A stretch of 53,086 nt of DNA from an uncultured Clostridia bacterium (GTDB taxonomy: Bacteria; Bacillota; Clostridia; Oscillospirales; Oscillospiraceae). The notes below the pieces were generated by a model, which was given only the letters and a program-made list of their open reading frames with translations, searched no databases and had not been told where the DNA came from. Positions 1 through 53,086 of this stretch are shown here, piece after piece. Location of the stretch: NCBI GenBank assembly GCA_946184165.1, contig CAMHEN010000002.1, forward strand, positions 1-53,086, given 5' to 3'. Each line of letters begins with the position of its first letter. The stretch's first letter is position 1. The position numbers and the translations under genes are program-made.

Positions 1-6
1 GCAGGC

Positions 7-32
7 AAAAAAGTCCCCAAAAGGACTTTTTT
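7..32. terminator. Bidirectional intrinsic terminator
   Basis: Arms AAAAAAGTCC (7-16) and GGACTTTTTT (23-32) are perfectly complementary around a 6-nt loop, with an A-run on one side and a T-run on the other. It can end transcription from either side. It would close the leftward dapF operon, about 90 bases beyond the nucleotidyltransferase stop. Confidence 0.75.
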
Positions 33-42
33 GACAAGCTGA

Positions 43-69
43 GCCGCAGGGGCCGTCGGCCCCTGCGGC
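43..69. repeat. GGGGCC-type palindromic repeat unit
   Basis: Arms GCCGCAGGGGCC (43-54) and GGCCCCTGCGGC (58-69) are perfectly complementary around GTC. The core is shared with units at 5727-5817, 5966-6119, 9865-9957 and 26131-26164, so it belongs to a dispersed intergenic family. No coding role is seen. Confidence 0.7.
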
Positions 70-121
70 ATACTTGTTTGTTCAGAGGCTGTCTCCCGTT
101 GAGACAGTCCCTGTTTTATGT

Positions 122-754
122 TTATTTCCTTTTCCTCCGTCCCTTTTCAAAGCGCTCCCGGATGTGGGCCACCCAGGCGGCGAGAGCCTCATTCCCGCCG
201 TCTGTCAGCGCTTTTTCGTAGAGGCCGTACGCCGCCTTCTCCTTCTTCTCAAGCTGCCCCAGGGCCTTCTTGGGGCCGAGATAGGGCCAGCCGCAGAGCT
301 CGGTGTAGATCTCGAGACTGTCCACGATCAGCCAGTGGCGGCGGAAGCAGCCCTCCGCGTCGGTCCGCTCCGCCCGCCGCAGCATCTTCTCGCACCATTC
401 TACGTCGAGGCGCAGCTCCTCCGGCGTCTTTTTCGCGCGGCTGTCCAGAAAGCGCTCCACGTTTTTGAGCAGCGCTTCCGCCACGCCGTCCCGGTCAAGC
501 AAAATCTGCCCGCCGCAGATCTGTACATACTCCGCCGGATCATACGCCCCCTCAAAGTCCGACAGGGGATGGATGAAGACGTCGAGCTGCGTGCAGTCCA
601 CAAAGCGGCTGTCGTGCCGCCGCTCGCCGTCCCGGGTGATGAGCAGGGCGTCAAAGTCGCTGAAAAGATTGCTTGTCCCGTCGGCGAAGGAGCCGTAGAC
701 GATAATGGCGACGGGGTCGTATTCGGCGGCGAGCGTTGTCAGAATGTCGTGCAT
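122..754 (-). CDS. Minimal nucleotidyltransferase-domain protein
   Basis: A 210-residue soluble protein. Near the N-terminus it has the polymerase-beta-type nucleotidyltransferase signature: Gly21-Ser22 in YGSFADG, then SDFD with Asp33 and Asp35, which normally bind the metal-nucleotide. The rest is charged and helical and resembles kanamycin-nucleotidyltransferase-like or aminoglycoside adenylyltransferase-like proteins, but the substrate cannot be read from sequence. The open frame extends upstream, but that part overlaps dapF and is only its shadow. I chose the ATG at 754, which overlaps the dapF stop by 16 bases and implies translational coupling. It is the last gene of the leftward EamA-VOC-dapF operon. 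An antibiotic-modifying role is possible but unsupported; an antitoxin-like MNT or a housekeeping transferase is as likely. Confidence 0.8.
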   Translation of the reverse strand: MHDILTTLAAEYDPVAIIVYGSFADGTSNLFSDFDALLITRDGERRHDSRFVDCTQLDVFIHPLSDFEGAYDPAEYVQICGGQILLDRDGVAEALLKNVERFLDSRAKKTPEELRLDVEWCEKMLRRAERTDAEGCFRRHWLIVDSLEIYTELCGWPYLGPKKALGQLEKKEKAAYGLYEKALTDGGNEALAAWVAHIRERFEKGRRKRK

Positions 755-1593
755 AAGTCCTCCAGCAGTTCCTCTCCTGCCTCCCCCTCGAAGACGAGGC
801 AGGTGGGGCCGGTCAGAAAGATGTCGTGGACCGAATCCCCGCCGCGCGTGAGACACACGGAGAGCGTGCCGCCCGGCATGGAGACCGCGAGCCTGCCGCC
901 GGAGACAAGCCCCAGCAGGCACAGGGCCGCCGCGATGCTGCCGCAGCCCGTACCGCAGGCGAGGGTGAAATCCTCTACCCCGCGCTCAAAGGTGACGGCC
1001 TTGACGGAATCGGCCCCCAGGATCTTCACAAAGCTCACGTTCGCCCCCTTCGGGAAAGCCGGGGCAGAGCGCAGCGCCCGCCCGAGCTCTCTGAGGCGTG
1101 CTGTCTCCCGGCTGTCCCAGTCGTCGAGCAGCAAGATGGCGTGGGGGATCCCGGGATCGCCGAGCTCGAGATAGGCGCAGTCGTATACCGCCCCGTCCAG
1201 CTTGACCGCACGGTGCAGGTCGACGAACGTGGGATCGTTGAGCCGCACCCGATAGCGCCGGGAATCGATGCGCTCCCCGGTCACGAGCCCGGCGGTGGTC
1301 TCCACTCGCTGGACATCGCCCGCAAGGCCGTGGTCACGCCCGTAGCGGCAGATACACCGTGCGCCGTTTCCGCACATCTCCCCGAGACTGCCGTCGGAAT
1401 TGTAAAAGCGCATCCCGTAGTCGCCGCCGTTCTCCGCCGGGACGATGACCATCAGCCCGTCGGCGCCGACGCCGGTGTGAAGGGCGCAGAGCCGCCGTGC
1501 GAGTTCCGGGAAAAGCGCCGCCGGGAGTCGGGCGTCGAGATTGTTCAGGATCACGAAGTCGTTCCCGGCCCCGTGCATTTTCGCGATCTTCAA
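739..1593 (-). CDS. dapF: Diaminopimelate epimerase
   Basis: Converts LL-diaminopimelate to the meso form, the last step before lysine and the source of the peptidoglycan cross-link residue. The two catalytic cysteines sit in the expected motifs: Cys74 in MCGNGARC and Cys213 in LACGTGCGS. The N-terminal KMHGAGNDF signature is present. I took the TTG at 1593, giving MKIAKMHGAG and 284 residues, close to the usual length. An ATG at 1578 would cut into the conserved first strand. The TTG lies 7 bases after the VOC gene stop and the 3' end overlaps the nucleotidyltransferase, so these form one operon. A pyridoxal-free, two-base mechanism is known for the family. Confidence 0.96.
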   Translation of the reverse strand: MKIAKMHGAGNDFVILNNLDARLPAALFPELARRLCALHTGVGADGLMVIVPAENGGDYGMRFYNSDGSLGEMCGNGARCICRYGRDHGLAGDVQRVETTAGLVTGERIDSRRYRVRLNDPTFVDLHRAVKLDGAVYDCAYLELGDPGIPHAILLLDDWDSRETARLRELGRALRSAPAFPKGANVSFVKILGADSVKAVTFERGVEDFTLACGTGCGSIAAALCLLGLVSGGRLAVSMPGGTLSVCLTRGGDSVHDIFLTGPTCLVFEGEAGEELLEDLCTTF

Positions 1594-1600
1594 GGCACGC

Positions 1601-1969
1601 TCACTTTCTCGGCGGGATGATCTCAATCCAGTAGCCGTCCGGGTCCTCGAGGAAGTAGATGCCCATCTCGGGGTTTTCAAAGCAGATGCAGCCGAGAGCC
1701 CGGTGCTTTTCATGGGCGGCGTCAAAGTCCTCCGCCACGAAGGCCAGGTGGTACTCCTGCTCGCCCAGGTCATAGGGCTCCGCGCGGTCCCGCAGCCAGG
1801 TGAGCTCGAGCTGGAAGCCGCTCTTCCCGTCGCCGAGGAAGACGATTTTATAATGCCCGTCGGCGGCGTTCTTCTCCCGGACGGGCTTGAGGCCCAGAGC
1901 CTCGTCATAGAAACGAAGGCTGCGCTCCAGATCAAAGACGTTGAAGTTGAAGTGGTTGAAGGTAAACAT
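1601..1969 (-). CDS. VOC-family (glyoxalase I-like) metalloprotein
   Basis: A 122-residue vicinal-oxygen-chelate protein. It shows the paired beta-alpha-beta-beta-beta modules, with His in FNHFNFNV near the start, Glu in QLELTW, His in YHLAFVAED and Glu in YWIEIIPP. These are the four positions that bind the metal in glyoxalase I. The end matches lactoylglutathione lyase annotation, but Clostridia usually lack glutathione, so another thiol adduct or substrate is likely (inference). A strong AAGGAGG ribosome site at 1977-1983 sits 7 bases from the ATG at 1969. A TTG at 1972 is in frame but less well placed. The ATG overlaps the stop of the upstream permease as TGATG, so translation is coupled. 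Confidence 0.9.
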   Translation of the reverse strand: MFTFNHFNFNVFDLERSLRFYDEALGLKPVREKNAADGHYKIVFLGDGKSGFQLELTWLRDRAEPYDLGEQEYHLAFVAEDFDAAHEKHRALGCICFENPEMGIYFLEDPDGYWIEIIPPRK

Positions 1970-2841
1970 CAAGAATCCTCCTTATGATCAGGCTCTATTT
2001 CACTTATTATCATAGCGCACAGGACCAGCGCCGCGCCGATGGCCGCTGAGAGGCTCATCTCCTCGTGCAGGAGCGTCACGGACAGAAGCACCGCCGCCAC
2101 CGGGTCGAGATAGCTCAGAAGCGCCGCGGACTGGGCCGGGACGCCCGCGATGCCGCCGAAGTACAGCACGTACGCAAGCCCCGTGTGCACGACACCGACG
2201 GTCAGCAGCAAAAGCAGGATCCGCGGCGAGAGGGGCAGCGCGTGCACATCCTCCGTCAAGAGCACGTAGGGGAGCATCACCGCGGCGGCGGAGGCAAACT
2301 GCATGATGGTCCGATCCCCGGCGGAGATGCCCCGGAGCGTCCGGTTCATGAGCACGATGGCCGCGTAGAGACAGGCCGCAATGAGGCCGAAGAGAAGCCC
2401 CTTAGCCCCGTGCAGCCCGCCGGAGAGGACGCCGGACACCAGCACCATCCCGAACACTGCGGCCGCGGCGCAGAGCCCCTTGCGCAGCGTGAGCCTCTCC
2501 CCGAAGAGCGGGGAGACCAGGATAATGAGCACCGGGGCCATGTAGTAGCACATGGTGGCCGCGGCGACGGAGGTGTAGTTGTACGCCTCGAAGAGGAAGA
2601 TCCAGTTCGTGCCCAGCATCGCCCCGAGAAGCAGCAGCTTCCCGAGATTGCGGCGCACGGCCGCGCGGTCGACGGGCTCGCGCCGGAGGGCGCGGACGAG
2701 AAGCAGAAACAGAAGCCCGATGACCGAACGGATGAGCGCCACGGCGCTCGAGGGCCAGGGGATCCAGCGCCGGAAGATGCCGATGGTGCCGAAGATCAGC
2801 ATGGACAGGATGATCTGGGCGCGCGGGGAGAGTTTGTTCAT
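1969..2841 (-). CDS. EamA-family DMT permease
   Basis: A 290-residue membrane protein with about ten hydrophobic segments arranged as two EamA repeats, typical of drug/metabolite-superfamily exporters. The first segment follows MNKLSPRAQIILSMLIFGTI, and the second repeat begins near residue 145. It is the first gene of the leftward operon with the VOC protein, dapF and a nucleotidyltransferase. Its position next to dapF might suggest export of an amino acid or related metabolite, but no substrate can be assigned. It is transcribed from the extended -10 promoter at 2876-2904. The ribosome site before the ATG is weak (GAGAGATG). A second, unrelated EamA protein is encoded at 13989. Confidence 0.92.
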   Translation of the reverse strand: MNKLSPRAQIILSMLIFGTIGIFRRWIPWPSSAVALIRSVIGLLFLLLVRALRREPVDRAAVRRNLGKLLLLGAMLGTNWIFLFEAYNYTSVAAATMCYYMAPVLIILVSPLFGERLTLRKGLCAAAAVFGMVLVSGVLSGGLHGAKGLLFGLIAACLYAAIVLMNRTLRGISAGDRTIMQFASAAAVMLPYVLLTEDVHALPLSPRILLLLLTVGVVHTGLAYVLYFGGIAGVPAQSAALLSYLDPVAAVLLSVTLLHEEMSLSAAIGAALVLCAMIISEIEPDHKEDS

Positions 2842-2875
2842 GGCTTTTCATCTCTCTACTCTGTACGATGCTGGC

Positions 2876-2904
2876 ATTATACCAGAGAGATTTGCCCGCG
2901 GCAA
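2876..2904 (-). promoter_or_regulatory. SigA promoter of the EamA-dapF operon
   Basis: On the minus strand TTGCCG is followed by a 17-bp spacer and TATAAT, with TGG directly before the -10 (extended -10). It stands back to back with the lar promoter, with only three bases between the two -35 boxes. Confidence 0.75.
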
Positions 2905-2907
2905 GCC

Positions 2908-2936
2908 TTGCACAAGGAGAAAAAGTAGTTTATACT
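2908..2936 (+). promoter_or_regulatory. SigA promoter of the lar operon
   Basis: TTGCAC, 17-bp spacer, TATACT, about 30 bases before the larB ATG. The leader is too short for a riboswitch. The divergent promoter on the other strand could be co-regulated by a protein bound between them. Confidence 0.75.
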
Positions 2937-2968
2937 GAGCAAAACGAAAATCCGAAGGGGGTACCGCC

Positions 2969-3721
2969 ATGGATAAGACAGAGGTAACGGCGCTGCTCCG
3001 GGATGTGGCCGACGGAAGGGTCACGCCGGAGGATGCGGCGCTCAGGCTCAAGATGCAGCCCATACAGGAGATCGGCGAGTATGCCAAGGTGGACCTCCAC
3101 CGCGGCATCCGCCAGGGCGTGCCGGAGGTTATCTATGGCGCGGGCAAGACAAAGGAGCAGATCCTCGGCATCGCCCAGGCCATGCGCGCGAGCGGGCAGG
3201 AGACCGTGCTCGTCACAAGGATCTCGCAGGAGGCCGCGGACTATGTGGGCGCCGCCCTGCCCCTAAACTACAACGCCCAGTCCAGGACCGGCGTGATCGG
3301 CCCCCTGCCGAAGCCCACGGGAAAGGGGCGCGTCGTGGTCGCGACCGGCGGCACCAGCGATATCCCGGTGGCGGAGGAGGCCGCCGTCACGGCGGAGGTT
3401 TTGGGCAACGAGGTCCTGCGCCTCTACGATGTGGGCGTCTCCGGCATCCACCGACTTCTGAGCCATATGGACGCCATCATGTCCGCCCGCGTGATCGTGG
3501 CGGTGGCGGGCATGGAGGGGGCGCTGCCGTCCGTCATCGGCGGCCTTGCCGACTGCCCGGTGATCGCCGTCCCCACGAGCGTGGGCTACGGGGCGAGCCT
3601 CGGCGGGATCGCGGCGCTTCTCTCCATGCTCAACTCCTGCGCAAGCGGCGTCTCGGTCGTGAACATCGACAACGGCTTCGGCGCGGGCTATATGGCCAGC
3701 ATGATAAACCACTTGGACTGA
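2969..3721 (+). CDS. larB: Pyridinium-3,5-biscarboxylate mononucleotide synthase
   Basis: First enzyme of nickel-pincer nucleotide (NPN) synthesis. It carboxylates nicotinate adenine dinucleotide at C5 and hydrolyses the anhydride to release AMP. The 250-residue product is of usual length. The C-terminal half is a PurE/AIR-carboxylase-like fold with the glycine-rich stretches VVVATGGTSDIPVAEEA and IAVPTSVGYGASLGG, and the N-terminal part starts with a small helical region. The ribosome site GAAGGGGG precedes ATG 2969. larE begins one base after the stop, and the larB-larE-larC order makes a complete cofactor operon. The usual client gene larA is absent from the window. Confidence 0.95.
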   Translation: MDKTEVTALLRDVADGRVTPEDAALRLKMQPIQEIGEYAKVDLHRGIRQGVPEVIYGAGKTKEQILGIAQAMRASGQETVLVTRISQEAADYVGAALPLNYNAQSRTGVIGPLPKPTGKGRVVVATGGTSDIPVAEEAAVTAEVLGNEVLRLYDVGVSGIHRLLSHMDAIMSARVIVAVAGMEGALPSVIGGLADCPVIAVPTSVGYGASLGGIAALLSMLNSCASGVSVVNIDNGFGAGYMASMINHLD

Positions 3722-3722
3722 T

Positions 3723-4478
3723 ATGACTTTACAGGAATTTTTCACCGAACATCCGCGCGCGGCCCTCGCCTTTTCCGGCGGCGCGGACTCGTCCTATCTC
3801 CTCCGGGCCGGGCTCCGCTGGGCGGAGAAGCTGGGGGCCTACTATGTGAAGTCCCCCTTCCAGCCGGAGTTTGAGCGGCGGGACGCCCTGCGCCTCGCGT
3901 CCGCACTCGGCGCCTCCGTGACGGTGCTGGAGGCCGATCCCCTCTGTGATCCCCGGATCGCGGCGAACCCGGCGAACCGCTGTTACTATTGCAAGAAAAT
4001 TATTATGTCAACCATTAAGACCGCCGCGTCGCGGGACGGCTTCGACCTCGTGCTCGACGGCACCAACGCGAGCGACGACGTCTCCGACCGCCCGGGCTAC
4101 AAGGCCCTGGGGGAGGAGGGGGTGCTGTCCCCCCTGCGTCTGTGCGGCATCACGAAGGCGGAGCTCCGGGAGAGGTCCCGGGAGGCGGGGCTTTTCACCT
4201 GGGACAAGCCCGCCTATGCCTGCCTCGCCACCCGCGTCCCGACGGGGGAGACCATCACGGCGGAGAAGCTCGCGGCGATCGAAGCGGGGGAGGATCTGCT
4301 CTTTCAAATGGGCTTTACGGATTTCCGTCTCCGCACCGGGGACGGGGCGGCAAAGCTCCAGTTCATCGCCGGGCAGCACGAGCGGGCGGCAGAGCGCCTG
4401 GACGAGATCCGCGCGGCGCTGAAGCCGTACTATTCCGAGGTCAGCCTTGACCCGATCCCGAGGGAGAAAAGCACATGA
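3723..4478 (+). CDS. larE: NPN sulfur transferase, three-cysteine type
   Basis: An ATP-dependent PP-loop enzyme that activates the two carboxylates of the pincer precursor as acyl-adenylates and replaces them with thiocarboxylates. The PP-loop FSGGADSS lies at residues 17-24. Cys87 and Cys90 form a CX2C pair in NRCYYCKK, and Cys167 lies in ACLATR. In Lactiplantibacillus LarE the last cysteine alone is consumed as the sulfur donor. In the Thermotoga-type enzyme, three cysteines at equivalent places hold a 4Fe-4S cluster that can carry an extra sulfide, so this protein should be of the catalytic cluster type (inference from motif). It is 251 residues long. It starts one base after larB and overlaps larC by four bases (ATGA). 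Confidence 0.95.
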   Translation: MTLQEFFTEHPRAALAFSGGADSSYLLRAGLRWAEKLGAYYVKSPFQPEFERRDALRLASALGASVTVLEADPLCDPRIAANPANRCYYCKKIIMSTIKTAASRDGFDLVLDGTNASDDVSDRPGYKALGEEGVLSPLRLCGITKAELRERSREAGLFTWDKPAYACLATRVPTGETITAEKLAAIEAGEDLLFQMGFTDFRLRTGDGAAKLQFIAGQHERAAERLDEIRAALKPYYSEVSLDPIPREKST

Positions 4479-5659
4479 GAACACTGTACATAGACTGCGG
4501 CATGGGCGCCGCGGGCGACATGCTCACGGGGGCCCTGCTGGATCTGCTGGACGCGGAGGAGCAGGCGGCGTTCCTGCGGGAGATGAACGCGGCCCTCGCG
4601 GGGAAGGCGCTCGTCACGGCCGAGCCGGACGTGAAATGCGGCGTGCGCGGCCTGCATGTCCGCGTCATGATAGACGGCGCGGAGGAGGGGCACGACCATC
4701 CCCGCGACGGGGAGCACCACCATCACCACCACAACGGCATCAAAGAGATCCGGGCGCTCATCGGCGCCATGCCCCTCTCCGAAAGCGTTCGCTTTCACGC
4801 GCGCGAGGTGTTTGACAGCATCGCCGCGGCGGAGGCCGCCGTCCACGGACGGGACATGGAGCACATCCATTTCCACGAGGTCGGCACCCTCGACGCGGTG
4901 GCGGACGTGACGGGCGTGTGCCTTTTGATGGAGAAGCTCAAACCGGAACAGGTGATCTGCTCCCCCGTCAACGTGGGCGGCGGCACGGTCAAATGCGCCC
5001 ACGGGATTCTGCCGGTGCCCGCGCCCGCAGCGGAGATCCTGCTGCGCGGCAAGCCGTGGTATGAGGGGGACATCAAGACCGAGCTCTGCACCCCGACGGG
5101 CGCGGCGCTGGTGACGCATTTCGCCGACCGTTTCGACAATGCCCCCATACTCCGGGTGGAAAAGTGCGGCTACGGCACGGGGACGAAGGACTTCGACCGC
5201 CTCAACGCCGTGCGCGTCCTCCTGGGCGAGGCGGCGGGCGAGCCGGATACCCTCCTGGAGCTCCGCTGCAATCTGGATGACATGAGCGGAGAGGAGATCG
5301 GCTTTGCCATGGAGCGCCTCTTTGACGCCGGGGCGCTGGACGTGTGGACCACCGCTATCGGCATGAAGAAAAACCGCCCCGGCGTGCTGCTCTCGGTCCT
5401 CTGCCGGCGTGAGCAGCACGATGCGCTCCTCCGCTGTCTCTTCCGGCACACCACGACGCTCGGCGTGCGGGAGCTGCTCTGCCCGCGCTATCCGCTGGAG
5501 CGCTCCTTCCGCAGGGCGGAGACCCCCTGGGGCGCGGTGACGGTCAAGCGCGCGGAGGGCTGGGGCGTCTCCCGCGAGAAGCCGGAGTACGAGGATCTCG
5601 CCCGCATCGCGAAGGAAAACGACATCGCGCTGCGGGACGTGAAGGCGGAGATCGATTAA
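4475..5659 (+). CDS. larC: NPN nickel insertase (cyclometallase)
   Basis: Inserts nickel into the dithio-pincer nucleotide in a CTP-dependent step, completing the NPN cofactor used by LarA-type racemases and epimerases. The 394-residue protein begins MRTLYIDCGMGAAGDM, the LarC N-terminal signature. It has a histidine-rich nickel-binding stretch at residues 73-86 (His73, His75, six consecutive His from 81), a HIHFHEVG motif and the C-terminal LarC2 domain with LDDMSGEEIG. In Lactiplantibacillus the gene is split as larC1/larC2 and needs a programmed frameshift; here it is one uninterrupted frame. The start overlaps the larE stop by four bases. An inverted-repeat element begins four bases after the stop. 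Confidence 0.95.
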   Translation: MRTLYIDCGMGAAGDMLTGALLDLLDAEEQAAFLREMNAALAGKALVTAEPDVKCGVRGLHVRVMIDGAEEGHDHPRDGEHHHHHHNGIKEIRALIGAMPLSESVRFHAREVFDSIAAAEAAVHGRDMEHIHFHEVGTLDAVADVTGVCLLMEKLKPEQVICSPVNVGGGTVKCAHGILPVPAPAAEILLRGKPWYEGDIKTELCTPTGAALVTHFADRFDNAPILRVEKCGYGTGTKDFDRLNAVRVLLGEAAGEPDTLLELRCNLDDMSGEEIGFAMERLFDAGALDVWTTAIGMKKNRPGVLLSVLCRREQHDALLRCLFRHTTTLGVRELLCPRYPLERSFRRAETPWGAVTVKRAEGWGVSREKPEYEDLARIAKENDIALRDVKAEID

Positions 5660-5662
5660 AAC

Positions 5663-5862
5663 TATATGGGTATCGGGTTAACTCAGCAATATAGACAAGA
5701 TCAACACGAACAGTGTAAAAACTGCTTCGTAGGGGCCGATGCCCTCATCGGCCCGAAACCTTATGGCATGTACAATGTACCAACGTTTCGGGTCGATCTG
5801 GGGATCGACCCCTACGAGATGTACGTTTCGACAGTTTGCTGGTTAAAGTCGATACCCATATA
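5663..5862. mobile_element. MITE-like element with 13-bp terminal inverted repeats
   Basis: The ends TATATGGGTATCG (5663-5675) and CGATACCCATATA (5850-5862) are perfect inverted repeats. A second, imperfect layer follows inside (GTTAA...GCAA against TTGC...TTAA). The centre holds two facing copies of a palindromic unit, 5727-5758 and 5786-5817, with cores GGGGCCGATG and GATCGACCCC. It starts right after larC. A 65-codon open frame spans it but has no ribosome site or recognisable product, so I treat the element as non-coding. Between 5880 and 5921 there is a further hairpin (ATCCCGGA against TCCGGGAT). Confidence 0.7.
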
Positions 5863-5965
5863 AAACGATTGCGGCAAAAATCCCGGACAACCACGTGAAA
5901 AAACACGGCCTTATCCGGGATCATATTTTCGCTTTCGCGCGCATGGAGGCGGAAAGCCCGTTCTC

Positions 5966-6119
5966 CCGTAGGGGCCGACGCCCCCGGCGGCCCGCGCGGA
6001 ACAGTTTGAAAGCAAACAGAAATCCCCGGCGAAAACGTGCATCTGTCACGGATTCGCCGGGGATACGTGCGTTTATCAGGGCCATGCTACCGGGCCGCCG
6101 GGGGCGTCGGCCCCTACGG
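5966..6119. repeat. 154-bp element with 29-bp perfect inverted repeats
   Basis: The arms 5966-5994 and 6091-6119 are perfectly complementary over 29 bases. They begin CCGTAGGGGCCGACGCCC and contain the same GTAGGGGCCGA core as the other dispersed units. A nested 12-bp inverted repeat (ATCCCCGGCGAA at 6022-6033 against 6053-6064) sits between them. No gene is present in 5660-6159; the whole gap is made of such repeats. Confidence 0.75.
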
Positions 6120-6159
6120 CAGGCGGCAGCATTCCCGCTTCGCCGGGGGAGTTCACCGA

Positions 6160-6669
6160 TCACTCAAGATCGTGGAGCATTTCGGCGACATCGTCTCTGT
6201 CGGTCACGTTGAAGAGCGCCTGCATGCTGTCGTATACGGAACGGCCGCAGTGATCTCCGTCGATATAGACGTCAAGCTCCGCCTGGACGGTGGAATCGGA
6301 TTCGTCAAAAACGAACTTGGCAAACTTGTAATCGTTATTGATCTTGTTGACCGTGTTGTAAACGCGGTTTTTGCCGGCGGTGGCCGTGACAATGTTCCAG
6401 ATCCTTAGACTGACCTCTTCGCAGTCGTCCTTGAAAAAGAGCCTGCAGGTAAGAGACGAAAAGTTATCCAGCGAATAGGAGACGGAGACGTCCTCTGTTC
6501 CGTCATCCAGGCTGCCGAGGGTATACTTTAATCCTTTGCTGTCGAGAAAATCCAGAAAATCCTGGGTGGATCTCAGCTTTGCCGTTTCCGCGAAGGCGCT
6601 GCCGCTCAGCGAAAGAATCAGCATAAGCAGGCAGAGCAGAGACAGCGCTTTTATCAGGTTTCTTTTCAC
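6160..6669 (-). CDS. Secreted YbjN-like protein
   Basis: A 169-residue protein with a clear Sec signal peptide: basic MKRN, a hydrophobic core and AFA cleavage near residue 28. The mature part is small and acidic with alternating strands and helices. The segment with a tryptophan-asparagine pair (RIWN), then NKINNDYKFAKFVFDE and a helix near DSMQAL resembles the YbjN sensory-regulator fold. That assignment is from general pattern only. The start is a GTG at 6669 with an AAGGAG ribosome site eight bases upstream; no better ATG exists. It lies downstream of the leucine-rich-repeat gene on the same strand, but has its own likely promoter at 6705-6733. Role unknown. Confidence 0.8.
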   Translation of the reverse strand: MKRNLIKALSLLCLLMLILSLSGSAFAETAKLRSTQDFLDFLDSKGLKYTLGSLDDGTEDVSVSYSLDNFSSLTCRLFFKDDCEEVSLRIWNIVTATAGKNRVYNTVNKINNDYKFAKFVFDESDSTVQAELDVYIDGDHCGRSVYDSMQALFNVTDRDDVAEMLHDLE

Positions 6670-6704
6670 AGGTATACACTCCTTTTCAAAAATAATTTGG
6701 GATT

Positions 6705-6733
6705 ACCATACCATAAGCGAAACAGGAATACAA
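6705..6733 (-). promoter_or_regulatory. Possible promoter of the YbjN-like gene
   Basis: On the minus strand TTGTAT, 17-bp spacer, TATGGT, about 35 bases before the GTG start. The boxes match SigA consensus only moderately. Confidence 0.45.
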
Positions 6734-6777
6734 AACGCAGGGGAGGCTTTTTGCACCTTTCGGGCGAGGTGATCGCC

Positions 6778-8838
6778 TTATGCCGTGGGGACGAAGGCGT
6801 AGCCCTTCTGCCGGGCGAAGGACTGGGCGGTGCTGCCGCGGACGCCGAGGATCGTGAGATCCGAGAGGGTGCCGAAGGCGCTGCGGCTGATGTAGATGCA
6901 GCTCTCGGGGATATAGACATAGCGCAGGTTCCCGCAGCCCGCGAAGGCGTTCGCACCGAGCTCTTCGGCGCTCTCCGGCAGGAGTGCGAAGCGGAAGGCG
7001 CAGTTTGCGAAGGCCTCCCCCTCCACGACCGTGAGGGCCGCGGGCAGCGCGAAGTCGGGCTCCGCCCAGACGGCGTAGAGGGTCGCGCTCTCCTCCTTCG
7101 TGTAGCTGCCGCCGGGGAGGTAGTCCGCCCTGTCCGCGTCCGGGCTCTCCGCCCAGCCGACGAAGTAATACCCGCTGCGGACGGGGATGGCGGAGGACAG
7201 CGTCAGAGTCCCGCCGGGGTTCATCGTCTGCGCCTGGGGCGCGCCGCTGCCGCCGTTCGGGTGGTAGGCGACGGTCTCGGAATAGCGGCTCCACTGGGCG
7301 TAGAGGGTGAGATCCGTATCGGACGTGACAGTCGCCTCATCCCGATAGGAGACCCCGCTGCCGTCCCGCGCGGTGTTCCACCCGGCAAAGGCCATGCCCG
7401 AGGGGGCGGAGAAGGTATTGGGGCTGAGCGTCACCGCGGCGTTCGGGGCGGCATACTGCACAGCCATGGTCCCGGTCCCGGCCCCGCTCACGCTGACGGG
7501 CTCAAAGCGGATGACGATCTCATCCGTGCAATGGATCGCCGCGCGTGTCAGATAGCCATTGTTGGTTCCAATGGAAATTTCGTTCCACTGCGCTCGGGTA
7601 CCGTTGTAATATACATCCGTCAAATTGCTGCAGCCGTAGAAGGCATCGTGGCCGATGCTGGTGACGCTGTCCGGAATGGTGACACTCGTGAGACTGCTGC
7701 AGCCGGAGAAGGTGTAGTAGTCAATGCTGGTAACGCTGTCCGGGATGGTGACACTCGTGAGACTGCTGCAGCCGTAGAAGGTAGAACCATTGATGGTGGT
7801 GACGCCGTAAGGGATAGTCACGCCGGTGAGACTGCTGCAGCCGGAGAAGGCAGAGTTGCCGATGTTGGTGACGCCCTCCGGGATGTTCACGCTGGTGAGG
7901 CCGCTGCAGCCGTAGAAGGCCCTATCGCCGATGCTGGTGACGCCCTCCGGGATGTTCACGCTCGTGAGGCTGGTGCAGCCTTGGAAGGCCGCGTAGCCGA
8001 TACTGGTGACGCTGTCCGGGATGGTCACGCCGGTGAGACTGCTGCAGCCGTCGAAGGCATAGCTGCCGATGCTGGTGACGCTGTCCGGGATGGTCACACT
8101 CGTAAGGCTGGTGCAGCCGGAGAAGGCGAAATTGCCGATGGTGGTGGCACCCTCCGGGATGGTCACGCCGGTGAGGCTTCTGCAGCCGTAGAAGGTGGAG
8201 TAGCCAATGCTGGTGACGCCCTCCGGGATGTTCACGCCGGTGAGGCTGCTGCAGCCGTAGAAGGTCCAGCCGCCAATGGTGGTGACGCCCTCCGGAATGG
8301 TCACGCTCGTGAGACTGCTGCAGCCGTAGAAGGCATATTCGCCAATGCTGGCGACACCCTCCGGAATGATCACACTGGAGAGGCTGCTACAGCCAAAAAA
8401 GGTGAAGTCATCAATTTTAGTGATATCTTCTGGGATGATTATGTCGGTTATCTTATTACAAGCATTAAAAGCGTTTCTTCCTATGGAAGTCACACCCTGG
8501 GGAATATTGACTTCCGTCAAATTGATACATGCGAAAAACGCATAATCCCCAATGCTGGTGACGCCGCTGCCGATATCCACAGCGGTGATGCTGGCACGGC
8601 TTCCGTACCACGGCGCAGTGCCTTGACTATAATTCTCCATAGCACCCCTGCCGCGGATCTCCAGCACCCCGTTCTCGGTCAGGGTCCAGGTCAGATCATC
8701 GCCGCAGGTGCCGGAGTAGTGCGCCCAACTCAAGCCATCACGTGCCGCATCCTCCTCCGCGCTTGCGGCGGGGGTGAGGGCGAGACCCAGGCAGAGGCAC
8801 AGGAGCAGAACGAGACACAGGCGCAGTGCGGTTTTCAT
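6778..8838 (-). CDS. BspA-like leucine-rich-repeat surface protein
   Basis: A 686-residue exported protein. Residues 1-27 are a signal peptide ending TPAASA. A short linker domain follows to residue 83, then 14 tandem 23-residue BspA-type (TpLRR) repeats of the form LTSVTIPDSVTSIGxxAFxGCSS at residues 84-405. Next come one degenerate unit, two InlB B-type (Listeria-Bacteroides) repeats with FAGWNTA and YFVGWAE cores around 450-580, and a last set of LRR-like units. No LPXTG, SLH or transmembrane anchor is seen, so the protein is probably released or bound by unknown means. Such proteins often take part in host or microbe adhesion (family knowledge). The start at ATG 8838 gives the signal peptide. 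It follows the ROK kinase gene by 26 bases and may be co-transcribed. Confidence 0.9.
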   Translation of the reverse strand: MKTALRLCLVLLLCLCLGLALTPAASAEEDAARDGLSWAHYSGTCGDDLTWTLTENGVLEIRGRGAMENYSQGTAPWYGSRASITAVDIGSGVTSIGDYAFFACINLTEVNIPQGVTSIGRNAFNACNKITDIIIPEDITKIDDFTFFGCSSLSSVIIPEGVASIGEYAFYGCSSLTSVTIPEGVTTIGGWTFYGCSSLTGVNIPEGVTSIGYSTFYGCRSLTGVTIPEGATTIGNFAFSGCTSLTSVTIPDSVTSIGSYAFDGCSSLTGVTIPDSVTSIGYAAFQGCTSLTSVNIPEGVTSIGDRAFYGCSGLTSVNIPEGVTNIGNSAFSGCSSLTGVTIPYGVTTINGSTFYGCSSLTSVTIPDSVTSIDYYTFSGCSSLTSVTIPDSVTSIGHDAFYGCSNLTDVYYNGTRAQWNEISIGTNNGYLTRAAIHCTDEIVIRFEPVSVSGAGTGTMAVQYAAPNAAVTLSPNTFSAPSGMAFAGWNTARDGSGVSYRDEATVTSDTDLTLYAQWSRYSETVAYHPNGGSGAPQAQTMNPGGTLTLSSAIPVRSGYYFVGWAESPDADRADYLPGGSYTKEESATLYAVWAEPDFALPAALTVVEGEAFANCAFRFALLPESAEELGANAFAGCGNLRYVYIPESCIYISRSAFGTLSDLTILGVRGSTAQSFARQKGYAFVPTA
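7624..8589 (-). repeat. Fourteen 69-bp tandem coding repeats
   Basis: This stretch encodes the 14 BspA repeats. Units are 69 bp and nearly identical in places (the segment for LTSVTIPDSVTSI recurs). Units 1-4 at the 5' end of the gene have diverged most and are less GC-rich; units 5-14 are homogenised, which suggests recent unit duplication or gene conversion. Confidence 0.85.
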
Positions 8839-8864
8839 GGCTGAATGATGATCCTTTCGTTTTT

Positions 8865-9827
8865 TTACGCAAGCCCCTTGATGAGGGCGAGGTCGCCGTA
8901 GAGGATGGAGTCGTCGCCGAGCTCCGCGATCTTGAGCTCCACCGTCGGGCGGATGGAGGTCATGCAGTAGCGGTCCACCTCGGCGAGGATCTTCTCGAGG
9001 AAGGTTTCGCCCATGGCCTCGATGACGCCGCCGCCGTAGAGGATGAGGTCGGGGGAGATGGTGTTGATCATGTTGCCGGTGGCGATGGCGAGATAGTGGC
9101 AGGCCCGGTCCACGGCCTCGATGGCCACCTTGTCCCCGCTCTCCACGGCTTTCTTGAGCCGCTTGCTGCGGATGACGCCCTCCGCCGCCATGTCGGCAAG
9201 CTGGCACTCCCGCCCGCGGGAGACCTGCTGGCGGATGTAGTTGGTCATGGCGGTCTTGCTCGCGAGGGCCTCAAGACAGCCGCGCTGCCCGCAGCCGCAG
9301 AGGGGCCCCTCGGGCTCGAGGATCATGTGGCCGTACTCGGCGGCCTTGAACTGGTTGCCGGTGAAGAGCTTGCCGTTCAGGACCAGGCCGCCGCCCATGC
9401 CGGTGCCCACGAAGAAGCCGACGATGTTCTGGTACCCCCGGGCCGCGCCGAACTTGTATTCGCCGAGGACGCCGAGATTCACGTCGTTGCCGACGAAGAA
9501 GGGCACGCCGAATTTCTTGCGCATGGCCCCCGCGATGTCGTAGTTGCGCCAGGGGAGGTTCGGCGTGAAGAGCACGACGCCCTTGTCCTGGTCGATGACG
9601 CCGGGGGCGCAGGAGGCGATGGCGTTGAGCTTCTTCCGGTCGATGCCGGAGGCCTCGATCATCTCCTCCACCACGCTGATGATGACCTTCTCCACGTCGG
9701 CCGTCCCCTCGCCCCCGGATTTGGAGCGCTTTTTCAGGCGGTAGATGATCTCGTCCTTCTCGTTGAAAATCGCGCCGAGCACCTTCGTGCCGCCCACGTC
9801 GAGACAGATGTTGTACTTTTCAGCCAT
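8865..9827 (-). CDS. ROK-family glucokinase-type sugar kinase
   Basis: A 320-residue cytoplasmic kinase of the ROK family, probably glucokinase (glucose to glucose-6-phosphate). The ATP loop DVGGTK lies at residues 10-15. The catalytic aspartate is in GNDVN. AEYGHM and the zinc-binding CGCGQRGCLEA cluster (three cysteines plus His) follow, and a GTGMGGG turn is present. There is no N-terminal helix-turn-helix, so it is an enzyme rather than a NagC-type repressor. An AGGAGG site stands 8 bases before ATG 9827; upstream open frame is only the shadow of ppk1. It is followed by the BspA-like gene, with which it may form a transcript. Other hexose or hexosamine substrates are possible. Confidence 0.9.
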   Translation of the reverse strand: MAEKYNICLDVGGTKVLGAIFNEKDEIIYRLKKRSKSGGEGTADVEKVIISVVEEMIEASGIDRKKLNAIASCAPGVIDQDKGVVLFTPNLPWRNYDIAGAMRKKFGVPFFVGNDVNLGVLGEYKFGAARGYQNIVGFFVGTGMGGGLVLNGKLFTGNQFKAAEYGHMILEPEGPLCGCGQRGCLEALASKTAMTNYIRQQVSRGRECQLADMAAEGVIRSKRLKKAVESGDKVAIEAVDRACHYLAIATGNMINTISPDLILYGGGVIEAMGETFLEKILAEVDRYCMTSIRPTVELKIAELGDDSILYGDLALIKGLA

Positions 9828-9864
9828 GGATTGATCCTCCTGTAAATAATTATGAAAATTTCGC

Positions 9865-9957
9865 TTCGTAGGGGCCGATGCCTTCATCGGCCCGAAGACT
9901 GATGATCCGTACAAGGAAACGGGGCTCGGGTCGATCTGGGGATCGACCCCTACGGAA
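9865..9957. repeat. Paired palindromic repeat unit before the ROK gene
   Basis: A left unit (9865-9896, core GTAGGGGCCGATG...CATCGGCCC) and a right unit (9925-9957, core GGGTCGATC...GATCGACCCCTAC) face each other. The arrangement and several stretches match the middle of the element at 5727-5817. It fills the 160-bp gap between ppk1 and the ROK gene and is the only candidate for ending ppk1 transcription. Confidence 0.7.
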
Positions 9958-9988
9958 TGGCAGCCAAGCCCGATACCCACACGAAACC

Positions 9989-12274
9989 TTACCGCCAGAG
10001 CCTGCGCAGCTTCTCGAGAAAGCTCACATGCTCCGGGGAGGGCGGGGACTTCTCCAGCGACACGCCCGGCGTGCGGGCGGGGACCCTCTCGGGCGGGACC
10101 GGCTCGTTCGTGGCGGGGGCGACGCGGACCACCACCGGCTCCGTCTCCACGCTCACGCGGGCGGCGCTGAAGTAGCGGTACAGGGCCTCCTGGGAGCTTG
10201 TCCCCTCGCCGCCCTTCTCGCGGACATAGCTCCCGTCCGGGAGCATGCGGCGGGATTTCTCCCGGTCGGCCCGGAGGGCGTTCAGGACGGTGTTGATCTG
10301 CTCGCGGGTGTCGGGCGTCACGACCTCCATGAAGGCCTCGACGCGCCGCTCGAGATTGCGGCTCAGAAGATCGCCGGAGCCGATGAAGAGGCGCTGCTCC
10401 GCCCCCTCGCCGAAGCTGTAGATGCGGGAGTGCTCCAGCCAGCGGCCCACCACGCTCGTCACGGTGATGTTCTCCGTCATGCCCTTCACGCCGGGGCGCA
10501 GGCAGCAGATGCCGCGGATGAAAAGCTCGATCTTCACGCCCGCCTGGGAGCACTCAATGAGCTTTTCCATGACGTCGAGATTGTTGAGGGCGTTGATCTT
10601 GATGGCGACGCGGCCGCGCTCTCCCTTGGCCTTCTCCCGGTCGAGGAATTCCAGCACGCGGGTCTTGAAGCTGTTCGGCGCGATCCAGAGGCAGTGGGCC
10701 TCGGGCGGGAGCTGCCCGTCCTCAAGGGCGGTGAAGGCGGCCTCGGCGTCGAGCCCGGCCTCCTCCTTGCAGGTGATGAGGGAGAGGTCGGTGTACTGCT
10801 CGCCCGTGACCTCGTTGTAGTTGCCGGTGCCCACCTGGGTGATGCGGCTGAGATTGCCGCCGTGCTGGCGCGTGATGAGGCAGAGCTTGGAGTGGACCTT
10901 GTGGTCCGGCAGACCGTAGATCACGCGGCAGCCCGCGTCCTCCAGCATCTCGGAATAGTCGATGTTGTTCTGCTCGTCAAACCTTGCGCGCAGCTCCAGA
11001 AGGCAGAGGACGTCCTTCCCCTTGTCGGCGGCGTAGGCGAGGGCCGCGGCGATCTTGCTGCTGCCGGACATGCGGTAGAGCGTGATCTTGATGGACAGGA
11101 CCTCCGGGTCGTCCGCCGCCTCGTAGATGAGATCCACGAAGGGCATCATGCTCTGAAACGGGAAGCTCATGAGAAGGTCGTGCTTTTCGATGTAGGAGAA
11201 GTATTCCCCCTTTTTGAGCCCGATGTCCCGGGCGGGGCGGCGGTCCTCATAGCGGAAGTTCTCATGCGCCCCGATGCAGGAGCGGAAGGAGAGGTCGAAG
11301 GGCACCGTCTGGGTGAAGACGCGCTCGTCCGGCACGCGGAGCTTCTTTAAGAGCAGGGCGCGGTTCGCGTCCGTGAGCTTGCCGAGGATGCGCACCCGCA
11401 CGGGCATCTCCCGCCGCCGCTTCGTGAGCATGGTGGAGACCTTGTCGCGCAGATTGCTGTCGGCCCGGTCGGCCACGTCCGAGAGGAACACGTCCGCGTT
11501 GCGGGTGACCTCCACGGCGCAGGACTGGAGGATGGGCTCCTTCTTCAAAAGCAGGGGCAGGAAGTGCCGCACGAGCTGGGACGTGAGCACGATCTTCTGG
11601 CAGCCGTTGATCTCAAAGCTCAGATAGGCGGGCACCCGGTGCAGGGGGATGACCGCGAGCCTCTGGACGCTCGTGCGCCCGAGGAAGGCCACGATGTTCG
11701 TCTCCCCGGTCCAGAGGAAGGGGAAGGCCTGGTTGAGGTCGAGGAACTTCGGCAGCAGCAGGTCCTTGATGTCGCCGAAGAGCTTCTTGCTCATGAGCTC
11801 GTCCACCTTGCTGATCTTCTTGAAGTCCAGCACGTCCACGCCGTTTTCCCGCAGCTGCTCGCGTATGCCCTTCCAGATGCTCTCCATCAGGGTCTGCTGC
11901 TCGCGTGTGACGCGCAGCACCTCGTGGATCTGCGTCTCCGGCAGCATCCCGGAGAGGGGATCGGCCTTCTCCGGCGTCAAAAGGGCGCGGTGGGTCAGAA
12001 TCCCGATGCGGACCCTGTAAAACTCCGTGAGGTTGGACTGGTAGATCATCAAAAACTTGAGCCGCTCCAAAAGCGGCACGTCGGGGTCCGCGGCCTCGAG
12101 CAGCACGCGCTCGTTAAAGGCGAGCCAGCTCAGCTCACGGTTGATGTAGATGCTCTTGGCCGCGGCCTTGCGCTCCTCGGCGATGCGCTTTTCGTCCAGG
12201 ACCTTCTTCTCCGGCGCGGGCTTTTTTTCGGGGGCGGCCTTCGCGGGGCCGCCCTTTTTCTCTTTCTGAGCCAT
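9989..12274 (-). CDS. ppk1: Polyphosphate kinase 1
   Basis: Reversibly transfers the gamma phosphate of ATP to long-chain polyphosphate. The 761-residue protein has the usual N, head, C1 and C2 domains. The N-terminal domain opens with YINRELSWLAFNERVL at about residue 43. The autophosphorylated histidine is His461 in DHKVHSKL, and the second conserved histidine is His615 in LEHSRIYSF. ALNNLD and GTGNYNE, ATP-site motifs, are present. The lysine- and alanine-rich first 40 residues and a proline-rich tail after residue 700 are extra to the core. ATG 12274 follows a GAAGGAG/AGGAAA ribosome region. It lies 19 bases after the PPK2 gene, so both enzymes are made together. Confidence 0.96.
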   Translation of the reverse strand: MAQKEKKGGPAKAAPEKKPAPEKKVLDEKRIAEERKAAAKSIYINRELSWLAFNERVLLEAADPDVPLLERLKFLMIYQSNLTEFYRVRIGILTHRALLTPEKADPLSGMLPETQIHEVLRVTREQQTLMESIWKGIREQLRENGVDVLDFKKISKVDELMSKKLFGDIKDLLLPKFLDLNQAFPFLWTGETNIVAFLGRTSVQRLAVIPLHRVPAYLSFEINGCQKIVLTSQLVRHFLPLLLKKEPILQSCAVEVTRNADVFLSDVADRADSNLRDKVSTMLTKRRREMPVRVRILGKLTDANRALLLKKLRVPDERVFTQTVPFDLSFRSCIGAHENFRYEDRRPARDIGLKKGEYFSYIEKHDLLMSFPFQSMMPFVDLIYEAADDPEVLSIKITLYRMSGSSKIAAALAYAADKGKDVLCLLELRARFDEQNNIDYSEMLEDAGCRVIYGLPDHKVHSKLCLITRQHGGNLSRITQVGTGNYNEVTGEQYTDLSLITCKEEAGLDAEAAFTALEDGQLPPEAHCLWIAPNSFKTRVLEFLDREKAKGERGRVAIKINALNNLDVMEKLIECSQAGVKIELFIRGICCLRPGVKGMTENITVTSVVGRWLEHSRIYSFGEGAEQRLFIGSGDLLSRNLERRVEAFMEVVTPDTREQINTVLNALRADREKSRRMLPDGSYVREKGGEGTSSQEALYRYFSAARVSVETEPVVVRVAPATNEPVPPERVPARTPGVSLEKSPPSPEHVSFLEKLRRLWR

Positions 12275-12293
12275 AGATGTTTCCTGTTCTCCT

Positions 12294-13793
12294 TCAGGCA
12301 AGCCGCTCCTCACAGGCCTTCTCCAGCGCGTCGATCACGATGCGCAGGGCCTTGATGCGGGCATATTTCTTGTCGTTGGATTCGATGATGAACCAGGGGG
12401 CGTTCTCGGTGCTGGTCTTCTCCAGCATCTCGTCGATGGCCTCCTCGTACTGAGGCCACTTCTCCCGGTTGCGCCAGTCCTCCTCCGTGAGCTTCCAGGC
12501 CTTCTCCGGGGTGTTCTGCCGGTCGGTGAAGCGCTGGAGCTGGGTGTCCTGGTCGATGTGGATCCAGAACTTGAGCACCACCGCGCCCCAGTCGGTGAGC
12601 TGGCGCTCAAACTCGTTGATCTCGTTGTAGGCGCGCTTCCAGTCGGCCTCCTCGCAAAAGCCCTCCAGCCGCTCCACCATGACGCGGCCGTACCAGGTGC
12701 GGTCAAAGATGCAGACGTGGCCGCTGCGCGGGAGCCGCGTCCAGAAGCGCCAGAGGTACTGGCGGTTTTTCTCGTGGGGCTCGGGGGAGGCGATGGGCAT
12801 CACGTCGAAGCCGCGGGGGTCCAGGGGCCGCGCGATGCGGCGGATGTTGCCGCCCTTGCCCGCGGCGTCCCAGCCCTCGTAGCAGAGGATCACGGGGATC
12901 TTCTTGCGGTAGATGACGTTGTGCAGCTCGCCGAGGCGCTTCTGCAGCTTCTTGAGCTCCTTGCGGTACTCCTCGTCCGTGAGACTGGGGGAGAGATCCA
13001 CCGCGGCGAGCTTCGGCATCTTAATGAGCGGGAAGCTCTCCTTGAAAGGCTCGCCCACGTAGCGGCCCTCCTCCAGGGCCTTGTCGATCTGCCCGACCAG
13101 GAGCTTGAGCGCGTCGCGGGCTGCGAGAGTCCGTCTGCTGCCGTCCAGCACATGCCAGGGGACGGTCTTGCCGGTCTTCTCCATGAAGCTCTCGTATCCG
13201 TCCTTGAAGAGCTTGTATTCCCGCATCTGCCAGAGATCCTCCGGGGAGACGCGCCACTCGGTCTCAAAGTTTTCCCGCAGGGCGGTGATGCGCTTGCGCT
13301 GCTCCTTCTCGCTGATATCCACGAAGAGCTTGAGCACGAGGTAGCCCCCGTCCCGGAGCTGGCGCTCGAACTCACACACGGCGCGCACGCGCTTTTTGTA
13401 CTCCTCCTTCGTGATGTCCCGGTGCAGGAATTTCCGCACGCAGTCCTCCATCCAGCCGGAGTCGTAGAACATGATCTTCCCGTTTTCGGGGATGGCCCTG
13501 GCGTAGGGGTAGAGGAAGGGATAGCGCGCCTCCGCCTCGGGCGTGATGACGGGGGAGACCACGTTGTAGTTTCTCGGGTCGATCTCACTGATGAGCTCGT
13601 TGATGAGACTGCCCTTGCCGGCGGCGGCCCAGCCCTCCACCAGCACCAGGATGGGCAGGCCCTGCTCCCGCACGGTCTGCTGCATGCCCATGAGTTTTTC
13701 GCGCAGGGCCTTGACCTCAGCCTTGAGCTGCTCCGTCTCCGCGTCTTTGGCTTCCTTTTTTATTTTCTTCGCTTCTTTGTCTTCCTTTTTCAT
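12294..13793 (-). CDS. Two-domain PPK2-family polyphosphate kinase
   Basis: A 499-residue protein made of two fused PPK2 domains after a charged coiled N-terminus. The C-terminal domain has a canonical Walker A EGWDAAGKGG (306-315) and the DRTWYGR lid/Walker B motif (364-370). The N-terminal copy keeps the loop as EGWAAAGKGS (53-62) but the catalytic aspartate is alanine, and the second motif is DSGWMED (111-117). So the first copy is probably structural. This layout matches class II PPK2 such as Pseudomonas PA3455, a polyphosphate:AMP phosphotransferase with an active C-terminal domain, so AMP to ADP is the likely reaction (family knowledge). It is the first gene of the ppk operon. Confidence 0.93.
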   Translation of the reverse strand: MKKEDKEAKKIKKEAKDAETEQLKAEVKALREKLMGMQQTVREQGLPILVLVEGWAAAGKGSLINELISEIDPRNYNVVSPVITPEAEARYPFLYPYARAIPENGKIMFYDSGWMEDCVRKFLHRDITKEEYKKRVRAVCEFERQLRDGGYLVLKLFVDISEKEQRKRITALRENFETEWRVSPEDLWQMREYKLFKDGYESFMEKTGKTVPWHVLDGSRRTLAARDALKLLVGQIDKALEEGRYVGEPFKESFPLIKMPKLAAVDLSPSLTDEEYRKELKKLQKRLGELHNVIYRKKIPVILCYEGWDAAGKGGNIRRIARPLDPRGFDVMPIASPEPHEKNRQYLWRFWTRLPRSGHVCIFDRTWYGRVMVERLEGFCEEADWKRAYNEINEFERQLTDWGAVVLKFWIHIDQDTQLQRFTDRQNTPEKAWKLTEEDWRNREKWPQYEEAIDEMLEKTSTENAPWFIIESNDKKYARIKALRIVIDALEKACEERLA

Positions 13794-13914
13794 GATGTAT
13801 CACGTTCCTTTTTATGAAGAGTTGAAAAATGCTTTTAACATTTATAGTGATTCTGTCGTTATTTTACGATATTGACCCGGGGAAGTCAACACAAGAGTTG
13901 TGCAATTTCCACAC

Positions 13915-13943
13915 TTGCGGCGGGTAAGCTGACGGCTTATACT
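13915..13943 (+). promoter_or_regulatory. SigA promoter of the second EamA gene
   Basis: TTGCGG, 17-bp spacer, TATACT, 45 bases before ATG 13989. The 195-bp gap shared with the leftward ppk operon is AT-rich, but I see no convincing promoter for the other strand. Confidence 0.7.
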
Positions 13944-13988
13944 ATGGATTATTCAGCAAAAAAACCTCACTCCGGGGCGTGATCCGAA

Positions 13989-14894
13989 ATGAAAAACAAA
14001 AAGATGCTTGGAAACTTCCTTCTGCTCCTCACGGCGATGATCTGGGGCACGGCCTTCGTCTTCCAGCGCATGGGCATGGACAGCGTCGAGCCCTTCACCT
14101 TCACGGCGGCGCGCATGTTCCTCGCGGCGCTCGCGGCGGGCGCGGCCTCCCTCTTCTTCTCCGGGAAGGGGAAGCTGTCCGACAGGGAACGGCGCGAGAA
14201 AAACCGCGCGACGCTCCTTGGCGGCCTCGGCTGCGGCGTCTTCCTCACGGCGGCGAGCCTCTTCCAGCAGGTCGGCATGGTGACCACCACCGCGGGCAAG
14301 GCGGGCTTTATCACGGCGCTCTATATCCTGCTGGTGCCGGTTTTGAATTATATTCTCTTCAAAAAGCGCAGCGGCCTGCACGTCTGGCTCGCCATCGCAG
14401 CGGGCCTCGTGGGCATGTATCTGCTCTGCATGACGGAGGGCTTCCGCCTGACACGGGGCGACGCGCTGGTCTGCGCCTGCGCTGTCGTCTTCTCCGGGCA
14501 CATCCTCTGCTGCGACCATTTTTCCCGCCGGGGCGATCCCGTGCGCATGTCCGCCATCCAGTTTCTCGTGGTGTCGCTGACGTCCCTCGTGCTCGCGCTG
14601 ATCTTTGAAAAACCCTCCTGGGCATCCCTCCGTGCCGCCGCCGTGCCGATCCTCTACTGCGGCGTCATGTCCGGCGGCGTGGGCTACACCCTGCAGATGG
14701 TGGCCCAGGGCTTCACCGACCCCACGGTGGCCTCGCTTCTCATGAGCATGGAATCGGTCTTCGCCGTCCTCGGCGGGGTGCTCTTGCTGCACGAGCGCAT
14801 GAGCGGGCGGGAGCTTCTCGGCTGCGTCGTCATGTTTACCGCCATTGTCCTGGTCCAGCTCCCCGCGCCGCACCGGAAGGAACAGGCGGAATAG
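13989..14894 (+). CDS. EamA-family DMT permease
   Basis: A 301-residue inner-membrane protein with ten predicted transmembrane segments in two EamA repeats. MIWGTAFVFQRMGMD in the first segment is the usual EamA opening, and SMESVFAVLGG in the ninth segment is a common motif of the second repeat. It is probably a metabolite exporter of unknown substrate. It lies alone behind its own promoter and is divergent from the ppk operon; ylmC follows 45 bases after the stop. It is not closely similar to the EamA protein at 1969-2841. Confidence 0.92.
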   Translation: MKNKKMLGNFLLLLTAMIWGTAFVFQRMGMDSVEPFTFTAARMFLAALAAGAASLFFSGKGKLSDRERREKNRATLLGGLGCGVFLTAASLFQQVGMVTTTAGKAGFITALYILLVPVLNYILFKKRSGLHVWLAIAAGLVGMYLLCMTEGFRLTRGDALVCACAVVFSGHILCCDHFSRRGDPVRMSAIQFLVVSLTSLVLALIFEKPSWASLRAAAVPILYCGVMSGGVGYTLQMVAQGFTDPTVASLLMSMESVFAVLGGVLLLHERMSGRELLGCVVMFTAIVLVQLPAPHRKEQAE

Positions 14895-14902
14895 GACAAA
14901 AT

Positions 14903-14932
14903 CCCCCTCGAATAGGATATCCGGGGAGGGGG
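14903..14932 (+). promoter_or_regulatory. Possible ribosome-site-sequestering hairpin before ylmC
   Basis: CCCCCTC (14903-14909) is perfectly complementary to GAGGGGG (14926-14932), which is the ribosome site of the next gene (7 bases from ATG 14940). If the stem forms in RNA it would block initiation. The stem is short, so the effect may be modest. Confidence 0.4.
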
Positions 14933-14939
14933 AATTTCG

Positions 14940-15215
14940 ATGACGAGCTATTACTCCGAGCTCCGCTGCAAGGAGATCATTGATATCCACACGGGCTTTC
15001 GCCTGGGCTATGCCTGCGATCTGGAGCTGGACGACCGGGAGGGCTGCATCGCCGCCCTGGTCACGCCGGGCAGGCCGCGGCTCTTCGGTCTTCTGGGCCG
15101 GGAGGAGGACTACATCCTCCCCTGGAGGGATGTCGTCCGCATCGGCAGCGATATCATCCTCGTGGAGGTCAAGGGCGAATTCCTGCGCCGCAAACGCCAG
15201 ACCCGCTGGTTTTAA
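14940..15215 (+). CDS. YlmC/YmxH-family PRC-barrel protein
   Basis: A 91-residue PRC-barrel protein of the YlmC/YmxH sporulation-associated family. The signature runs from CKEIIDIHTGFRLGYACDLE through GRPRLFGLLGREEDYILPW to IGSDIILVEV. Family members are found almost only in endospore-forming Firmicutes, and their molecular role is unknown; in Bacillus ymxH lies in a sporulation-linked neighbourhood. Here it stands alone between a permease and a lipoprotein gene, with a strong GAGGGGG ribosome site that may be masked by an upstream stem. It is useful mainly as a taxonomic marker. Confidence 0.92.
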   Translation: MTSYYSELRCKEIIDIHTGFRLGYACDLELDDREGCIAALVTPGRPRLFGLLGREEDYILPWRDVVRIGSDIILVEVKGEFLRRKRQTRWF

Positions 15216-15219
15216 TCCC

Positions 15220-15248
15220 TTGGCAAATGCATGGGAATAGAGTATAAT
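15220..15248 (+). promoter_or_regulatory. SigA promoter of the lipoprotein gene
   Basis: TTGGCA, 17-bp spacer, TATAAT, 47 bases before ATG 15295. The -35 lies only a few bases after the ylmC stop. Confidence 0.8.
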
Positions 15249-15294
15249 ACCTTATTATCCATCATTCATCAGATCCCGGAAGGGAGGACGGAAC

Positions 15295-16131
15295 ATGAAA
15301 CGGATCATCACGTGGGGGCTTGTGCTCTGCCTTCTGTGCATGCTCCTCACCGCCTGCGCAAAGCGTCCGGAGCTTGAGCCCTGGGAGATGCCGACCGTGG
15401 ACACAAAGCCCACGCCGGCGCCCACCGCGGCCCCGGCCTTCGGGGGCGGCAGTCCCGAGCGCTATGTCTGGAACGAGGCGCTCTTTGCCAACATGGCAAA
15501 TCCCGGCGCCGCGGCAGGCAGCATCCAGGAGACGCACACCCACAAGGAGTGCCTGGCCCTGTTTCCCTATACCTTTCTGCCTGCCTCCGTCTTTGGGGAG
15601 AGCTATGCTGCCTACGAAAAGCTCACCCTCAAAAAGACCCAGCACGACGTGATGCTGGACGGGGCGGGACAGCTCGCCGAGCACGCCTATATCGAGTTCC
15701 GGTACCTGCCCAAGAGCGGCAGGGAGGACGAGGGACTCTACGTCATGGCAGAGCTCTGCTCTCTGGACGCGGCCCAGGAGATCTACAACGGCAATTACCC
15801 CCATCTGATCATGCCGGAGGGGGAGCGGCTGCACCTTTCCACATACTACCTCAAGGATCTCGTCCTCGCGAAGGTCGGGGAGCAGCGCGTGGCCCAGATG
15901 CTGAAGCTCACGCCCGCCTCGTATTTTTCCGACGCCCGCCGCGCCATGGCGGAGGATGAGAGCTTTGTGCCGCAGCGCCAGGTCTTCCTGACGCTGACCT
16001 GCGGCCTCAATATGAGCGATGAGGAGTTTATCGCCGCTGTCTGTTATCTCCTGCGCTACAGCGACGGGAGCGAGATCGTCACCCCGGAGCCGAGCAGGCT
16101 CCCCGTTTTCGGCGAAAAAGGCGCGGCATAG
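15295..16131 (+). CDS. Lipoprotein of unknown function
   Basis: A 278-residue protein with a lipoprotein signal: MKRIITWG, a hydrophobic core and the lipobox LLTAC with Cys20 or so as the lipidation site. A proline- and threonine-rich linker (TKPTPAPTAAPA) follows. The mature domain is mixed alpha/beta with no motif I recognise. A GGGAGGA ribosome site precedes the ATG. It has its own promoter and is followed by a 15-bp perfect hairpin (16135-16149 against 16154-16168) that lacks a T-run. The domain might be a substrate-recruiting or envelope-stress factor, but nothing in the sequence decides this. Confidence 0.85.
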   Translation: MKRIITWGLVLCLLCMLLTACAKRPELEPWEMPTVDTKPTPAPTAAPAFGGGSPERYVWNEALFANMANPGAAAGSIQETHTHKECLALFPYTFLPASVFGESYAAYEKLTLKKTQHDVMLDGAGQLAEHAYIEFRYLPKSGREDEGLYVMAELCSLDAAQEIYNGNYPHLIMPEGERLHLSTYYLKDLVLAKVGEQRVAQMLKLTPASYFSDARRAMAEDESFVPQRQVFLTLTCGLNMSDEEFIAAVCYLLRYSDGSEIVTPEPSRLPVFGEKGAA

Positions 16132-16175
16132 CCTCAAATGAGAGAATGCTTTGGCATTCTCTCATTTGAAAAAAA

Positions 16176-16328
16176 TGCACCCTGCTGCGCGCATTCGCTT
16201 GCGACGCGAAGATAGTCCTTTAGGGCGGGAGACGCTCGCACACTTGCAGGGCGAGAAGTGTTTTTTTCCGAGGCACATGTCCCCGGAAAAAACGATTTGA
16301 ATTGTTTTTCGCCTTGCGAGGCGAAAAA
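16176..16328 (+). repeat. Three-stem intergenic element, copy A
   Basis: An 83-base core (16176-16258) matches the copy at 19470-19552 at 76 positions without gaps, including TAGTCCTTTAGGGCGGG. The core is closed by CCCTGC against GCAGGG. A second stem follows (TTTTTTCCG against CGGAAAAAA), then the shared GATTTGAAT linker and a third stem (TTTTTCGCC against GGCGAAAAA). It ends 54 bases before hflX. It may be a structured RNA, an attenuator or a mobile repeat. The strand is given as that of the flanking genes. Confidence 0.65.
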
Positions 16329-16382
16329 TCAGAGGGAGCTCCCTCTGAACTCTCCGGCAGATTTTCTAACAACGGAGTCAAT

Positions 16383-17681
16383 ATGGAAGCAAACGAAACG
16401 AAAAGAGAACGCGCGGTACTGGCCGGGCTTGCCGCCGGCAGCATGGATGAGTATGAGCGCTCCAGCGACGTCACGATGGAGGAGCTCGCCGCCCTGGTGG
16501 AGACCGCCGGGGGCGAGACTGCTGCGGTGCTGATCCAGTCCCGGCCCACGCCCGACCCCCACAGCTTTCTCGGGGATGGGAAGGTGAAGGAGCTCAAGGA
16601 GCTCATTGAGGCAAACGAGTGCGATCTCGCCGTGTTCGACAACGAGCTCTCCCCCTCCCAGATGCGGGTATTGTCCGAGGAGCTCGGCGTCAAGGTGCTG
16701 GACCGCTCCGGCCTCATCCTGGATATCTTCGCCCAGCGGGCGAGGACGCGGGAGGGCCAGCTGCAGGTGGAGCTCGCGCAGTATAAATACCTGCTGCCGC
16801 GCCTCACCGGCATGTGGACACACCTCGTGCGGCAGACGGCCTCGGGCGGCTCGTCCCCCATCGGCACCCGCGGCCCCGGCGAGACTCAGCTCGAGACCGA
16901 CCGCCGCCACATCCGCCGCAAGATCCAGAAGCTGGAGGAGGAGCTCGCGGACGTGCGCAAGGTCCGCGGCACCCAGCGGAGACGGCGCGAGAAGAACGCC
17001 ATGCCCGTGGTGGCTCTCGTGGGGTACACGAACGCCGGCAAGTCCACGCTCTTAAACTGTCTCACGGGGTCCGACATCCCGGCAAACGACAGACTCTTCG
17101 ATACGCTGGACACCACGACCCGCCGTCTGCGCGTGGACGAGACGCAGGAGATCCTGCTGTCCGACACGGTGGGCTTCATACGCAAGCTCCCGACCCACCT
17201 GATCGAGGCCTTTAAGGCCACCCTCGAGGAGCTCCAGTATGCGGACGCCCTCCTGCATGTGATCGACATCTCCAATCCCGAGTGGCCCGAGCAGGCCCGC
17301 GTGGTGGACGAGCTCATCCGGCAGCTCGGGGCGGAGAGCACGCCCTGCATCCGCGTCTACAACAAGTGCGACGCCTACTTCGGCATTTTGCCCCACGGCG
17401 AGGACTGCGTCTGCATCTCCGCCAAAAGCGGGGAGGGCGCGGCGGAGCTTCTGGAGCTTCTGTCCGCCCGGCTCGACCGGGGCAGGCGCCGCGTGACGCT
17501 GAAGCTGCCCTATGCCGCGGCGGGCCTTCTCGACAGCCTCAACCGGGAGGCGGCGGTTTTGTACACCGAGTATACCGAGGACGGCGTGGAGGTGGAAGCC
17601 ATCGTCCCGCCGGAGCTTTTCGGACGGGTCAAGGCCTATATCCCCGGCTTTGTCGAACCGAAAGAGGAGTGGGAGACATGA
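16383..17681 (+). CDS. hflX: Ribosome-splitting GTPase HflX
   Basis: A 432-residue TRAFAC GTPase that binds stalled 70S/100S ribosomes and separates the subunits during stress. The N-terminal HflX domain covers residues 1-200, including GDGKVKEL and the GTRGPGETQLETDRR signature (161-175). The G domain has G1 GYTNAGKST (214-222), G3 DTVGF and G4 NKCD. The C-terminal part follows after about residue 375. The frame is open further upstream, but ATG 16383 with CGGAG upstream gives the family start. The last four bases overlap the YigZ gene (ATGA). The three-stem repeat lies in its leader. Confidence 0.95.
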   Translation: MEANETKRERAVLAGLAAGSMDEYERSSDVTMEELAALVETAGGETAAVLIQSRPTPDPHSFLGDGKVKELKELIEANECDLAVFDNELSPSQMRVLSEELGVKVLDRSGLILDIFAQRARTREGQLQVELAQYKYLLPRLTGMWTHLVRQTASGGSSPIGTRGPGETQLETDRRHIRRKIQKLEEELADVRKVRGTQRRRREKNAMPVVALVGYTNAGKSTLLNCLTGSDIPANDRLFDTLDTTTRRLRVDETQEILLSDTVGFIRKLPTHLIEAFKATLEELQYADALLHVIDISNPEWPEQARVVDELIRQLGAESTPCIRVYNKCDAYFGILPHGEDCVCISAKSGEGAAELLELLSARLDRGRRRVTLKLPYAAAGLLDSLNREAAVLYTEYTEDGVEVEAIVPPELFGRVKAYIPGFVEPKEEWET

Positions 17682-18304
17682 GCGAGTACTATATCCCCAC
17701 TGGCCCGGGCGAGAGCGAGTTCACCGAAAAGCGCTCCCGCTTTCTCGGCCACGTCCGCATGGCGGAGACCGAGGACGAGGCCCGCGCCTTTATCGCCGAT
17801 ATGAAAAAGAAATACTACGACGCGCGGCACAACTGCTGGTGCTACAGCATCCGGGACGGGGCCGAGCGCTACAGCGACGACGGCGAGCCCCAGGGCAGCG
17901 CCGGCATCCCCATGCTGGAGGTGCTGCGCCGTCAGGGGGTGACGAACGCGGTCTGCGTCGTGACGCGCTATTTCGGCGGCGTCCTGCTCGGTACCGGCGG
18001 TCTTCTGCGGGCCTACACCAAAAGTACCGCCGACGCCCTGCAGGCCGCGGGTATCTCCGCCGTGCGCCGCTGGGTCGAGACGGAGCTCCCCTGCACCTAT
18101 GCCCAGCTCGAACGCATGAAGCTCGAGGCGGCGGAGGCCGGCGGCGTTGTGGAGGACGTGGAATACGGCGCGGGCGTCACGCTGCGGGTCCTCGTGCCGG
18201 AGGAGCGGAGCGACGCCTTTGCCGCGCGCATCTACGATCTCAGCGCCGGAAGCGTCAAGGTCCTCGTCACCGGCGAGAGCTTTCGCGCGGTGCCGATAAA
18301 ATGA
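17678..18304 (+). CDS. YigZ/IMPACT-family protein
   Basis: A 208-residue protein with the UPF0029 (IMPACT) N-terminal domain and a ferredoxin-like DUF1949 C-terminal domain. Conserved blocks are SDDGEPQGSAGIPML and VVTRYFGGVLLGTGGL. Eukaryotic IMPACT modulates Gcn2; bacterial YigZ is thought to bind nucleic acid or ribosomes, and YvyE/YigZ is often annotated as a translation regulator, though the function is not settled. Four-base overlap with hflX implies coupled translation, consistent with a ribosome-related role. A terminator follows at 18369. Confidence 0.92.
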   Translation: MSEYYIPTGPGESEFTEKRSRFLGHVRMAETEDEARAFIADMKKKYYDARHNCWCYSIRDGAERYSDDGEPQGSAGIPMLEVLRRQGVTNAVCVVTRYFGGVLLGTGGLLRAYTKSTADALQAAGISAVRRWVETELPCTYAQLERMKLEAAEAGGVVEDVEYGAGVTLRVLVPEERSDAFAARIYDLSAGSVKVLVTGESFRAVPIK

Positions 18305-18368
18305 CAAGCCTTCACCGCGAGAAAAATTTTTTCAAAAAAATAAAGGGAAATACAAATTTGCGTCGTAT

Positions 18369-18406
18369 AAGAGTAAGGGAAGGGAAAATCCCTTGCTCTT
18401 TTTATT
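18369..18406 (+). terminator. Terminator after hflX-YigZ
   Basis: AAGAG plus AAGGGA pair with TCCCTT plus CTCTT, with one opposed unpaired base on each side, followed by TTTTTATT. It lies only 18 bases before the next start codon, so it could also act as an attenuator for the HD-domain gene. Confidence 0.75.
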
Positions 18407-18423
18407 ATGCTGTATGAAAGGCG

Positions 18424-19437
18424 GTGGCGTCCGTGTCCTGTCCAAGAGAGGAGAGAGAACGGCTCGAGCATCTGATTGTCGGGCCATACGGCGTGCTGGC
18501 GGAGAATACCCGCGGCCGACTCACGCCGGAGGAGGAGTGCAGCATCCGCACCTGCTTTCAGCGGGATGTGGACCGCATCACCCATTCCAAGTCCTTCCGC
18601 CGCCTCAAGCACAAGACCCAGGTGTTTTTAAGGCCCGAGGGGGACCACTACCGCACCCGTCTGACCCACACGCTGGAGGTCACCCGCCTCGCGCGGACCG
18701 TCGCCCGCGCTCTGGGGCTCAATGAGGATCTCGCGGAGGCCATCGGCCTCGGCCACGACCTGGGCCACACGCCCTTCGGCCACGCGGGAGAGCGGGCGCT
18801 CGACGTAATCTTCGAGGGAGGCTTCAAGCACTATGTACAGAGCCTGCGCGTGGTGGATGTGCTGGAGCGGGACGGGCAGGGCCTGAACCTCTGCTATGAG
18901 ACCCGCATGGGCATCCTGAACCACACCCACGGCGCGCCGGACGATACGCGCGAGGCCACCTGCGTGCGCCTGTGCGACCGGATCGCCTACATAAACCACG
19001 ACCTGGACGACTCCATCCGCGCCGGCATCATCCGCGCAGACCAGGTGCCGGAGCGCATCCGCCGCGACTGCGGGGAGCGCAACAGCGAACGCATCAACTC
19101 CCTTATCGCGGACCTCATCGAAAACAGCCGGGAGGGCGTGCTGCGCATGTCCCCCCGCATGGAGGAGACCTTTCAGTTTTTCCACAGCTATATGTTCTCC
19201 GACGTGTATACAAACCCCATGGCCAAGGGGGAGGAGAACAAGGTACAGGGCATCCTGGAAAAGCTCTATAATTATTATGTAAACCATATCGAGAAAATGC
19301 CCCCCGAGCTGCAGGCGATCGCCGAGCGGGAGGGCGCGGGCCGTGCGGCGGTGGACTATATCTCCGGCATGACCGACGGCTACGCGATGGAGAAATTCGG
19401 CGAGATCTACATCCCCTTCGCGTGGACCGTGAAATGA
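18424..19437 (+). CDS. dGTPase-like HD-domain phosphohydrolase
   Basis: A 337-residue dNTP triphosphohydrolase of the Dgt family, expected to release triphosphate from deoxynucleotides and so affect the dNTP pool. The N-terminal FRRLKHKTQVF and HYRTRLTHTLEV are the Dgt signature. The HD metal site is read as His in RTRLTHTLEV, GHDLGH near residue 110 and Asp in CDRIAYINHDLDD. The length is that of the short Gram-positive dGTPase branch (often placed just before dnaG in Clostridia, as here). The start is a GTG. Both 18424 and 18433 are possible; the second has better spacing from AAAGGCGG. Oligomeric state and allostery cannot be seen. Confidence 0.92.
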   Translation: MASVSCPREERERLEHLIVGPYGVLAENTRGRLTPEEECSIRTCFQRDVDRITHSKSFRRLKHKTQVFLRPEGDHYRTRLTHTLEVTRLARTVARALGLNEDLAEAIGLGHDLGHTPFGHAGERALDVIFEGGFKHYVQSLRVVDVLERDGQGLNLCYETRMGILNHTHGAPDDTREATCVRLCDRIAYINHDLDDSIRAGIIRADQVPERIRRDCGERNSERINSLIADLIENSREGVLRMSPRMEETFQFFHSYMFSDVYTNPMAKGEENKVQGILEKLYNYYVNHIEKMPPELQAIAEREGAGRAAVDYISGMTDGYAMEKFGEIYIPFAWTVK

Positions 19438-19469
19438 ATTCGATGAAATGCAAGTCATTTCATCGAGTT

Positions 19470-19618
19470 TGCAGCCTGCCGCGCGCACTCGCTTGCGACG
19501 CGAAGCTAGTCCTTTAGGGCGGGGGACGCTCGCACACTTGCAGGCTGAGAAGAGTTTTTCGCGAGGTACGCGCCCCCGCGAAAAACGGATTTGAATGTTT
19601 TTTCGCATACGCGAAAAA
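19470..19618 (+). repeat. Three-stem intergenic element, copy B
   Basis: Second copy of the element at 16176. Core 19470-19552, closed by GCCTGC against GCAGGC. The second stem is GTTTTTCGCG against CGCGAAAAAC, and the third stem is TTTTTCGC against GCGAAAAA. The stems differ from copy A by paired changes. An 11-bp hairpin (19440-19450 against 19456-19466) precedes it, as a hairpin of other sequence precedes copy A. It ends 29 bases before dnaG and would lie in the dnaG-rpoD leader. Confidence 0.65.
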
Positions 19619-19647
19619 CTCTGTGAGGCTTTGAAGAAGGTGACACC

Positions 19648-21390
19648 ATGCCCATTCCGGAAAAGTTCATACAGGATCTGGTGGACCGCTCGGATATTGT
19701 GGACGTGGTCTCGAGCTATGTGCGGCTGAGTAAGCGCAGCGGGGCCAACATGTTCGGCCTCTGCCCCTTCCACAGCGAAAAGACCCCCTCCTTCTCCGTC
19801 TCGCCGGACAAGCAGATCTACCACTGCTTCGGCTGCGGCAAGGGCGGCGGCGTCATCAGCTTCATCATGGAGATCGAGAACCTCTCCTATCCCGAGGCGG
19901 TGGCCTTTCTCGCCAGGCGCGCGGGGATGCAGATGCCGGAGGAGACCGACAGCGCCGAGGGGCGAAAACGCGCGCGGATGCTGGCCCTGAACAAGGACGC
20001 GGCCCGCTGGTTCCACGCCCAGCTCTCCGAGCCCGCGGGCAGGGCGGCGGTGGCCTATATCCAAAAGCGCGGCATCTCGCCGGCCATGGTGAAAAACTTT
20101 GGCCTCGGCGCCGCGCCCGACGCCTGGGACAGCCTCCTGAACGCCATGCTCCGGAAGAGTTACACGGAAAACGAGCTCTTTGACGCCGGCCTTGTCAAGC
20201 GCGGGAGACAGGGCGGCTTCTATGACGCCTTCCGAAATCGCCTCATGTTCCCGGTCATCGACGTGCGCGGCAACGTCATCGGCTTTTCTGGCCGCATCCT
20301 CGGCGACGGGGAACCCAAGTACCTCAACAGCCCGGAGACCTTGGTTTTCAATAAAAGCCGGAACCTTTTTGCGCTGAATCTGGCTAAAAAATCAAAAAGC
20401 GGATATATCATCTTATCAGAGGGCAATATAGACGTGGTGAGTCTGCACCAGGCGGGCTTCGATTCGGCGGTGGCGTCTCTCGGCACCTCGCTCACGCCGG
20501 AGCAGGCGCGGCTCATCTCCCGCTATACGGGCGAGGTCATCATCGCCTACGACGGGGACGGGGCCGGGCTCAAGGCCTCCCAGCGGGCCATCGGCATCCT
20601 CGAAAAGCTGGACATCAAGGTGCGCGTCCTGCGTCTGACCGGGGCCAAGGACCCGGACGAGTATATCAAAACCAAGGGGCCGGAGGCATTCCGAAAGCTG
20701 CTGGAGGGTTCGGAGAACCAGATGGACTACCGCCTGCGCTCCATCCGGGAGAAGTACGACCTCACGGTGACGGAGCAGAAGTCCGACTATCTGCGCGAGG
20801 CGGTGGAGCTTCTGGCGAAGCTCCCGGACGAGGTGCGGCGCCAGGTCTACGCGATGGATCTTGCGCACGAGCTTGGGCTTCCGCCGGATGTGATCGTAAA
20901 CGACGTGGAGCGGCGGCGTAAGCGCATCGTAAACGGCGCCTTCCGCGAGACCCAGAAGCAGCAGGCCAGGCCGGAGAAGCTGCTGCAGCCCACGGCGCGG
21001 GAGCTGCGCTATGACGATCCCGCCTCGGCCGCGGCGGAGGAGGGGATCGTGCGGCTTCTGTATCTGGAGCCCTCGCTCATCGAGACCAGGAATCTCCCCC
21101 CGCCGGAGGATTTCTCCGCGCCGGGTCTCGGAAAGATCTACGCCATTCTCTGCCGCCGCATCCGCGCGGGCCAGAGCGTGAGCACGGATCATCTCGCGGG
21201 AGAGCTCAGCGGGGATGAGCTGGGGCTTCTGGTCTCCATTCTCCAGAAACCGGAGATCCTCAGTAAAAGCCGGCAGAGCATGGCCGATTACATAGAAAAG
21301 ATCGCAGAGAGAAAAGAGCGCCGGGACGGCGCGACAGATCTTCTGGCACTGCAGAGCCAGTTAAAAAAGAAAAAAGGATATGAGGGATAA
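19648..21390 (+). CDS. dnaG: DNA primase
   Basis: Makes RNA primers at the replication fork. The 580-residue protein has the N-terminal zinc ribbon ([11 protein letters not shown], then [10 protein letters not shown]; Cys39, His42, Cys61, Cys64). The central TOPRIM polymerase core has [15 protein letters not shown] and YDGDGAG as catalytic acidic motifs. The C-terminal region after residue 430 is the DnaB-helicase-binding part. The start ATG 19648 has AAGAAGG upstream. It sits between the dGTPase-like gene and rpoD, the macromolecular-synthesis arrangement known in Firmicutes, and its stop is 4 bases before the rpoD start. Confidence 0.97.
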
Positions 21391-21394
21391 GCAA

Positions 21395-22651
<1,257 letters not shown>

Positions 22652-22671
22652 GTTTGGAGAATATTAAAAAT

Positions 22672-22832
22672 GCCTTCCCCTCGAGGGGAAGGTGCCCCAG
22701 TTCGCAAACTGGGGCGGATGAGGTGGAGCCTGCCGCTTCTGACCAGCTCCGTACAAGAGGCGACGCTGACACCTCATCCGTCATCCGGCTTCCGTGAGAC
22801 GCCGGATGCCACCTTCCCCTCAAGGGGAAGGC
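22672..22832. mobile_element. MITE-like element with CCTTCCCCT inverted ends
   Basis: The ends GCCTTCCCCTCGAGGGGAAG and CTTCCCCTCAAGGGGAAGGC are each palindromic and mirror one another. Inside, GGCGGATGAGGTG (from 22712) faces CACCTCATCCGTC (from 22771). Two internal hairpins (CCCCAGTT/AACTGGGG at 22695-22713 and an ATCCGGC/GCCGGAT pair) are present. It begins 21 bases after the rpoD stop. No coding content. The symmetrical layout points to a non-autonomous transposable or repeat element common to the genome (inference). Confidence 0.7.
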
Positions 22833-22859
22833 TAAGCATAAAAGACCGGAGACAGAGAT

Positions 22860-24053
22860 ATGAAATACGATTTCACCACCGTTCTCAAGCGCGCGGGGCG
22901 AGACTGCCTTGCGGCGGAGAAGATCCCCTTCCCGGGCGTCACGGCGGACCCGGGCTTTGACCCCATCCCCATGTGGGTGGCGGACATGTCCTTTCCCACC
23001 GCGCCCCCGATCCTGGAGGCGATCCGGGAGCGCCTTTCCGCGCCGCACTTCGGCTATTTTGAGCTGCCGAAGGAATACTATGCCGCCATCATCGACTGGC
23101 AGCGGACCCGCAACGGGGTCGATGGGCTGGAACCGAAGCACATCGGCTATGAAAACGGCGTCCTCGGCGGGCTGAGCTCCGCCCTCCAGGCCTTTACCGC
23201 GCCCGGGGAAAAGATCCTTCTGCACGCCCCCGCCTATGTGGGCTTTACCCACACGCTGGAGGACGCGGGCCGCACCGCGGTCCACTCGCCCCTTGTGCGG
23301 GACGCGGAAGGGATCTGGCGCATGGACTATGAGGACATGGACCGGAGACTCCGGGAGAACGACATCCACTTCGCCGTCTTCTGCTCCCCTCACAATCCCT
23401 GCGGCAGAGTCTGGGAGCGCCGGGAGATTGAGCGGGCCATGGAGGTTTACGCGAAAAACGACTGCGTGGTCGTCTCGGACGAGATCTGGTCGGACATCAT
23501 CATGCCGGGCTGCCGCCATATCCCCACCCAGAGCGTCTCGGAGGACGCGAGAGAGCGCACCATCGCCCTCTACGCCCCCAGCAAGACATTCTCTCTCGCG
23601 GGGCTCGTGGGCTCCTATGACATCGTATACAGCGACTATCTGCGCGCCCGCCTGCACCGGATGGCCGCCGTCACGCATTATAACGAGCCGAACATCCTCT
23701 CGGTCCACGCCCTCATCGGGGCCTACCGGGACAGCGGCGACTGGGCGGATGAGATGGTGCGGGTCGTCGATGAGAACCTCGCCTGGGCCTGCGGTTTTAT
23801 TCGGGAGCATTTCCCCGGCGTCTCTGTCATGCGGCCTCAGGGTACCTATATGCTCTATCTCGATTGCGGGGCCTGGTGCAGGGACCACGGCGTCACGATC
23901 CGGGAGCTTCAGGAGCGGGGCGTACGCTGCGGCGTCATCTGGCAGGACGGGGAGACCTTCTTCTGGCCGGACACCATCCGCATGAATCTGGCCCTGCCGA
24001 AGTCCCGCCTTGTCGAGGCCATGGAGAGGCTGAAAACATACGCTTTCATTTGA
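22860..24053 (+). CDS. MalY/PatB-type PLP aminotransferase or C-S lyase
   Basis: A 397-residue fold-type I PLP enzyme. PxWVADMSFPTAPPI near the start and the PLP-lysine block YAPSKTFSLAGL (Lys near 243) are typical of the MalY/PatB group, whose members act as cystathionine beta-lyases. The nucleotide-site SPHNPCGRVW and SDEIWSDI are present. So the likely reaction is release of homocysteine, pyruvate and ammonia from cystathionine, but family members vary and an aminotransferase role is possible. The ATG at 22860 has a poor ribosome site (GGAGA). The gene stands alone after the repeat element, and ends at a strong terminator shared with rpmE. Confidence 0.93.
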   Translation: MKYDFTTVLKRAGRDCLAAEKIPFPGVTADPGFDPIPMWVADMSFPTAPPILEAIRERLSAPHFGYFELPKEYYAAIIDWQRTRNGVDGLEPKHIGYENGVLGGLSSALQAFTAPGEKILLHAPAYVGFTHTLEDAGRTAVHSPLVRDAEGIWRMDYEDMDRRLRENDIHFAVFCSPHNPCGRVWERREIERAMEVYAKNDCVVVSDEIWSDIIMPGCRHIPTQSVSEDARERTIALYAPSKTFSLAGLVGSYDIVYSDYLRARLHRMAAVTHYNEPNILSVHALIGAYRDSGDWADEMVRVVDENLAWACGFIREHFPGVSVMRPQGTYMLYLDCGAWCRDHGVTIRELQERGVRCGVIWQDGETFFWPDTIRMNLALPKSRLVEAMERLKTYAFI

Positions 24054-24070
24054 GAGAAAAAGAAAACGGC

Positions 24071-24102
24071 AAATCCCCCGGATCGTGTGATCCGGGGGAT
24101 TT
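24071..24102. terminator. Bidirectional terminator between aminotransferase and rpmE
   Basis: A perfect 14-bp stem, AAATCCCCCGGATC (24071-24084) against GATCCGGGGGATTT (24089-24102), with a GTGT loop. It ends both convergent genes. Confidence 0.85.
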
Positions 24103-24127
24103 GACGTAAATGGCTTGATAGACCCAA

Positions 24128-24328
24128 TTACTTGATGCCGTACTTCTTGTTGAACTTGTCGACGCGGCCGCTGGTGTCGACGAGCTTCTGCTTGCCGGTG
24201 TAGAAGGGGTGGCACTTGGAGCAGATTTCAACGGTGATGTCCTTCTTGGTGGAGCCGGTCTCGATCACGGCGCCGCAGGCGCAGCGGATCGTGGTGGGCT
24301 GGTAATTGGGATGGATGCCAGACTTCAT
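24128..24328 (-). CDS. rpmE: Ribosomal protein L31, zinc form
   Basis: A 66-residue large-subunit protein that helps bridge the subunits. Cys16 and Cys18 plus Cys36 and Cys39 (IRCACGAV and [12 protein letters not shown]) are the zinc ligands of the C+ form, so it belongs to the zinc-containing type that is replaced by a C- paralogue under zinc starvation in many bacteria. ATG 24328 has GAGGAG at a good distance. It is transcribed leftward from the promoter at 24399. A TGCCC/GGGCA hairpin at 24365-24377 lies in the leader and could serve autogenous control, which is not shown by the sequence alone. Confidence 0.97.
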
Positions 24329-24398
24329 TTCAAATTTCTCCTCAATCTCAGGCTGTCATGATTGTGCCCGAAGGGCATAGTTACAAGACGCAAAATGC

Positions 24399-24427
24399 AT
24401 TGTAGCACAGGAGTGGGCGCTTTGCAA
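24399..24427 (-). promoter_or_regulatory. SigA promoter of rpmE
   Basis: On the minus strand TTGCAA, 17-bp spacer, TACAAT, giving a leader of roughly 60 bases. The match to consensus is good and the placement fits. Confidence 0.8.
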
Positions 24428-24497
24428 GTGCTTTTTCGGCAAAAGTTTTCGCCCCGGTGTAGCGGCTTTTTCTTTTCGCGTACAGGGAAGAAAAAAC

Positions 24498-24527
24498 TTG
24501 ACATCGGGTCCGCCTGAATGTTTCAAT
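24498..24527 (+). promoter_or_regulatory. Possible promoter of the CoA-transferase gene
   Basis: A perfect TTGACA at 24498-24503 is followed at 18 bp by TTCAAT, a weak -10. A GGGGGAAG ribosome site and ATG 24585 follow. The good -35 and weak -10 could mean activator dependence. Confidence 0.45.
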
Positions 24528-24584
24528 AAACAACACAGTACGCGATCCCCGCCGGAAGCGGAAGGGGAGAATGGGGGAAGAGAA

Positions 24585-26117
24585 ATGTTCACCATCATGA
24601 GTCCTGCCGAGGCGGCGGCGCTGATTCCGGACGGGGCTGTCATCGGCCTGAACTCCTTCGTCGGCACGGCCAATCCCGAGAAGCTGCACGACGCCGTCAC
24701 GGAGCGCTTCCGGAAGACCGGGCATCCGCGGAACCTGACGCTGGTGTCCTCCGCTGGCTTCGGCCTTTTTGATCCCGAGAGAGGGGCTGAGAACTATATC
24801 CGCGAGGGGGCTGTCGGAAAAATCATCTGCGGCCACTACGGCGCCATGCCGAGCACAAAGAAACTCGTGCTGGAGGATCGCTTTGAGGCGTACAACCTGC
24901 CCCTCGGCCCCATGTCCCACGCCATGCGGGCCCAGGCCGGCGGGCACGACGGGTATTTTACGAAGCTCGGGCTCGGCCTCTTCGTGGACCCCCGGGTGGA
25001 GGGCCCGGGACTCAACCGTCTCTCAAAGGATGACACGCTTGTAAAGCTCGTGCAGATCGAGGGGGAGGAATACCTCCGCTACCGCCTGCCGGATTTTGAC
25101 GTCGCCCTCATCAAGGCCACGAGTGTCGACGCCAAGGGGAACATCTCCTTTGAACGGGAGTACAGCACCATCGACGCGCTCTCCATCGCCCAGATGACCA
25201 GACGCAACCACGGCAGGGTCATCGTGCAGGTGGACAGGGTGCGCTCGGATTTCAGCCGCCCGCGGGATATCATCATCCCCGCGGTGCTGGTGGACGTGGT
25301 GGTCGTCTGTGAGCCGGAGCGGGACAACGAGGCCTTCGGCACGCTGTCCGGCGATATCCACGTCCCGGCGACACATATGCAGTACTGGTACCGCCGCCTG
25401 GAGCAGGAGAACGCCAGAAGCGGGAAGATCCGTTCGGATTTCTCCGCCGACATCATCGGACGCCGGGCGGCAAGGGAGCTTCACCGGGGCGACGTCATCA
25501 ACGTCGGCATCGGCATCCCCGAGAAGGTCAGCAAATACGCCGCGGCGGAGGGCATTCTGCCGGAGCTCACCCTCTCCGTGGAGTCCGGCGGCACCGGCGG
25601 TCTCCCGGCGGGCGGGCTGGAGTTCGGCGCCATGATCGGCGCGGACGCGATCTGTGACATGTCCATGCAGTTCGATTTCTATGACGGCGGGGGACTGGAC
25701 TGCTGCTTCATGGGCGCGCTGGAAATGGACCGGCACGGCAATGTAAACGCCCACCGCGGCGTGGACCAGGTGTCCGGGATCGGCGGCTTCGGCAACATCA
25801 CTTCGGCGACACGCAACGTGATCTTCTGTCTTACGTTCAACACCAAGGGCCTGTACGTCACGGAGGAGAACGGCGCCGTCCGGATCGAGCGGGAGGGGAG
25901 CATCCCCAAGATCGTCGACAGCGTGCGGAGCATCAGCTTCTCCGGCCCCCGCGCGGTGCGGAACGGACAGCGCGTCCTCTATGTGACGGAGCGCTGTGTC
26001 TTCGCCCTGCAGAAGGAGGGCCTCACCCTTGTTGAGGTCTACCCCGGCGTGGACAAGCAGCGGGATATCCTGGACCGCCTCCCGTTCCCGGTGATAGACA
26101 AGACGGAATGCGTTTGA
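24585..26117 (+). CDS. Fused class I acyl-CoA:acetate CoA-transferase
   Basis: A 510-residue single-chain CoA-transferase with alpha and beta halves joined, as in propionate CoA-transferase (Pct) and YdiF (COG4670 group). The alpha half starts MFTIMSPAEAAALIPDGAVIG. The beta half begins near residue 285 with RRAARELHRGDVINVGIGIP. The covalent-catalysis glutamate lies in LSVESGGTGG around residue 331. Such enzymes move CoA between acetyl-, propionyl-, lactyl- or 3-keto-acyl groups, and in gut anaerobes serve short-chain fatty-acid formation (family knowledge). The substrate is not decided. The frame is open 29 codons further upstream, but that part overlaps the promoter. It is a single-gene unit ending at the stem-loops at 26131 and 26172. 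Confidence 0.9.
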   Translation: MFTIMSPAEAAALIPDGAVIGLNSFVGTANPEKLHDAVTERFRKTGHPRNLTLVSSAGFGLFDPERGAENYIREGAVGKIICGHYGAMPSTKKLVLEDRFEAYNLPLGPMSHAMRAQAGGHDGYFTKLGLGLFVDPRVEGPGLNRLSKDDTLVKLVQIEGEEYLRYRLPDFDVALIKATSVDAKGNISFEREYSTIDALSIAQMTRRNHGRVIVQVDRVRSDFSRPRDIIIPAVLVDVVVVCEPERDNEAFGTLSGDIHVPATHMQYWYRRLEQENARSGKIRSDFSADIIGRRAARELHRGDVINVGIGIPEKVSKYAAAEGILPELTLSVESGGTGGLPAGGLEFGAMIGADAICDMSMQFDFYDGGGLDCCFMGALEMDRHGNVNAHRGVDQVSGIGGFGNITSATRNVIFCLTFNTKGLYVTEENGAVRIEREGSIPKIVDSVRSISFSGPRAVRNGQRVLYVTERCVFALQKEGLTLVEVYPGVDKQRDILDRLPFPVIDKTECV

Positions 26118-26130
26118 CAAAAAGATAAGA

Positions 26131-26164
26131 CCGCAGGGGCCGATCTCCGGATCGGCCCCTGCGG
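26131..26164. repeat. GGGGCC-type palindromic repeat unit
   Basis: CCGCAGGGGCCGATC (26131-26145) and GATCGGCCCCTGCGG (26150-26164) are perfectly complementary around TCCG. Member of the dispersed family also found at 43, 5727, 5966 and 9865. Confidence 0.75.
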
Positions 26165-26171
26165 CCTTGTA

Positions 26172-26202
26172 AAAGAGGCTGTACACGCGGTACAGCCTCT
26201 TT
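26172..26202. terminator. Bidirectional terminator, CoA-transferase / VWA protein
   Basis: AAAGAGGCTGTAC (26172-26184) pairs perfectly with GTACAGCCTCTTT (26190-26202) around a 5-base loop. It lies 10 bases beyond the VWA gene stop and about 55 beyond the CoA-transferase stop. Confidence 0.8.
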
Positions 26203-26212
26203 CACTTGCGCA

Positions 26213-29200
26213 CTACTTTTTCTTCCGCTTGACGAGTACAACGATGATCACGATCAGGATGATCAGCACCAAAAGCGCGATGGCGAGGATGGTCCAGGTC
26301 ATGTCCTTTTCCACAAGCTGGACCGGGATATCGGTGCTGAGACCGTAGTCGTCGGTGGCCGTCACGGTGAAGTCCGCGCTGCCGAGACCGTCTACTTCGG
26401 CCTCAACCGTGGATTCCGTGAGCGTGACCGCGCCGCCGAGATCGTCAGAGACCGTGTATTCGAGCTCGCTGCCCTTCGGATCCTCGAAGAGTTCATCAAG
26501 CTCCGCCGTCCAGGTGCCATCCTGCAGAAGACCGGTCTTGATGGTGTCGATCACGGTATCTACCTTCGCGGTGGGGGCGGGGAAGACAAGCTCGAAGGGG
26601 AGCGCGGTGCTGAGACCCCGGCTGTCGGTGGCGCTGACGGTGAAGGCGGCGGATTCCTCCCCCTGGAGGCGGAGCTTCAGAACGCCGTCCTCAATGCGCG
26701 CCATACCGCCGAGATCGTCGGACAGGGCGTACGTGAGACCGTCCCCCGCGGGATCGTCAAACACGTCGGAGAGCGTGAGCTCCCAGCCCTCCTCGGTAAA
26801 GCGGCCGTACTGCAGCGGGTCTGTGAGAAGCGCGGTTTTGACACCGGGCATCGTGACGGCAAAGTCGAAGGGGATCTTCGCGCTCATGCCGTGCTCGTCG
26901 GTGGCGGTGACGGTGAAGGCGGCCTTCCCGTCCGCCGCGCCGAGATCCACATGCAGCACGCTCTCCTCCAGTGTGAGCGCGGCGGCGGAGCCGGGCAGAT
27001 CCTCTGTCACGCTGTAGCTGAGCGCTGTGCCCTTGGAGTCTTCAAAGAGTTCGGAGAGATCGGCGGTCCAGATGTTGTTTTCCACCGTGCCGAAGGCGGT
27101 GATGTCGGAGACGGTCTGCATCTTCGCCTCGGGGAGGGTGTAGGCGATGTCAAAGGGGAGCGTGGAGCTGAGACCCCGGCTGTCGGTGGCGGTCACGGTA
27201 AAGGCGGCAGCCCCGCCGAGCTTTTCAAGATCGGCGCTCAACACACTGTCGTTCACGCTGACCGCGCCGCCGAAATCGTCGGAGAGGGAATAGGCGAGAC
27301 CCTCGCCGGTGCTGTCCTCAAAGAGGGGCTCGAGATCGACGGACCAGACATTGTCCGTGATGCTGCCGCTGGCGAGAATGTCGGAGACGTTCTCCGTCTT
27401 CGCCGCGGGGAGGGTGAAGCTGAGATCAAAGGGGAGGGTGGAGCTGAGACCCCGGCTGTCCACGGCGGTGACGTCAAAGGAAGCCTTTCCGCCGAGCGCC
27501 GCGAGATCAACGCCCAGCACGCTGTCTTCTATGGAGACATTGCCGCCGAGATCGTCGGAGAGCGTGTACTGAAGGCCGTTGCCGGCGGGATCGTCAAAGA
27601 GCGTGTTGAGGTCGACAGACCACACGTTGCCCATGACCTCACCGAGATCCGCGATCTCGGAGATACGCGCCTGCTTCGCCTCCGGCATGGCGACGGAGAG
27701 GGCAAAGGGGATCTCGGCGCTCAGACCGTGGGCGTCCGCGGCGGTGACGGTGAAGTCCGCGCTTCCGCCGAGTTTCGCAAGATCGGCGCTGAGTATATCG
27801 CCGTCAATGCCGACCGCGCCGCCGAAATCGTCGGACAGGCCGTAGCGGAGACCGAGACCCGCGGGATCGTCAAAGAGGGTGCCGAGGTCAACGGACCAGA
27901 CGTTATCCCGGATGCTGCCGTGATTCATCACGTCCGAGACGGAAGAGAGCCTGGCGCCCGGAAGCTCTGCCCTGAGATCAAAGGGGACCTCAACGGAGAG
28001 ACCGTAGCTGTCGGTCGCGGTAACGGTGAAGCTGGCATTGCCGCCGAGCTTTGCAAGGTCCGCGCTGAGAACGCCGTTCTCGATCGCGACCGCGCCGCCG
28101 AAGCTGTCGGACAGCGCATAGGAGAGGCCGGTGCCCTTGGGGTCCTCAAACAGCTCCTGCAGATCCAGGGACCAGACGTTGTTCTGAATGCTGCCGCAGG
28201 CGAAGAGATCGGACATGGCCTCAAGCTTTGCCGTGGGGGGCGGGACCAGGACAGTCATCTTGAGCGTGTTGGAGCGGACCTCGATCCCCGTCAGGCGGAC
28301 AGAGGCGGTGGCGGCATACTCGCCGCCGTTTTCAAAGGTGAAGTCACAGCCGAAGACCCCGTCGCGCATGTCCATGGGGATCATCTCCGTCTCCCCGGAG
28401 GAGAGATTTTTGACCGCGAGATCCACTGTGATGGTGCCGAGATTCTCTTCGCTCAGGGGCGCTTCAAAATCCGTGACGACGGTCTCAAAGTGCACGGGCT
28501 TCAAAACCTCGCAGTCCTCGCCGGCACTCTCACGGGTGAGCATGGCGCTCACGGAGGAGTTGTAGATGAGGCACACGTCGATGGAGTCGCCCGGCTCGCC
28601 CCGGAGATTGACGGTCCAGTCTCCGGCCGCGGGCGCCGGGATCTTCACAAGCAGAAAGCGCGAGGTCTGCAGCTCATGTTCCAGCGTGTCGTAATCGCTG
28701 CCGTCGGGCTGTGTGATGCGGATATCCCCGCTCTCCACAAGGGCGCCGTTCTGGGGCTCCCGGCGCTCTACCACGATGTTGACCTCCTCCACGCCGAAGG
28801 CGGGAACGAGAAAGCCGGTCTCTGCCGCGCCCTCTTCGGAGAAGAGGACCTTATGGGCGCCGGTGTACTCGGTCTTGTTGATGATGGAATAGAAGCGGCT
28901 GAAGGTGGCGGTCAGATCCTCGGGCTTGGAGACGATCTCAAATTCGCCGTCGGTCCCGTCGGTATAGCGGCGCAGCTCCTCCTCCCCCGCGGCGGCCCTG
29001 CCGTCAACGTCGAGGAGGATGCCGTGGATGGTAATGCCGTCCTCCCGGGCAGCTTCCAGCGCTCTTTTGCCGGCGTCACGGGAGCTTTCCATCCGGATCC
29101 AGCGGTTTTCCGGCGGGAAGTCCGTCATCCCGTCCGTGAGCAGAAGGATCTCACAGGGCAGGCCGTTCTCCTCCTGCATGCCGTGCAGGATCTCGGTCGC

Positions 29201-29593
29201 CCGCAGCACGGCCCCGCCGATGTCGGTGTCGTAGCTCGTGCCGAGCGCCTCCACCTCGCTCACGAGGGTGCGCTTGTCCTCCATACTGTTCATGGGCCTG
29301 AGCCCCGAATCAAGGCGGATCCGGTCGTCAAAAACGACCGTGCCGACATTGTTTCCGGTCTCCGTCAGAAGCCCGAGAAACAGCTTCATCGCGTCATAGC
29401 GCAGACCATCCGGGTCGGTGCCGATGCCCCGCTCATCCCGCAGGCTTCCGCTCTTGTCAATGACCATCACGACATTATAGCGGTTTGCCACGGAGCTGTT
29501 CTCCTCGGCGCTGGCTGCGGGCCAGGACGCCATAAGCGTGAACGAAAACGCAAGTGCGAGTACGAGAGAGAGTATTCTGTAGCCTGTTTTCAT
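26213..29593 (-). CDS. Membrane-anchored VWA protein with seven repeat domains
   Basis: A 1126-residue cell-surface protein. Residues 1-29 are a signal peptide. A von Willebrand A domain follows at about 38-240, with the metal-site motif DKSGS near residue 46, a TDGMTDFP segment and the conserved hydrophobic strands. An all-beta stretch reaches residue 450. Seven repeats of about 92 residues fill 452-1096. Each has the pattern NVWSVDLxxLFxDPxG, then LSDDFGGAV, then FTVTATDSxGLSxxxPF, resembling cadherin-like or Ig-like bacterial modules. The end is one transmembrane helix (TWTILAIALLVLIILIVIIV) and a KRKKK stop-transfer tail. No sortase motif. ATG 29593 gives the signal; its AAAGGAGG site is 13 bases away, longer than usual. 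Function unknown; adhesion or sensing is plausible. Confidence 0.9.
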   Translation of the reverse strand: MKTGYRILSLVLALAFSFTLMASWPAASAEENSSVANRYNVVMVIDKSGSLRDERGIGTDPDGLRYDAMKLFLGLLTETGNNVGTVVFDDRIRLDSGLRPMNSMEDKRTLVSEVEALGTSYDTDIGGAVLRATEILHGMQEENGLPCEILLLTDGMTDFPPENRWIRMESSRDAGKRALEAAREDGITIHGILLDVDGRAAAGEEELRRYTDGTDGEFEIVSKPEDLTATFSRFYSIINKTEYTGAHKVLFSEEGAAETGFLVPAFGVEEVNIVVERREPQNGALVESGDIRITQPDGSDYDTLEHELQTSRFLLVKIPAPAAGDWTVNLRGEPGDSIDVCLIYNSSVSAMLTRESAGEDCEVLKPVHFETVVTDFEAPLSEENLGTITVDLAVKNLSSGETEMIPMDMRDGVFGCDFTFENGGEYAATASVRLTGIEVRSNTLKMTVLVPPPTAKLEAMSDLFACGSIQNNVWSLDLQELFEDPKGTGLSYALSDSFGGAVAIENGVLSADLAKLGGNASFTVTATDSYGLSVEVPFDLRAELPGARLSSVSDVMNHGSIRDNVWSVDLGTLFDDPAGLGLRYGLSDDFGGAVGIDGDILSADLAKLGGSADFTVTAADAHGLSAEIPFALSVAMPEAKQARISEIADLGEVMGNVWSVDLNTLFDDPAGNGLQYTLSDDLGGNVSIEDSVLGVDLAALGGKASFDVTAVDSRGLSSTLPFDLSFTLPAAKTENVSDILASGSITDNVWSVDLEPLFEDSTGEGLAYSLSDDFGGAVSVNDSVLSADLEKLGGAAAFTVTATDSRGLSSTLPFDIAYTLPEAKMQTVSDITAFGTVENNIWTADLSELFEDSKGTALSYSVTEDLPGSAAALTLEESVLHVDLGAADGKAAFTVTATDEHGMSAKIPFDFAVTMPGVKTALLTDPLQYGRFTEEGWELTLSDVFDDPAGDGLTYALSDDLGGMARIEDGVLKLRLQGEESAAFTVSATDSRGLSTALPFELVFPAPTAKVDTVIDTIKTGLLQDGTWTAELDELFEDPKGSELEYTVSDDLGGAVTLTESTVEAEVDGLGSADFTVTATDDYGLSTDIPVQLVEKDMTWTILAIALLVLIILIVIIVVLVKRKKK
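26306..28237 (-). repeat. Seven ~276-bp tandem coding repeats
   Basis: DNA coding for the seven ~92-residue repeats of the VWA protein. The units share strings such as CCGCCGAAATCGTCGGA and CTGTCGGTGGCGGT on the plus strand. Units 2-4 are most alike, and units 5-7 are more diverged. Confidence 0.8.
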
Positions 29594-29659
29594 CTTTAAC
29601 CGGCTGCCTCCTTTGATACCTGAACAATCGAAATAATCAGGCACAATTATCCACTCTTG

Positions 29660-29688
29660 ATTTTATTGTCCCCCGGGATGTTTGTCAA
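29660..29688 (-). promoter_or_regulatory. SigA promoter of the VWA-protein gene
   Basis: On the minus strand TTGACA, 17-bp spacer, TAAAAT, about 65 bases before ATG 29593. It lies just beyond the lacZ stop codon, so the gene is independent of lacZ. Confidence 0.75.
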
Positions 29689-29710
29689 GTCGATTGTTTG
29701 GGAAAAAGAG

Positions 29711-32700
29711 TTAAATCCCCCGGAACGCAAAGCGAAGCTCCAGATCCCGATCCGCGGGGAGCAGGTACTCCGGATGCGTCTTCGCGCCCCAGCTGTCGTC
29801 CCCGCCGACACCCATCTGCCCGAGCGCCGCGCGCACGACCGTATAGTGGGCCTCCGGCAGCTCGTAGGCGTGAGCGGCGTTTTCCAGCTCGTGCGGGGTC
29901 CAGGGGAGGGCGCTGAAGCTCAGCTCGTCCCCGGTGAAGAGCATCCCGCGCCCCCGCAGATCCACGACCTTTGCCCAGCGCACGCCGCATTTGTTCCCGC
30001 ACTCCTGGGGCACCAGGTAGCGGGCAAGGTTTTCCCGCACACTCTTCTCATAGATGCCGAGCCTTGCGCCGCGCTGCCGGTCGGCATAGCTCTCCTCCGG
30101 CCCAAGCCCGTACCAGATCACCCGCTCATAGTCCGCGCTGAGCTTGAACATCACGCCGAACTCCGGCATATCGCCGAGACCCTCCGTCGCCTTGTAGCTG
30201 AGCGTCGTCTCCACCGTGCCGTCTCCGAAGACCTCGTAGCCGAGACGGCAGCCGCTCACGGGCGATGTCGGGAGGAGATAGTCAAAGGTCACGCGGACGC
30301 TGTGCTCCCGCACTTCCACCTCTGGGTAGAGCGGGGCCTGGGGGCCGACGCCGAGGGCGTAGAGACTTGCGATCTTCCACTGGGCATAGCGCTGGGGCAT
30401 GCCGTTTCCCCGGTCGTTGTCCGTCGGGGCGCGCCAGAAATTCGGCATGGGGATCTGCTCGATCATCTCCCGGCCGTCGTATACATAGGAGGTGAGTCCT
30501 CCCCGCGCGGCGGAAAACTGGACCGAGAAGTTCTTCCCGTGCACGCCGAGATTCCACTTGCCGCGCACCACGCGCAGGGGCTCCCGGGAGACGTGCGCGG
30601 CGGGAGCACGCTTGAAGACCTTCTGTCCGAAGGCGACCTCGTGCCCGGCCTTTGCCCAGAGGGCATCCTCCCGCAGGCGGAAGGAGAGCGTCAGCGCAAA
30701 CTCCGGCAGCGCCCGGCCGAGACTGCCTGCGGCCTCCTCCAGAAGGCGCATCTTCTCAAAGACCTCTGCGGGCAGCTCAAAGCGCTTTTCGGAGAGGGGA
30801 AGCACCGGGAGAGACAGGGACGTCTCCCAACAGAGCTCTCCGTCCTTCTGCAGCAGAAGCAGGGCGGCATATGCGTCGGTGTTCGTGAAGAGGTTTTTGT
30901 TCTGCACCGTGAAGCCTGTGTCGTCAAAGCTGACGGAGATATTCTGATAGTTGAATTTGACCTCCTGCATCTTGGGGGAGGGGCTGCGGTCCCCGCCGTA
31001 GACGATGCCGTTGCCGCTGAAATTGCCGTCGGTCGGCCGCTCGCCGCAGTCGCCGCCGTAGGCCTGGAACCAGCGGCCGAAGCGGTCTTTTTTATAGAGG
31101 GACTGGTCCGCGTAGTCCCAGAGGAAGCCGCCCTGATACCGGGGCTCCCGGTCGGAGAGCTCCGTGTATTTGTGCATCGCGCCGCAGGAGTTGCCCATGG
31201 CGTGGCTGTACTCGCAGAGAATGAAGGGCTTTTCCGGGTTTTCGGCAAGGAAGCGCTCCACCTCGGCGGCGGGGGTGTACATCTGGCTCTCCATATCGCT
31301 CGTGTCGGGATAGCTGCGGTCATGGAAAATGCCCTCATAGTGGACAAGGCGGTGCGGGTCGAGCCGGCGGAAGAGCTCGCTCATCTCGTGGATGACGCTG
31401 CCGCCGAAGCTCTCGTTGCCGCAGGACCAGATGAGCACGCAGGGGTGGTTCTTGTCCCGCTGGTAAATGCTGTTCACCCGGTCCAGGAGCAGCGGGGCAA
31501 ACTCCGCCCGATCCTTCGGGATCAGGTAGTCGGGCCCCGCCTGCTGCCGGTACAGGGCGTCCCAGCTCCCGTGGGTCTCCATGTTGTTCTCGTCCAGCAC
31601 ATAGAGGCCGTATTCGTCGCAGAGGGCGTAAAGGGCGGACTGGTTGGGATAATGGCTCGTGCGGATGGCGTTGATGTTGTTCCGCTTCATGGTGACGATG
31701 TCGCGCAGCAGTTCCTCCCGGTCGGGCACGCGGCCCTGCCTGGAGCTGAAGTCGTGGCGGTTCACGCCCTTGAAGACGATGCGCTTCCCGTTTAGGAGCA
31801 TGAGCCCGTCCCTGAGCTCGAAGCGCCGGAAGCCGAGGCGCTGGCAGAGCACGCCGGCGAGCTGACCCTCGCCGTCACAGACCTCGATCATGAGCTCATA
31901 GAGCTTCGGCCTCTCGGCGCTCCAGAGGGCGGGGGCGGGGACCGCAAGCTCCGCCGCGGCCTCCCCGTCGTCAAAGAAGCTCTCGCCCTTCGCGATGACC
32001 CGGCCGCCGTCGGAGAGCGTGAGGCGCAGCGAGCCCGTTCCCTTCGTGAGGGCGGAGATCTCCACCGTGCCAAAGCCCAGATCCTCCGATAGAAGCGGCG
32101 TCACCGCGAGATCGCGCACCGCCGTCTCCGGCACGAGACAGAGCCAAACACTGCGGAAGATGCCAGAGAAGAGGTAAAAGTCCTGATCCTCAAACCAGCT
32201 CCCCGGCGTCCACTTGAATACCCGCAGGGCGAGACGGTTTTCCCCCGCGCGCAGCAGCCCGCTCAGATCAAAGGCGGCGGGGGAGAAGCTGTCCTCGCTG
32301 TAGCCCGCATACCGCCCGTTGAGCCAAAGGGCAAAGCCGCTCTCCACGCCCTCGAAGAGGATATGCACCTCGCCCCCCTGAAAACGCGCGGGGAGGGAAA
32401 AATCCAGCACATAGTCCCCCACCGGGTTGAAGGCCGTGGGCACCTCCCCGGGCCGCAGCTCCTCGCTCGCGTCCCAGGGGTACTGGATGTTCACATAGGC
32501 GGGTCTGTCGTAGCCCTCCATCTGGATGTGCGCCGGGACATGGATGAAATCCCAGCCGCTCACGTCGAAATCCTCCCGCCAGAAGCCCTCGGGCGCGGCG
32601 GAGGGCTTGGATGCGTAATGAAAGCGCCAGGCCCCGTCGAGAGGAAAGCGCAGGCTCGATTCTCCGGCGGCGAGCTCCGCGCGGGAGGCGAAGGTCACGT

Positions 32701-32779
32701 GGTCAGAGCAGGCCGGCAGCCGCTTGTCCGCAAAGACGGCGGGATTTTTCACGATCTTATCAAAGCTGTATTCTCTCAT
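29711..32779 (-). CDS. lacZ: GH2 beta-galactosidase
   Basis: A 1022-residue glycoside hydrolase family 2 enzyme of the long LacZ type, about the length of the E. coli protein. The acid/base glutamate is Glu456 in WSCGNES and the nucleophile is Glu523 in ILCEYSHAMGN. The sugar-binding N-terminal domain, the KGVNRHDF and RTSHYPN barrel motifs and the C-terminal beta-galactosidase small-chain domain (from about residue 760) are all present. It has no signal peptide, so it acts inside the cell on imported galactosides. The ATG has GAGGAG six bases upstream; the frame is open upstream but non-coding. It diverges from gntR-eda-kdgK and has no permease beside it. Confidence 0.95.
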   Translation of the reverse strand: MREYSFDKIVKNPAVFADKRLPACSDHVTFASRAELAAGESSLRFPLDGAWRFHYASKPSAAPEGFWREDFDVSGWDFIHVPAHIQMEGYDRPAYVNIQYPWDASEELRPGEVPTAFNPVGDYVLDFSLPARFQGGEVHILFEGVESGFALWLNGRYAGYSEDSFSPAAFDLSGLLRAGENRLALRVFKWTPGSWFEDQDFYLFSGIFRSVWLCLVPETAVRDLAVTPLLSEDLGFGTVEISALTKGTGSLRLTLSDGGRVIAKGESFFDDGEAAAELAVPAPALWSAERPKLYELMIEVCDGEGQLAGVLCQRLGFRRFELRDGLMLLNGKRIVFKGVNRHDFSSRQGRVPDREELLRDIVTMKRNNINAIRTSHYPNQSALYALCDEYGLYVLDENNMETHGSWDALYRQQAGPDYLIPKDRAEFAPLLLDRVNSIYQRDKNHPCVLIWSCGNESFGGSVIHEMSELFRRLDPHRLVHYEGIFHDRSYPDTSDMESQMYTPAAEVERFLAENPEKPFILCEYSHAMGNSCGAMHKYTELSDREPRYQGGFLWDYADQSLYKKDRFGRWFQAYGGDCGERPTDGNFSGNGIVYGGDRSPSPKMQEVKFNYQNISVSFDDTGFTVQNKNLFTNTDAYAALLLLQKDGELCWETSLSLPVLPLSEKRFELPAEVFEKMRLLEEAAGSLGRALPEFALTLSFRLREDALWAKAGHEVAFGQKVFKRAPAAHVSREPLRVVRGKWNLGVHGKNFSVQFSAARGGLTSYVYDGREMIEQIPMPNFWRAPTDNDRGNGMPQRYAQWKIASLYALGVGPQAPLYPEVEVREHSVRVTFDYLLPTSPVSGCRLGYEVFGDGTVETTLSYKATEGLGDMPEFGVMFKLSADYERVIWYGLGPEESYADRQRGARLGIYEKSVRENLARYLVPQECGNKCGVRWAKVVDLRGRGMLFTGDELSFSALPWTPHELENAAHAYELPEAHYTVVRAALGQMGVGGDDSWGAKTHPEYLLPADRDLELRFAFRGI

Positions 32780-32796
32780 CTTTCTCTCCTCAAAAA

Positions 32797-32816
32797 GCCG
32801 GCGTGTACATACCGGC
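32797..32816. promoter_or_regulatory. Candidate operator in the lacZ leader
   Basis: A 20-bp dyad GCCGGcgTGTACAtaCCGGC, symmetrical at 16 of 20 positions, lies about 20-40 bases downstream of the expected lacZ start of transcription and before the ribosome site. It could bind a repressor, perhaps the GntR protein encoded next door, or form an RNA hairpin. Confidence 0.4.
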
Positions 32817-32841
32817 GTAGCAGTTTGAAAGCGCCGGGACC

Positions 32842-32870
32842 AGTATAGCGGAAAAACGCCGCGCCCACAA
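32842..32870 (-). promoter_or_regulatory. SigA promoter of lacZ
   Basis: On the minus strand TTGTGG, 17-bp spacer, TATACT, about 65 bases before the lacZ ATG. Confidence 0.7.
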
Positions 32871-32938
32871 GCGCCATCTTCATTTTGCGCCGCAGCTGAT
32901 CTCCGCGCGCGGCAGAGCCGGTCGGGCGGGAATTCCAC

Positions 32939-32967
32939 TTGAAACGGGACCGTAAACATGCTAAGAT
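32939..32967 (+). promoter_or_regulatory. SigA promoter of gntR-eda-kdgK
   Basis: TTGAAA, 17-bp spacer, TAAGAT, 41 bases before ATG 33009. It stands divergent from the lacZ promoter with 68 bases between the -35 boxes. Confidence 0.75.
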
Positions 32968-33008
32968 CATAATAAAAGAAGGAACAGATCGCATCTTTGG
33001 GAGAAGCT

Positions 33009-33746
33009 ATGAGACCTGACAAAAAAGCCGCCCCCTCCGTAAGGGAGGAGTTTGTGCGGGCCATTGAAAACAGAATCCTGTCCGGGGAACTGAAGATCGG
33101 CGACAGGCTCCCGCCGGCGCGGGAGCTCTGCGCGCTGATGGGCGTGAGCCTGACCTCTGTGAGTACCGGCATCACCGAGCTTGCCAACAAGGGCTTTCTG
33201 GAGGTGAAGCCCCGCCACGGCGTCTATGTGAAAGACTACCGGAAGGAGGCGACGCCCGAGACTTTTTTTGCGATCCTGCGCTATAACGGCGGGAATCTGA
33301 ACGCCCATGAGATCCGCTCCTTCACCGAGACCCGCATCGCCGCCGACCCCCTGGTGGCAAGTCTTGCGGCGGAGCGGGCGACGGACGCCCAGCTCGCGGA
33401 GCTCTCCGTGCTCGCGGCGCGCTTTGCCGCCTGCGGGGAGATCGGTGACGCCTGCGAGGCCGTCACGGCTCTCTGCTATCGCCTCTATGAGCTCAGCGAC
33501 AACTCCATCCTCACCATGATGTACAAGACCACCATGGAGGCCCAGAAGGGCATGTATGCCATGTACTTCCGGAAAAACGGCATGCAGTACGCGAAGGAGA
33601 CCATGAGCGCTGTGGCAGCCGCCCTTGCCTCGCGGGACCCGGAGACGGCGGGGGCGCTGCTGCTCGCCTCCATGCAGAGCGTGATCTCCGGCCCCACATC
33701 CCTGATCCCGCAGCGGCTCCGCCCTGCCAAAACGAAAGGAGCATGA
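33009..33746 (+). CDS. GntR/FadR-family transcription regulator
   Basis: A 245-residue DNA-binding protein. The winged helix-turn-helix lies at residues 12-75 (VRAIENRILSGELKIGDRLP, then LCALMGVSLTSVSTGI), and an all-helical FCD effector domain follows (HEIRSFTETRIAADPL onward). FCD-domain regulators usually bind organic acids such as gluconate, galactonate, glucuronate or KDG (family knowledge). Being first in the operon with eda and kdgK, it most likely controls KDG metabolism and perhaps the divergent lacZ. The ATG at 33009 has GGGAG; a TTG at 32997 is also in frame. Three bases separate its stop from eda. Confidence 0.9.
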   Translation: MRPDKKAAPSVREEFVRAIENRILSGELKIGDRLPPARELCALMGVSLTSVSTGITELANKGFLEVKPRHGVYVKDYRKEATPETFFAILRYNGGNLNAHEIRSFTETRIAADPLVASLAAERATDAQLAELSVLAARFAACGEIGDACEAVTALCYRLYELSDNSILTMMYKTTMEAQKGMYAMYFRKNGMQYAKETMSAVAAALASRDPETAGALLLASMQSVISGPTSLIPQRLRPAKTKGA

Positions 33747-33749
33747 ATC

Positions 33750-34397
33750 ATGACCCCATTGGAATTCGTAAAGGAACGGAAAATCGTCGCCATCGTGCGC
33801 GGCCTCAAACCGGAATACCTGGTGCGCCTGGGCCACGCCTTCGAGGAGGGCGGCATCGGCCTCATGGAGGTGACCTATGATCAGCGCGCCCCCGAGACCT
33901 GGATCGACACGGCCAGAGCCATCGAGGCGGTGGAGAAGGAATTCGGCGAGCGCCTGCTGGTCGGCGCGGGCACCGTCATCACCCCCGAGCAGGTACGCAT
34001 GACCTGCAGCGCGGGCGGGCATTATCTGGTCACGCCCGCGACCCAGCCGGAGATCATCCGCATGGGCAAAGCGCTGGGGCTCGGCCTGTTTCCCGGCGCC
34101 CTCACGCCGACGGAGATCCTGACTGCCTATAACGCGGGTGCGGACGCCGTCAAGGTTTTTCCCGCCTCGGTCCTCGGCGCGGCCTATATCAAGGCGGTGC
34201 GCGCCCCGCTCTCCCATATCCCGCTGATGGCGGTGGGCGGCGTGAACGAGAATAACGCGGCGGACTTCATGAAGGCGGGCTGCGTCGGCCTCGGCGTCGG
34301 CGGAAACCTTGTCAACAGAGAGTGGATCCAGACAGGGCAGTGGGACAGGATCACGGCCCTGGCGAAAGAATTTATGAAAGCGGTGAAAGAAGCATGA
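33750..34397 (+). CDS. eda: KDPG/KHG aldolase
   Basis: Splits 2-keto-3-deoxy-6-phosphogluconate into pyruvate and glyceraldehyde-3-phosphate, the last step of Entner-Doudoroff and hexuronate breakdown. The 215-residue class I aldolase has the Schiff-base lysine in DAVKVFPAS (Lys near 133), the phosphate-contact IVAIVRG, MEVTY in place of the usual glutamate block, and VGAGTV. AAAGGAG lies upstream of ATG 33750. The next gene, kdgK, overlaps its stop by four bases, so kinase and aldolase are made together. A KHG (4-hydroxy-2-oxoglutarate) activity is also possible. Confidence 0.94.
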   Translation: MTPLEFVKERKIVAIVRGLKPEYLVRLGHAFEEGGIGLMEVTYDQRAPETWIDTARAIEAVEKEFGERLLVGAGTVITPEQVRMTCSAGGHYLVTPATQPEIIRMGKALGLGLFPGALTPTEILTAYNAGADAVKVFPASVLGAAYIKAVRAPLSHIPLMAVGGVNENNAADFMKAGCVGLGVGGNLVNREWIQTGQWDRITALAKEFMKAVKEA

Positions 34398-35419
34398 GCA
34401 AAATCATCACCTTCGGAGAAATCATGATGCGCCTCAATCCGCCCGGCTATCTGCGCTTTCTGCAGACGGACAGCTTCGAGGCGACCTATGCGGGCGGCGA
34501 GGCCAATGTGGCGGTGTCACTGGCAAACTACGGCAACGACGCGGCGTTCGTCTCCAAGGTCCCCGAACATGAGATCGGGCAGAACGCCGTCAACGCCCTG
34601 CGGCGCTACGGGGTGGACACCTCCATGATCCTGCGGGGCGGGCCGCGCCTCGGCGTCTATTATTGCGAGAAGGGCGCCTCCCAGCGCGGCAGCAAGGTCA
34701 TCTATGACCGCGCGGGCTCCTCCATCGCCCTGGCCGGACGGGAGGAATTCGACTGGGACAAAATCTTCGATGGGGCCGACTGGTTCCATTTCACCGGCAT
34801 CACCCCGGCGCTCGGGGGCCAGATGCCGGAGGTCTGTCTCGACGCCTGCAGAGCCGCAAAGGAGAAGGGGATCACCGTCTCCTGCGATCTCAACTACCGC
34901 GGCAAGCTCTGGACCCGGGAAAAGGCGGGCGAGGTCATGGCGAAGCTCATGCCCTTCGTGGATGTGTGCATTGCCAATGAGGAGGATGCCAAGGACGTCT
35001 TCGGCATCGAGGCGGAGAACACGGACATCAACGCCGGCAAGCTCGATCGGGAGGGATACGTCTCGGTCGCCCGGCAGCTCACGGAGCGCTTCGGCTTCAA
35101 GGCCGCGGCGATCACCCTGCGCGGCAGCATCTCCGCCTCCGAGAACAACTGGAGCGGCATGCTGTATCTGGACGGGAAGGCGTATTTCGCCCGCAATTAT
35201 CTCATCCATCTGGTGGACCGTGTCGGCGGCGGAGACTCCTTCGGCGGGGGACTGATCCACGCCATGCGCAAGTGGAAGGACGATCCGCAGCTCCAGATCG
35301 AATACGCCGTTGCGGCAAGCTGCCTCAAACAGGCGACCGAGTTCGACTTCAACCTTGCCTCTGAAAAGGAGGTCCTGGCTCTCGTGGGCGGCAACGCCTC
35401 AGGGCGTGTCCAGCGCTGA
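34394..35419 (+). CDS. kdgK: 2-keto-3-deoxygluconate kinase
   Basis: A PfkB-family (ribokinase-like) kinase that makes KDPG from KDG, feeding eda. The 341-residue protein opens KIITFGEIMMRLNPPGYLRF, the typical KdgK N-terminus. It has the YAGGEANVAVSLANYG substrate-site glycine pair and the DRVGGGDSFGGGL signature with the catalytic aspartate in GGDSF. A longer loop around residues 205-225 (ENTDINAGKLDREGY) is found in the Clostridia branch. The ATG overlaps the eda stop (ATGA). The upstream dehydratases that would make KDG could be the enolase-superfamily enzymes at 44874-52912. Confidence 0.92.
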   Translation: MSKIITFGEIMMRLNPPGYLRFLQTDSFEATYAGGEANVAVSLANYGNDAAFVSKVPEHEIGQNAVNALRRYGVDTSMILRGGPRLGVYYCEKGASQRGSKVIYDRAGSSIALAGREEFDWDKIFDGADWFHFTGITPALGGQMPEVCLDACRAAKEKGITVSCDLNYRGKLWTREKAGEVMAKLMPFVDVCIANEEDAKDVFGIEAENTDINAGKLDREGYVSVARQLTERFGFKAAAITLRGSISASENNWSGMLYLDGKAYFARNYLIHLVDRVGGGDSFGGGLIHAMRKWKDDPQLQIEYAVAASCLKQATEFDFNLASEKEVLALVGGNASGRVQR

Positions 35420-35501
35420 CCGGACTATTGTTGGTTTTTTACCCCTTTTCTTCAAACCGTTCCGTTTTTCAGGCAAATCGACCATTTTCTCTTCTTTTTG
35501 C

Positions 35502-35530
35502 TTGACAGTTATGGGCATGTTTTATATAAT
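35502..35530 (+). promoter_or_regulatory. Perfect-consensus SigA promoter of tctCBA
   Basis: TTGACA, exactly 17 bases, TATAAT. No other promoter in the window matches consensus at all twelve positions. An AGGAGG site precedes tctC. Such strength fits the need for abundant binding protein. Confidence 0.9.
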
Positions 35531-35580
35531 AATACCAGTTTTCCACCGCGAAACCAATCTTATACTTAGGAGGAAAAAAC

Positions 35581-36570
35581 ATGAAAAAGATCCTTGCCTT
35601 AACGCTGGCCCTCATGCTGGCCATGGCCGTTATGGCCCCCGCTGCCTTTGCGGCTGACTATCCCACCAAGGGCATCACCGCCATCAACCCCTGGGGCGCC
35701 GGCGGCGGCACCGACAACTGCCTGCGTGCCTTCTGCGCTGCGCTCGAGAAGCAGCTCGGCCAGACCATCACCGTTGACAACCAGACCGGCGCCGGCGGCG
35801 TTATCGGCCACGAGGCCATTGCCGACGCGGAGCCCGACGGCTACACCATCGGCATGATCACCTGGGAGCTCGCTTCCTACGGCCCCCTGGACATGTCCGA
35901 GTACACCTGGGAGAACTACATCCCCCTCTGCCGCGTCAACACTGACGCCGCCGCCATCACCGTGAACACCAAGTGGGCGGCCGACAACGGCATCACCGAT
36001 CTCGCCTCCTTCATCGACTACTGCAAGGCCCACCCCGGTGAGGTCACCATGGGCGGCTCCTCCTCCGGTTCTGTCTGGCACGTCGCCGGCGGCTACCTGA
36101 TGAACGCTGCCGATATCGACATCAAGATGATCGCTTACTCCGACGGCGCTGCCGCCGCTGTCAAGGCTGCTGCCCAGAACGAGATCCAGGGCGTGACCGT
36201 CTCCGCCGCCGAGGCCCGCTCCTTCGTGGAGTCCGGCGACCTGACCATGCTCGGCATCATGGACACCGTCCGCAATGATGTCTTCCCCGACGTCCCCACC
36301 TGCCAGGAGCAGGGCTTTGATATCTTCTACGCCACCCAGCGCGGCATGGCCCTTCCTCTCGGCGTTGACGACGAGATCGTCGCCACCCTTGAGAAGGCCT
36401 GCGCCGCCGCCATCGAAGATCCTGACTTTGTCGCCGCAATGGCTGCTCTCGGCCAGAAGATCGACTACCTCGACGGCAAGGACTACGGCGAATACCTCGC
36501 CCAGGCTGCCATCGACGTTCCCGCCGCCATGGCGGTCGTCGGCCTGATCGACGCTGAGGAAGCCGCATAA
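35581..36570 (+). CDS. tctC: TTT-family substrate-binding protein (Bug/TctC)
   Basis: The extracytoplasmic receptor of a tripartite tricarboxylate-type transporter. The 329-residue protein has a signal peptide ending AAFA near residue 24 and no lipobox, although Gram-positive relatives are often lipoproteins. The Bug fold is clear: YPTKGITAINPWGAGGGTDN binds the carboxylate, followed by NQTGAGGVIGHEAI and GDLTMLGIMD. The codons are strongly biased to C-ending forms, as in highly expressed genes. The ligand may be a tricarboxylate, dicarboxylate, sugar acid or aromatic acid. The neighbouring KDG genes make a sugar acid the best guess (inference). Confidence 0.94.
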   Translation: MKKILALTLALMLAMAVMAPAAFAADYPTKGITAINPWGAGGGTDNCLRAFCAALEKQLGQTITVDNQTGAGGVIGHEAIADAEPDGYTIGMITWELASYGPLDMSEYTWENYIPLCRVNTDAAAITVNTKWAADNGITDLASFIDYCKAHPGEVTMGGSSSGSVWHVAGGYLMNAADIDIKMIAYSDGAAAAVKAAAQNEIQGVTVSAAEARSFVESGDLTMLGIMDTVRNDVFPDVPTCQEQGFDIFYATQRGMALPLGVDDEIVATLEKACAAAIEDPDFVAAMAALGQKIDYLDGKDYGEYLAQAAIDVPAAMAVVGLIDAEEAA

Positions 36571-36597
36571 TCCGGAAGGAACCGCAAACCCAATGCC

Positions 36598-36629
36598 AAC
36601 GGGGCAGGCAGAAATGCCTGCCCCGTTTT
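36598..36629 (+). terminator. Stem-loop between tctC and tctB
   Basis: A 13-bp perfect stem, AACGGGGCAGGCA (36598-36610) against TGCCTGCCCCGTT (36615-36627), with a GAAA tetraloop and TTTT at the end. As it is inside an operon it probably acts as a partial terminator or 3'-end stabiliser that makes more receptor than membrane subunits. Confidence 0.75.
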
Positions 36630-36698
36630 CTCTGTCCGTGCGAAAAGCTCTCCGGAGTTTTGCGCCGCTCCATTCTGAATTGAAGGATGTGATTCTGC

Positions 36699-37232
36699 TT
36701 GGATGTGAAAAAAACACAGACCAAGGCATTTTCAAATCTGATTGCCTCGATCGTCCTGATCGCTTTTGAGGTCTGGGCCTGGGTCCAGTCCGGCAAGATC
36801 AAGACGGCGAAAAACGCGGCAGTCCAGCCGTCCGCGTTCCCGCGCATCATGCTCGTCGGCATGGCGGTCTTCACGGCCGTCCTACTCATCCAGTCCATCA
36901 TCAAGCTCGCCTCCATGAAGGCGGGCGACCCCCTCGCCGAAAAGGCGGAGAGTCTCAACCTCTTCAAGGACAAGGGCGTTCTCGCGGCGCTTTTTGTGAT
37001 CGCGCTCTGCTGCGTGTATGTCTGGTTCTTCAAGAGCGCGGGCTATGTGGTGGTGAGCTTTCTGCTCTCTGGCATCATCATGTGGCTCATCGGCCTGAGA
37101 AAACCCGTGCCGCTGCTGCTGATCTCGTCGCTGGTGCCGCTCGGCATGTGGCTCGTGTTCTATAAGTTTTTGACGGTCAACATCCCCATGGGCTGGCTCC
37201 AGTTCCTGCGGGATCTGGTCGATAAGATTTAA
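36699..37232 (+). CDS. tctB: TTT transporter small membrane subunit
   Basis: A 177-residue protein with four hydrophobic segments (starting near residues 15, 50, 95 and 125), the usual TctB layout, of poorly conserved sequence. It pairs with TctA in the membrane. I take the TTG at 36699 as start because it gives MDVKKTQTKAF before the first membrane segment and has AAGGA 11 bases upstream; no ATG fits. tctA starts 12 bases after its stop. The 128-base gap after tctC holds the stem-loop described above. Confidence 0.9.
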   Translation: MDVKKTQTKAFSNLIASIVLIAFEVWAWVQSGKIKTAKNAAVQPSAFPRIMLVGMAVFTAVLLIQSIIKLASMKAGDPLAEKAESLNLFKDKGVLAALFVIALCCVYVWFFKSAGYVVVSFLLSGIIMWLIGLRKPVPLLLISSLVPLGMWLVFYKFLTVNIPMGWLQFLRDLVDKI

Positions 37233-37244
37233 GGAGGGGCAGGT

Positions 37245-38798
37245 ATGGATTGGAATTTGCTGTTTTCCAGCTACGCGAATGTCTTCCTGGACCCCACCGT
37301 CCTGCTCATGACGCTGCTCGGCGCCGTCGGCGGCGTACTCCTCGGCGCGATCCCCGGCATGACGGCCACCATGGGCGTGGCCCTCTTGATCCCGTTCTCC
37401 TTCGGCATGGATCTGATCCCCTCCGTGGGTCTGCTGCTGGGCATCTACTGCGGCGGCATGTACGGCGGCTCCATCTCCGCCATCCTGATCCACGCCCCCG
37501 GCACCCCCTCCGCCGCGGCGACGCTGCTGGACGGCTACCCCATGGCCCAGAAGGGCGAGGCGGGCAGAGCCCTGTCCGTTGCGATGTTCGCCTCCTTCTG
37601 CGGCGGCGTGATCGGCGCTTTGATCATGACCTTCCTCAGCCCGCTGGTTGCGAAGGTCGCCATGAAGTTCACCTCCGCGGAGATGCTGATGCTCGCGGTC
37701 TTCGGCCTCTCGGTCATCATCTCCATCTCGGGCAAGTCCATCGCCAAGGGCCTCATCAGCGCCTTCTTCGGCATGCTCCTCTGCACCATCGGCCTTGACC
37801 CGACCTACTCCAAGCAGCGCTTCACCTTCGGCGTGACAAGCCTCAAGGGCGGCCTGAGCTTCATCCCCGTGCTCATCGGCCTCTTTGCCGTGGCGGAAGT
37901 CATCGCGGGCGTTGAGCGCATCATCGCCGGCCGCGAGAGCGCCCAGGCCAAGTCCACCGAGAAGATCACCCGCGTCCTGCCCGACGGCAAGACCATCAAG
38001 CAGATCTGGGCCAATATCGTCTCCGGCGGCATCATCGGCACCTTCATCGGCGCCATCCCCGGCGCGGGCGGCGACATCGCGGTTTTCGTCTCCTATGCCT
38101 TCAACAAGGGCACCTCCAAGCACCCCGAGAAGTGGGGCACCGGCATCCCCAACGGCGTTGCCGCGACCGAGTCGGCAAACAACGGCTGCTCCGGCGGCGC
38201 GATGATCCCGCTGCTCTCCCTCGGCGTGCCGGGTGACTCCGTCACGGCGATCCTTCTCGGCGCCTTCATCATGAAAGGCATCCAGCCCGGCCCCATGATG
38301 TATGTGTCCGAGCTGCCCACGGTGTACAAAGTCTTCGCCGCGCTGATGCTTGCAAACCTCGCGATGCTGATTGTCGGCTGCGCGGGTGTGCGCATTTTCG
38401 CCAAAATCGTGTCGCTCGAAAAGCGCATGCTCTATCCCATCATTCTGGTCGTGTCGCTGCTGGGCGCGTTCTCCATCAACAAGAACGTGTTCGACGTGGG
38501 TGTCTGCGTCGCGTTCGGCGTGATCGGCTGGCTCATGAACAAGTATGAGTTCCCGCTCTCTCCGATCCTGCTGGCCCTGATCCTCGGGCCTATGTGCGAG
38601 CAGAACTTTGTCCGCTTCATGGACCTCAACAAGGGCGACTTCAGCCAAATCGTCCATTACCCCATCGCCGTCGGCTTCTTTGTCGTGGCGGTCGGCGTTG
38701 TGATCTTCTCCCTGCTCAACCAGAGAAAGATCAACAAACGGGAGGCGGAGGCCCTGGCCAAAGCCGGCGGGGAGAATATCTCCTTCGCCCAGGAATGA
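37245..38798 (+). CDS. tctA: TTT transporter large membrane subunit
   Basis: The 517-residue permease of the tripartite tricarboxylate transporter, with two homologous halves and about twelve or more membrane segments. Both halves show the family motif region: LLGAIPGMTATMGVALLIPF and GGMYGGSISAILIHAPGTP in the first, and GAIPGAGGDIAVFVSYAF in the second. It uses an ion gradient, commonly sodium or protons, to move the acid delivered by TctC. GGAGGGGC precedes ATG 37245. It is the last gene of the unit, closed by the terminator at 38811. Confidence 0.95.
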   Translation: MDWNLLFSSYANVFLDPTVLLMTLLGAVGGVLLGAIPGMTATMGVALLIPFSFGMDLIPSVGLLLGIYCGGMYGGSISAILIHAPGTPSAAATLLDGYPMAQKGEAGRALSVAMFASFCGGVIGALIMTFLSPLVAKVAMKFTSAEMLMLAVFGLSVIISISGKSIAKGLISAFFGMLLCTIGLDPTYSKQRFTFGVTSLKGGLSFIPVLIGLFAVAEVIAGVERIIAGRESAQAKSTEKITRVLPDGKTIKQIWANIVSGGIIGTFIGAIPGAGGDIAVFVSYAFNKGTSKHPEKWGTGIPNGVAATESANNGCSGGAMIPLLSLGVPGDSVTAILLGAFIMKGIQPGPMMYVSELPTVYKVFAALMLANLAMLIVGCAGVRIFAKIVSLEKRMLYPIILVVSLLGAFSINKNVFDVGVCVAFGVIGWLMNKYEFPLSPILLALILGPMCEQNFVRFMDLNKGDFSQIVHYPIAVGFFVVAVGVVIFSLLNQRKINKREAEALAKAGGENISFAQE

Positions 38799-38810
38799 TC
38801 CAACAATTCG

Positions 38811-38843
38811 GGCGTCCCGGAAAAAGACTCTGGGACGCCTTTC
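38811..38843 (+). terminator. Terminator of the tct operon
   Basis: GGCGTCCC (38811-38818) pairs with GGGACGCC (38832-38839), extended by a second short pairing in the loop (GA against TC), followed by TTTC. It lies 12 bases after the tctA stop. Confidence 0.8.
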
Positions 38844-38859
38844 ATACTTGAAGCTCATA

Positions 38860-39069
38860 AAACCTTTCATTTCTTAAAGGTTTCATTGCACCGCAAGGTG
38901 CGCAGAGCTTCTGTATGATAAGTGAGGCTCGAAATCTATGATTTCGTTAAGCCGAACTTATACACCGTAGACGGGTTTTCAGCGCCTTTGCGCTGAAAAT
39001 GCCGCGGGAACCGCGGCTTATCTGATTAAATTTTTTAATCAGATAACAGTATCAGTAAATTGTGAAACC
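38860..39069. other. Multi-hairpin element in the gap before the MDR gene
   Basis: The 320-base gap between tctA and the dehydrogenase holds six hairpins in a row. (1) AAACCTTT/AAAGGTTT 38860-38883. (2) GCACC/GGTGC with GCAA loop 38888-38901. (3) A long stem 38918-38961: ATAAGT, GGCT and CGAAATC with their complements, and opposed GA/GA between the first two. (4) TTTTCAGCGC/GCGCTGAAAA 38976-38999. (5) GCCGCGG/CCGCGGC 39001-39017. (6) A 13-bp A/T-rich stem 39018-39046. GGTTTCA (38879) and TGAAACC (39063) would close the whole, in competition with hairpin 1. It may be a structured leader RNA or a dispersed non-coding repeat; the orientation is not known. Confidence 0.6.
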
Positions 39070-39119
39070 CCGATTTCGCAGTCGATTCTGTTCTGTATAT
39101 TTTTTGAAAGGAAGATAAC

Positions 39120-40151
39120 ATGAAAGCGGCAGTTTTGAAAAACTGGTTTGATCTGGAGCTCTGCGACATTCCCATGCCGGTGCCGAACGAGCGGGAAGCC
39201 CTCATCAAGGTGCGTTACGGCGGCGTATGCGGCTCGGATATGACGGTCTATCGCGGCAAGCATATGACGGCGACAGTGCCGACCGTTTTATGCCATGAGA
39301 TCCTCGGCCATATCGTCTCCCTCCCCGAAGGCTATGACGGCCCGTTCAAGGTGGGGCAGCGCGTGCTGATGAACCCGGTCATCTCCTGCGGGAAATGTGC
39401 CGCCTGCAGGCGCGGGCTCGGCCATGTCTGTGAAAACCTGAAGCTCCTCGGCATCCATGTGGACGGCGGCTTTGCGGAATACACCAAGGTCGGCGTAGAC
39501 AAGCTCTGCGCGCTGGACGAGGATATCCCCGATGAGGTGGCCATCCTGGGCGAGCCCTTCGCCGTCGGCTACCACGTCATGCTCCGCAGCCAGATCCAGC
39601 CGGGAGACAAGATATTCATTTCGGGCGGCGCCACCGTGGGACTCTATATCGCGATCTTCGCCAGGGCGTTCGGCGCGGGGCGCGTCATCATCTCCGAGAT
39701 CAACGAACCCCGCCGGCAGTTTGTGGAGTCCATGGGCATTGAGACCATCAACCCCACCCGGACAGACGCCATGGATCTTATGCGGGAGGTCACGGGGGGC
39801 GGCGGATTTGACATCGTCTATGACACCTCGGGCGCAGCCTCGGCGGTCCTGCAGATGCCGGACCTGACCCGCTGCGGCGGAAAGATGCTGTCCCTCGGCC
39901 TCTCCGGCGACGCTTATCAGTTTATCATCGGCAAGGTCTCCTTCAAGGAGATCACCCTCATCGGCAACCGCCTGTATTCCCAGGAGGACTTTGAAAACGG
40001 CGTCCGATTTCTGGAGGACAACTGGCGCCGCCTCGGTCTCGACCGCATGGTCACGGACCGCCTGACTCTGCGCGACATCGACAAGGCCATCAACATGATG
40101 ATCGACGGCACCAACCTCTGCAAGATCATCATCGACTGCCAAAAGACCTGA
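39120..40151 (+). CDS. Zinc-dependent MDR sugar-alcohol/acid dehydrogenase
   Basis: A 343-residue medium-chain dehydrogenase. The catalytic zinc ligands are Cys37 in GGVCGSD and His59-Glu60 in CHEILGH. The structural zinc loop has Cys90, Cys93, Cys96 and Cys104. The Rossmann loop reads SGGATVGLY instead of the usual GxGPVG, a small departure that still fits NAD(P) binding. The sequence resembles the L-threonine, sorbitol, L-idonate and galactonate-type dehydrogenase group. The context of acid-sugar genes suggests oxidation of a hydroxyl on an aldonate or polyol (inference). GAAAGGAAG lies upstream of ATG 39120. It is the first of four genes spaced 12-20 bases apart. Confidence 0.92.
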   Translation: MKAAVLKNWFDLELCDIPMPVPNEREALIKVRYGGVCGSDMTVYRGKHMTATVPTVLCHEILGHIVSLPEGYDGPFKVGQRVLMNPVISCGKCAACRRGLGHVCENLKLLGIHVDGGFAEYTKVGVDKLCALDEDIPDEVAILGEPFAVGYHVMLRSQIQPGDKIFISGGATVGLYIAIFARAFGAGRVIISEINEPRRQFVESMGIETINPTRTDAMDLMREVTGGGGFDIVYDTSGAASAVLQMPDLTRCGGKMLSLGLSGDAYQFIIGKVSFKEITLIGNRLYSQEDFENGVRFLEDNWRRLGLDRMVTDRLTLRDIDKAINMMIDGTNLCKIIIDCQKT

Positions 40152-40170
40152 CCGACAGGAGGTAGACCAT

Positions 40171-41100
40171 ATGCCGCAGAAGCTCTATCCCTCAGCGCAT
40201 ATCCTGGAAATGTTCATGCCCTGGCTGCACGATGAAAAACGCCTGATCGACGTCCTGCAGAAGATCGCGGAGATGGATTTCTACCGCAATGTGGAGCTGC
40301 CGAGCTTCCCCACAAAGGAACACAGGGACACCGTGCGCCGCATTCTCCGGGACAACGACCTGACCGCGGCCACCTACGCGGCCCCTTATCTCAATGAGCG
40401 GGGCATGTCCCTCTGCGATCTGAACGACCGGCGCCGGGCGGAGACGATCCACTTTCTGAAAATGCAGGCGGACTATGCCGCCGAGTGCGGCTACACGACC
40501 TTCGGCGTACCGAGCGGGCCCTACCCCGGCGACGAATTTCACGGCGAGGCCATGGCTGTCCAGGCGGATACCCTCGCGCGGATCGCGGACTATACGGCGC
40601 TTCTGGGGATGAACTGCAGTATCGAGCCTCTGGACCGCTATGCGCACAAGAGGGCGCTGATCGGCCCCATGGATGAGGTTTCCCTGTGGTTTAAGCCTCT
40701 GCACAAGGCCCATCCCAATCTCTTCCTGCACTGGGACAGCGCGCACGAGCAGCTCGGCGGGCTGGGGATCTTCAACACGCTGGAGATGGCGGCGCCGTAT
40801 CTGAGCCAGATCCATCTCTGCGACTGCATCGACGATCCGGCGCACCCCTGCTTCGGCGATCTGCACATGGATCCCGCCGGGGCACCGGACTGGGAAACGG
40901 AGGGCTTTCTGACGCCGGAGACCGGCGCGGAGATCATCCGCCGCGCAGCCTCCTTTGACAGGCCCGCGGGCGTCCGCCGTTTCTGGATCTCGGTGGAGGT
41001 GCTTGGCCACAGGGGGGACAATCTCTGGCACAAGGAGCGTATTGCGAGAGAATTCCTGACGCGCTGCTGGGAGCTCTCCGGCGTTGAGATGAGCCGCTGA
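40171..41100 (+). CDS. Sugar isomerase/epimerase-like TIM barrel
   Basis: A 309-residue protein of the xylose-isomerase-like TIM-barrel (AP-endonuclease 2) superfamily. Likely metal or substrate residues are Glu in NVELPSF, Glu in SIEPLDRYAH, His in LFLHWDSAHE, and the late IHLCD plus WISVEVLGH. No signal peptide. Such enzymes act as epimerases or isomerases on ketoses, or as 3-dehydro-sugar epimerases, and are common in acid-sugar clusters. An AGGAGG site precedes ATG 40171, 19 bases after the dehydrogenase stop. The reaction could follow oxidation by that dehydrogenase (inference). Confidence 0.88.
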   Translation: MPQKLYPSAHILEMFMPWLHDEKRLIDVLQKIAEMDFYRNVELPSFPTKEHRDTVRRILRDNDLTAATYAAPYLNERGMSLCDLNDRRRAETIHFLKMQADYAAECGYTTFGVPSGPYPGDEFHGEAMAVQADTLARIADYTALLGMNCSIEPLDRYAHKRALIGPMDEVSLWFKPLHKAHPNLFLHWDSAHEQLGGLGIFNTLEMAAPYLSQIHLCDCIDDPAHPCFGDLHMDPAGAPDWETEGFLTPETGAEIIRRAASFDRPAGVRRFWISVEVLGHRGDNLWHKERIAREFLTRCWELSGVEMSR

Positions 41101-41112
41101 GGAGGGCTGGAT

Positions 41113-42168
41113 ATGGAAGTCAAAAAGACGGTTCTCGCAAAGCTGAACAAGTGCTATGCCATTGCCCCGCTCATGTATCGGGGAAGGCGGCACTTTGTCG
41201 TGGCGGCGGAAAAGGCGGATCCCTGCTGCCTCTTCGATCAGAGCGGCGCGCTGAAGGACACGCTCTGGACCGGGCCCGGCGGCGTCATGACGATGGTACA
41301 GGTACCGGGGACGGACGGGCAGCTTCTCACCACCGCGCGGTTTTACTCGCCGGATGAGTCGCTGGAGGCGGAGCTCGCGGTCGTGACGCCGGAGGGAGAC
41401 GGCCGCTGGGACATGCGCCGCCTGACGCCTGTCCCGCATGTCCACCGCTTCGATATCCTCACAAGAAACGGCGTGAACTGGCTCCTTGTCTGCACGGTCA
41501 AATCCGGGCAGGATTTCCCGGAGGGGGACTGGAGCTATCCCGGCAAGGTCTATGCGGCGGTCCTGCCGGAGGAGCTGAAAAACTTTGATGAAAAAAATCC
41601 GCTTGTCCTGCACGTCGTGAAGGACGGCCTGCACCGCAACCACGGGTACACGCGCTGCTCCTGCGGCGGCGTCCCAGCGGGTCTCGTTTCCGCGGACGAG
41701 GGCGTATTCCGCATGACGCCGCCCGAGACGCCGGATGGGGAATGGCGGGTGGAACGGCTTTTGAACAGCCCGACAAGCGACGCGCTGCTGCTGGATCTGG
41801 ACGGAGACGGGCTGGAGGAGCTCTGCACGCTCTCCCCGTTCCATGGAGATCGCGTCACGATCTGGCATCAGGGAGAAGACGGCTATGCCCCGGTGTGGAC
41901 GTTTGAGGAGGGCGCGCCCTTCTCCCATGCGCTCTGCGGCGGGGTGATCGCAGGCGCCCCGACCTTCGTGACGGGGTACCGGGCGGGGAAGAAAAACCTC
42001 CTGGCTGTCCGCTATGACCGAGGGGCGGGGGACTATACCGTGACTCTCCTTGACGAGGGGCGCGGACCCGCCAACGTGATGCATTTCGTAAACGAGGAAG
42101 GCGTCGACGTCCTGATCGCGGCCAACCGTGAGACGGATGAGGTCGCCATGTATGAGATCACAGAATAA
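41113..42168 (+). CDS. Uncharacterised cytoplasmic propeller-like protein
   Basis: A 351-residue protein that I do not recognise. It has no signal peptide or membrane segment. It is rich in beta strands ending in short turns, and around residue 230 has LLLDLDGDGLEELCTLSPF, a DxDxDG calcium-type loop as in FG-GAP/VCBS propeller blades. HRF, GHR-like and RNHGYTRCSCGG stretches lie in the middle, with two cysteine pairs that might bind metal. FG-GAP repeats are normally extracellular, so a cytoplasmic one between an isomerase and a hydroxyacid dehydrogenase is unusual. One family with this fold and an enzyme role is aldos-2-ulose dehydratase, which I mention only as a hypothesis. GAGGAGGG precedes the ATG, 12 bases after the previous stop. 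Confidence 0.8.
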   Translation: MEVKKTVLAKLNKCYAIAPLMYRGRRHFVVAAEKADPCCLFDQSGALKDTLWTGPGGVMTMVQVPGTDGQLLTTARFYSPDESLEAELAVVTPEGDGRWDMRRLTPVPHVHRFDILTRNGVNWLLVCTVKSGQDFPEGDWSYPGKVYAAVLPEELKNFDEKNPLVLHVVKDGLHRNHGYTRCSCGGVPAGLVSADEGVFRMTPPETPDGEWRVERLLNSPTSDALLLDLDGDGLEELCTLSPFHGDRVTIWHQGEDGYAPVWTFEEGAPFSHALCGGVIAGAPTFVTGYRAGKKNLLAVRYDRGAGDYTVTLLDEGRGPANVMHFVNEEGVDVLIAANRETDEVAMYEITE

Positions 42169-42183
42169 AAAGGAGCGGGCCAT

Positions 42184-43143
42184 ATGAATAAGAACATACT
42201 TGTACTCTTGCCGGTGGAGGCCAGACACAGAGAAAAGCTGGAGGCTGCCGGCGAGGGCTGTCGTTTTGTCTACAGCAGCCCCGACCAGGTCAGCGCGGAG
42301 CAGATCCGGGCGGCGAACATCATTCTCGGCCAGCCGGACGCGGCGCAGCTTCAGGCGTCCCCGAATCTCGAATGGCTGCAGCTTGCCTCCGCCGGGACGG
42401 ACGCCTATATCGAGCCGGGCGTGCTCGGCCCGCAGACCGTCCTCACCAACGCCACCGGCGCATACAGCAAGGCGGTCTCGGAGCATGCCTTCGCGCTGAC
42501 GCTCATGCTGATGAAAAAGCTCCATCTCTACAGAGATGAGCAGAACAGAAAAAACTGGAGCGACCGCGGCACCGTCTCGTCCCTCGCCGACAGCACCGTC
42601 GCGGTCGTCGGCCTCGGCGATATCGGCAGGGCGTATGCCCGCCTCGTCAAGGCGATGGGCGCCTATGTGATCGGCGTCAAGCGGCGCGCCGGAAACTGCC
42701 CGGACTGCGCGGACGAGCTTGTGATGACGCAGGATCTCGACAGCGTCCTGCCCCGGGCTGACGTGATCATGTCCATCCTCCCGAATACCGCCGAAACCCG
42801 CTATATCTACACCGATGAGCGCTTTGACAAAATGAAGGCCGGCGCCCTCTTCATCAACTGCGGCCGCGGCAATGCCGTCGCCTCCGAGGTGCTGCTGCGC
42901 GCGATTTCGGAGCATAAAATCGCGGCGGCGGCGATCGACGTCACGGAGACGGAGCCGCTCCCCGCCGACAGTCCTCTCTGGGGCCTTGAAAACCTTGTTA
43001 TCACGCCGCACATCTCGGGCAACTTCCATCTGCCGGAGACCTTTGAGCGCATTGTGGATATTGCGGCGGGCAATCTGAAAGCGTTCCTTGCGGGGGATGA
43101 GCTGCGCAGCACGGTGGATTTCACAACAGGGTACGCAAAATAA
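42184..43143 (+). CDS. D-isomer-specific 2-hydroxyacid dehydrogenase
   Basis: A 319-residue NAD(P)-dependent oxidoreductase interconverting 2-keto acids and D-2-hydroxy acids. The cofactor loop VGLGDIGRAYARL lies near residue 142. The catalytic triad is read as Arg in INCGRGN, Glu in DVTETEPL and His in TPHISGN. The N-terminal catalytic domain has the usual flavodoxin-like pattern with SAGTD. Likely roles are as glyoxylate/hydroxypyruvate or phosphoglycerate-type reductase. The co-transcribed isomerase and dehydrogenase suggest reduction of a C3-C6 keto acid made in the pathway (inference). Last gene of the four-gene unit; a stem at 43163 follows. Confidence 0.92.
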   Translation: MNKNILVLLPVEARHREKLEAAGEGCRFVYSSPDQVSAEQIRAANIILGQPDAAQLQASPNLEWLQLASAGTDAYIEPGVLGPQTVLTNATGAYSKAVSEHAFALTLMLMKKLHLYRDEQNRKNWSDRGTVSSLADSTVAVVGLGDIGRAYARLVKAMGAYVIGVKRRAGNCPDCADELVMTQDLDSVLPRADVIMSILPNTAETRYIYTDERFDKMKAGALFINCGRGNAVASEVLLRAISEHKIAAAAIDVTETEPLPADSPLWGLENLVITPHISGNFHLPETFERIVDIAAGNLKAFLAGDELRSTVDFTTGYAK

Positions 43144-43162
43144 ATGACTTTGACGAAAGCAT

Positions 43163-43190
43163 GAGGGCAGGAGCCGCAGCTCCTGCCCTC
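43163..43190. terminator. Stem-loop between convergent genes
   Basis: GAGGGCAGGAGC (43163-43174) and GCTCCTGCCCTC (43179-43190) form a perfect 12-bp stem with loop CGCA. There is no T-run on either side, so it may act with Rho or as a 3'-end stabiliser, but its place between two convergent stops suits a terminator. Confidence 0.6.
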
Positions 43191-43229
43191 GCCCTATATT
43201 CATCTGTTCATCGCAATGATCGTTTGCGA

Positions 43230-44441
43230 TCAGCGGGCAGCGCGGCGGCGCTGCAGTTCGGAAACCACAACGGCGCAGGCACTGTCGCCGGTGATGTTCA
43301 CGGTTGTACGGCCCATGTCGAAGATACGGTCCACGCCGGCAACCAGGGCGATGCCCTCGACCGGGAGACCGACGGACTGCAGCACCATTGCCAGCATGAC
43401 CATGCCGGCGCCGGGGACACCCGCGGTCCCGATGGAGGCGAGCGTCGCGGTCACCACGATGGTGAGCATTTGCGAGATAGTAAGCTCAATACCGAAGCAG
43501 GAAGCAATGAAGACAGCGCACACGCCCTGGTAAATGGCAGTACCGTCCATGTTGATGGTAGCGCCGAGCGGAAGGACAAAGGAGGTGACCTCCTTATCCG
43601 CGCCGAGCTTCTGGGCGCACTCCATGTTCAGAGGCAGCGTGCCGACGGAGGAGGCAGAGGAGAAGGCCAGCACAATGGCGGGCATCATGCCCTTGAAAAA
43701 GGCGATGGGACTCATATGCCCCAGAACCTTGACCGAGAGGGAGTAGACAACCACCGCGTGGAGTATGTAGCAGATATAGGCGATCAGCAGCACCTTGGCC
43801 AGCGACCCGAGCACCGCCGGGCCGTTTTCGGCGACGACCGGGCACAACAGGCAGAACACGCCGATGGGAGAGAGCTTGAGAATCATCTCCATGATCTTCA
43901 TGCAGATGTCGTTGCAGATATTGACCGCCGTGAATTCCATCTCCGTGCGCTCACCGATCAGGATCAGGGCGAAGCCAATGAACAGGGAGGCCACGATGAT
44001 TTGCAGCATGTTGGCATTCACGAAGGGCGCCAGGAAGTTTGAGGGGAAAATCCCCACCAGTGTATCCATGAAATTGACGGAGGTGGCGGAGGGCGTGTAA
44101 CTGAGATCTGTTGTGGAGAGAATCGGGAAGATACTCTTGGACATGTTGGCAATCAGTATGCCGATCGCTACCGCAAAAGCAGTGGTGCACAGGTAATACA
44201 GGACGGTCTGCCCCCCGATGGCGCCAACTTTCTTAATGTCGCGGAGTGATACGACGCCCGCCATAATGGAGAAGAAGACCAGCGGACACACCACCCATTT
44301 GATGAGATTGAGGAAGATGGTGCCGAAGGGTTTGATGTACTTCGTCGCAAAGGATGCGTTGGAGGTCAAAAGGATACCGACAACGATCGCAAGCACCATT
44401 GCGATGAAAATCTGCGTAGAGAGTGCCAGTTTCTTTTTCAT
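43230..44441 (-). CDS. DAACS-family dicarboxylate/amino-acid:cation symporter
   Basis: A 403-residue transporter of the GltP/DctA family. The conserved blocks of the transport domain are all present: the serine-rich hairpin SSASSVGTLPLN, ATINMDGTA, GTAGVPGAG and DRIFDMGRTTVNITGD, with the cation-binding Asn and Asp. Substrates in the family are glutamate, aspartate, C4-dicarboxylates, serine/threonine or cystine. The fumC and malic-enzyme genes close by favour a dicarboxylate (inference). The start is ATG 44441 with AAAGGAAG 9 bases upstream; the frame is open further but has no site. It is divergent from the enolase-LysR operon, a usual layout for LysR control. Confidence 0.93.
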   Translation of the reverse strand: MKKKLALSTQIFIAMVLAIVVGILLTSNASFATKYIKPFGTIFLNLIKWVVCPLVFFSIMAGVVSLRDIKKVGAIGGQTVLYYLCTTAFAVAIGILIANMSKSIFPILSTTDLSYTPSATSVNFMDTLVGIFPSNFLAPFVNANMLQIIVASLFIGFALILIGERTEMEFTAVNICNDICMKIMEMILKLSPIGVFCLLCPVVAENGPAVLGSLAKVLLIAYICYILHAVVVYSLSVKVLGHMSPIAFFKGMMPAIVLAFSSASSVGTLPLNMECAQKLGADKEVTSFVLPLGATINMDGTAIYQGVCAVFIASCFGIELTISQMLTIVVTATLASIGTAGVPGAGMVMLAMVLQSVGLPVEGIALVAGVDRIFDMGRTTVNITGDSACAVVVSELQRRRAAR

Positions 44442-44490
44442 GGGATCAGCTTCCTTTCCAGTAAGTTGGTATTCCGAGTTGTACATCCAA

Positions 44491-44519
44491 AGCATACAAC
44501 AATATGAGCAGAATGTCCA
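44491..44519 (-). promoter_or_regulatory. Possible promoter of the DAACS gene
   Basis: On the minus strand TGGACA, 17-bp spacer, TATGCT, about 50 bases before ATG 44441. The -35 is close to the TTGGAC used on the other strand at 44792 and before the enolase 2 gene at 50554. Confidence 0.5.
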
Positions 44520-44685
44520 GAATAAAATGAAACATACGCGCAATAATTGTTAAAAACGCAGAGAACGGCGCTTACACACAGGATTCGGGAGGTGCTGAAC
44601 CGCCCATACAGAAGACTTGTCGTTGAAAACGCGCCGCTTGACGCGTCACCCCTTTGTGCCGAAAACCACAGAGGAGGTCTCATAC

Positions 44686-44730
44686 ACTCTCCCATGAAAA
44701 GCAGGCGCTGTCTGCTTTTCATGGGAGAGT
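44686..44730. repeat. Perfect 19-bp inverted repeat in the divergent gap
   Basis: ACTCTCCCATGAAAAGCAG (44686-44704) is perfectly complementary to 44712-44730, around a 7-base loop. There is no T-run on either side, so it is not a normal terminator. It lies midway in the 431-bp gap between the DAACS and enolase 1 genes. No gene is supported in this gap; short frames crossing the repeat read similar peptides on both strands only because of the symmetry. Confidence 0.7.
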
Positions 44731-44758
44731 AGTGCAATTCGACGCACAAGCAACTATA

Positions 44759-44821
44759 GCCAAAAAGGAATAATACAATTCTGATTCATTATTGGACAGG
44801 GGAGAGCCCCTATGATACAAT
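44759..44821 (+). promoter_or_regulatory. Promoter region of enolase 1 - lysR operon
   Basis: TTGGAC (44792), 18-bp spacer, TACAAT (44816-44821). Upstream, 44759-44780 reads CCAAAAAGGA then TAATACA, almost the same as 50466-50486 before the second enolase operon. The spacer holds AGGGGAGAGCCCCT with paired GGGG/CCCC. The shared upstream motif may be an activator site, for example for the LysR protein. Confidence 0.55.
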
Positions 44822-44873
44822 TAAATCACCCATAACAGAAGCGGAATCAGATCATGACAAAGGAGGTTTTATC

Positions 44874-45989
44874 GTGAAGATCACAAAGGTAGAACCCATT
44901 ATGACCGGCTGGCGGAGAATGTTCGTCAAGGTGTATACCGATGAGGGCATCGTCGGCGTGGGTGAGGGCGGCAACTGGGGCTTTCGGGAATCCATGGTCG
45001 GCGCCATACACCGCATGGAGGAGCCGCTTCTCGGCCAGGATCCTCTGCGTATCGAATACCTTGACAGTGAGCTGTACAGCCGCTTCAAATTCGGCGGCAC
45101 CTCCATCGCCGCCGCCATCAGCGCCATAGACATTGCGCTATGGGATATCAAGGGCAAGTATTTTAATGTACCTGTCTATCAGATGCTGGGCGGCGCGGTG
45201 CGGAAAAAGATCCGGCTCTGGGGCGTGGTGTTCGGCAAGACCATCGATGAGAGCGTGGAGTGCGCGAAAAAACTCAAGGAAGAAGGCTACACCTGCATCC
45301 GCCTCAATCCCACAAACATCAAAGAAGCCGGCGGCACCTACGCAAAACGCGAGCGGGCTATGAGCGATATGATCCATGCAGTGCGTGAGGCTGTGGGTGA
45401 CGATGTGGATATCGGCTGCGAGATCCACCGCTCCCTCCAGCCGCATGAGAGCGTAAGACTCATGCAGCTTGTGGAGGATGTGAACCTTCTGTTCTTCGAG
45501 GATCCCATCAATTACGAAAATTATCATACCATCCAGTGTGTTGCGCGGCGCGCCATGGCGCCAATCGGCGTGGGGGAGCGCAGCTTCTGTATTCAGGATG
45601 TGGACATGCTGCTGCGGGAGGACAACATCTCCTTCCTGCGTCCGGACGTTGCCATTATGGGCGGCATCACCGGCTGCAAGAAGGCCGCCGCCATTGCCGA
45701 GAGTCACTATGTCAATGTCATCCCCCATATCGCCACCGGCAGCATCTGCTATGCCGCGAGTCTCCAGCTTGCCGCCGCCATCCCCAATTTTGAGGTCATG
45801 GAGATGTGCCCCGCGCCCGGTGAGTGGCCCAAGATCCAGCAGGAGATCAAGACACCCTTTGTGATCGAAAACGGATATATGCTCCTGCCTGAGGGCTCCG
45901 GCCTCGGCGTGGAACTGCGGGATGATATACTGGAGACCGCGCCTTATCACGAATGGCGCTGGGATCTGTCTTACAACGAATATAAGTAA
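44874..45989 (+). CDS. Enolase-superfamily acid-sugar dehydratase 1
   Basis: A 371-residue mandelate-racemase/muconate-lactonising type protein. The metal ligands are read as Glu183, Glu209 in FFEDP and Glu235 in GVGERS. His185 in CEIHRS and His285 in VIPHIATGS are at the places of the acid/base pair in D-galactonate and D-mannonate dehydratases. The first ligand is Glu where those enzymes have Asp. A KxK motif is lacking (RLN instead), also as in that group. So a syn-dehydration of an aldonate or hydroxy-diacid to a 2-keto-3-deoxy acid is likely (family knowledge), with substrate unknown. GTG start with an AAAGGAGG site. lysR follows after two bases. Confidence 0.9.
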   Translation: MKITKVEPIMTGWRRMFVKVYTDEGIVGVGEGGNWGFRESMVGAIHRMEEPLLGQDPLRIEYLDSELYSRFKFGGTSIAAAISAIDIALWDIKGKYFNVPVYQMLGGAVRKKIRLWGVVFGKTIDESVECAKKLKEEGYTCIRLNPTNIKEAGGTYAKRERAMSDMIHAVREAVGDDVDIGCEIHRSLQPHESVRLMQLVEDVNLLFFEDPINYENYHTIQCVARRAMAPIGVGERSFCIQDVDMLLREDNISFLRPDVAIMGGITGCKKAAAIAESHYVNVIPHIATGSICYAASLQLAAAIPNFEVMEMCPAPGEWPKIQQEIKTPFVIENGYMLLPEGSGLGVELRDDILETAPYHEWRWDLSYNEYK

Positions 45990-45991
45990 AG

Positions 45992-46927
45992 ATGACATAC
46001 AGGTTGGATTATGTTCTGGCGCTTGCCGAGGAGAGAAATCTGACCAAAGCGGCGCAGAAGCTCTATATCTCCCAGCCGACTCTGACCAAATACATCACGC
46101 GGCTGGAGCAGGATCTTGGCGTGCAGCTCTTTGACCGCACGGTCCAGCCTATCCGCATCACGCGCGCGGGACAGGTTTTCATCGAAGACATGCAGAAGAT
46201 CCAGACCCGGGAGACAAATCTGCGTACCAAGCTCAAGGCCATCAGCCGGGACGCGGACAGCTTCTCCGTCGGCATCCCTACGATCCGGGCGGAGTATCTG
46301 CTGCCGGAGGTGCTTGCCGATTTCCTGAAAAAGTATCCGCATGTGAGCATCAGCACCGACCCCCGTATTGAGAGCGCCGTCGAGGGGGCCGTGGCCGCGG
46401 GGGAGTTGGATGTGGCCGTCGGTGCGCTTTCGCTTGCCTATGATGAGCTGGAATACACCTTCCTGAAGGAAGATGAGGTGCTTTTGCTTCTCTCGCGGGA
46501 ACATCCGGCAGTATCCGGTATCTCGGCGCAGGAGGGGACAATTTCGTCTCCGCTGCTGCTTGACCACCGCCTGCTGCGTGATGAACGCGTCCTGCTGCCG
46601 CGCTCGGGCGGCGGGCAATATCGGGCTGCCATGCTGATGCTGGAAAAATATCAGATTCCCCATACAGGCACGATCCAATGCAACAGCCTGCACGCGTTGT
46701 TCTGCCTGGCCGCGCAGAATGTGGGCATCCTGTTCACCACACCGTCGGAGTTCTGCCGCCGTTTTCCGGGCGAGGCCGGGAAACTGGCATTTTGCCGTCT
46801 CCAACCGGAACCGGTTTATCAGCGCAGCTATCTGTGCTGGAAAAAGGAGCGCGGTGAGGAAGCGATTATACGCGACTTTGCGGATGCCTGCCTGCGAAAA
46901 GAAAAAACAAACAGTACGGAGGAATAA
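45992..46927 (+). CDS. LysR-family transcription regulator
   Basis: A 311-residue regulator. The winged helix-turn-helix is residues 1-60 (LDYVLALAEERNLTKAAQKL, then SQPTLTKYITRLEQDLG) and the effector domain of the type 2 periplasmic-binding fold covers 90-295 (FSVGIPTIRAEYLLPEVL). It is read as the second gene of the enolase operon, two bases after the previous stop and two before the next start, with no strong ribosome site of its own. LysR proteins of such loci usually bind the pathway substrate or product, and act at a neighbouring divergent promoter, here the DAACS-enolase gap. Confidence 0.93.
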   Translation: MTYRLDYVLALAEERNLTKAAQKLYISQPTLTKYITRLEQDLGVQLFDRTVQPIRITRAGQVFIEDMQKIQTRETNLRTKLKAISRDADSFSVGIPTIRAEYLLPEVLADFLKKYPHVSISTDPRIESAVEGAVAAGELDVAVGALSLAYDELEYTFLKEDEVLLLLSREHPAVSGISAQEGTISSPLLLDHRLLRDERVLLPRSGGGQYRAAMLMLEKYQIPHTGTIQCNSLHALFCLAAQNVGILFTTPSEFCRRFPGEAGKLAFCRLQPEPVYQRSYLCWKKERGEEAIIRDFADACLRKEKTNSTEE

Positions 46928-46929
46928 GC

Positions 46930-47820
46930 ATGCAAAACCCAACGCGGGAGGAAATGATCCGCATGGCGCACGAGACGCGCAGGCAGGTCACCAGTGCCGA
47001 GGTGCCGGACGAGCTGATGCGTCAGTTCCCTGTTACGATCGAGGAGAAGACGATCCCCTTTGAGGAGGGAGACATCCGCGTATTCTACAGTTACCCCGAT
47101 GCGATGAAAAACCCGGATGTATTGATCCTGAACATGCACGGCGGCGGCTTCATCCGCGCCCGCACTCCCAATGACGAGCTGTTCTGCCGCCGGATGAATC
47201 ATGCGCTTTCCTGCAAGTTTCTCGATCTGGACTACAAGATCGCGCCGGATTATCCCTTCCCGGCGGCTGTTCACGAGGCGTACCGGACGCTGCGCTGGGT
47301 ATATGAGAACGCAGCGGCGCTGGGGATCGACCCGAAGCGCGTCGTCCTCATGGGACACAGCGCGGGCGGCAATCTCTGCATCGGCGCGATCATGCGCTCC
47401 ATCGAGCGGGGGACAGAGATCCCGGAGCTGCTGGTCTGCGAATATCCGCCGCTGGATGTGTACACCGATCCCGGCGAGAAAAAAAGCATGGGCAAGGGGG
47501 TTCCCGCTGAGCGCGCAAGGCTGTATAATCTGTATTACTGTGACAGGGATAAACAGAAAGACCCGTACTGTTCGCCGGTATACGCGCCGGATGAGATGCT
47601 GTACGGATTCCCGCCCACCCTGATGATCACCGGCGGGTGCGACGATCTCTGCAACGAGGCGGAGGACTTTGCCCTGCGCCTGGCCCGCTGCGGGGCGGAG
47701 ACCACCATCAAGCGCGTCCCCGGCGCGGGACATGCCTTTACCATCTATCGCAGAGAGGGACATGAGATCGCCTACGCGCTGATGGTACGTTACCTGCGCA
47801 GTATGCTGCATCTGAAATGA
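46930..47820 (+). CDS. Alpha/beta-hydrolase (HSL/acetyl-esterase type)
   Basis: A 296-residue cytoplasmic serine hydrolase of the Aes/hormone-sensitive-lipase family. HGGGF (70-74) forms the oxyanion hole, and the nucleophile serine is in MGHSAGG (142-148). The acid is in GGCDDL and the histidine in GAGHAF. It probably cleaves short acyl esters, such as acetylated sugars or sugar acids, or a lactone. It lies between lysR and fumC in a tightly packed operon with 2- to 13-base spacing, so the ester or lactone is likely part of the same pathway (inference). A GGAGGAA site precedes ATG 46930. Confidence 0.92.
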   Translation: MQNPTREEMIRMAHETRRQVTSAEVPDELMRQFPVTIEEKTIPFEEGDIRVFYSYPDAMKNPDVLILNMHGGGFIRARTPNDELFCRRMNHALSCKFLDLDYKIAPDYPFPAAVHEAYRTLRWVYENAAALGIDPKRVVLMGHSAGGNLCIGAIMRSIERGTEIPELLVCEYPPLDVYTDPGEKKSMGKGVPAERARLYNLYYCDRDKQKDPYCSPVYAPDEMLYGFPPTLMITGGCDDLCNEAEDFALRLARCGAETTIKRVPGAGHAFTIYRREGHEIAYALMVRYLRSMLHLK

Positions 47821-47829
47821 GGGATTTCA

Positions 47830-49206
<1,377 letters not shown>

Positions 49207-49219
49207 AGGAGAAGCAAAC

Positions 49220-50395
49220 ATGGATTACGCGAAAGAATCCCTGCGCCTGCACTATGAGTGGAGGGGCAAGCTGGAAATGGTTAACCGTGCCGCGGTGGAC
49301 TCCGCCGAGGCCCTGAGCCTTGCCTATACCCCCGGCGTGGCCGCGCCCTGCCTGGAGATCCGGAAGGACGTGAACAAGAGCTATGAACTCACGCGCCGCT
49401 GGAACACCGTCGCCGTTGTCACCGACGGGACTGCCGTCCTCGGCCTCGGCGATATCGGCCCCGAAGCCGGTATGCCCGTCATGGAGGGCAAGTGCGTCCT
49501 CTTCAAGGCATTCGGCGATGTGGACGCGGTCCCGCTGTGCGTCCGCAGCAAGGACGTGGACGAGATCGTCAACACCGTGCGCCTGCTCGCGGGCAGCTTC
49601 GGCGGCGTGAACCTGGAGGATATCTCCGCGCCCCGCTGCTTTGAGATCGAGCGCAGACTCAAGGAGTGCTGTGATATCCCCATCTTCCACGACGACCAGC
49701 ATGGCACCGCCGTCATCACCCTCGCGGGCCTGACCAACGCCCTCAAGCTCGTGGGCAAGAAGCTGCCAGAGGTGCGCATCGTCCTCAACGGCGCGGGTGC
49801 GGCGGCAACCGCCATCACCAAGCTCCTCATCACCGCGGGCGCTGTGGACGTGACCCTCTGCGACCGCAGCGGCGCCATCTGGAACGGCCGCGCCGATCAC
49901 ATGAACCCCGCCAAGCAGGAGATTGCCGAGCTTACCAACCCGAAGCTGCGCAGGGGCAGCCTGAAGGATGTCATTCAGGGCGCGGACGTGTTCATCGGCG
50001 TCTCGGCTCCCGGCGCGCTGACTACTGACATGGTGAAGACCATGAACCGTGACGCCATCATCTTTGCCTGCGCGAACCCAACGCCTGAGATCTTCCCCGA
50101 GGACGCCAAGGCCGGCGGCGCGGCGGTGGTCTCCACCGGGCGCTCCGATTACCCCAACCAGGTCAACAACGTTCTCTGCTTCCCCGGCATCTTCCGCGGC
50201 GCTCTCGATGTGCGCGCAAGCGATATCAACGACGCCATGAAGCTGGCCGCGGCTTCCGCCATCGCGGCCCTGGTTTCCGACGAGGAGCTCAGCGCCGACT
50301 ATATCCTTCCCAAGGCTTTTGACCCGCGCGTGAAAGACGCGGTAGCCAGGGCGACCGCCGAAGCAGCCCGTGCCAGCGGCGTTGCGAGGATCTGA
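49220..50395 (+). CDS. Malic enzyme (malate dehydrogenase, decarboxylating)
   Basis: A 391-residue short-type malic enzyme that converts L-malate to pyruvate and CO2 with NAD(P) reduction. Motifs are the Tyr in [11 protein letters not shown], the Lys in [15 protein letters not shown], metal-site acidic residues in [12 protein letters not shown] and the cofactor loop [11 protein letters not shown]. It lacks the longer phosphotransacetylase extension of the MaeB type. An AAAGGAGAA site lies upstream of ATG 49220. It ends the operon that begins at 44874, and the strong stem-loop at 50417 follows. With FumC it can move fumarate to pyruvate. Confidence 0.94.
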
Positions 50396-50416
50396 AAAAA
50401 TTCAAGTAAATATTTG

Positions 50417-50454
50417 ACAGCGGAGACCGCCTCATCAGCGGCCTCCGCTGTTTT
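50417..50454 (+). terminator. Terminator after the malic-enzyme gene
   Basis: ACAGCGGAG and CCGC pair with GCGG and CTCCGCTGT (one opposed mismatch), then TTTT. It separates the operon at 44874-50395 from the two enolase genes that follow. Confidence 0.85.
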
Positions 50455-50465
50455 CGTATAACATC

Positions 50466-50583
50466 GCCAAAAAGGATAATACAGTTTTATGAAAAATACC
50501 GAAACGAAAGAGATGAAATAAATATTCTTGATAGGTAGCCCAAAAATCATGTATTGGACAGAGAATTAAAATTAGGATATTCT
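50466..50583 (+). promoter_or_regulatory. Promoter region of enolase 2 - enolase 3
   Basis: TTGGAC (50554-50559), 18-bp spacer, TATTCT (50578-50583). Further up, 50466-50486 repeats CCAAAAAGGA then TAATACA of the region before enolase 1. The -35 surroundings (ATTGGACAG) are the same as at 44791. The gap is AT-rich compared with its neighbours and holds no gene. Confidence 0.5.
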
Positions 50584-50646
50584 ATATACAACAGGAAAAA
50601 GAGAAAAATCGATAAATAATTTTTATTAAAACAAGGAGAAACGCTT

Positions 50647-51726
50647 ATGAAGATCACAGACGTCCGCGTAGAGCACTACCGCTGGCCCAAGGCAAAGCCA
50701 ATCGCAAACGGAAAGCACACCTACACCCACAATGAGCTGAATCTTCTCATCGTTGATACCGACGAGGGCATCACCGGTTATGGCTGCAGCTGGGCCATCG
50801 AGTTTGCCGAGACCATGGGCAAGGCCATCATCGGCATGGATCCCCTGGATACCGAGCGTATTTTCCAGAAGACCTACGTCCCCAAGTTCATCGGCCGCCG
50901 CGGTACCAGTCTGAAGACCGTCTCTGCCATAGACATAGCCCTCTGGGATATCAAGGCCAAGGTCGCGGGCATGCCCCTTTACAAGCTGCTCGGTGCGCAT
51001 AAGGAAAAGGTCGAGTGCTATGTGGCGGGCGGTTACTATGCTCCCGGCAAGGGCCTCAAGGAGCTGCAGCAGGAGATGGAAGAGTACCGCAGCTGGGGCG
51101 TCAACGCGGTCAAGATGAAGGTCGGCGGCGTCTCTCTGAAGGAGGATGCAGCTCGAGTCAAGGCTGTGCGTGAGGTGATCGGCGACGATGCCAAGCTCAT
51201 GATCGACGCAAACTGCGCCTATCGCTTCTTTGAAGCCGTGGAATTTGCCAAAATGGTGGAGGAGTACCATCCCTACTGGCTGGAGGAGCCTGTGGATGCC
51301 GACGATTACGACGGCTACAGCAAGGTTGCGGAAAAGACCATCATCCCCATTGCCGGCGGTGAGAACGAGGTTTCCCGCTTCGGCTTCCGCGACCTCATTA
51401 CCAAGGCCCGCGGCATCGCCATCCTCAATCCCGACGCCACCTGCCTCGGCGGCGTGACGGAGTTCATGAAGGTCGCCGGCATGGCTGACGCCTTCGGCCT
51501 GGATATGAGCCCCCACGGCCAGCAGCAGGTGCATGTGCATCTCGACTGCGCCGTTCCGAACGCCACAATCGCCGAGTTCTACCCGCCCCAGTATGATGCC
51601 AAGGTCTATGAGGCCTTCAAAAATCCTGTCGTTTTCAACGCTGACGGCACGGTCAGCCCCTCCCAGGCGCCCGGCGCCGGCCTCGACATCAACTTCGACG
51701 TGATGGCTCCCTTCCGCGTGAAGTGA
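50647..51726 (+). CDS. Enolase-superfamily protein 2, KxK (mandelate racemase) type
   Basis: A 359-residue enolase-superfamily enzyme of the mandelate-racemase subgroup. The base is read as Lys158 of the KxK motif (AVKMKVGG, Lys156/Lys158). The metal ligands are Asp188 in MIDANCAY, Glu213 in WLEEPVD and Glu239 in AGGENE. His290 in MSPHGQQ is the second base. This set is seen in acid-sugar dehydratases (talarate/galactarate, tartrate) and racemases, so the reaction is dehydration or epimerisation of an alpha-hydroxy acid. It differs in subgroup from its two neighbours of the same superfamily. AAGGAG lies upstream of the ATG. Confidence 0.9.
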   Translation: MKITDVRVEHYRWPKAKPIANGKHTYTHNELNLLIVDTDEGITGYGCSWAIEFAETMGKAIIGMDPLDTERIFQKTYVPKFIGRRGTSLKTVSAIDIALWDIKAKVAGMPLYKLLGAHKEKVECYVAGGYYAPGKGLKELQQEMEEYRSWGVNAVKMKVGGVSLKEDAARVKAVREVIGDDAKLMIDANCAYRFFEAVEFAKMVEEYHPYWLEEPVDADDYDGYSKVAEKTIIPIAGGENEVSRFGFRDLITKARGIAILNPDATCLGGVTEFMKVAGMADAFGLDMSPHGQQQVHVHLDCAVPNATIAEFYPPQYDAKVYEAFKNPVVFNADGTVSPSQAPGAGLDINFDVMAPFRVK

Positions 51727-51736
51727 GGATTACAGT

Positions 51737-52912
51737 GTGAAAATCACTGATATCAAGGTCCTGCGCGCAAACCGCGCAGTGTATTGCAAAATCTATACCG
51801 ACGAAGGCATCGTCGGTCTCGGCGAGAGCGGAGCCTGGGGCTTCCTGGAGGCCTCGGCCCAGGCAATCCTGACCATGGGGGAGTATCTGATCGGGAAGGA
51901 CCCGCTGGACATTGAACACCACTGGCAGTACCTGTACCGCTTCTCGCATTTTCGCGGCGCGGCGGTCATGGGAGCCATGTCCGCCATCGACATCGCGCTT
52001 TACGATATCGCAGGCAAATATTTCAATGTCCCCGTGTACCGCCTGCTCGGCGGCAAGTGCCGGGACAAGGTGCGTGTCTACAACCACACCTCCGGCAGAA
52101 CCGAGGAAGAGCTGGTGGAAAACGCGATCAAAGGCGTGGAGCAGGGCTACACCGCCCTCGGACACCTGAACCCCTACCTGGACGAACCGCGCACCGCGCC
52201 CTTCTCCGACGGCAACGCCGCCCTGCTTTACAAGGCAGAACGCCGCATCGCCAAGGTCCGTGAAGCGGTGGGGGAGGAGGTAGACCTCTGCCTCGAGCTG
52301 CACCGCCGCCTGGAGCCGGGCCTTGCCGTCCAGCTCTCAGCACGCCTGGAGCCGTATAACCCCATGTTCCTCGAAGACCCCATCCGTCCGGACAACTTCG
52401 ACGAGATGGGCCGTGTCGCCGCCCAGTGCCGCATTCCCATTGCCACCGGCGAGCGTATCAACACCTATCATGAATTCGAGATGCTGCTTGAGCGCGGAGC
52501 CTGCAGCTATGTGCGCGCCTCCCTCGGCGTATGCGGCGGCTTTACCGGCGCAAAAAAGATCGCTGCCGTAGCGGAGGCGCACCACAAGAGCCTGGTGCCG
52601 CACAATCCATGCAGCCCTGTCATGACCAACGCGGTTTTGCAGTTCGTCGCGGCAACTGACAACATCGCCATCACCGAGTACCCCAATCCCTTCGCTGCCT
52701 CCACCGCCGACCATTTGACCGGCAGCGGCGTGAAGCTGCGCCAGTGCGATATGGTCGATCACATCCCCGAGATGAAGGACGGCTATCTTCCCGTTCCGGA
52801 GGAGCCCGGCATCGGCATTGACGTTATCCCCGATCTGGAGGAAAAATTCCCCTTCCGTCCCCATAAGGTCATGACGCGCCTGAACCTGGACGGTTCCATC
52901 TGCGATCAGTAA
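51737..52912 (+). CDS. Enolase-superfamily acid-sugar dehydratase 3
   Basis: A 391-residue protein of the galactonate/mannonate-dehydratase-like group. The ligands are Glu187, Glu213 in MFLEDPI and Glu239 in ATGERI. The candidate acid/base residues are His189 in LELHRR and His289 in VPHNPCSP. As in enolase 1, the first metal ligand is Glu rather than Asp. The two share the start MKIT, the pattern YTDEGIVGxGE and AIDIALxDI, and are presumably paralogues of one origin, but are too different for a recent duplication. GTG start with GAGGAT inside the end of the previous gene, ten bases after its stop. Substrate unknown. Confidence 0.9.
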   Translation: MKITDIKVLRANRAVYCKIYTDEGIVGLGESGAWGFLEASAQAILTMGEYLIGKDPLDIEHHWQYLYRFSHFRGAAVMGAMSAIDIALYDIAGKYFNVPVYRLLGGKCRDKVRVYNHTSGRTEEELVENAIKGVEQGYTALGHLNPYLDEPRTAPFSDGNAALLYKAERRIAKVREAVGEEVDLCLELHRRLEPGLAVQLSARLEPYNPMFLEDPIRPDNFDEMGRVAAQCRIPIATGERINTYHEFEMLLERGACSYVRASLGVCGGFTGAKKIAAVAEAHHKSLVPHNPCSPVMTNAVLQFVAATDNIAITEYPNPFAASTADHLTGSGVKLRQCDMVDHIPEMKDGYLPVPEEPGIGIDVIPDLEEKFPFRPHKVMTRLNLDGSICDQ

Positions 52913-53005
52913 AGTTATTCCCTTATGGCATGGAACAATGAATATTTAGAATTTGAGTAATAGGTTAACGCATGATAAACTGAGCATAGCAAAACCCGGG
53001 AAACT

Positions 53006-53026
53006 TGTTCTTTTTCAATAAGAACA
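53006..53026. promoter_or_regulatory. Hairpin upstream of the right-edge gene
   Basis: TGTTCTT (53006-53012) and AAGAACA (53020-53026) form a 7-bp stem with a 7-base A/T-rich loop, 31 bases before ATG 53058. There is no T-run. It could be an operator or leader hairpin; the surrounding gap 52913-53057 shows no other clear signal. Confidence 0.35.
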
Positions 53027-53057
53027 GCAAAAAAGAAGAGAAAGGAAAAGGAAAACC

Positions 53058-53086
53058 ATGTCTACGCAACTCATTATCTGCCTGGT
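53058..53086 (+). CDS. Start of a gene cut by the window edge
   Basis: Only nine complete codons are visible (MSTQLIICL). A purine-rich AAAGGAAAAGG ribosome region precedes the ATG, and the first residues are hydrophobic, so a membrane protein, perhaps the transporter of this cluster, is likely. No family can be named from so little sequence. Confidence 0.5.

Follow-up and report, generated by a model that had tools for sequence, protein, structure and literature searches.

A degraded, hairpin-rich intergenic element upstream of hflX and dnaG, probably of the non-autonomous IS1182 type and carrying a candidate structured RNA

In the window, that is, the whole 53,086-nucleotide stretch of DNA that we analysed, the gaps before hflX and dnaG each hold a copy of a short structured element, A (16134-16352) and B (19440-19631), respectively. 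A and B are members of a dispersed family common in this bacterial group. Judging from sequence comparison, we consider it very likely that both are degraded copies of a non-autonomous (MITE-like) IS1182-type element with a candidate structured RNA. Since the right terminal repeat and the flanking hairpin duplication were looked for at A and B and are absent from both, the two copies are probably immobile relics. The candidate RNA shows strong covariation over many genera of one order, has no Rfam 15 match at threshold and is tied to a mobile element; no description of the element was found by title or abstract start in the open-licence PMC literature.

The preliminary description of this DNA reported that the two gaps share an 83-base core with 76 identical positions, and its coordinates and sequences hold: seven positions differ when counted by hand, and a repeat comparison gives 91% identity over 90 nt. 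The hairpin of unrelated sequence that it placed in front of each core is indeed perfect and different in A and B, but it is the left end of the element and not a neighbour. In A the left-end hairpin (16134-16169, no strand assigned) has a 16 bp stem and the loop TTTG, and begins 2 nt past the stop codon of a gene at 15295-16131 that we take to be lipoprotein-like; in B (19440-19466, likewise without strand) an 11 bp stem with the loop CAAGT begins 2 nt past the stop of a presumably dGTPase-like gene at 18424-19437. The closing stem P1, on the minus strand, lies at 16178-16253 in A (arms 16178-16185 with 16246-16253) and at 19472-19547 in B (arms 19472-19479 with 19540-19547). It pairs in both copies, as CACCCTGC/GCAGGGCG in A and CAGCCTGC/GCAGGCTG in B, with one correction to the earlier reading: in A the second pair reads G.U on the minus strand, where the plus strand has A.C. 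Inside P1 of A lie a further helix, GUGCG/CGCGC, and, at 16201-16224, an insert of 24 nt; the same insert is found in B (19495-19518). This insert of about 24 bases, GCGACGCGAAG[A/C]TAGTCCTTTAGG, occurs at about that length in only four of 61 aligned copies (A, B, L006 and, as a variant, L032), and query positions 22-60 also match alone at other places.

Hairpins P2 and P3, both again on the minus strand, pair in each copy as described before. P2 occupies 16260-16293 in A (arms 16260-16273 with 16281-16293, GTTTTTTTCCGAGG/CCCCGGAAAAAAC, minus-strand loop ACATGTG) and 19554-19586 in B (arms 19554-19566 with 19574-19586, GTTTTTCGCGAGG/CCCCGCGAAAAAC, minus-strand loop GCGCGTA). P3, which is outside the 28 base pairs counted below, is found at 16305-16328 in A (TTTTTCGCC/GGCGAAAAA) and at 19599-19618 in B (TTTTTCGC/GCGAAAAA). 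At its right end A carries a variant common to a subgroup of copies, a CAGAGGGAGCTCCCTCTG hairpin followed by AACTC (16330-16352, no strand assigned), and B a minus-strand box at 19617-19631 (AACTCTGTGAGGCTT, on the minus strand AAGCCTCGCAGAGTT) that can be seen by eye in many copies from the same genus and from other genera.

The window's own genome holds 24 BLAST matches to the element, and 21 of the 60 searched genomes are positive, this genome counted in. A covariance-model search of related genomes, as the preliminary description had proposed, detects numerous covarying copies in front of various genes. With E limited to 0.001, 44 of 295 genomes from the order are positive, again with the own genome included; several of these are weak (E between 1e-4 and 1e-3), and one or two of the weak ones may be due to chance. 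By genus, the family is present in 27 of 149 at this limit and in 20 of 149 when E is limited to 1e-8. Copy numbers per genome in this survey are lower bounds because at most 11 candidates were scored in each. Copies adjoin different genes, and the better-kept ones in this genus measure about 200-270 bp. Plasmids and phages gave no match to B's element, nor did E. coli genomes to a copy from another locus (L054). That A and B are a plain duplication of one intergenic region inside the window, an idea prompted by their uncommon shared insert and 76 of 83 common core positions, is refuted by the many family copies elsewhere and has practically no probability left.

Conservation of the fold was scored in a MAFFT alignment that is not fitted to structure and comprises 61 copies, i.e. 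the near full-length, uncut nhmmer rows left from 99 once duplicates were removed; the 28 scored pairs are the RNAalifold consensus of this alignment itself. Within the genus, 15 of the 28 pairs have changes on both sides, a count reached by none of 500 shuffles, and 98.6% of cells are paired compared with 89.2% in shuffles. In other genera (62 matches, 22 genomes, aligned to the model), 24 of 28 pairs covary and 96.2% of cells are paired versus 77.5% in shuffles. Compensatory base changes, as expected of a structured RNA, maintain P1, its inner helix and P2 across genera. Selection for structure, as proposed earlier, is supported by this family-wide covariation far more strongly than by folding of single copies, where on the plus strand A is equalled by none and B by five of 200 shuffles. 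Wobbles are overwhelmingly G-U when read on the minus strand (259 G-U versus 7 A-C; 175 versus 7 in a second count), and the predicted fold is better read on this strand than on the plus strand. We infer that selection acts on RNA (or single-stranded DNA) of the minus strand, the one antisense to both hflX and dnaG. A pseudoknot on that strand, ACACTT/AAGTGT, was spotted by eye and dropped, there being no covariation by eye. In agreement with the earlier remark that no named element matches, the window has no Rfam 15 match at the gathering threshold; permissive E-values return only sub-gathering matches, many of them to microRNA families, at five copy loci and in the region of A.

The structured repeat of the preliminary description is real as far as structure goes, and it is also more than that: its better-kept copies resemble transposons in having IS1182-type ends and lying between duplicates of a terminator-like hairpin, and the strand that holds the structure runs antisense to hflX and dnaG. 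In this genus such copies bear the terminal inverted repeats CARRCTGTMGACAAA, and related repeats such as CAGCGTGTCGAAAAA are found in other genera. The order of parts is left repeat with its own inverted copy, forming a hairpin, then P1, P2, P3 and the right repeat. IS1182-family insertion sequences of Bacillales (L177, from Lysinibacillus fusiformis, L194, L221 and L226) are bounded by the same ends, and transposases between such ends score 478 bits (L177) and 476 bits (L221) on NF033551, for which the cut-off is 270. In three genomes of this genus (G018, G030 and G034) the ends are also found ahead of partial IS1182-type transposase genes; these genes are cut at contig ends and, as a set, score 217, 158 and 31 bits, below the family cut-off. 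Ends in common with autonomous IS1182 elements, as expected of a MITE, are thus a feature of the better-kept copies and not of A or B. A complete IS1182 element with both ends was not found in this genus; six above-cut-off IS1182 transposases from five same-genus genomes have ends without a clean repeat, and the window's own genome, which is 67% complete, yields only a 20-bit IS1182-type fragment and no PF13751 match. Other transposases were considered and rejected: those of PF05598 match in 8 of 17 genomes, most of these loci being without the repeat, and the ISNCY/IS1202 type, known for long target duplications, matches NF033594 weakly in 3 of 16 genomes, none above cut-off, with the repeat pair at none of four loci. 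At the locus L131 a single right repeat lies close to a gene that is presumably IS481-like.

Many family members sit between two copies of a terminator-like hairpin. This is the case for 21 of 64 copies in this genus (score threshold 16; the same 64 copies were used for the left-end and flank analyses) as against 7 of 4032 mismatched flank pairs, and for 22 of 60 copies in other genera (threshold 13) as against 7 of 3540; the latter are 60 of the 62 matches, the two weakest excluded, and come from 22 of the other positive genomes, 43 in all, taken best-scoring first. In the remaining 43 of 64 and 38 of 60 copies no duplicated hairpin is seen. A survey of repeat pairs returned 97 candidates, chance pairs included, of which 65 reach a score of at least 13, two of these at one site (L263); 54 of the 65 abut the terminal repeats exactly and 61 of the 65 repeats fold at -8.5 kcal/mol or lower, while the control gives 13 of 9312 at score 12 or more. 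The insertion sequence at L177 is itself flanked by an exact 32-bp hairpin duplication. IS1182 duplications of up to about 60 bp are reportedly listed in ISfinder. Insertion shows no orientation bias relative to the hairpin, with 82 A before the left copy and 89 T after the right copy in 21 copies. Both a stem-loop target and a target-site duplication above controls are found in the family, at better-kept copies; at A and B the duplication is absent and a stem-loop target is not apparent.

The length of the duplication tracks the target hairpin rather than a constant stagger. In the mechanism that we propose, an IS1182-type transposase would move the element in trans and, at an extruded terminator stem-loop, would join the element ends to the 5' feet of the stem; gap repair after this stem-foot joining would then copy the whole hairpin, and hairpin-length duplications are just what would be expected. 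Target choice by the IS1182 family could consequently be tested with natural substrates. A bolder version, in which an order-wide DDE transposon family employs its own minus-strand RNA in IS1182-type transposition, recognises targets by the shape of the hairpin and duplicates that hairpin as a whole, strikes us as rather improbable. A word of caution applies to annotation: what looks like a terminator or an intergenic RNA candidate in these genomes may be the end of a transposon.

Could the element be a non-mobile cis-acting regulatory RNA or untranslated structure, kept by host genes and multiplied by ordinary duplication? In its favour, different genera share the conserved fold, A and B have co-directional genes around them, and among copies without a detectable right repeat 26 of 46 begin within 12 nt past an upstream stop codon (stop-codon distances were analysed for 62 copies), an adjacency that is not explained by simple insertion. 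However, neighbouring genes differ among copies, the fold lies on the strand antisense to hflX and dnaG, and many copies are recognisable as insertions by their terminal repeats and duplicated hairpins. Sites free of the element, as expected for a MITE, are found among the 22 same-genus relatives compared by eye at both loci (G001-G022 of G001-G036): 18 of the 21 in which dnaG was found keep the upstream gene end without the element body, and at hflX the upstream gene is shared by two relatives (G003 and G016), whose gap measures 3-4 nt. We regard a host-kept RNA as quite improbable.

A role at the DNA level only, be it as cruciform or protein-binding hairpins or as insulator or terminator hairpins limiting read-through, carries some weight, though we think it unlikely. 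The element is a row of hairpins, its better-kept copies lie at terminator-like hairpins, and in both the window's genome and G031 T runs follow some of the left hairpins. The 5' arms of P2 and P3 are, however, T-rich, and no T tract is visible by eye behind these hairpins, so they are not standard terminators, and the one-strand wobble bias favours a single strand, whether RNA or single-stranded DNA. The paired changes could instead reflect a mutational process and not selection: quasi-palindrome correction, in which template switching perfects imperfect palindromes, is a known process, and the left hairpins are mostly perfect stems with sequences that differ widely among loci. Template switching may well be the source of these left hairpins. 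As an account of the paired changes it is quite improbable, given that in other genera 8 of 8 P1 pairs covary although the arms lie about 28-60 nt apart, and that a minus-strand G-U bias is not expected from it. Relics of a MITE-like IS1182-type element remain our preferred reading of A and B.

Among known systems, group IIC introns also insert at terminator stem-loops, but they are retroelements without terminal repeats or target duplication, and no Rfam family reaches the gathering score within the window. IS1182-family insertion sequences share the terminal inverted repeats of the element (L177, L194, L221, L226). Unlike them, the element lacks a transposase gene and bears the P1-P2 structure, to which the covariance model finds no match in 14 same-end loci (the four insertion sequences, three same-genus transposase loci and seven other small elements). 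IS1272, a staphylococcal member of the family, likewise targets stem-loops, several of them confirmed terminators, with no sequence preference (PMC4923244, PMC5678879); there it deletes or replaces the stem-loop with no target duplication, whereas here the whole stem-loop is duplicated, an outcome drawn in PMC5678879 as a possible pathway only (Fig 13, pathway b). IS1182-related transposases are described as acting with or without target duplication and may recognise target DNA structure (PMC12056078), so such duplication is not new in itself; for the Thermoanaerobacter kivui IS1182-like transposon of that paper, the sections consulted describe no hairpin-length duplication, terminator targets or structured RNA. 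Bacterial MITEs (RUP, BOX, SPRITE, QMITE and others) are presented in a review as short, non-autonomous, intergenic and stem-loop forming, some yielding small RNAs, and its main text does not contain the term IS1182 (PMC10969869). The present element is likewise short, non-autonomous, intergenic and stem-loop forming, but differs in combining IS1182-type ends, hairpin-length duplication and one covarying fold over many genera.

The gaps before hflX and dnaG hold two copies of one element, A (16134-16352) and B (19440-19631), and sequence and repeat comparison within the window bore out how a preliminary description had drawn these gaps. In each copy the left hairpin starts 2 nt past the upstream gene's stop codon and is followed by a closing stem, P1, that encloses a smaller helix, and then by hairpins P2 and P3. 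Inspection of the ends found no right repeat in either copy, and comparison of the flanks found no duplication at either; A and B are probably immobile relics of the element. Both carry a 24-nt insert in P1 (16201-16224 in A, 19495-19518 in B), which just 4 of the 61 aligned copies have at a comparable length and which may be a separate short repeat, since the corresponding part of the BLAST query (22-60) also matches by itself in several genomes. The window contains other repeats as well: a different hairpin repeat (GTAGGGGCCGAYGCC...) at 5727-5817, 5963-6122 (32-nt arms, 97% complementary) and 9868-9901, and tandem repeats at 7557-8615 and 26325-28188, with periods of 69 and about 276 bases, that are probably coding.

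A and B are members of a dispersed family. With A as the BLAST query, the window's own genome (a 2.26 Mb assembly, 67% complete) gave 24 matches including A and B, 22 of them on other contigs; with B, matches were found in 21 of 60 genomes, namely the own genome, 19 of the same genus and one from another family. A covariance model built from 61 element copies was positive in 44 of the order's 295 genomes (own included) and 27 of its 149 genera at E ≤0.001 per genome, and in 32 genomes and 20 genera at E ≤1e-8. At least 11 matches per genome, a lower bound, were present in 18 of the 44. The preliminary description had reasoned that many copies with covariation would speak for a structured repeat or RNA, and this is what the related genomes hold. 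Distant-mode searches of plasmids and phages (with B's element as query) and of E. coli genomes (with the copy at locus L054) gave no match.

The conserved structure of the element is real. In a MAFFT alignment of 61 copies, standard pairing occupies 98.6% of the cells of the 28 RNAalifold consensus pairs, among which P3 is not counted, compared to 89.2% in shuffles; not one of 500 shuffles matches the observed value on any of five measures, and when the pairing is slid only 39-58% of it holds. In other genera (62 matches, 22 genomes), where the alignment is model-fitted and leans to structure, 96.2% of cells pair compared to 77.5% in shuffles, and all eight pairs of P1 covary. The selection for structure proposed from A and B is supported, the stems being kept through both-side changes in 15 of the 28 pairs within the genus and, in the model-fitted alignment, in 24 of the 28 in other genera.

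Read on the minus strand, the wobbles are nearly all G-U: 259 versus 7 A-C in the genus alignment and 175 versus 7 in the other-genera alignment, or 31 versus 7 and 16 versus 7 without pairs whose commonest state is a wobble, counts that come from related sequences and are not probabilities. The same letters on the plus strand are A-C mismatches. The fold therefore belongs to the minus strand, antisense to hflX and dnaG. On this strand the seven-base loop of P2 has ends G...A or A...G in most copies, an exchange compatible with a non-canonical G-A pair. The structure may aid movement of the element, function as a small RNA or lessen the damage that an insertion does.

The sequence of the better-kept copies argues that they are mobile. 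Their left hairpin consists of the terminal repeat and, after it, an inverted copy of that repeat (CTGTCGACAAAGCC GAAA GGCTTTGCCGACAG), their right end is GTTTGTCTACAGTCTG, and outside the element stands a terminator-like hairpin that is identical left and right and differs from locus to locus. Among 97 candidate repeat pairs in the loci compared, 65 have a direct repeat of 16-43 bp scoring ≥13; 54 of these lie flush against the terminal repeats, and 61 have a folding energy of ≤ -8.5 kcal/mol. As a control, a score of ≥12 was reached in 13 of 9312 mismatched flank pairs. For element copies of the window's genus the hairpin is duplicated in 21 of 64 (score ≥16; 7 of 4032 mismatched flank pairs), and in other genera in 22 of 60 (score ≥13; 7 of 3540). 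The length of the duplication is not constant and tracks the hairpin (26, 28, 32 or 36 bp, for example). We infer from their form and place that the duplicated hairpins are terminators.

At L363 (G304:C32) the flanking hairpin copies share arms and have opposite loops, TTTTT on the left and AAAAA on the right, as if one had flipped. At L079/L119 (G034:C31) an extra right repeat lies directly left of the left hairpin copy, and two insertions therefore seem to share one terminator. Apparently the same sites across species, judged by flanks (L008, L036 and L037; L026 and L066), have different yet perfect left hairpins, so either this hairpin turns over quickly or the sites are hit again.

An exact search of genome contigs for the right repeat listed among its matches many Firmicutes, chiefly members of Bacillales and Clostridia. 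In four loci, 1.7-1.8 kb elements are bounded by such repeats, beyond which a hairpin is duplicated (imperfectly at L221). Two have an uninterrupted frame, and each is an IS1182-family transposase (NF033551, cut-off 270): L177 in Lysinibacillus fusiformis at 478 bits and L221 in Bacillus sp. FJAT-27445 at 476 bits. Partial IS1182-type transposase genes of the window's genus begin beside the same repeat in genomes G030, G018 and G034; cut at contig ends, they score 158, 217 and 31 bits, under the cut-off. Six same-genus transposases over the cut-off have no clean repeat at their ends, and for this reason the genus's autonomous element was not seen whole among the transposase loci examined. Small elements of 165-193 bp (L107, L112, L117, L127, L120 and L125) combine the same ends and terminator-like duplications with different interiors, and copies of these ends are very abundant in genome G021. 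The P1-P2 module of the covariance model had no match in 14 loci (4 insertion-sequence, 3 same-genus transposase and 7 other small-element).

Sites in relatives were compared next to dnaG and hflX. Of 22 same-genus genomes searched, 21 yielded dnaG; 18 have the same gene end upstream and a gap that, by eye, lacks P1-P2-P3, and the remaining three have another gene end. One of the 18, G022 (L269, G022:C113), has after the upstream stop a solo small left-type hairpin with the same GAAATGC/GCATTTC core and the rest of the element absent, either the scar of a deletion or a unit of its own. At the hflX site the same upstream gene is followed by a gap of only 3-4 nt in G003 and G016 and by another version of the element in G022, so the A site is occupied in 2 of the 4 genomes with its upstream gene. 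From these gaps, the B insertion is specific to the window's lineage among the genomes seen.

The right repeat is undetectable in 46 of 62 copies, A and B among them. Twenty-six of these 46 begin ≤12 nt from the stop codon that ends an open frame at least 60 codons long; where a right repeat is present (16 copies), no copy begins that near such a stop. Stem-loop replacement, by analogy with IS1272, is a possible cause of this adjacency, as is selection against longer gaps. Some of the 46 (e.g. L067, L019, L090 and L091) keep the flanking hairpin duplication, and the class is therefore mixed.

A non-autonomous IS1182-type element is the reading we favour with good confidence, slightly tempered by the absence of the repeat from the genus's transposases that pass the cut-off. 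The better-kept copies show the sequence features tested for an IS1182-type MITE; A and B on their own fall short of them and are classed as derivatives. Rfam gave no family at gathering score in the window and none at threshold for the structure in the window and the loci of copies, consistent with the preliminary statement that no named element matches. Open-licence PMC papers, searched by title or abstract start, yielded no description of the element, and the putative structured RNA inside it appears undescribed.

In the likeliest mechanism an IS1182-type transposase would mobilise the element in trans and, we infer, would link the two element ends at the 5' feet of a stem-loop, after which the hairpin would be duplicated by repair. 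According to the literature, transposases related to IS1182 may recognise DNA structure, and target duplication accompanies their action in some cases and not in others (PMC12056078), IS1272 targets include terminators (PMC4923244), and duplication of a whole stem-loop has been drawn as a possible pathway (PMC5678879). IS1272, as the last paper describes it, replaces the stem-loop without duplication (PMC5678879), whereas better-kept copies of the present element can have the whole hairpin duplicated. The element would work like an IS1182-type MITE.
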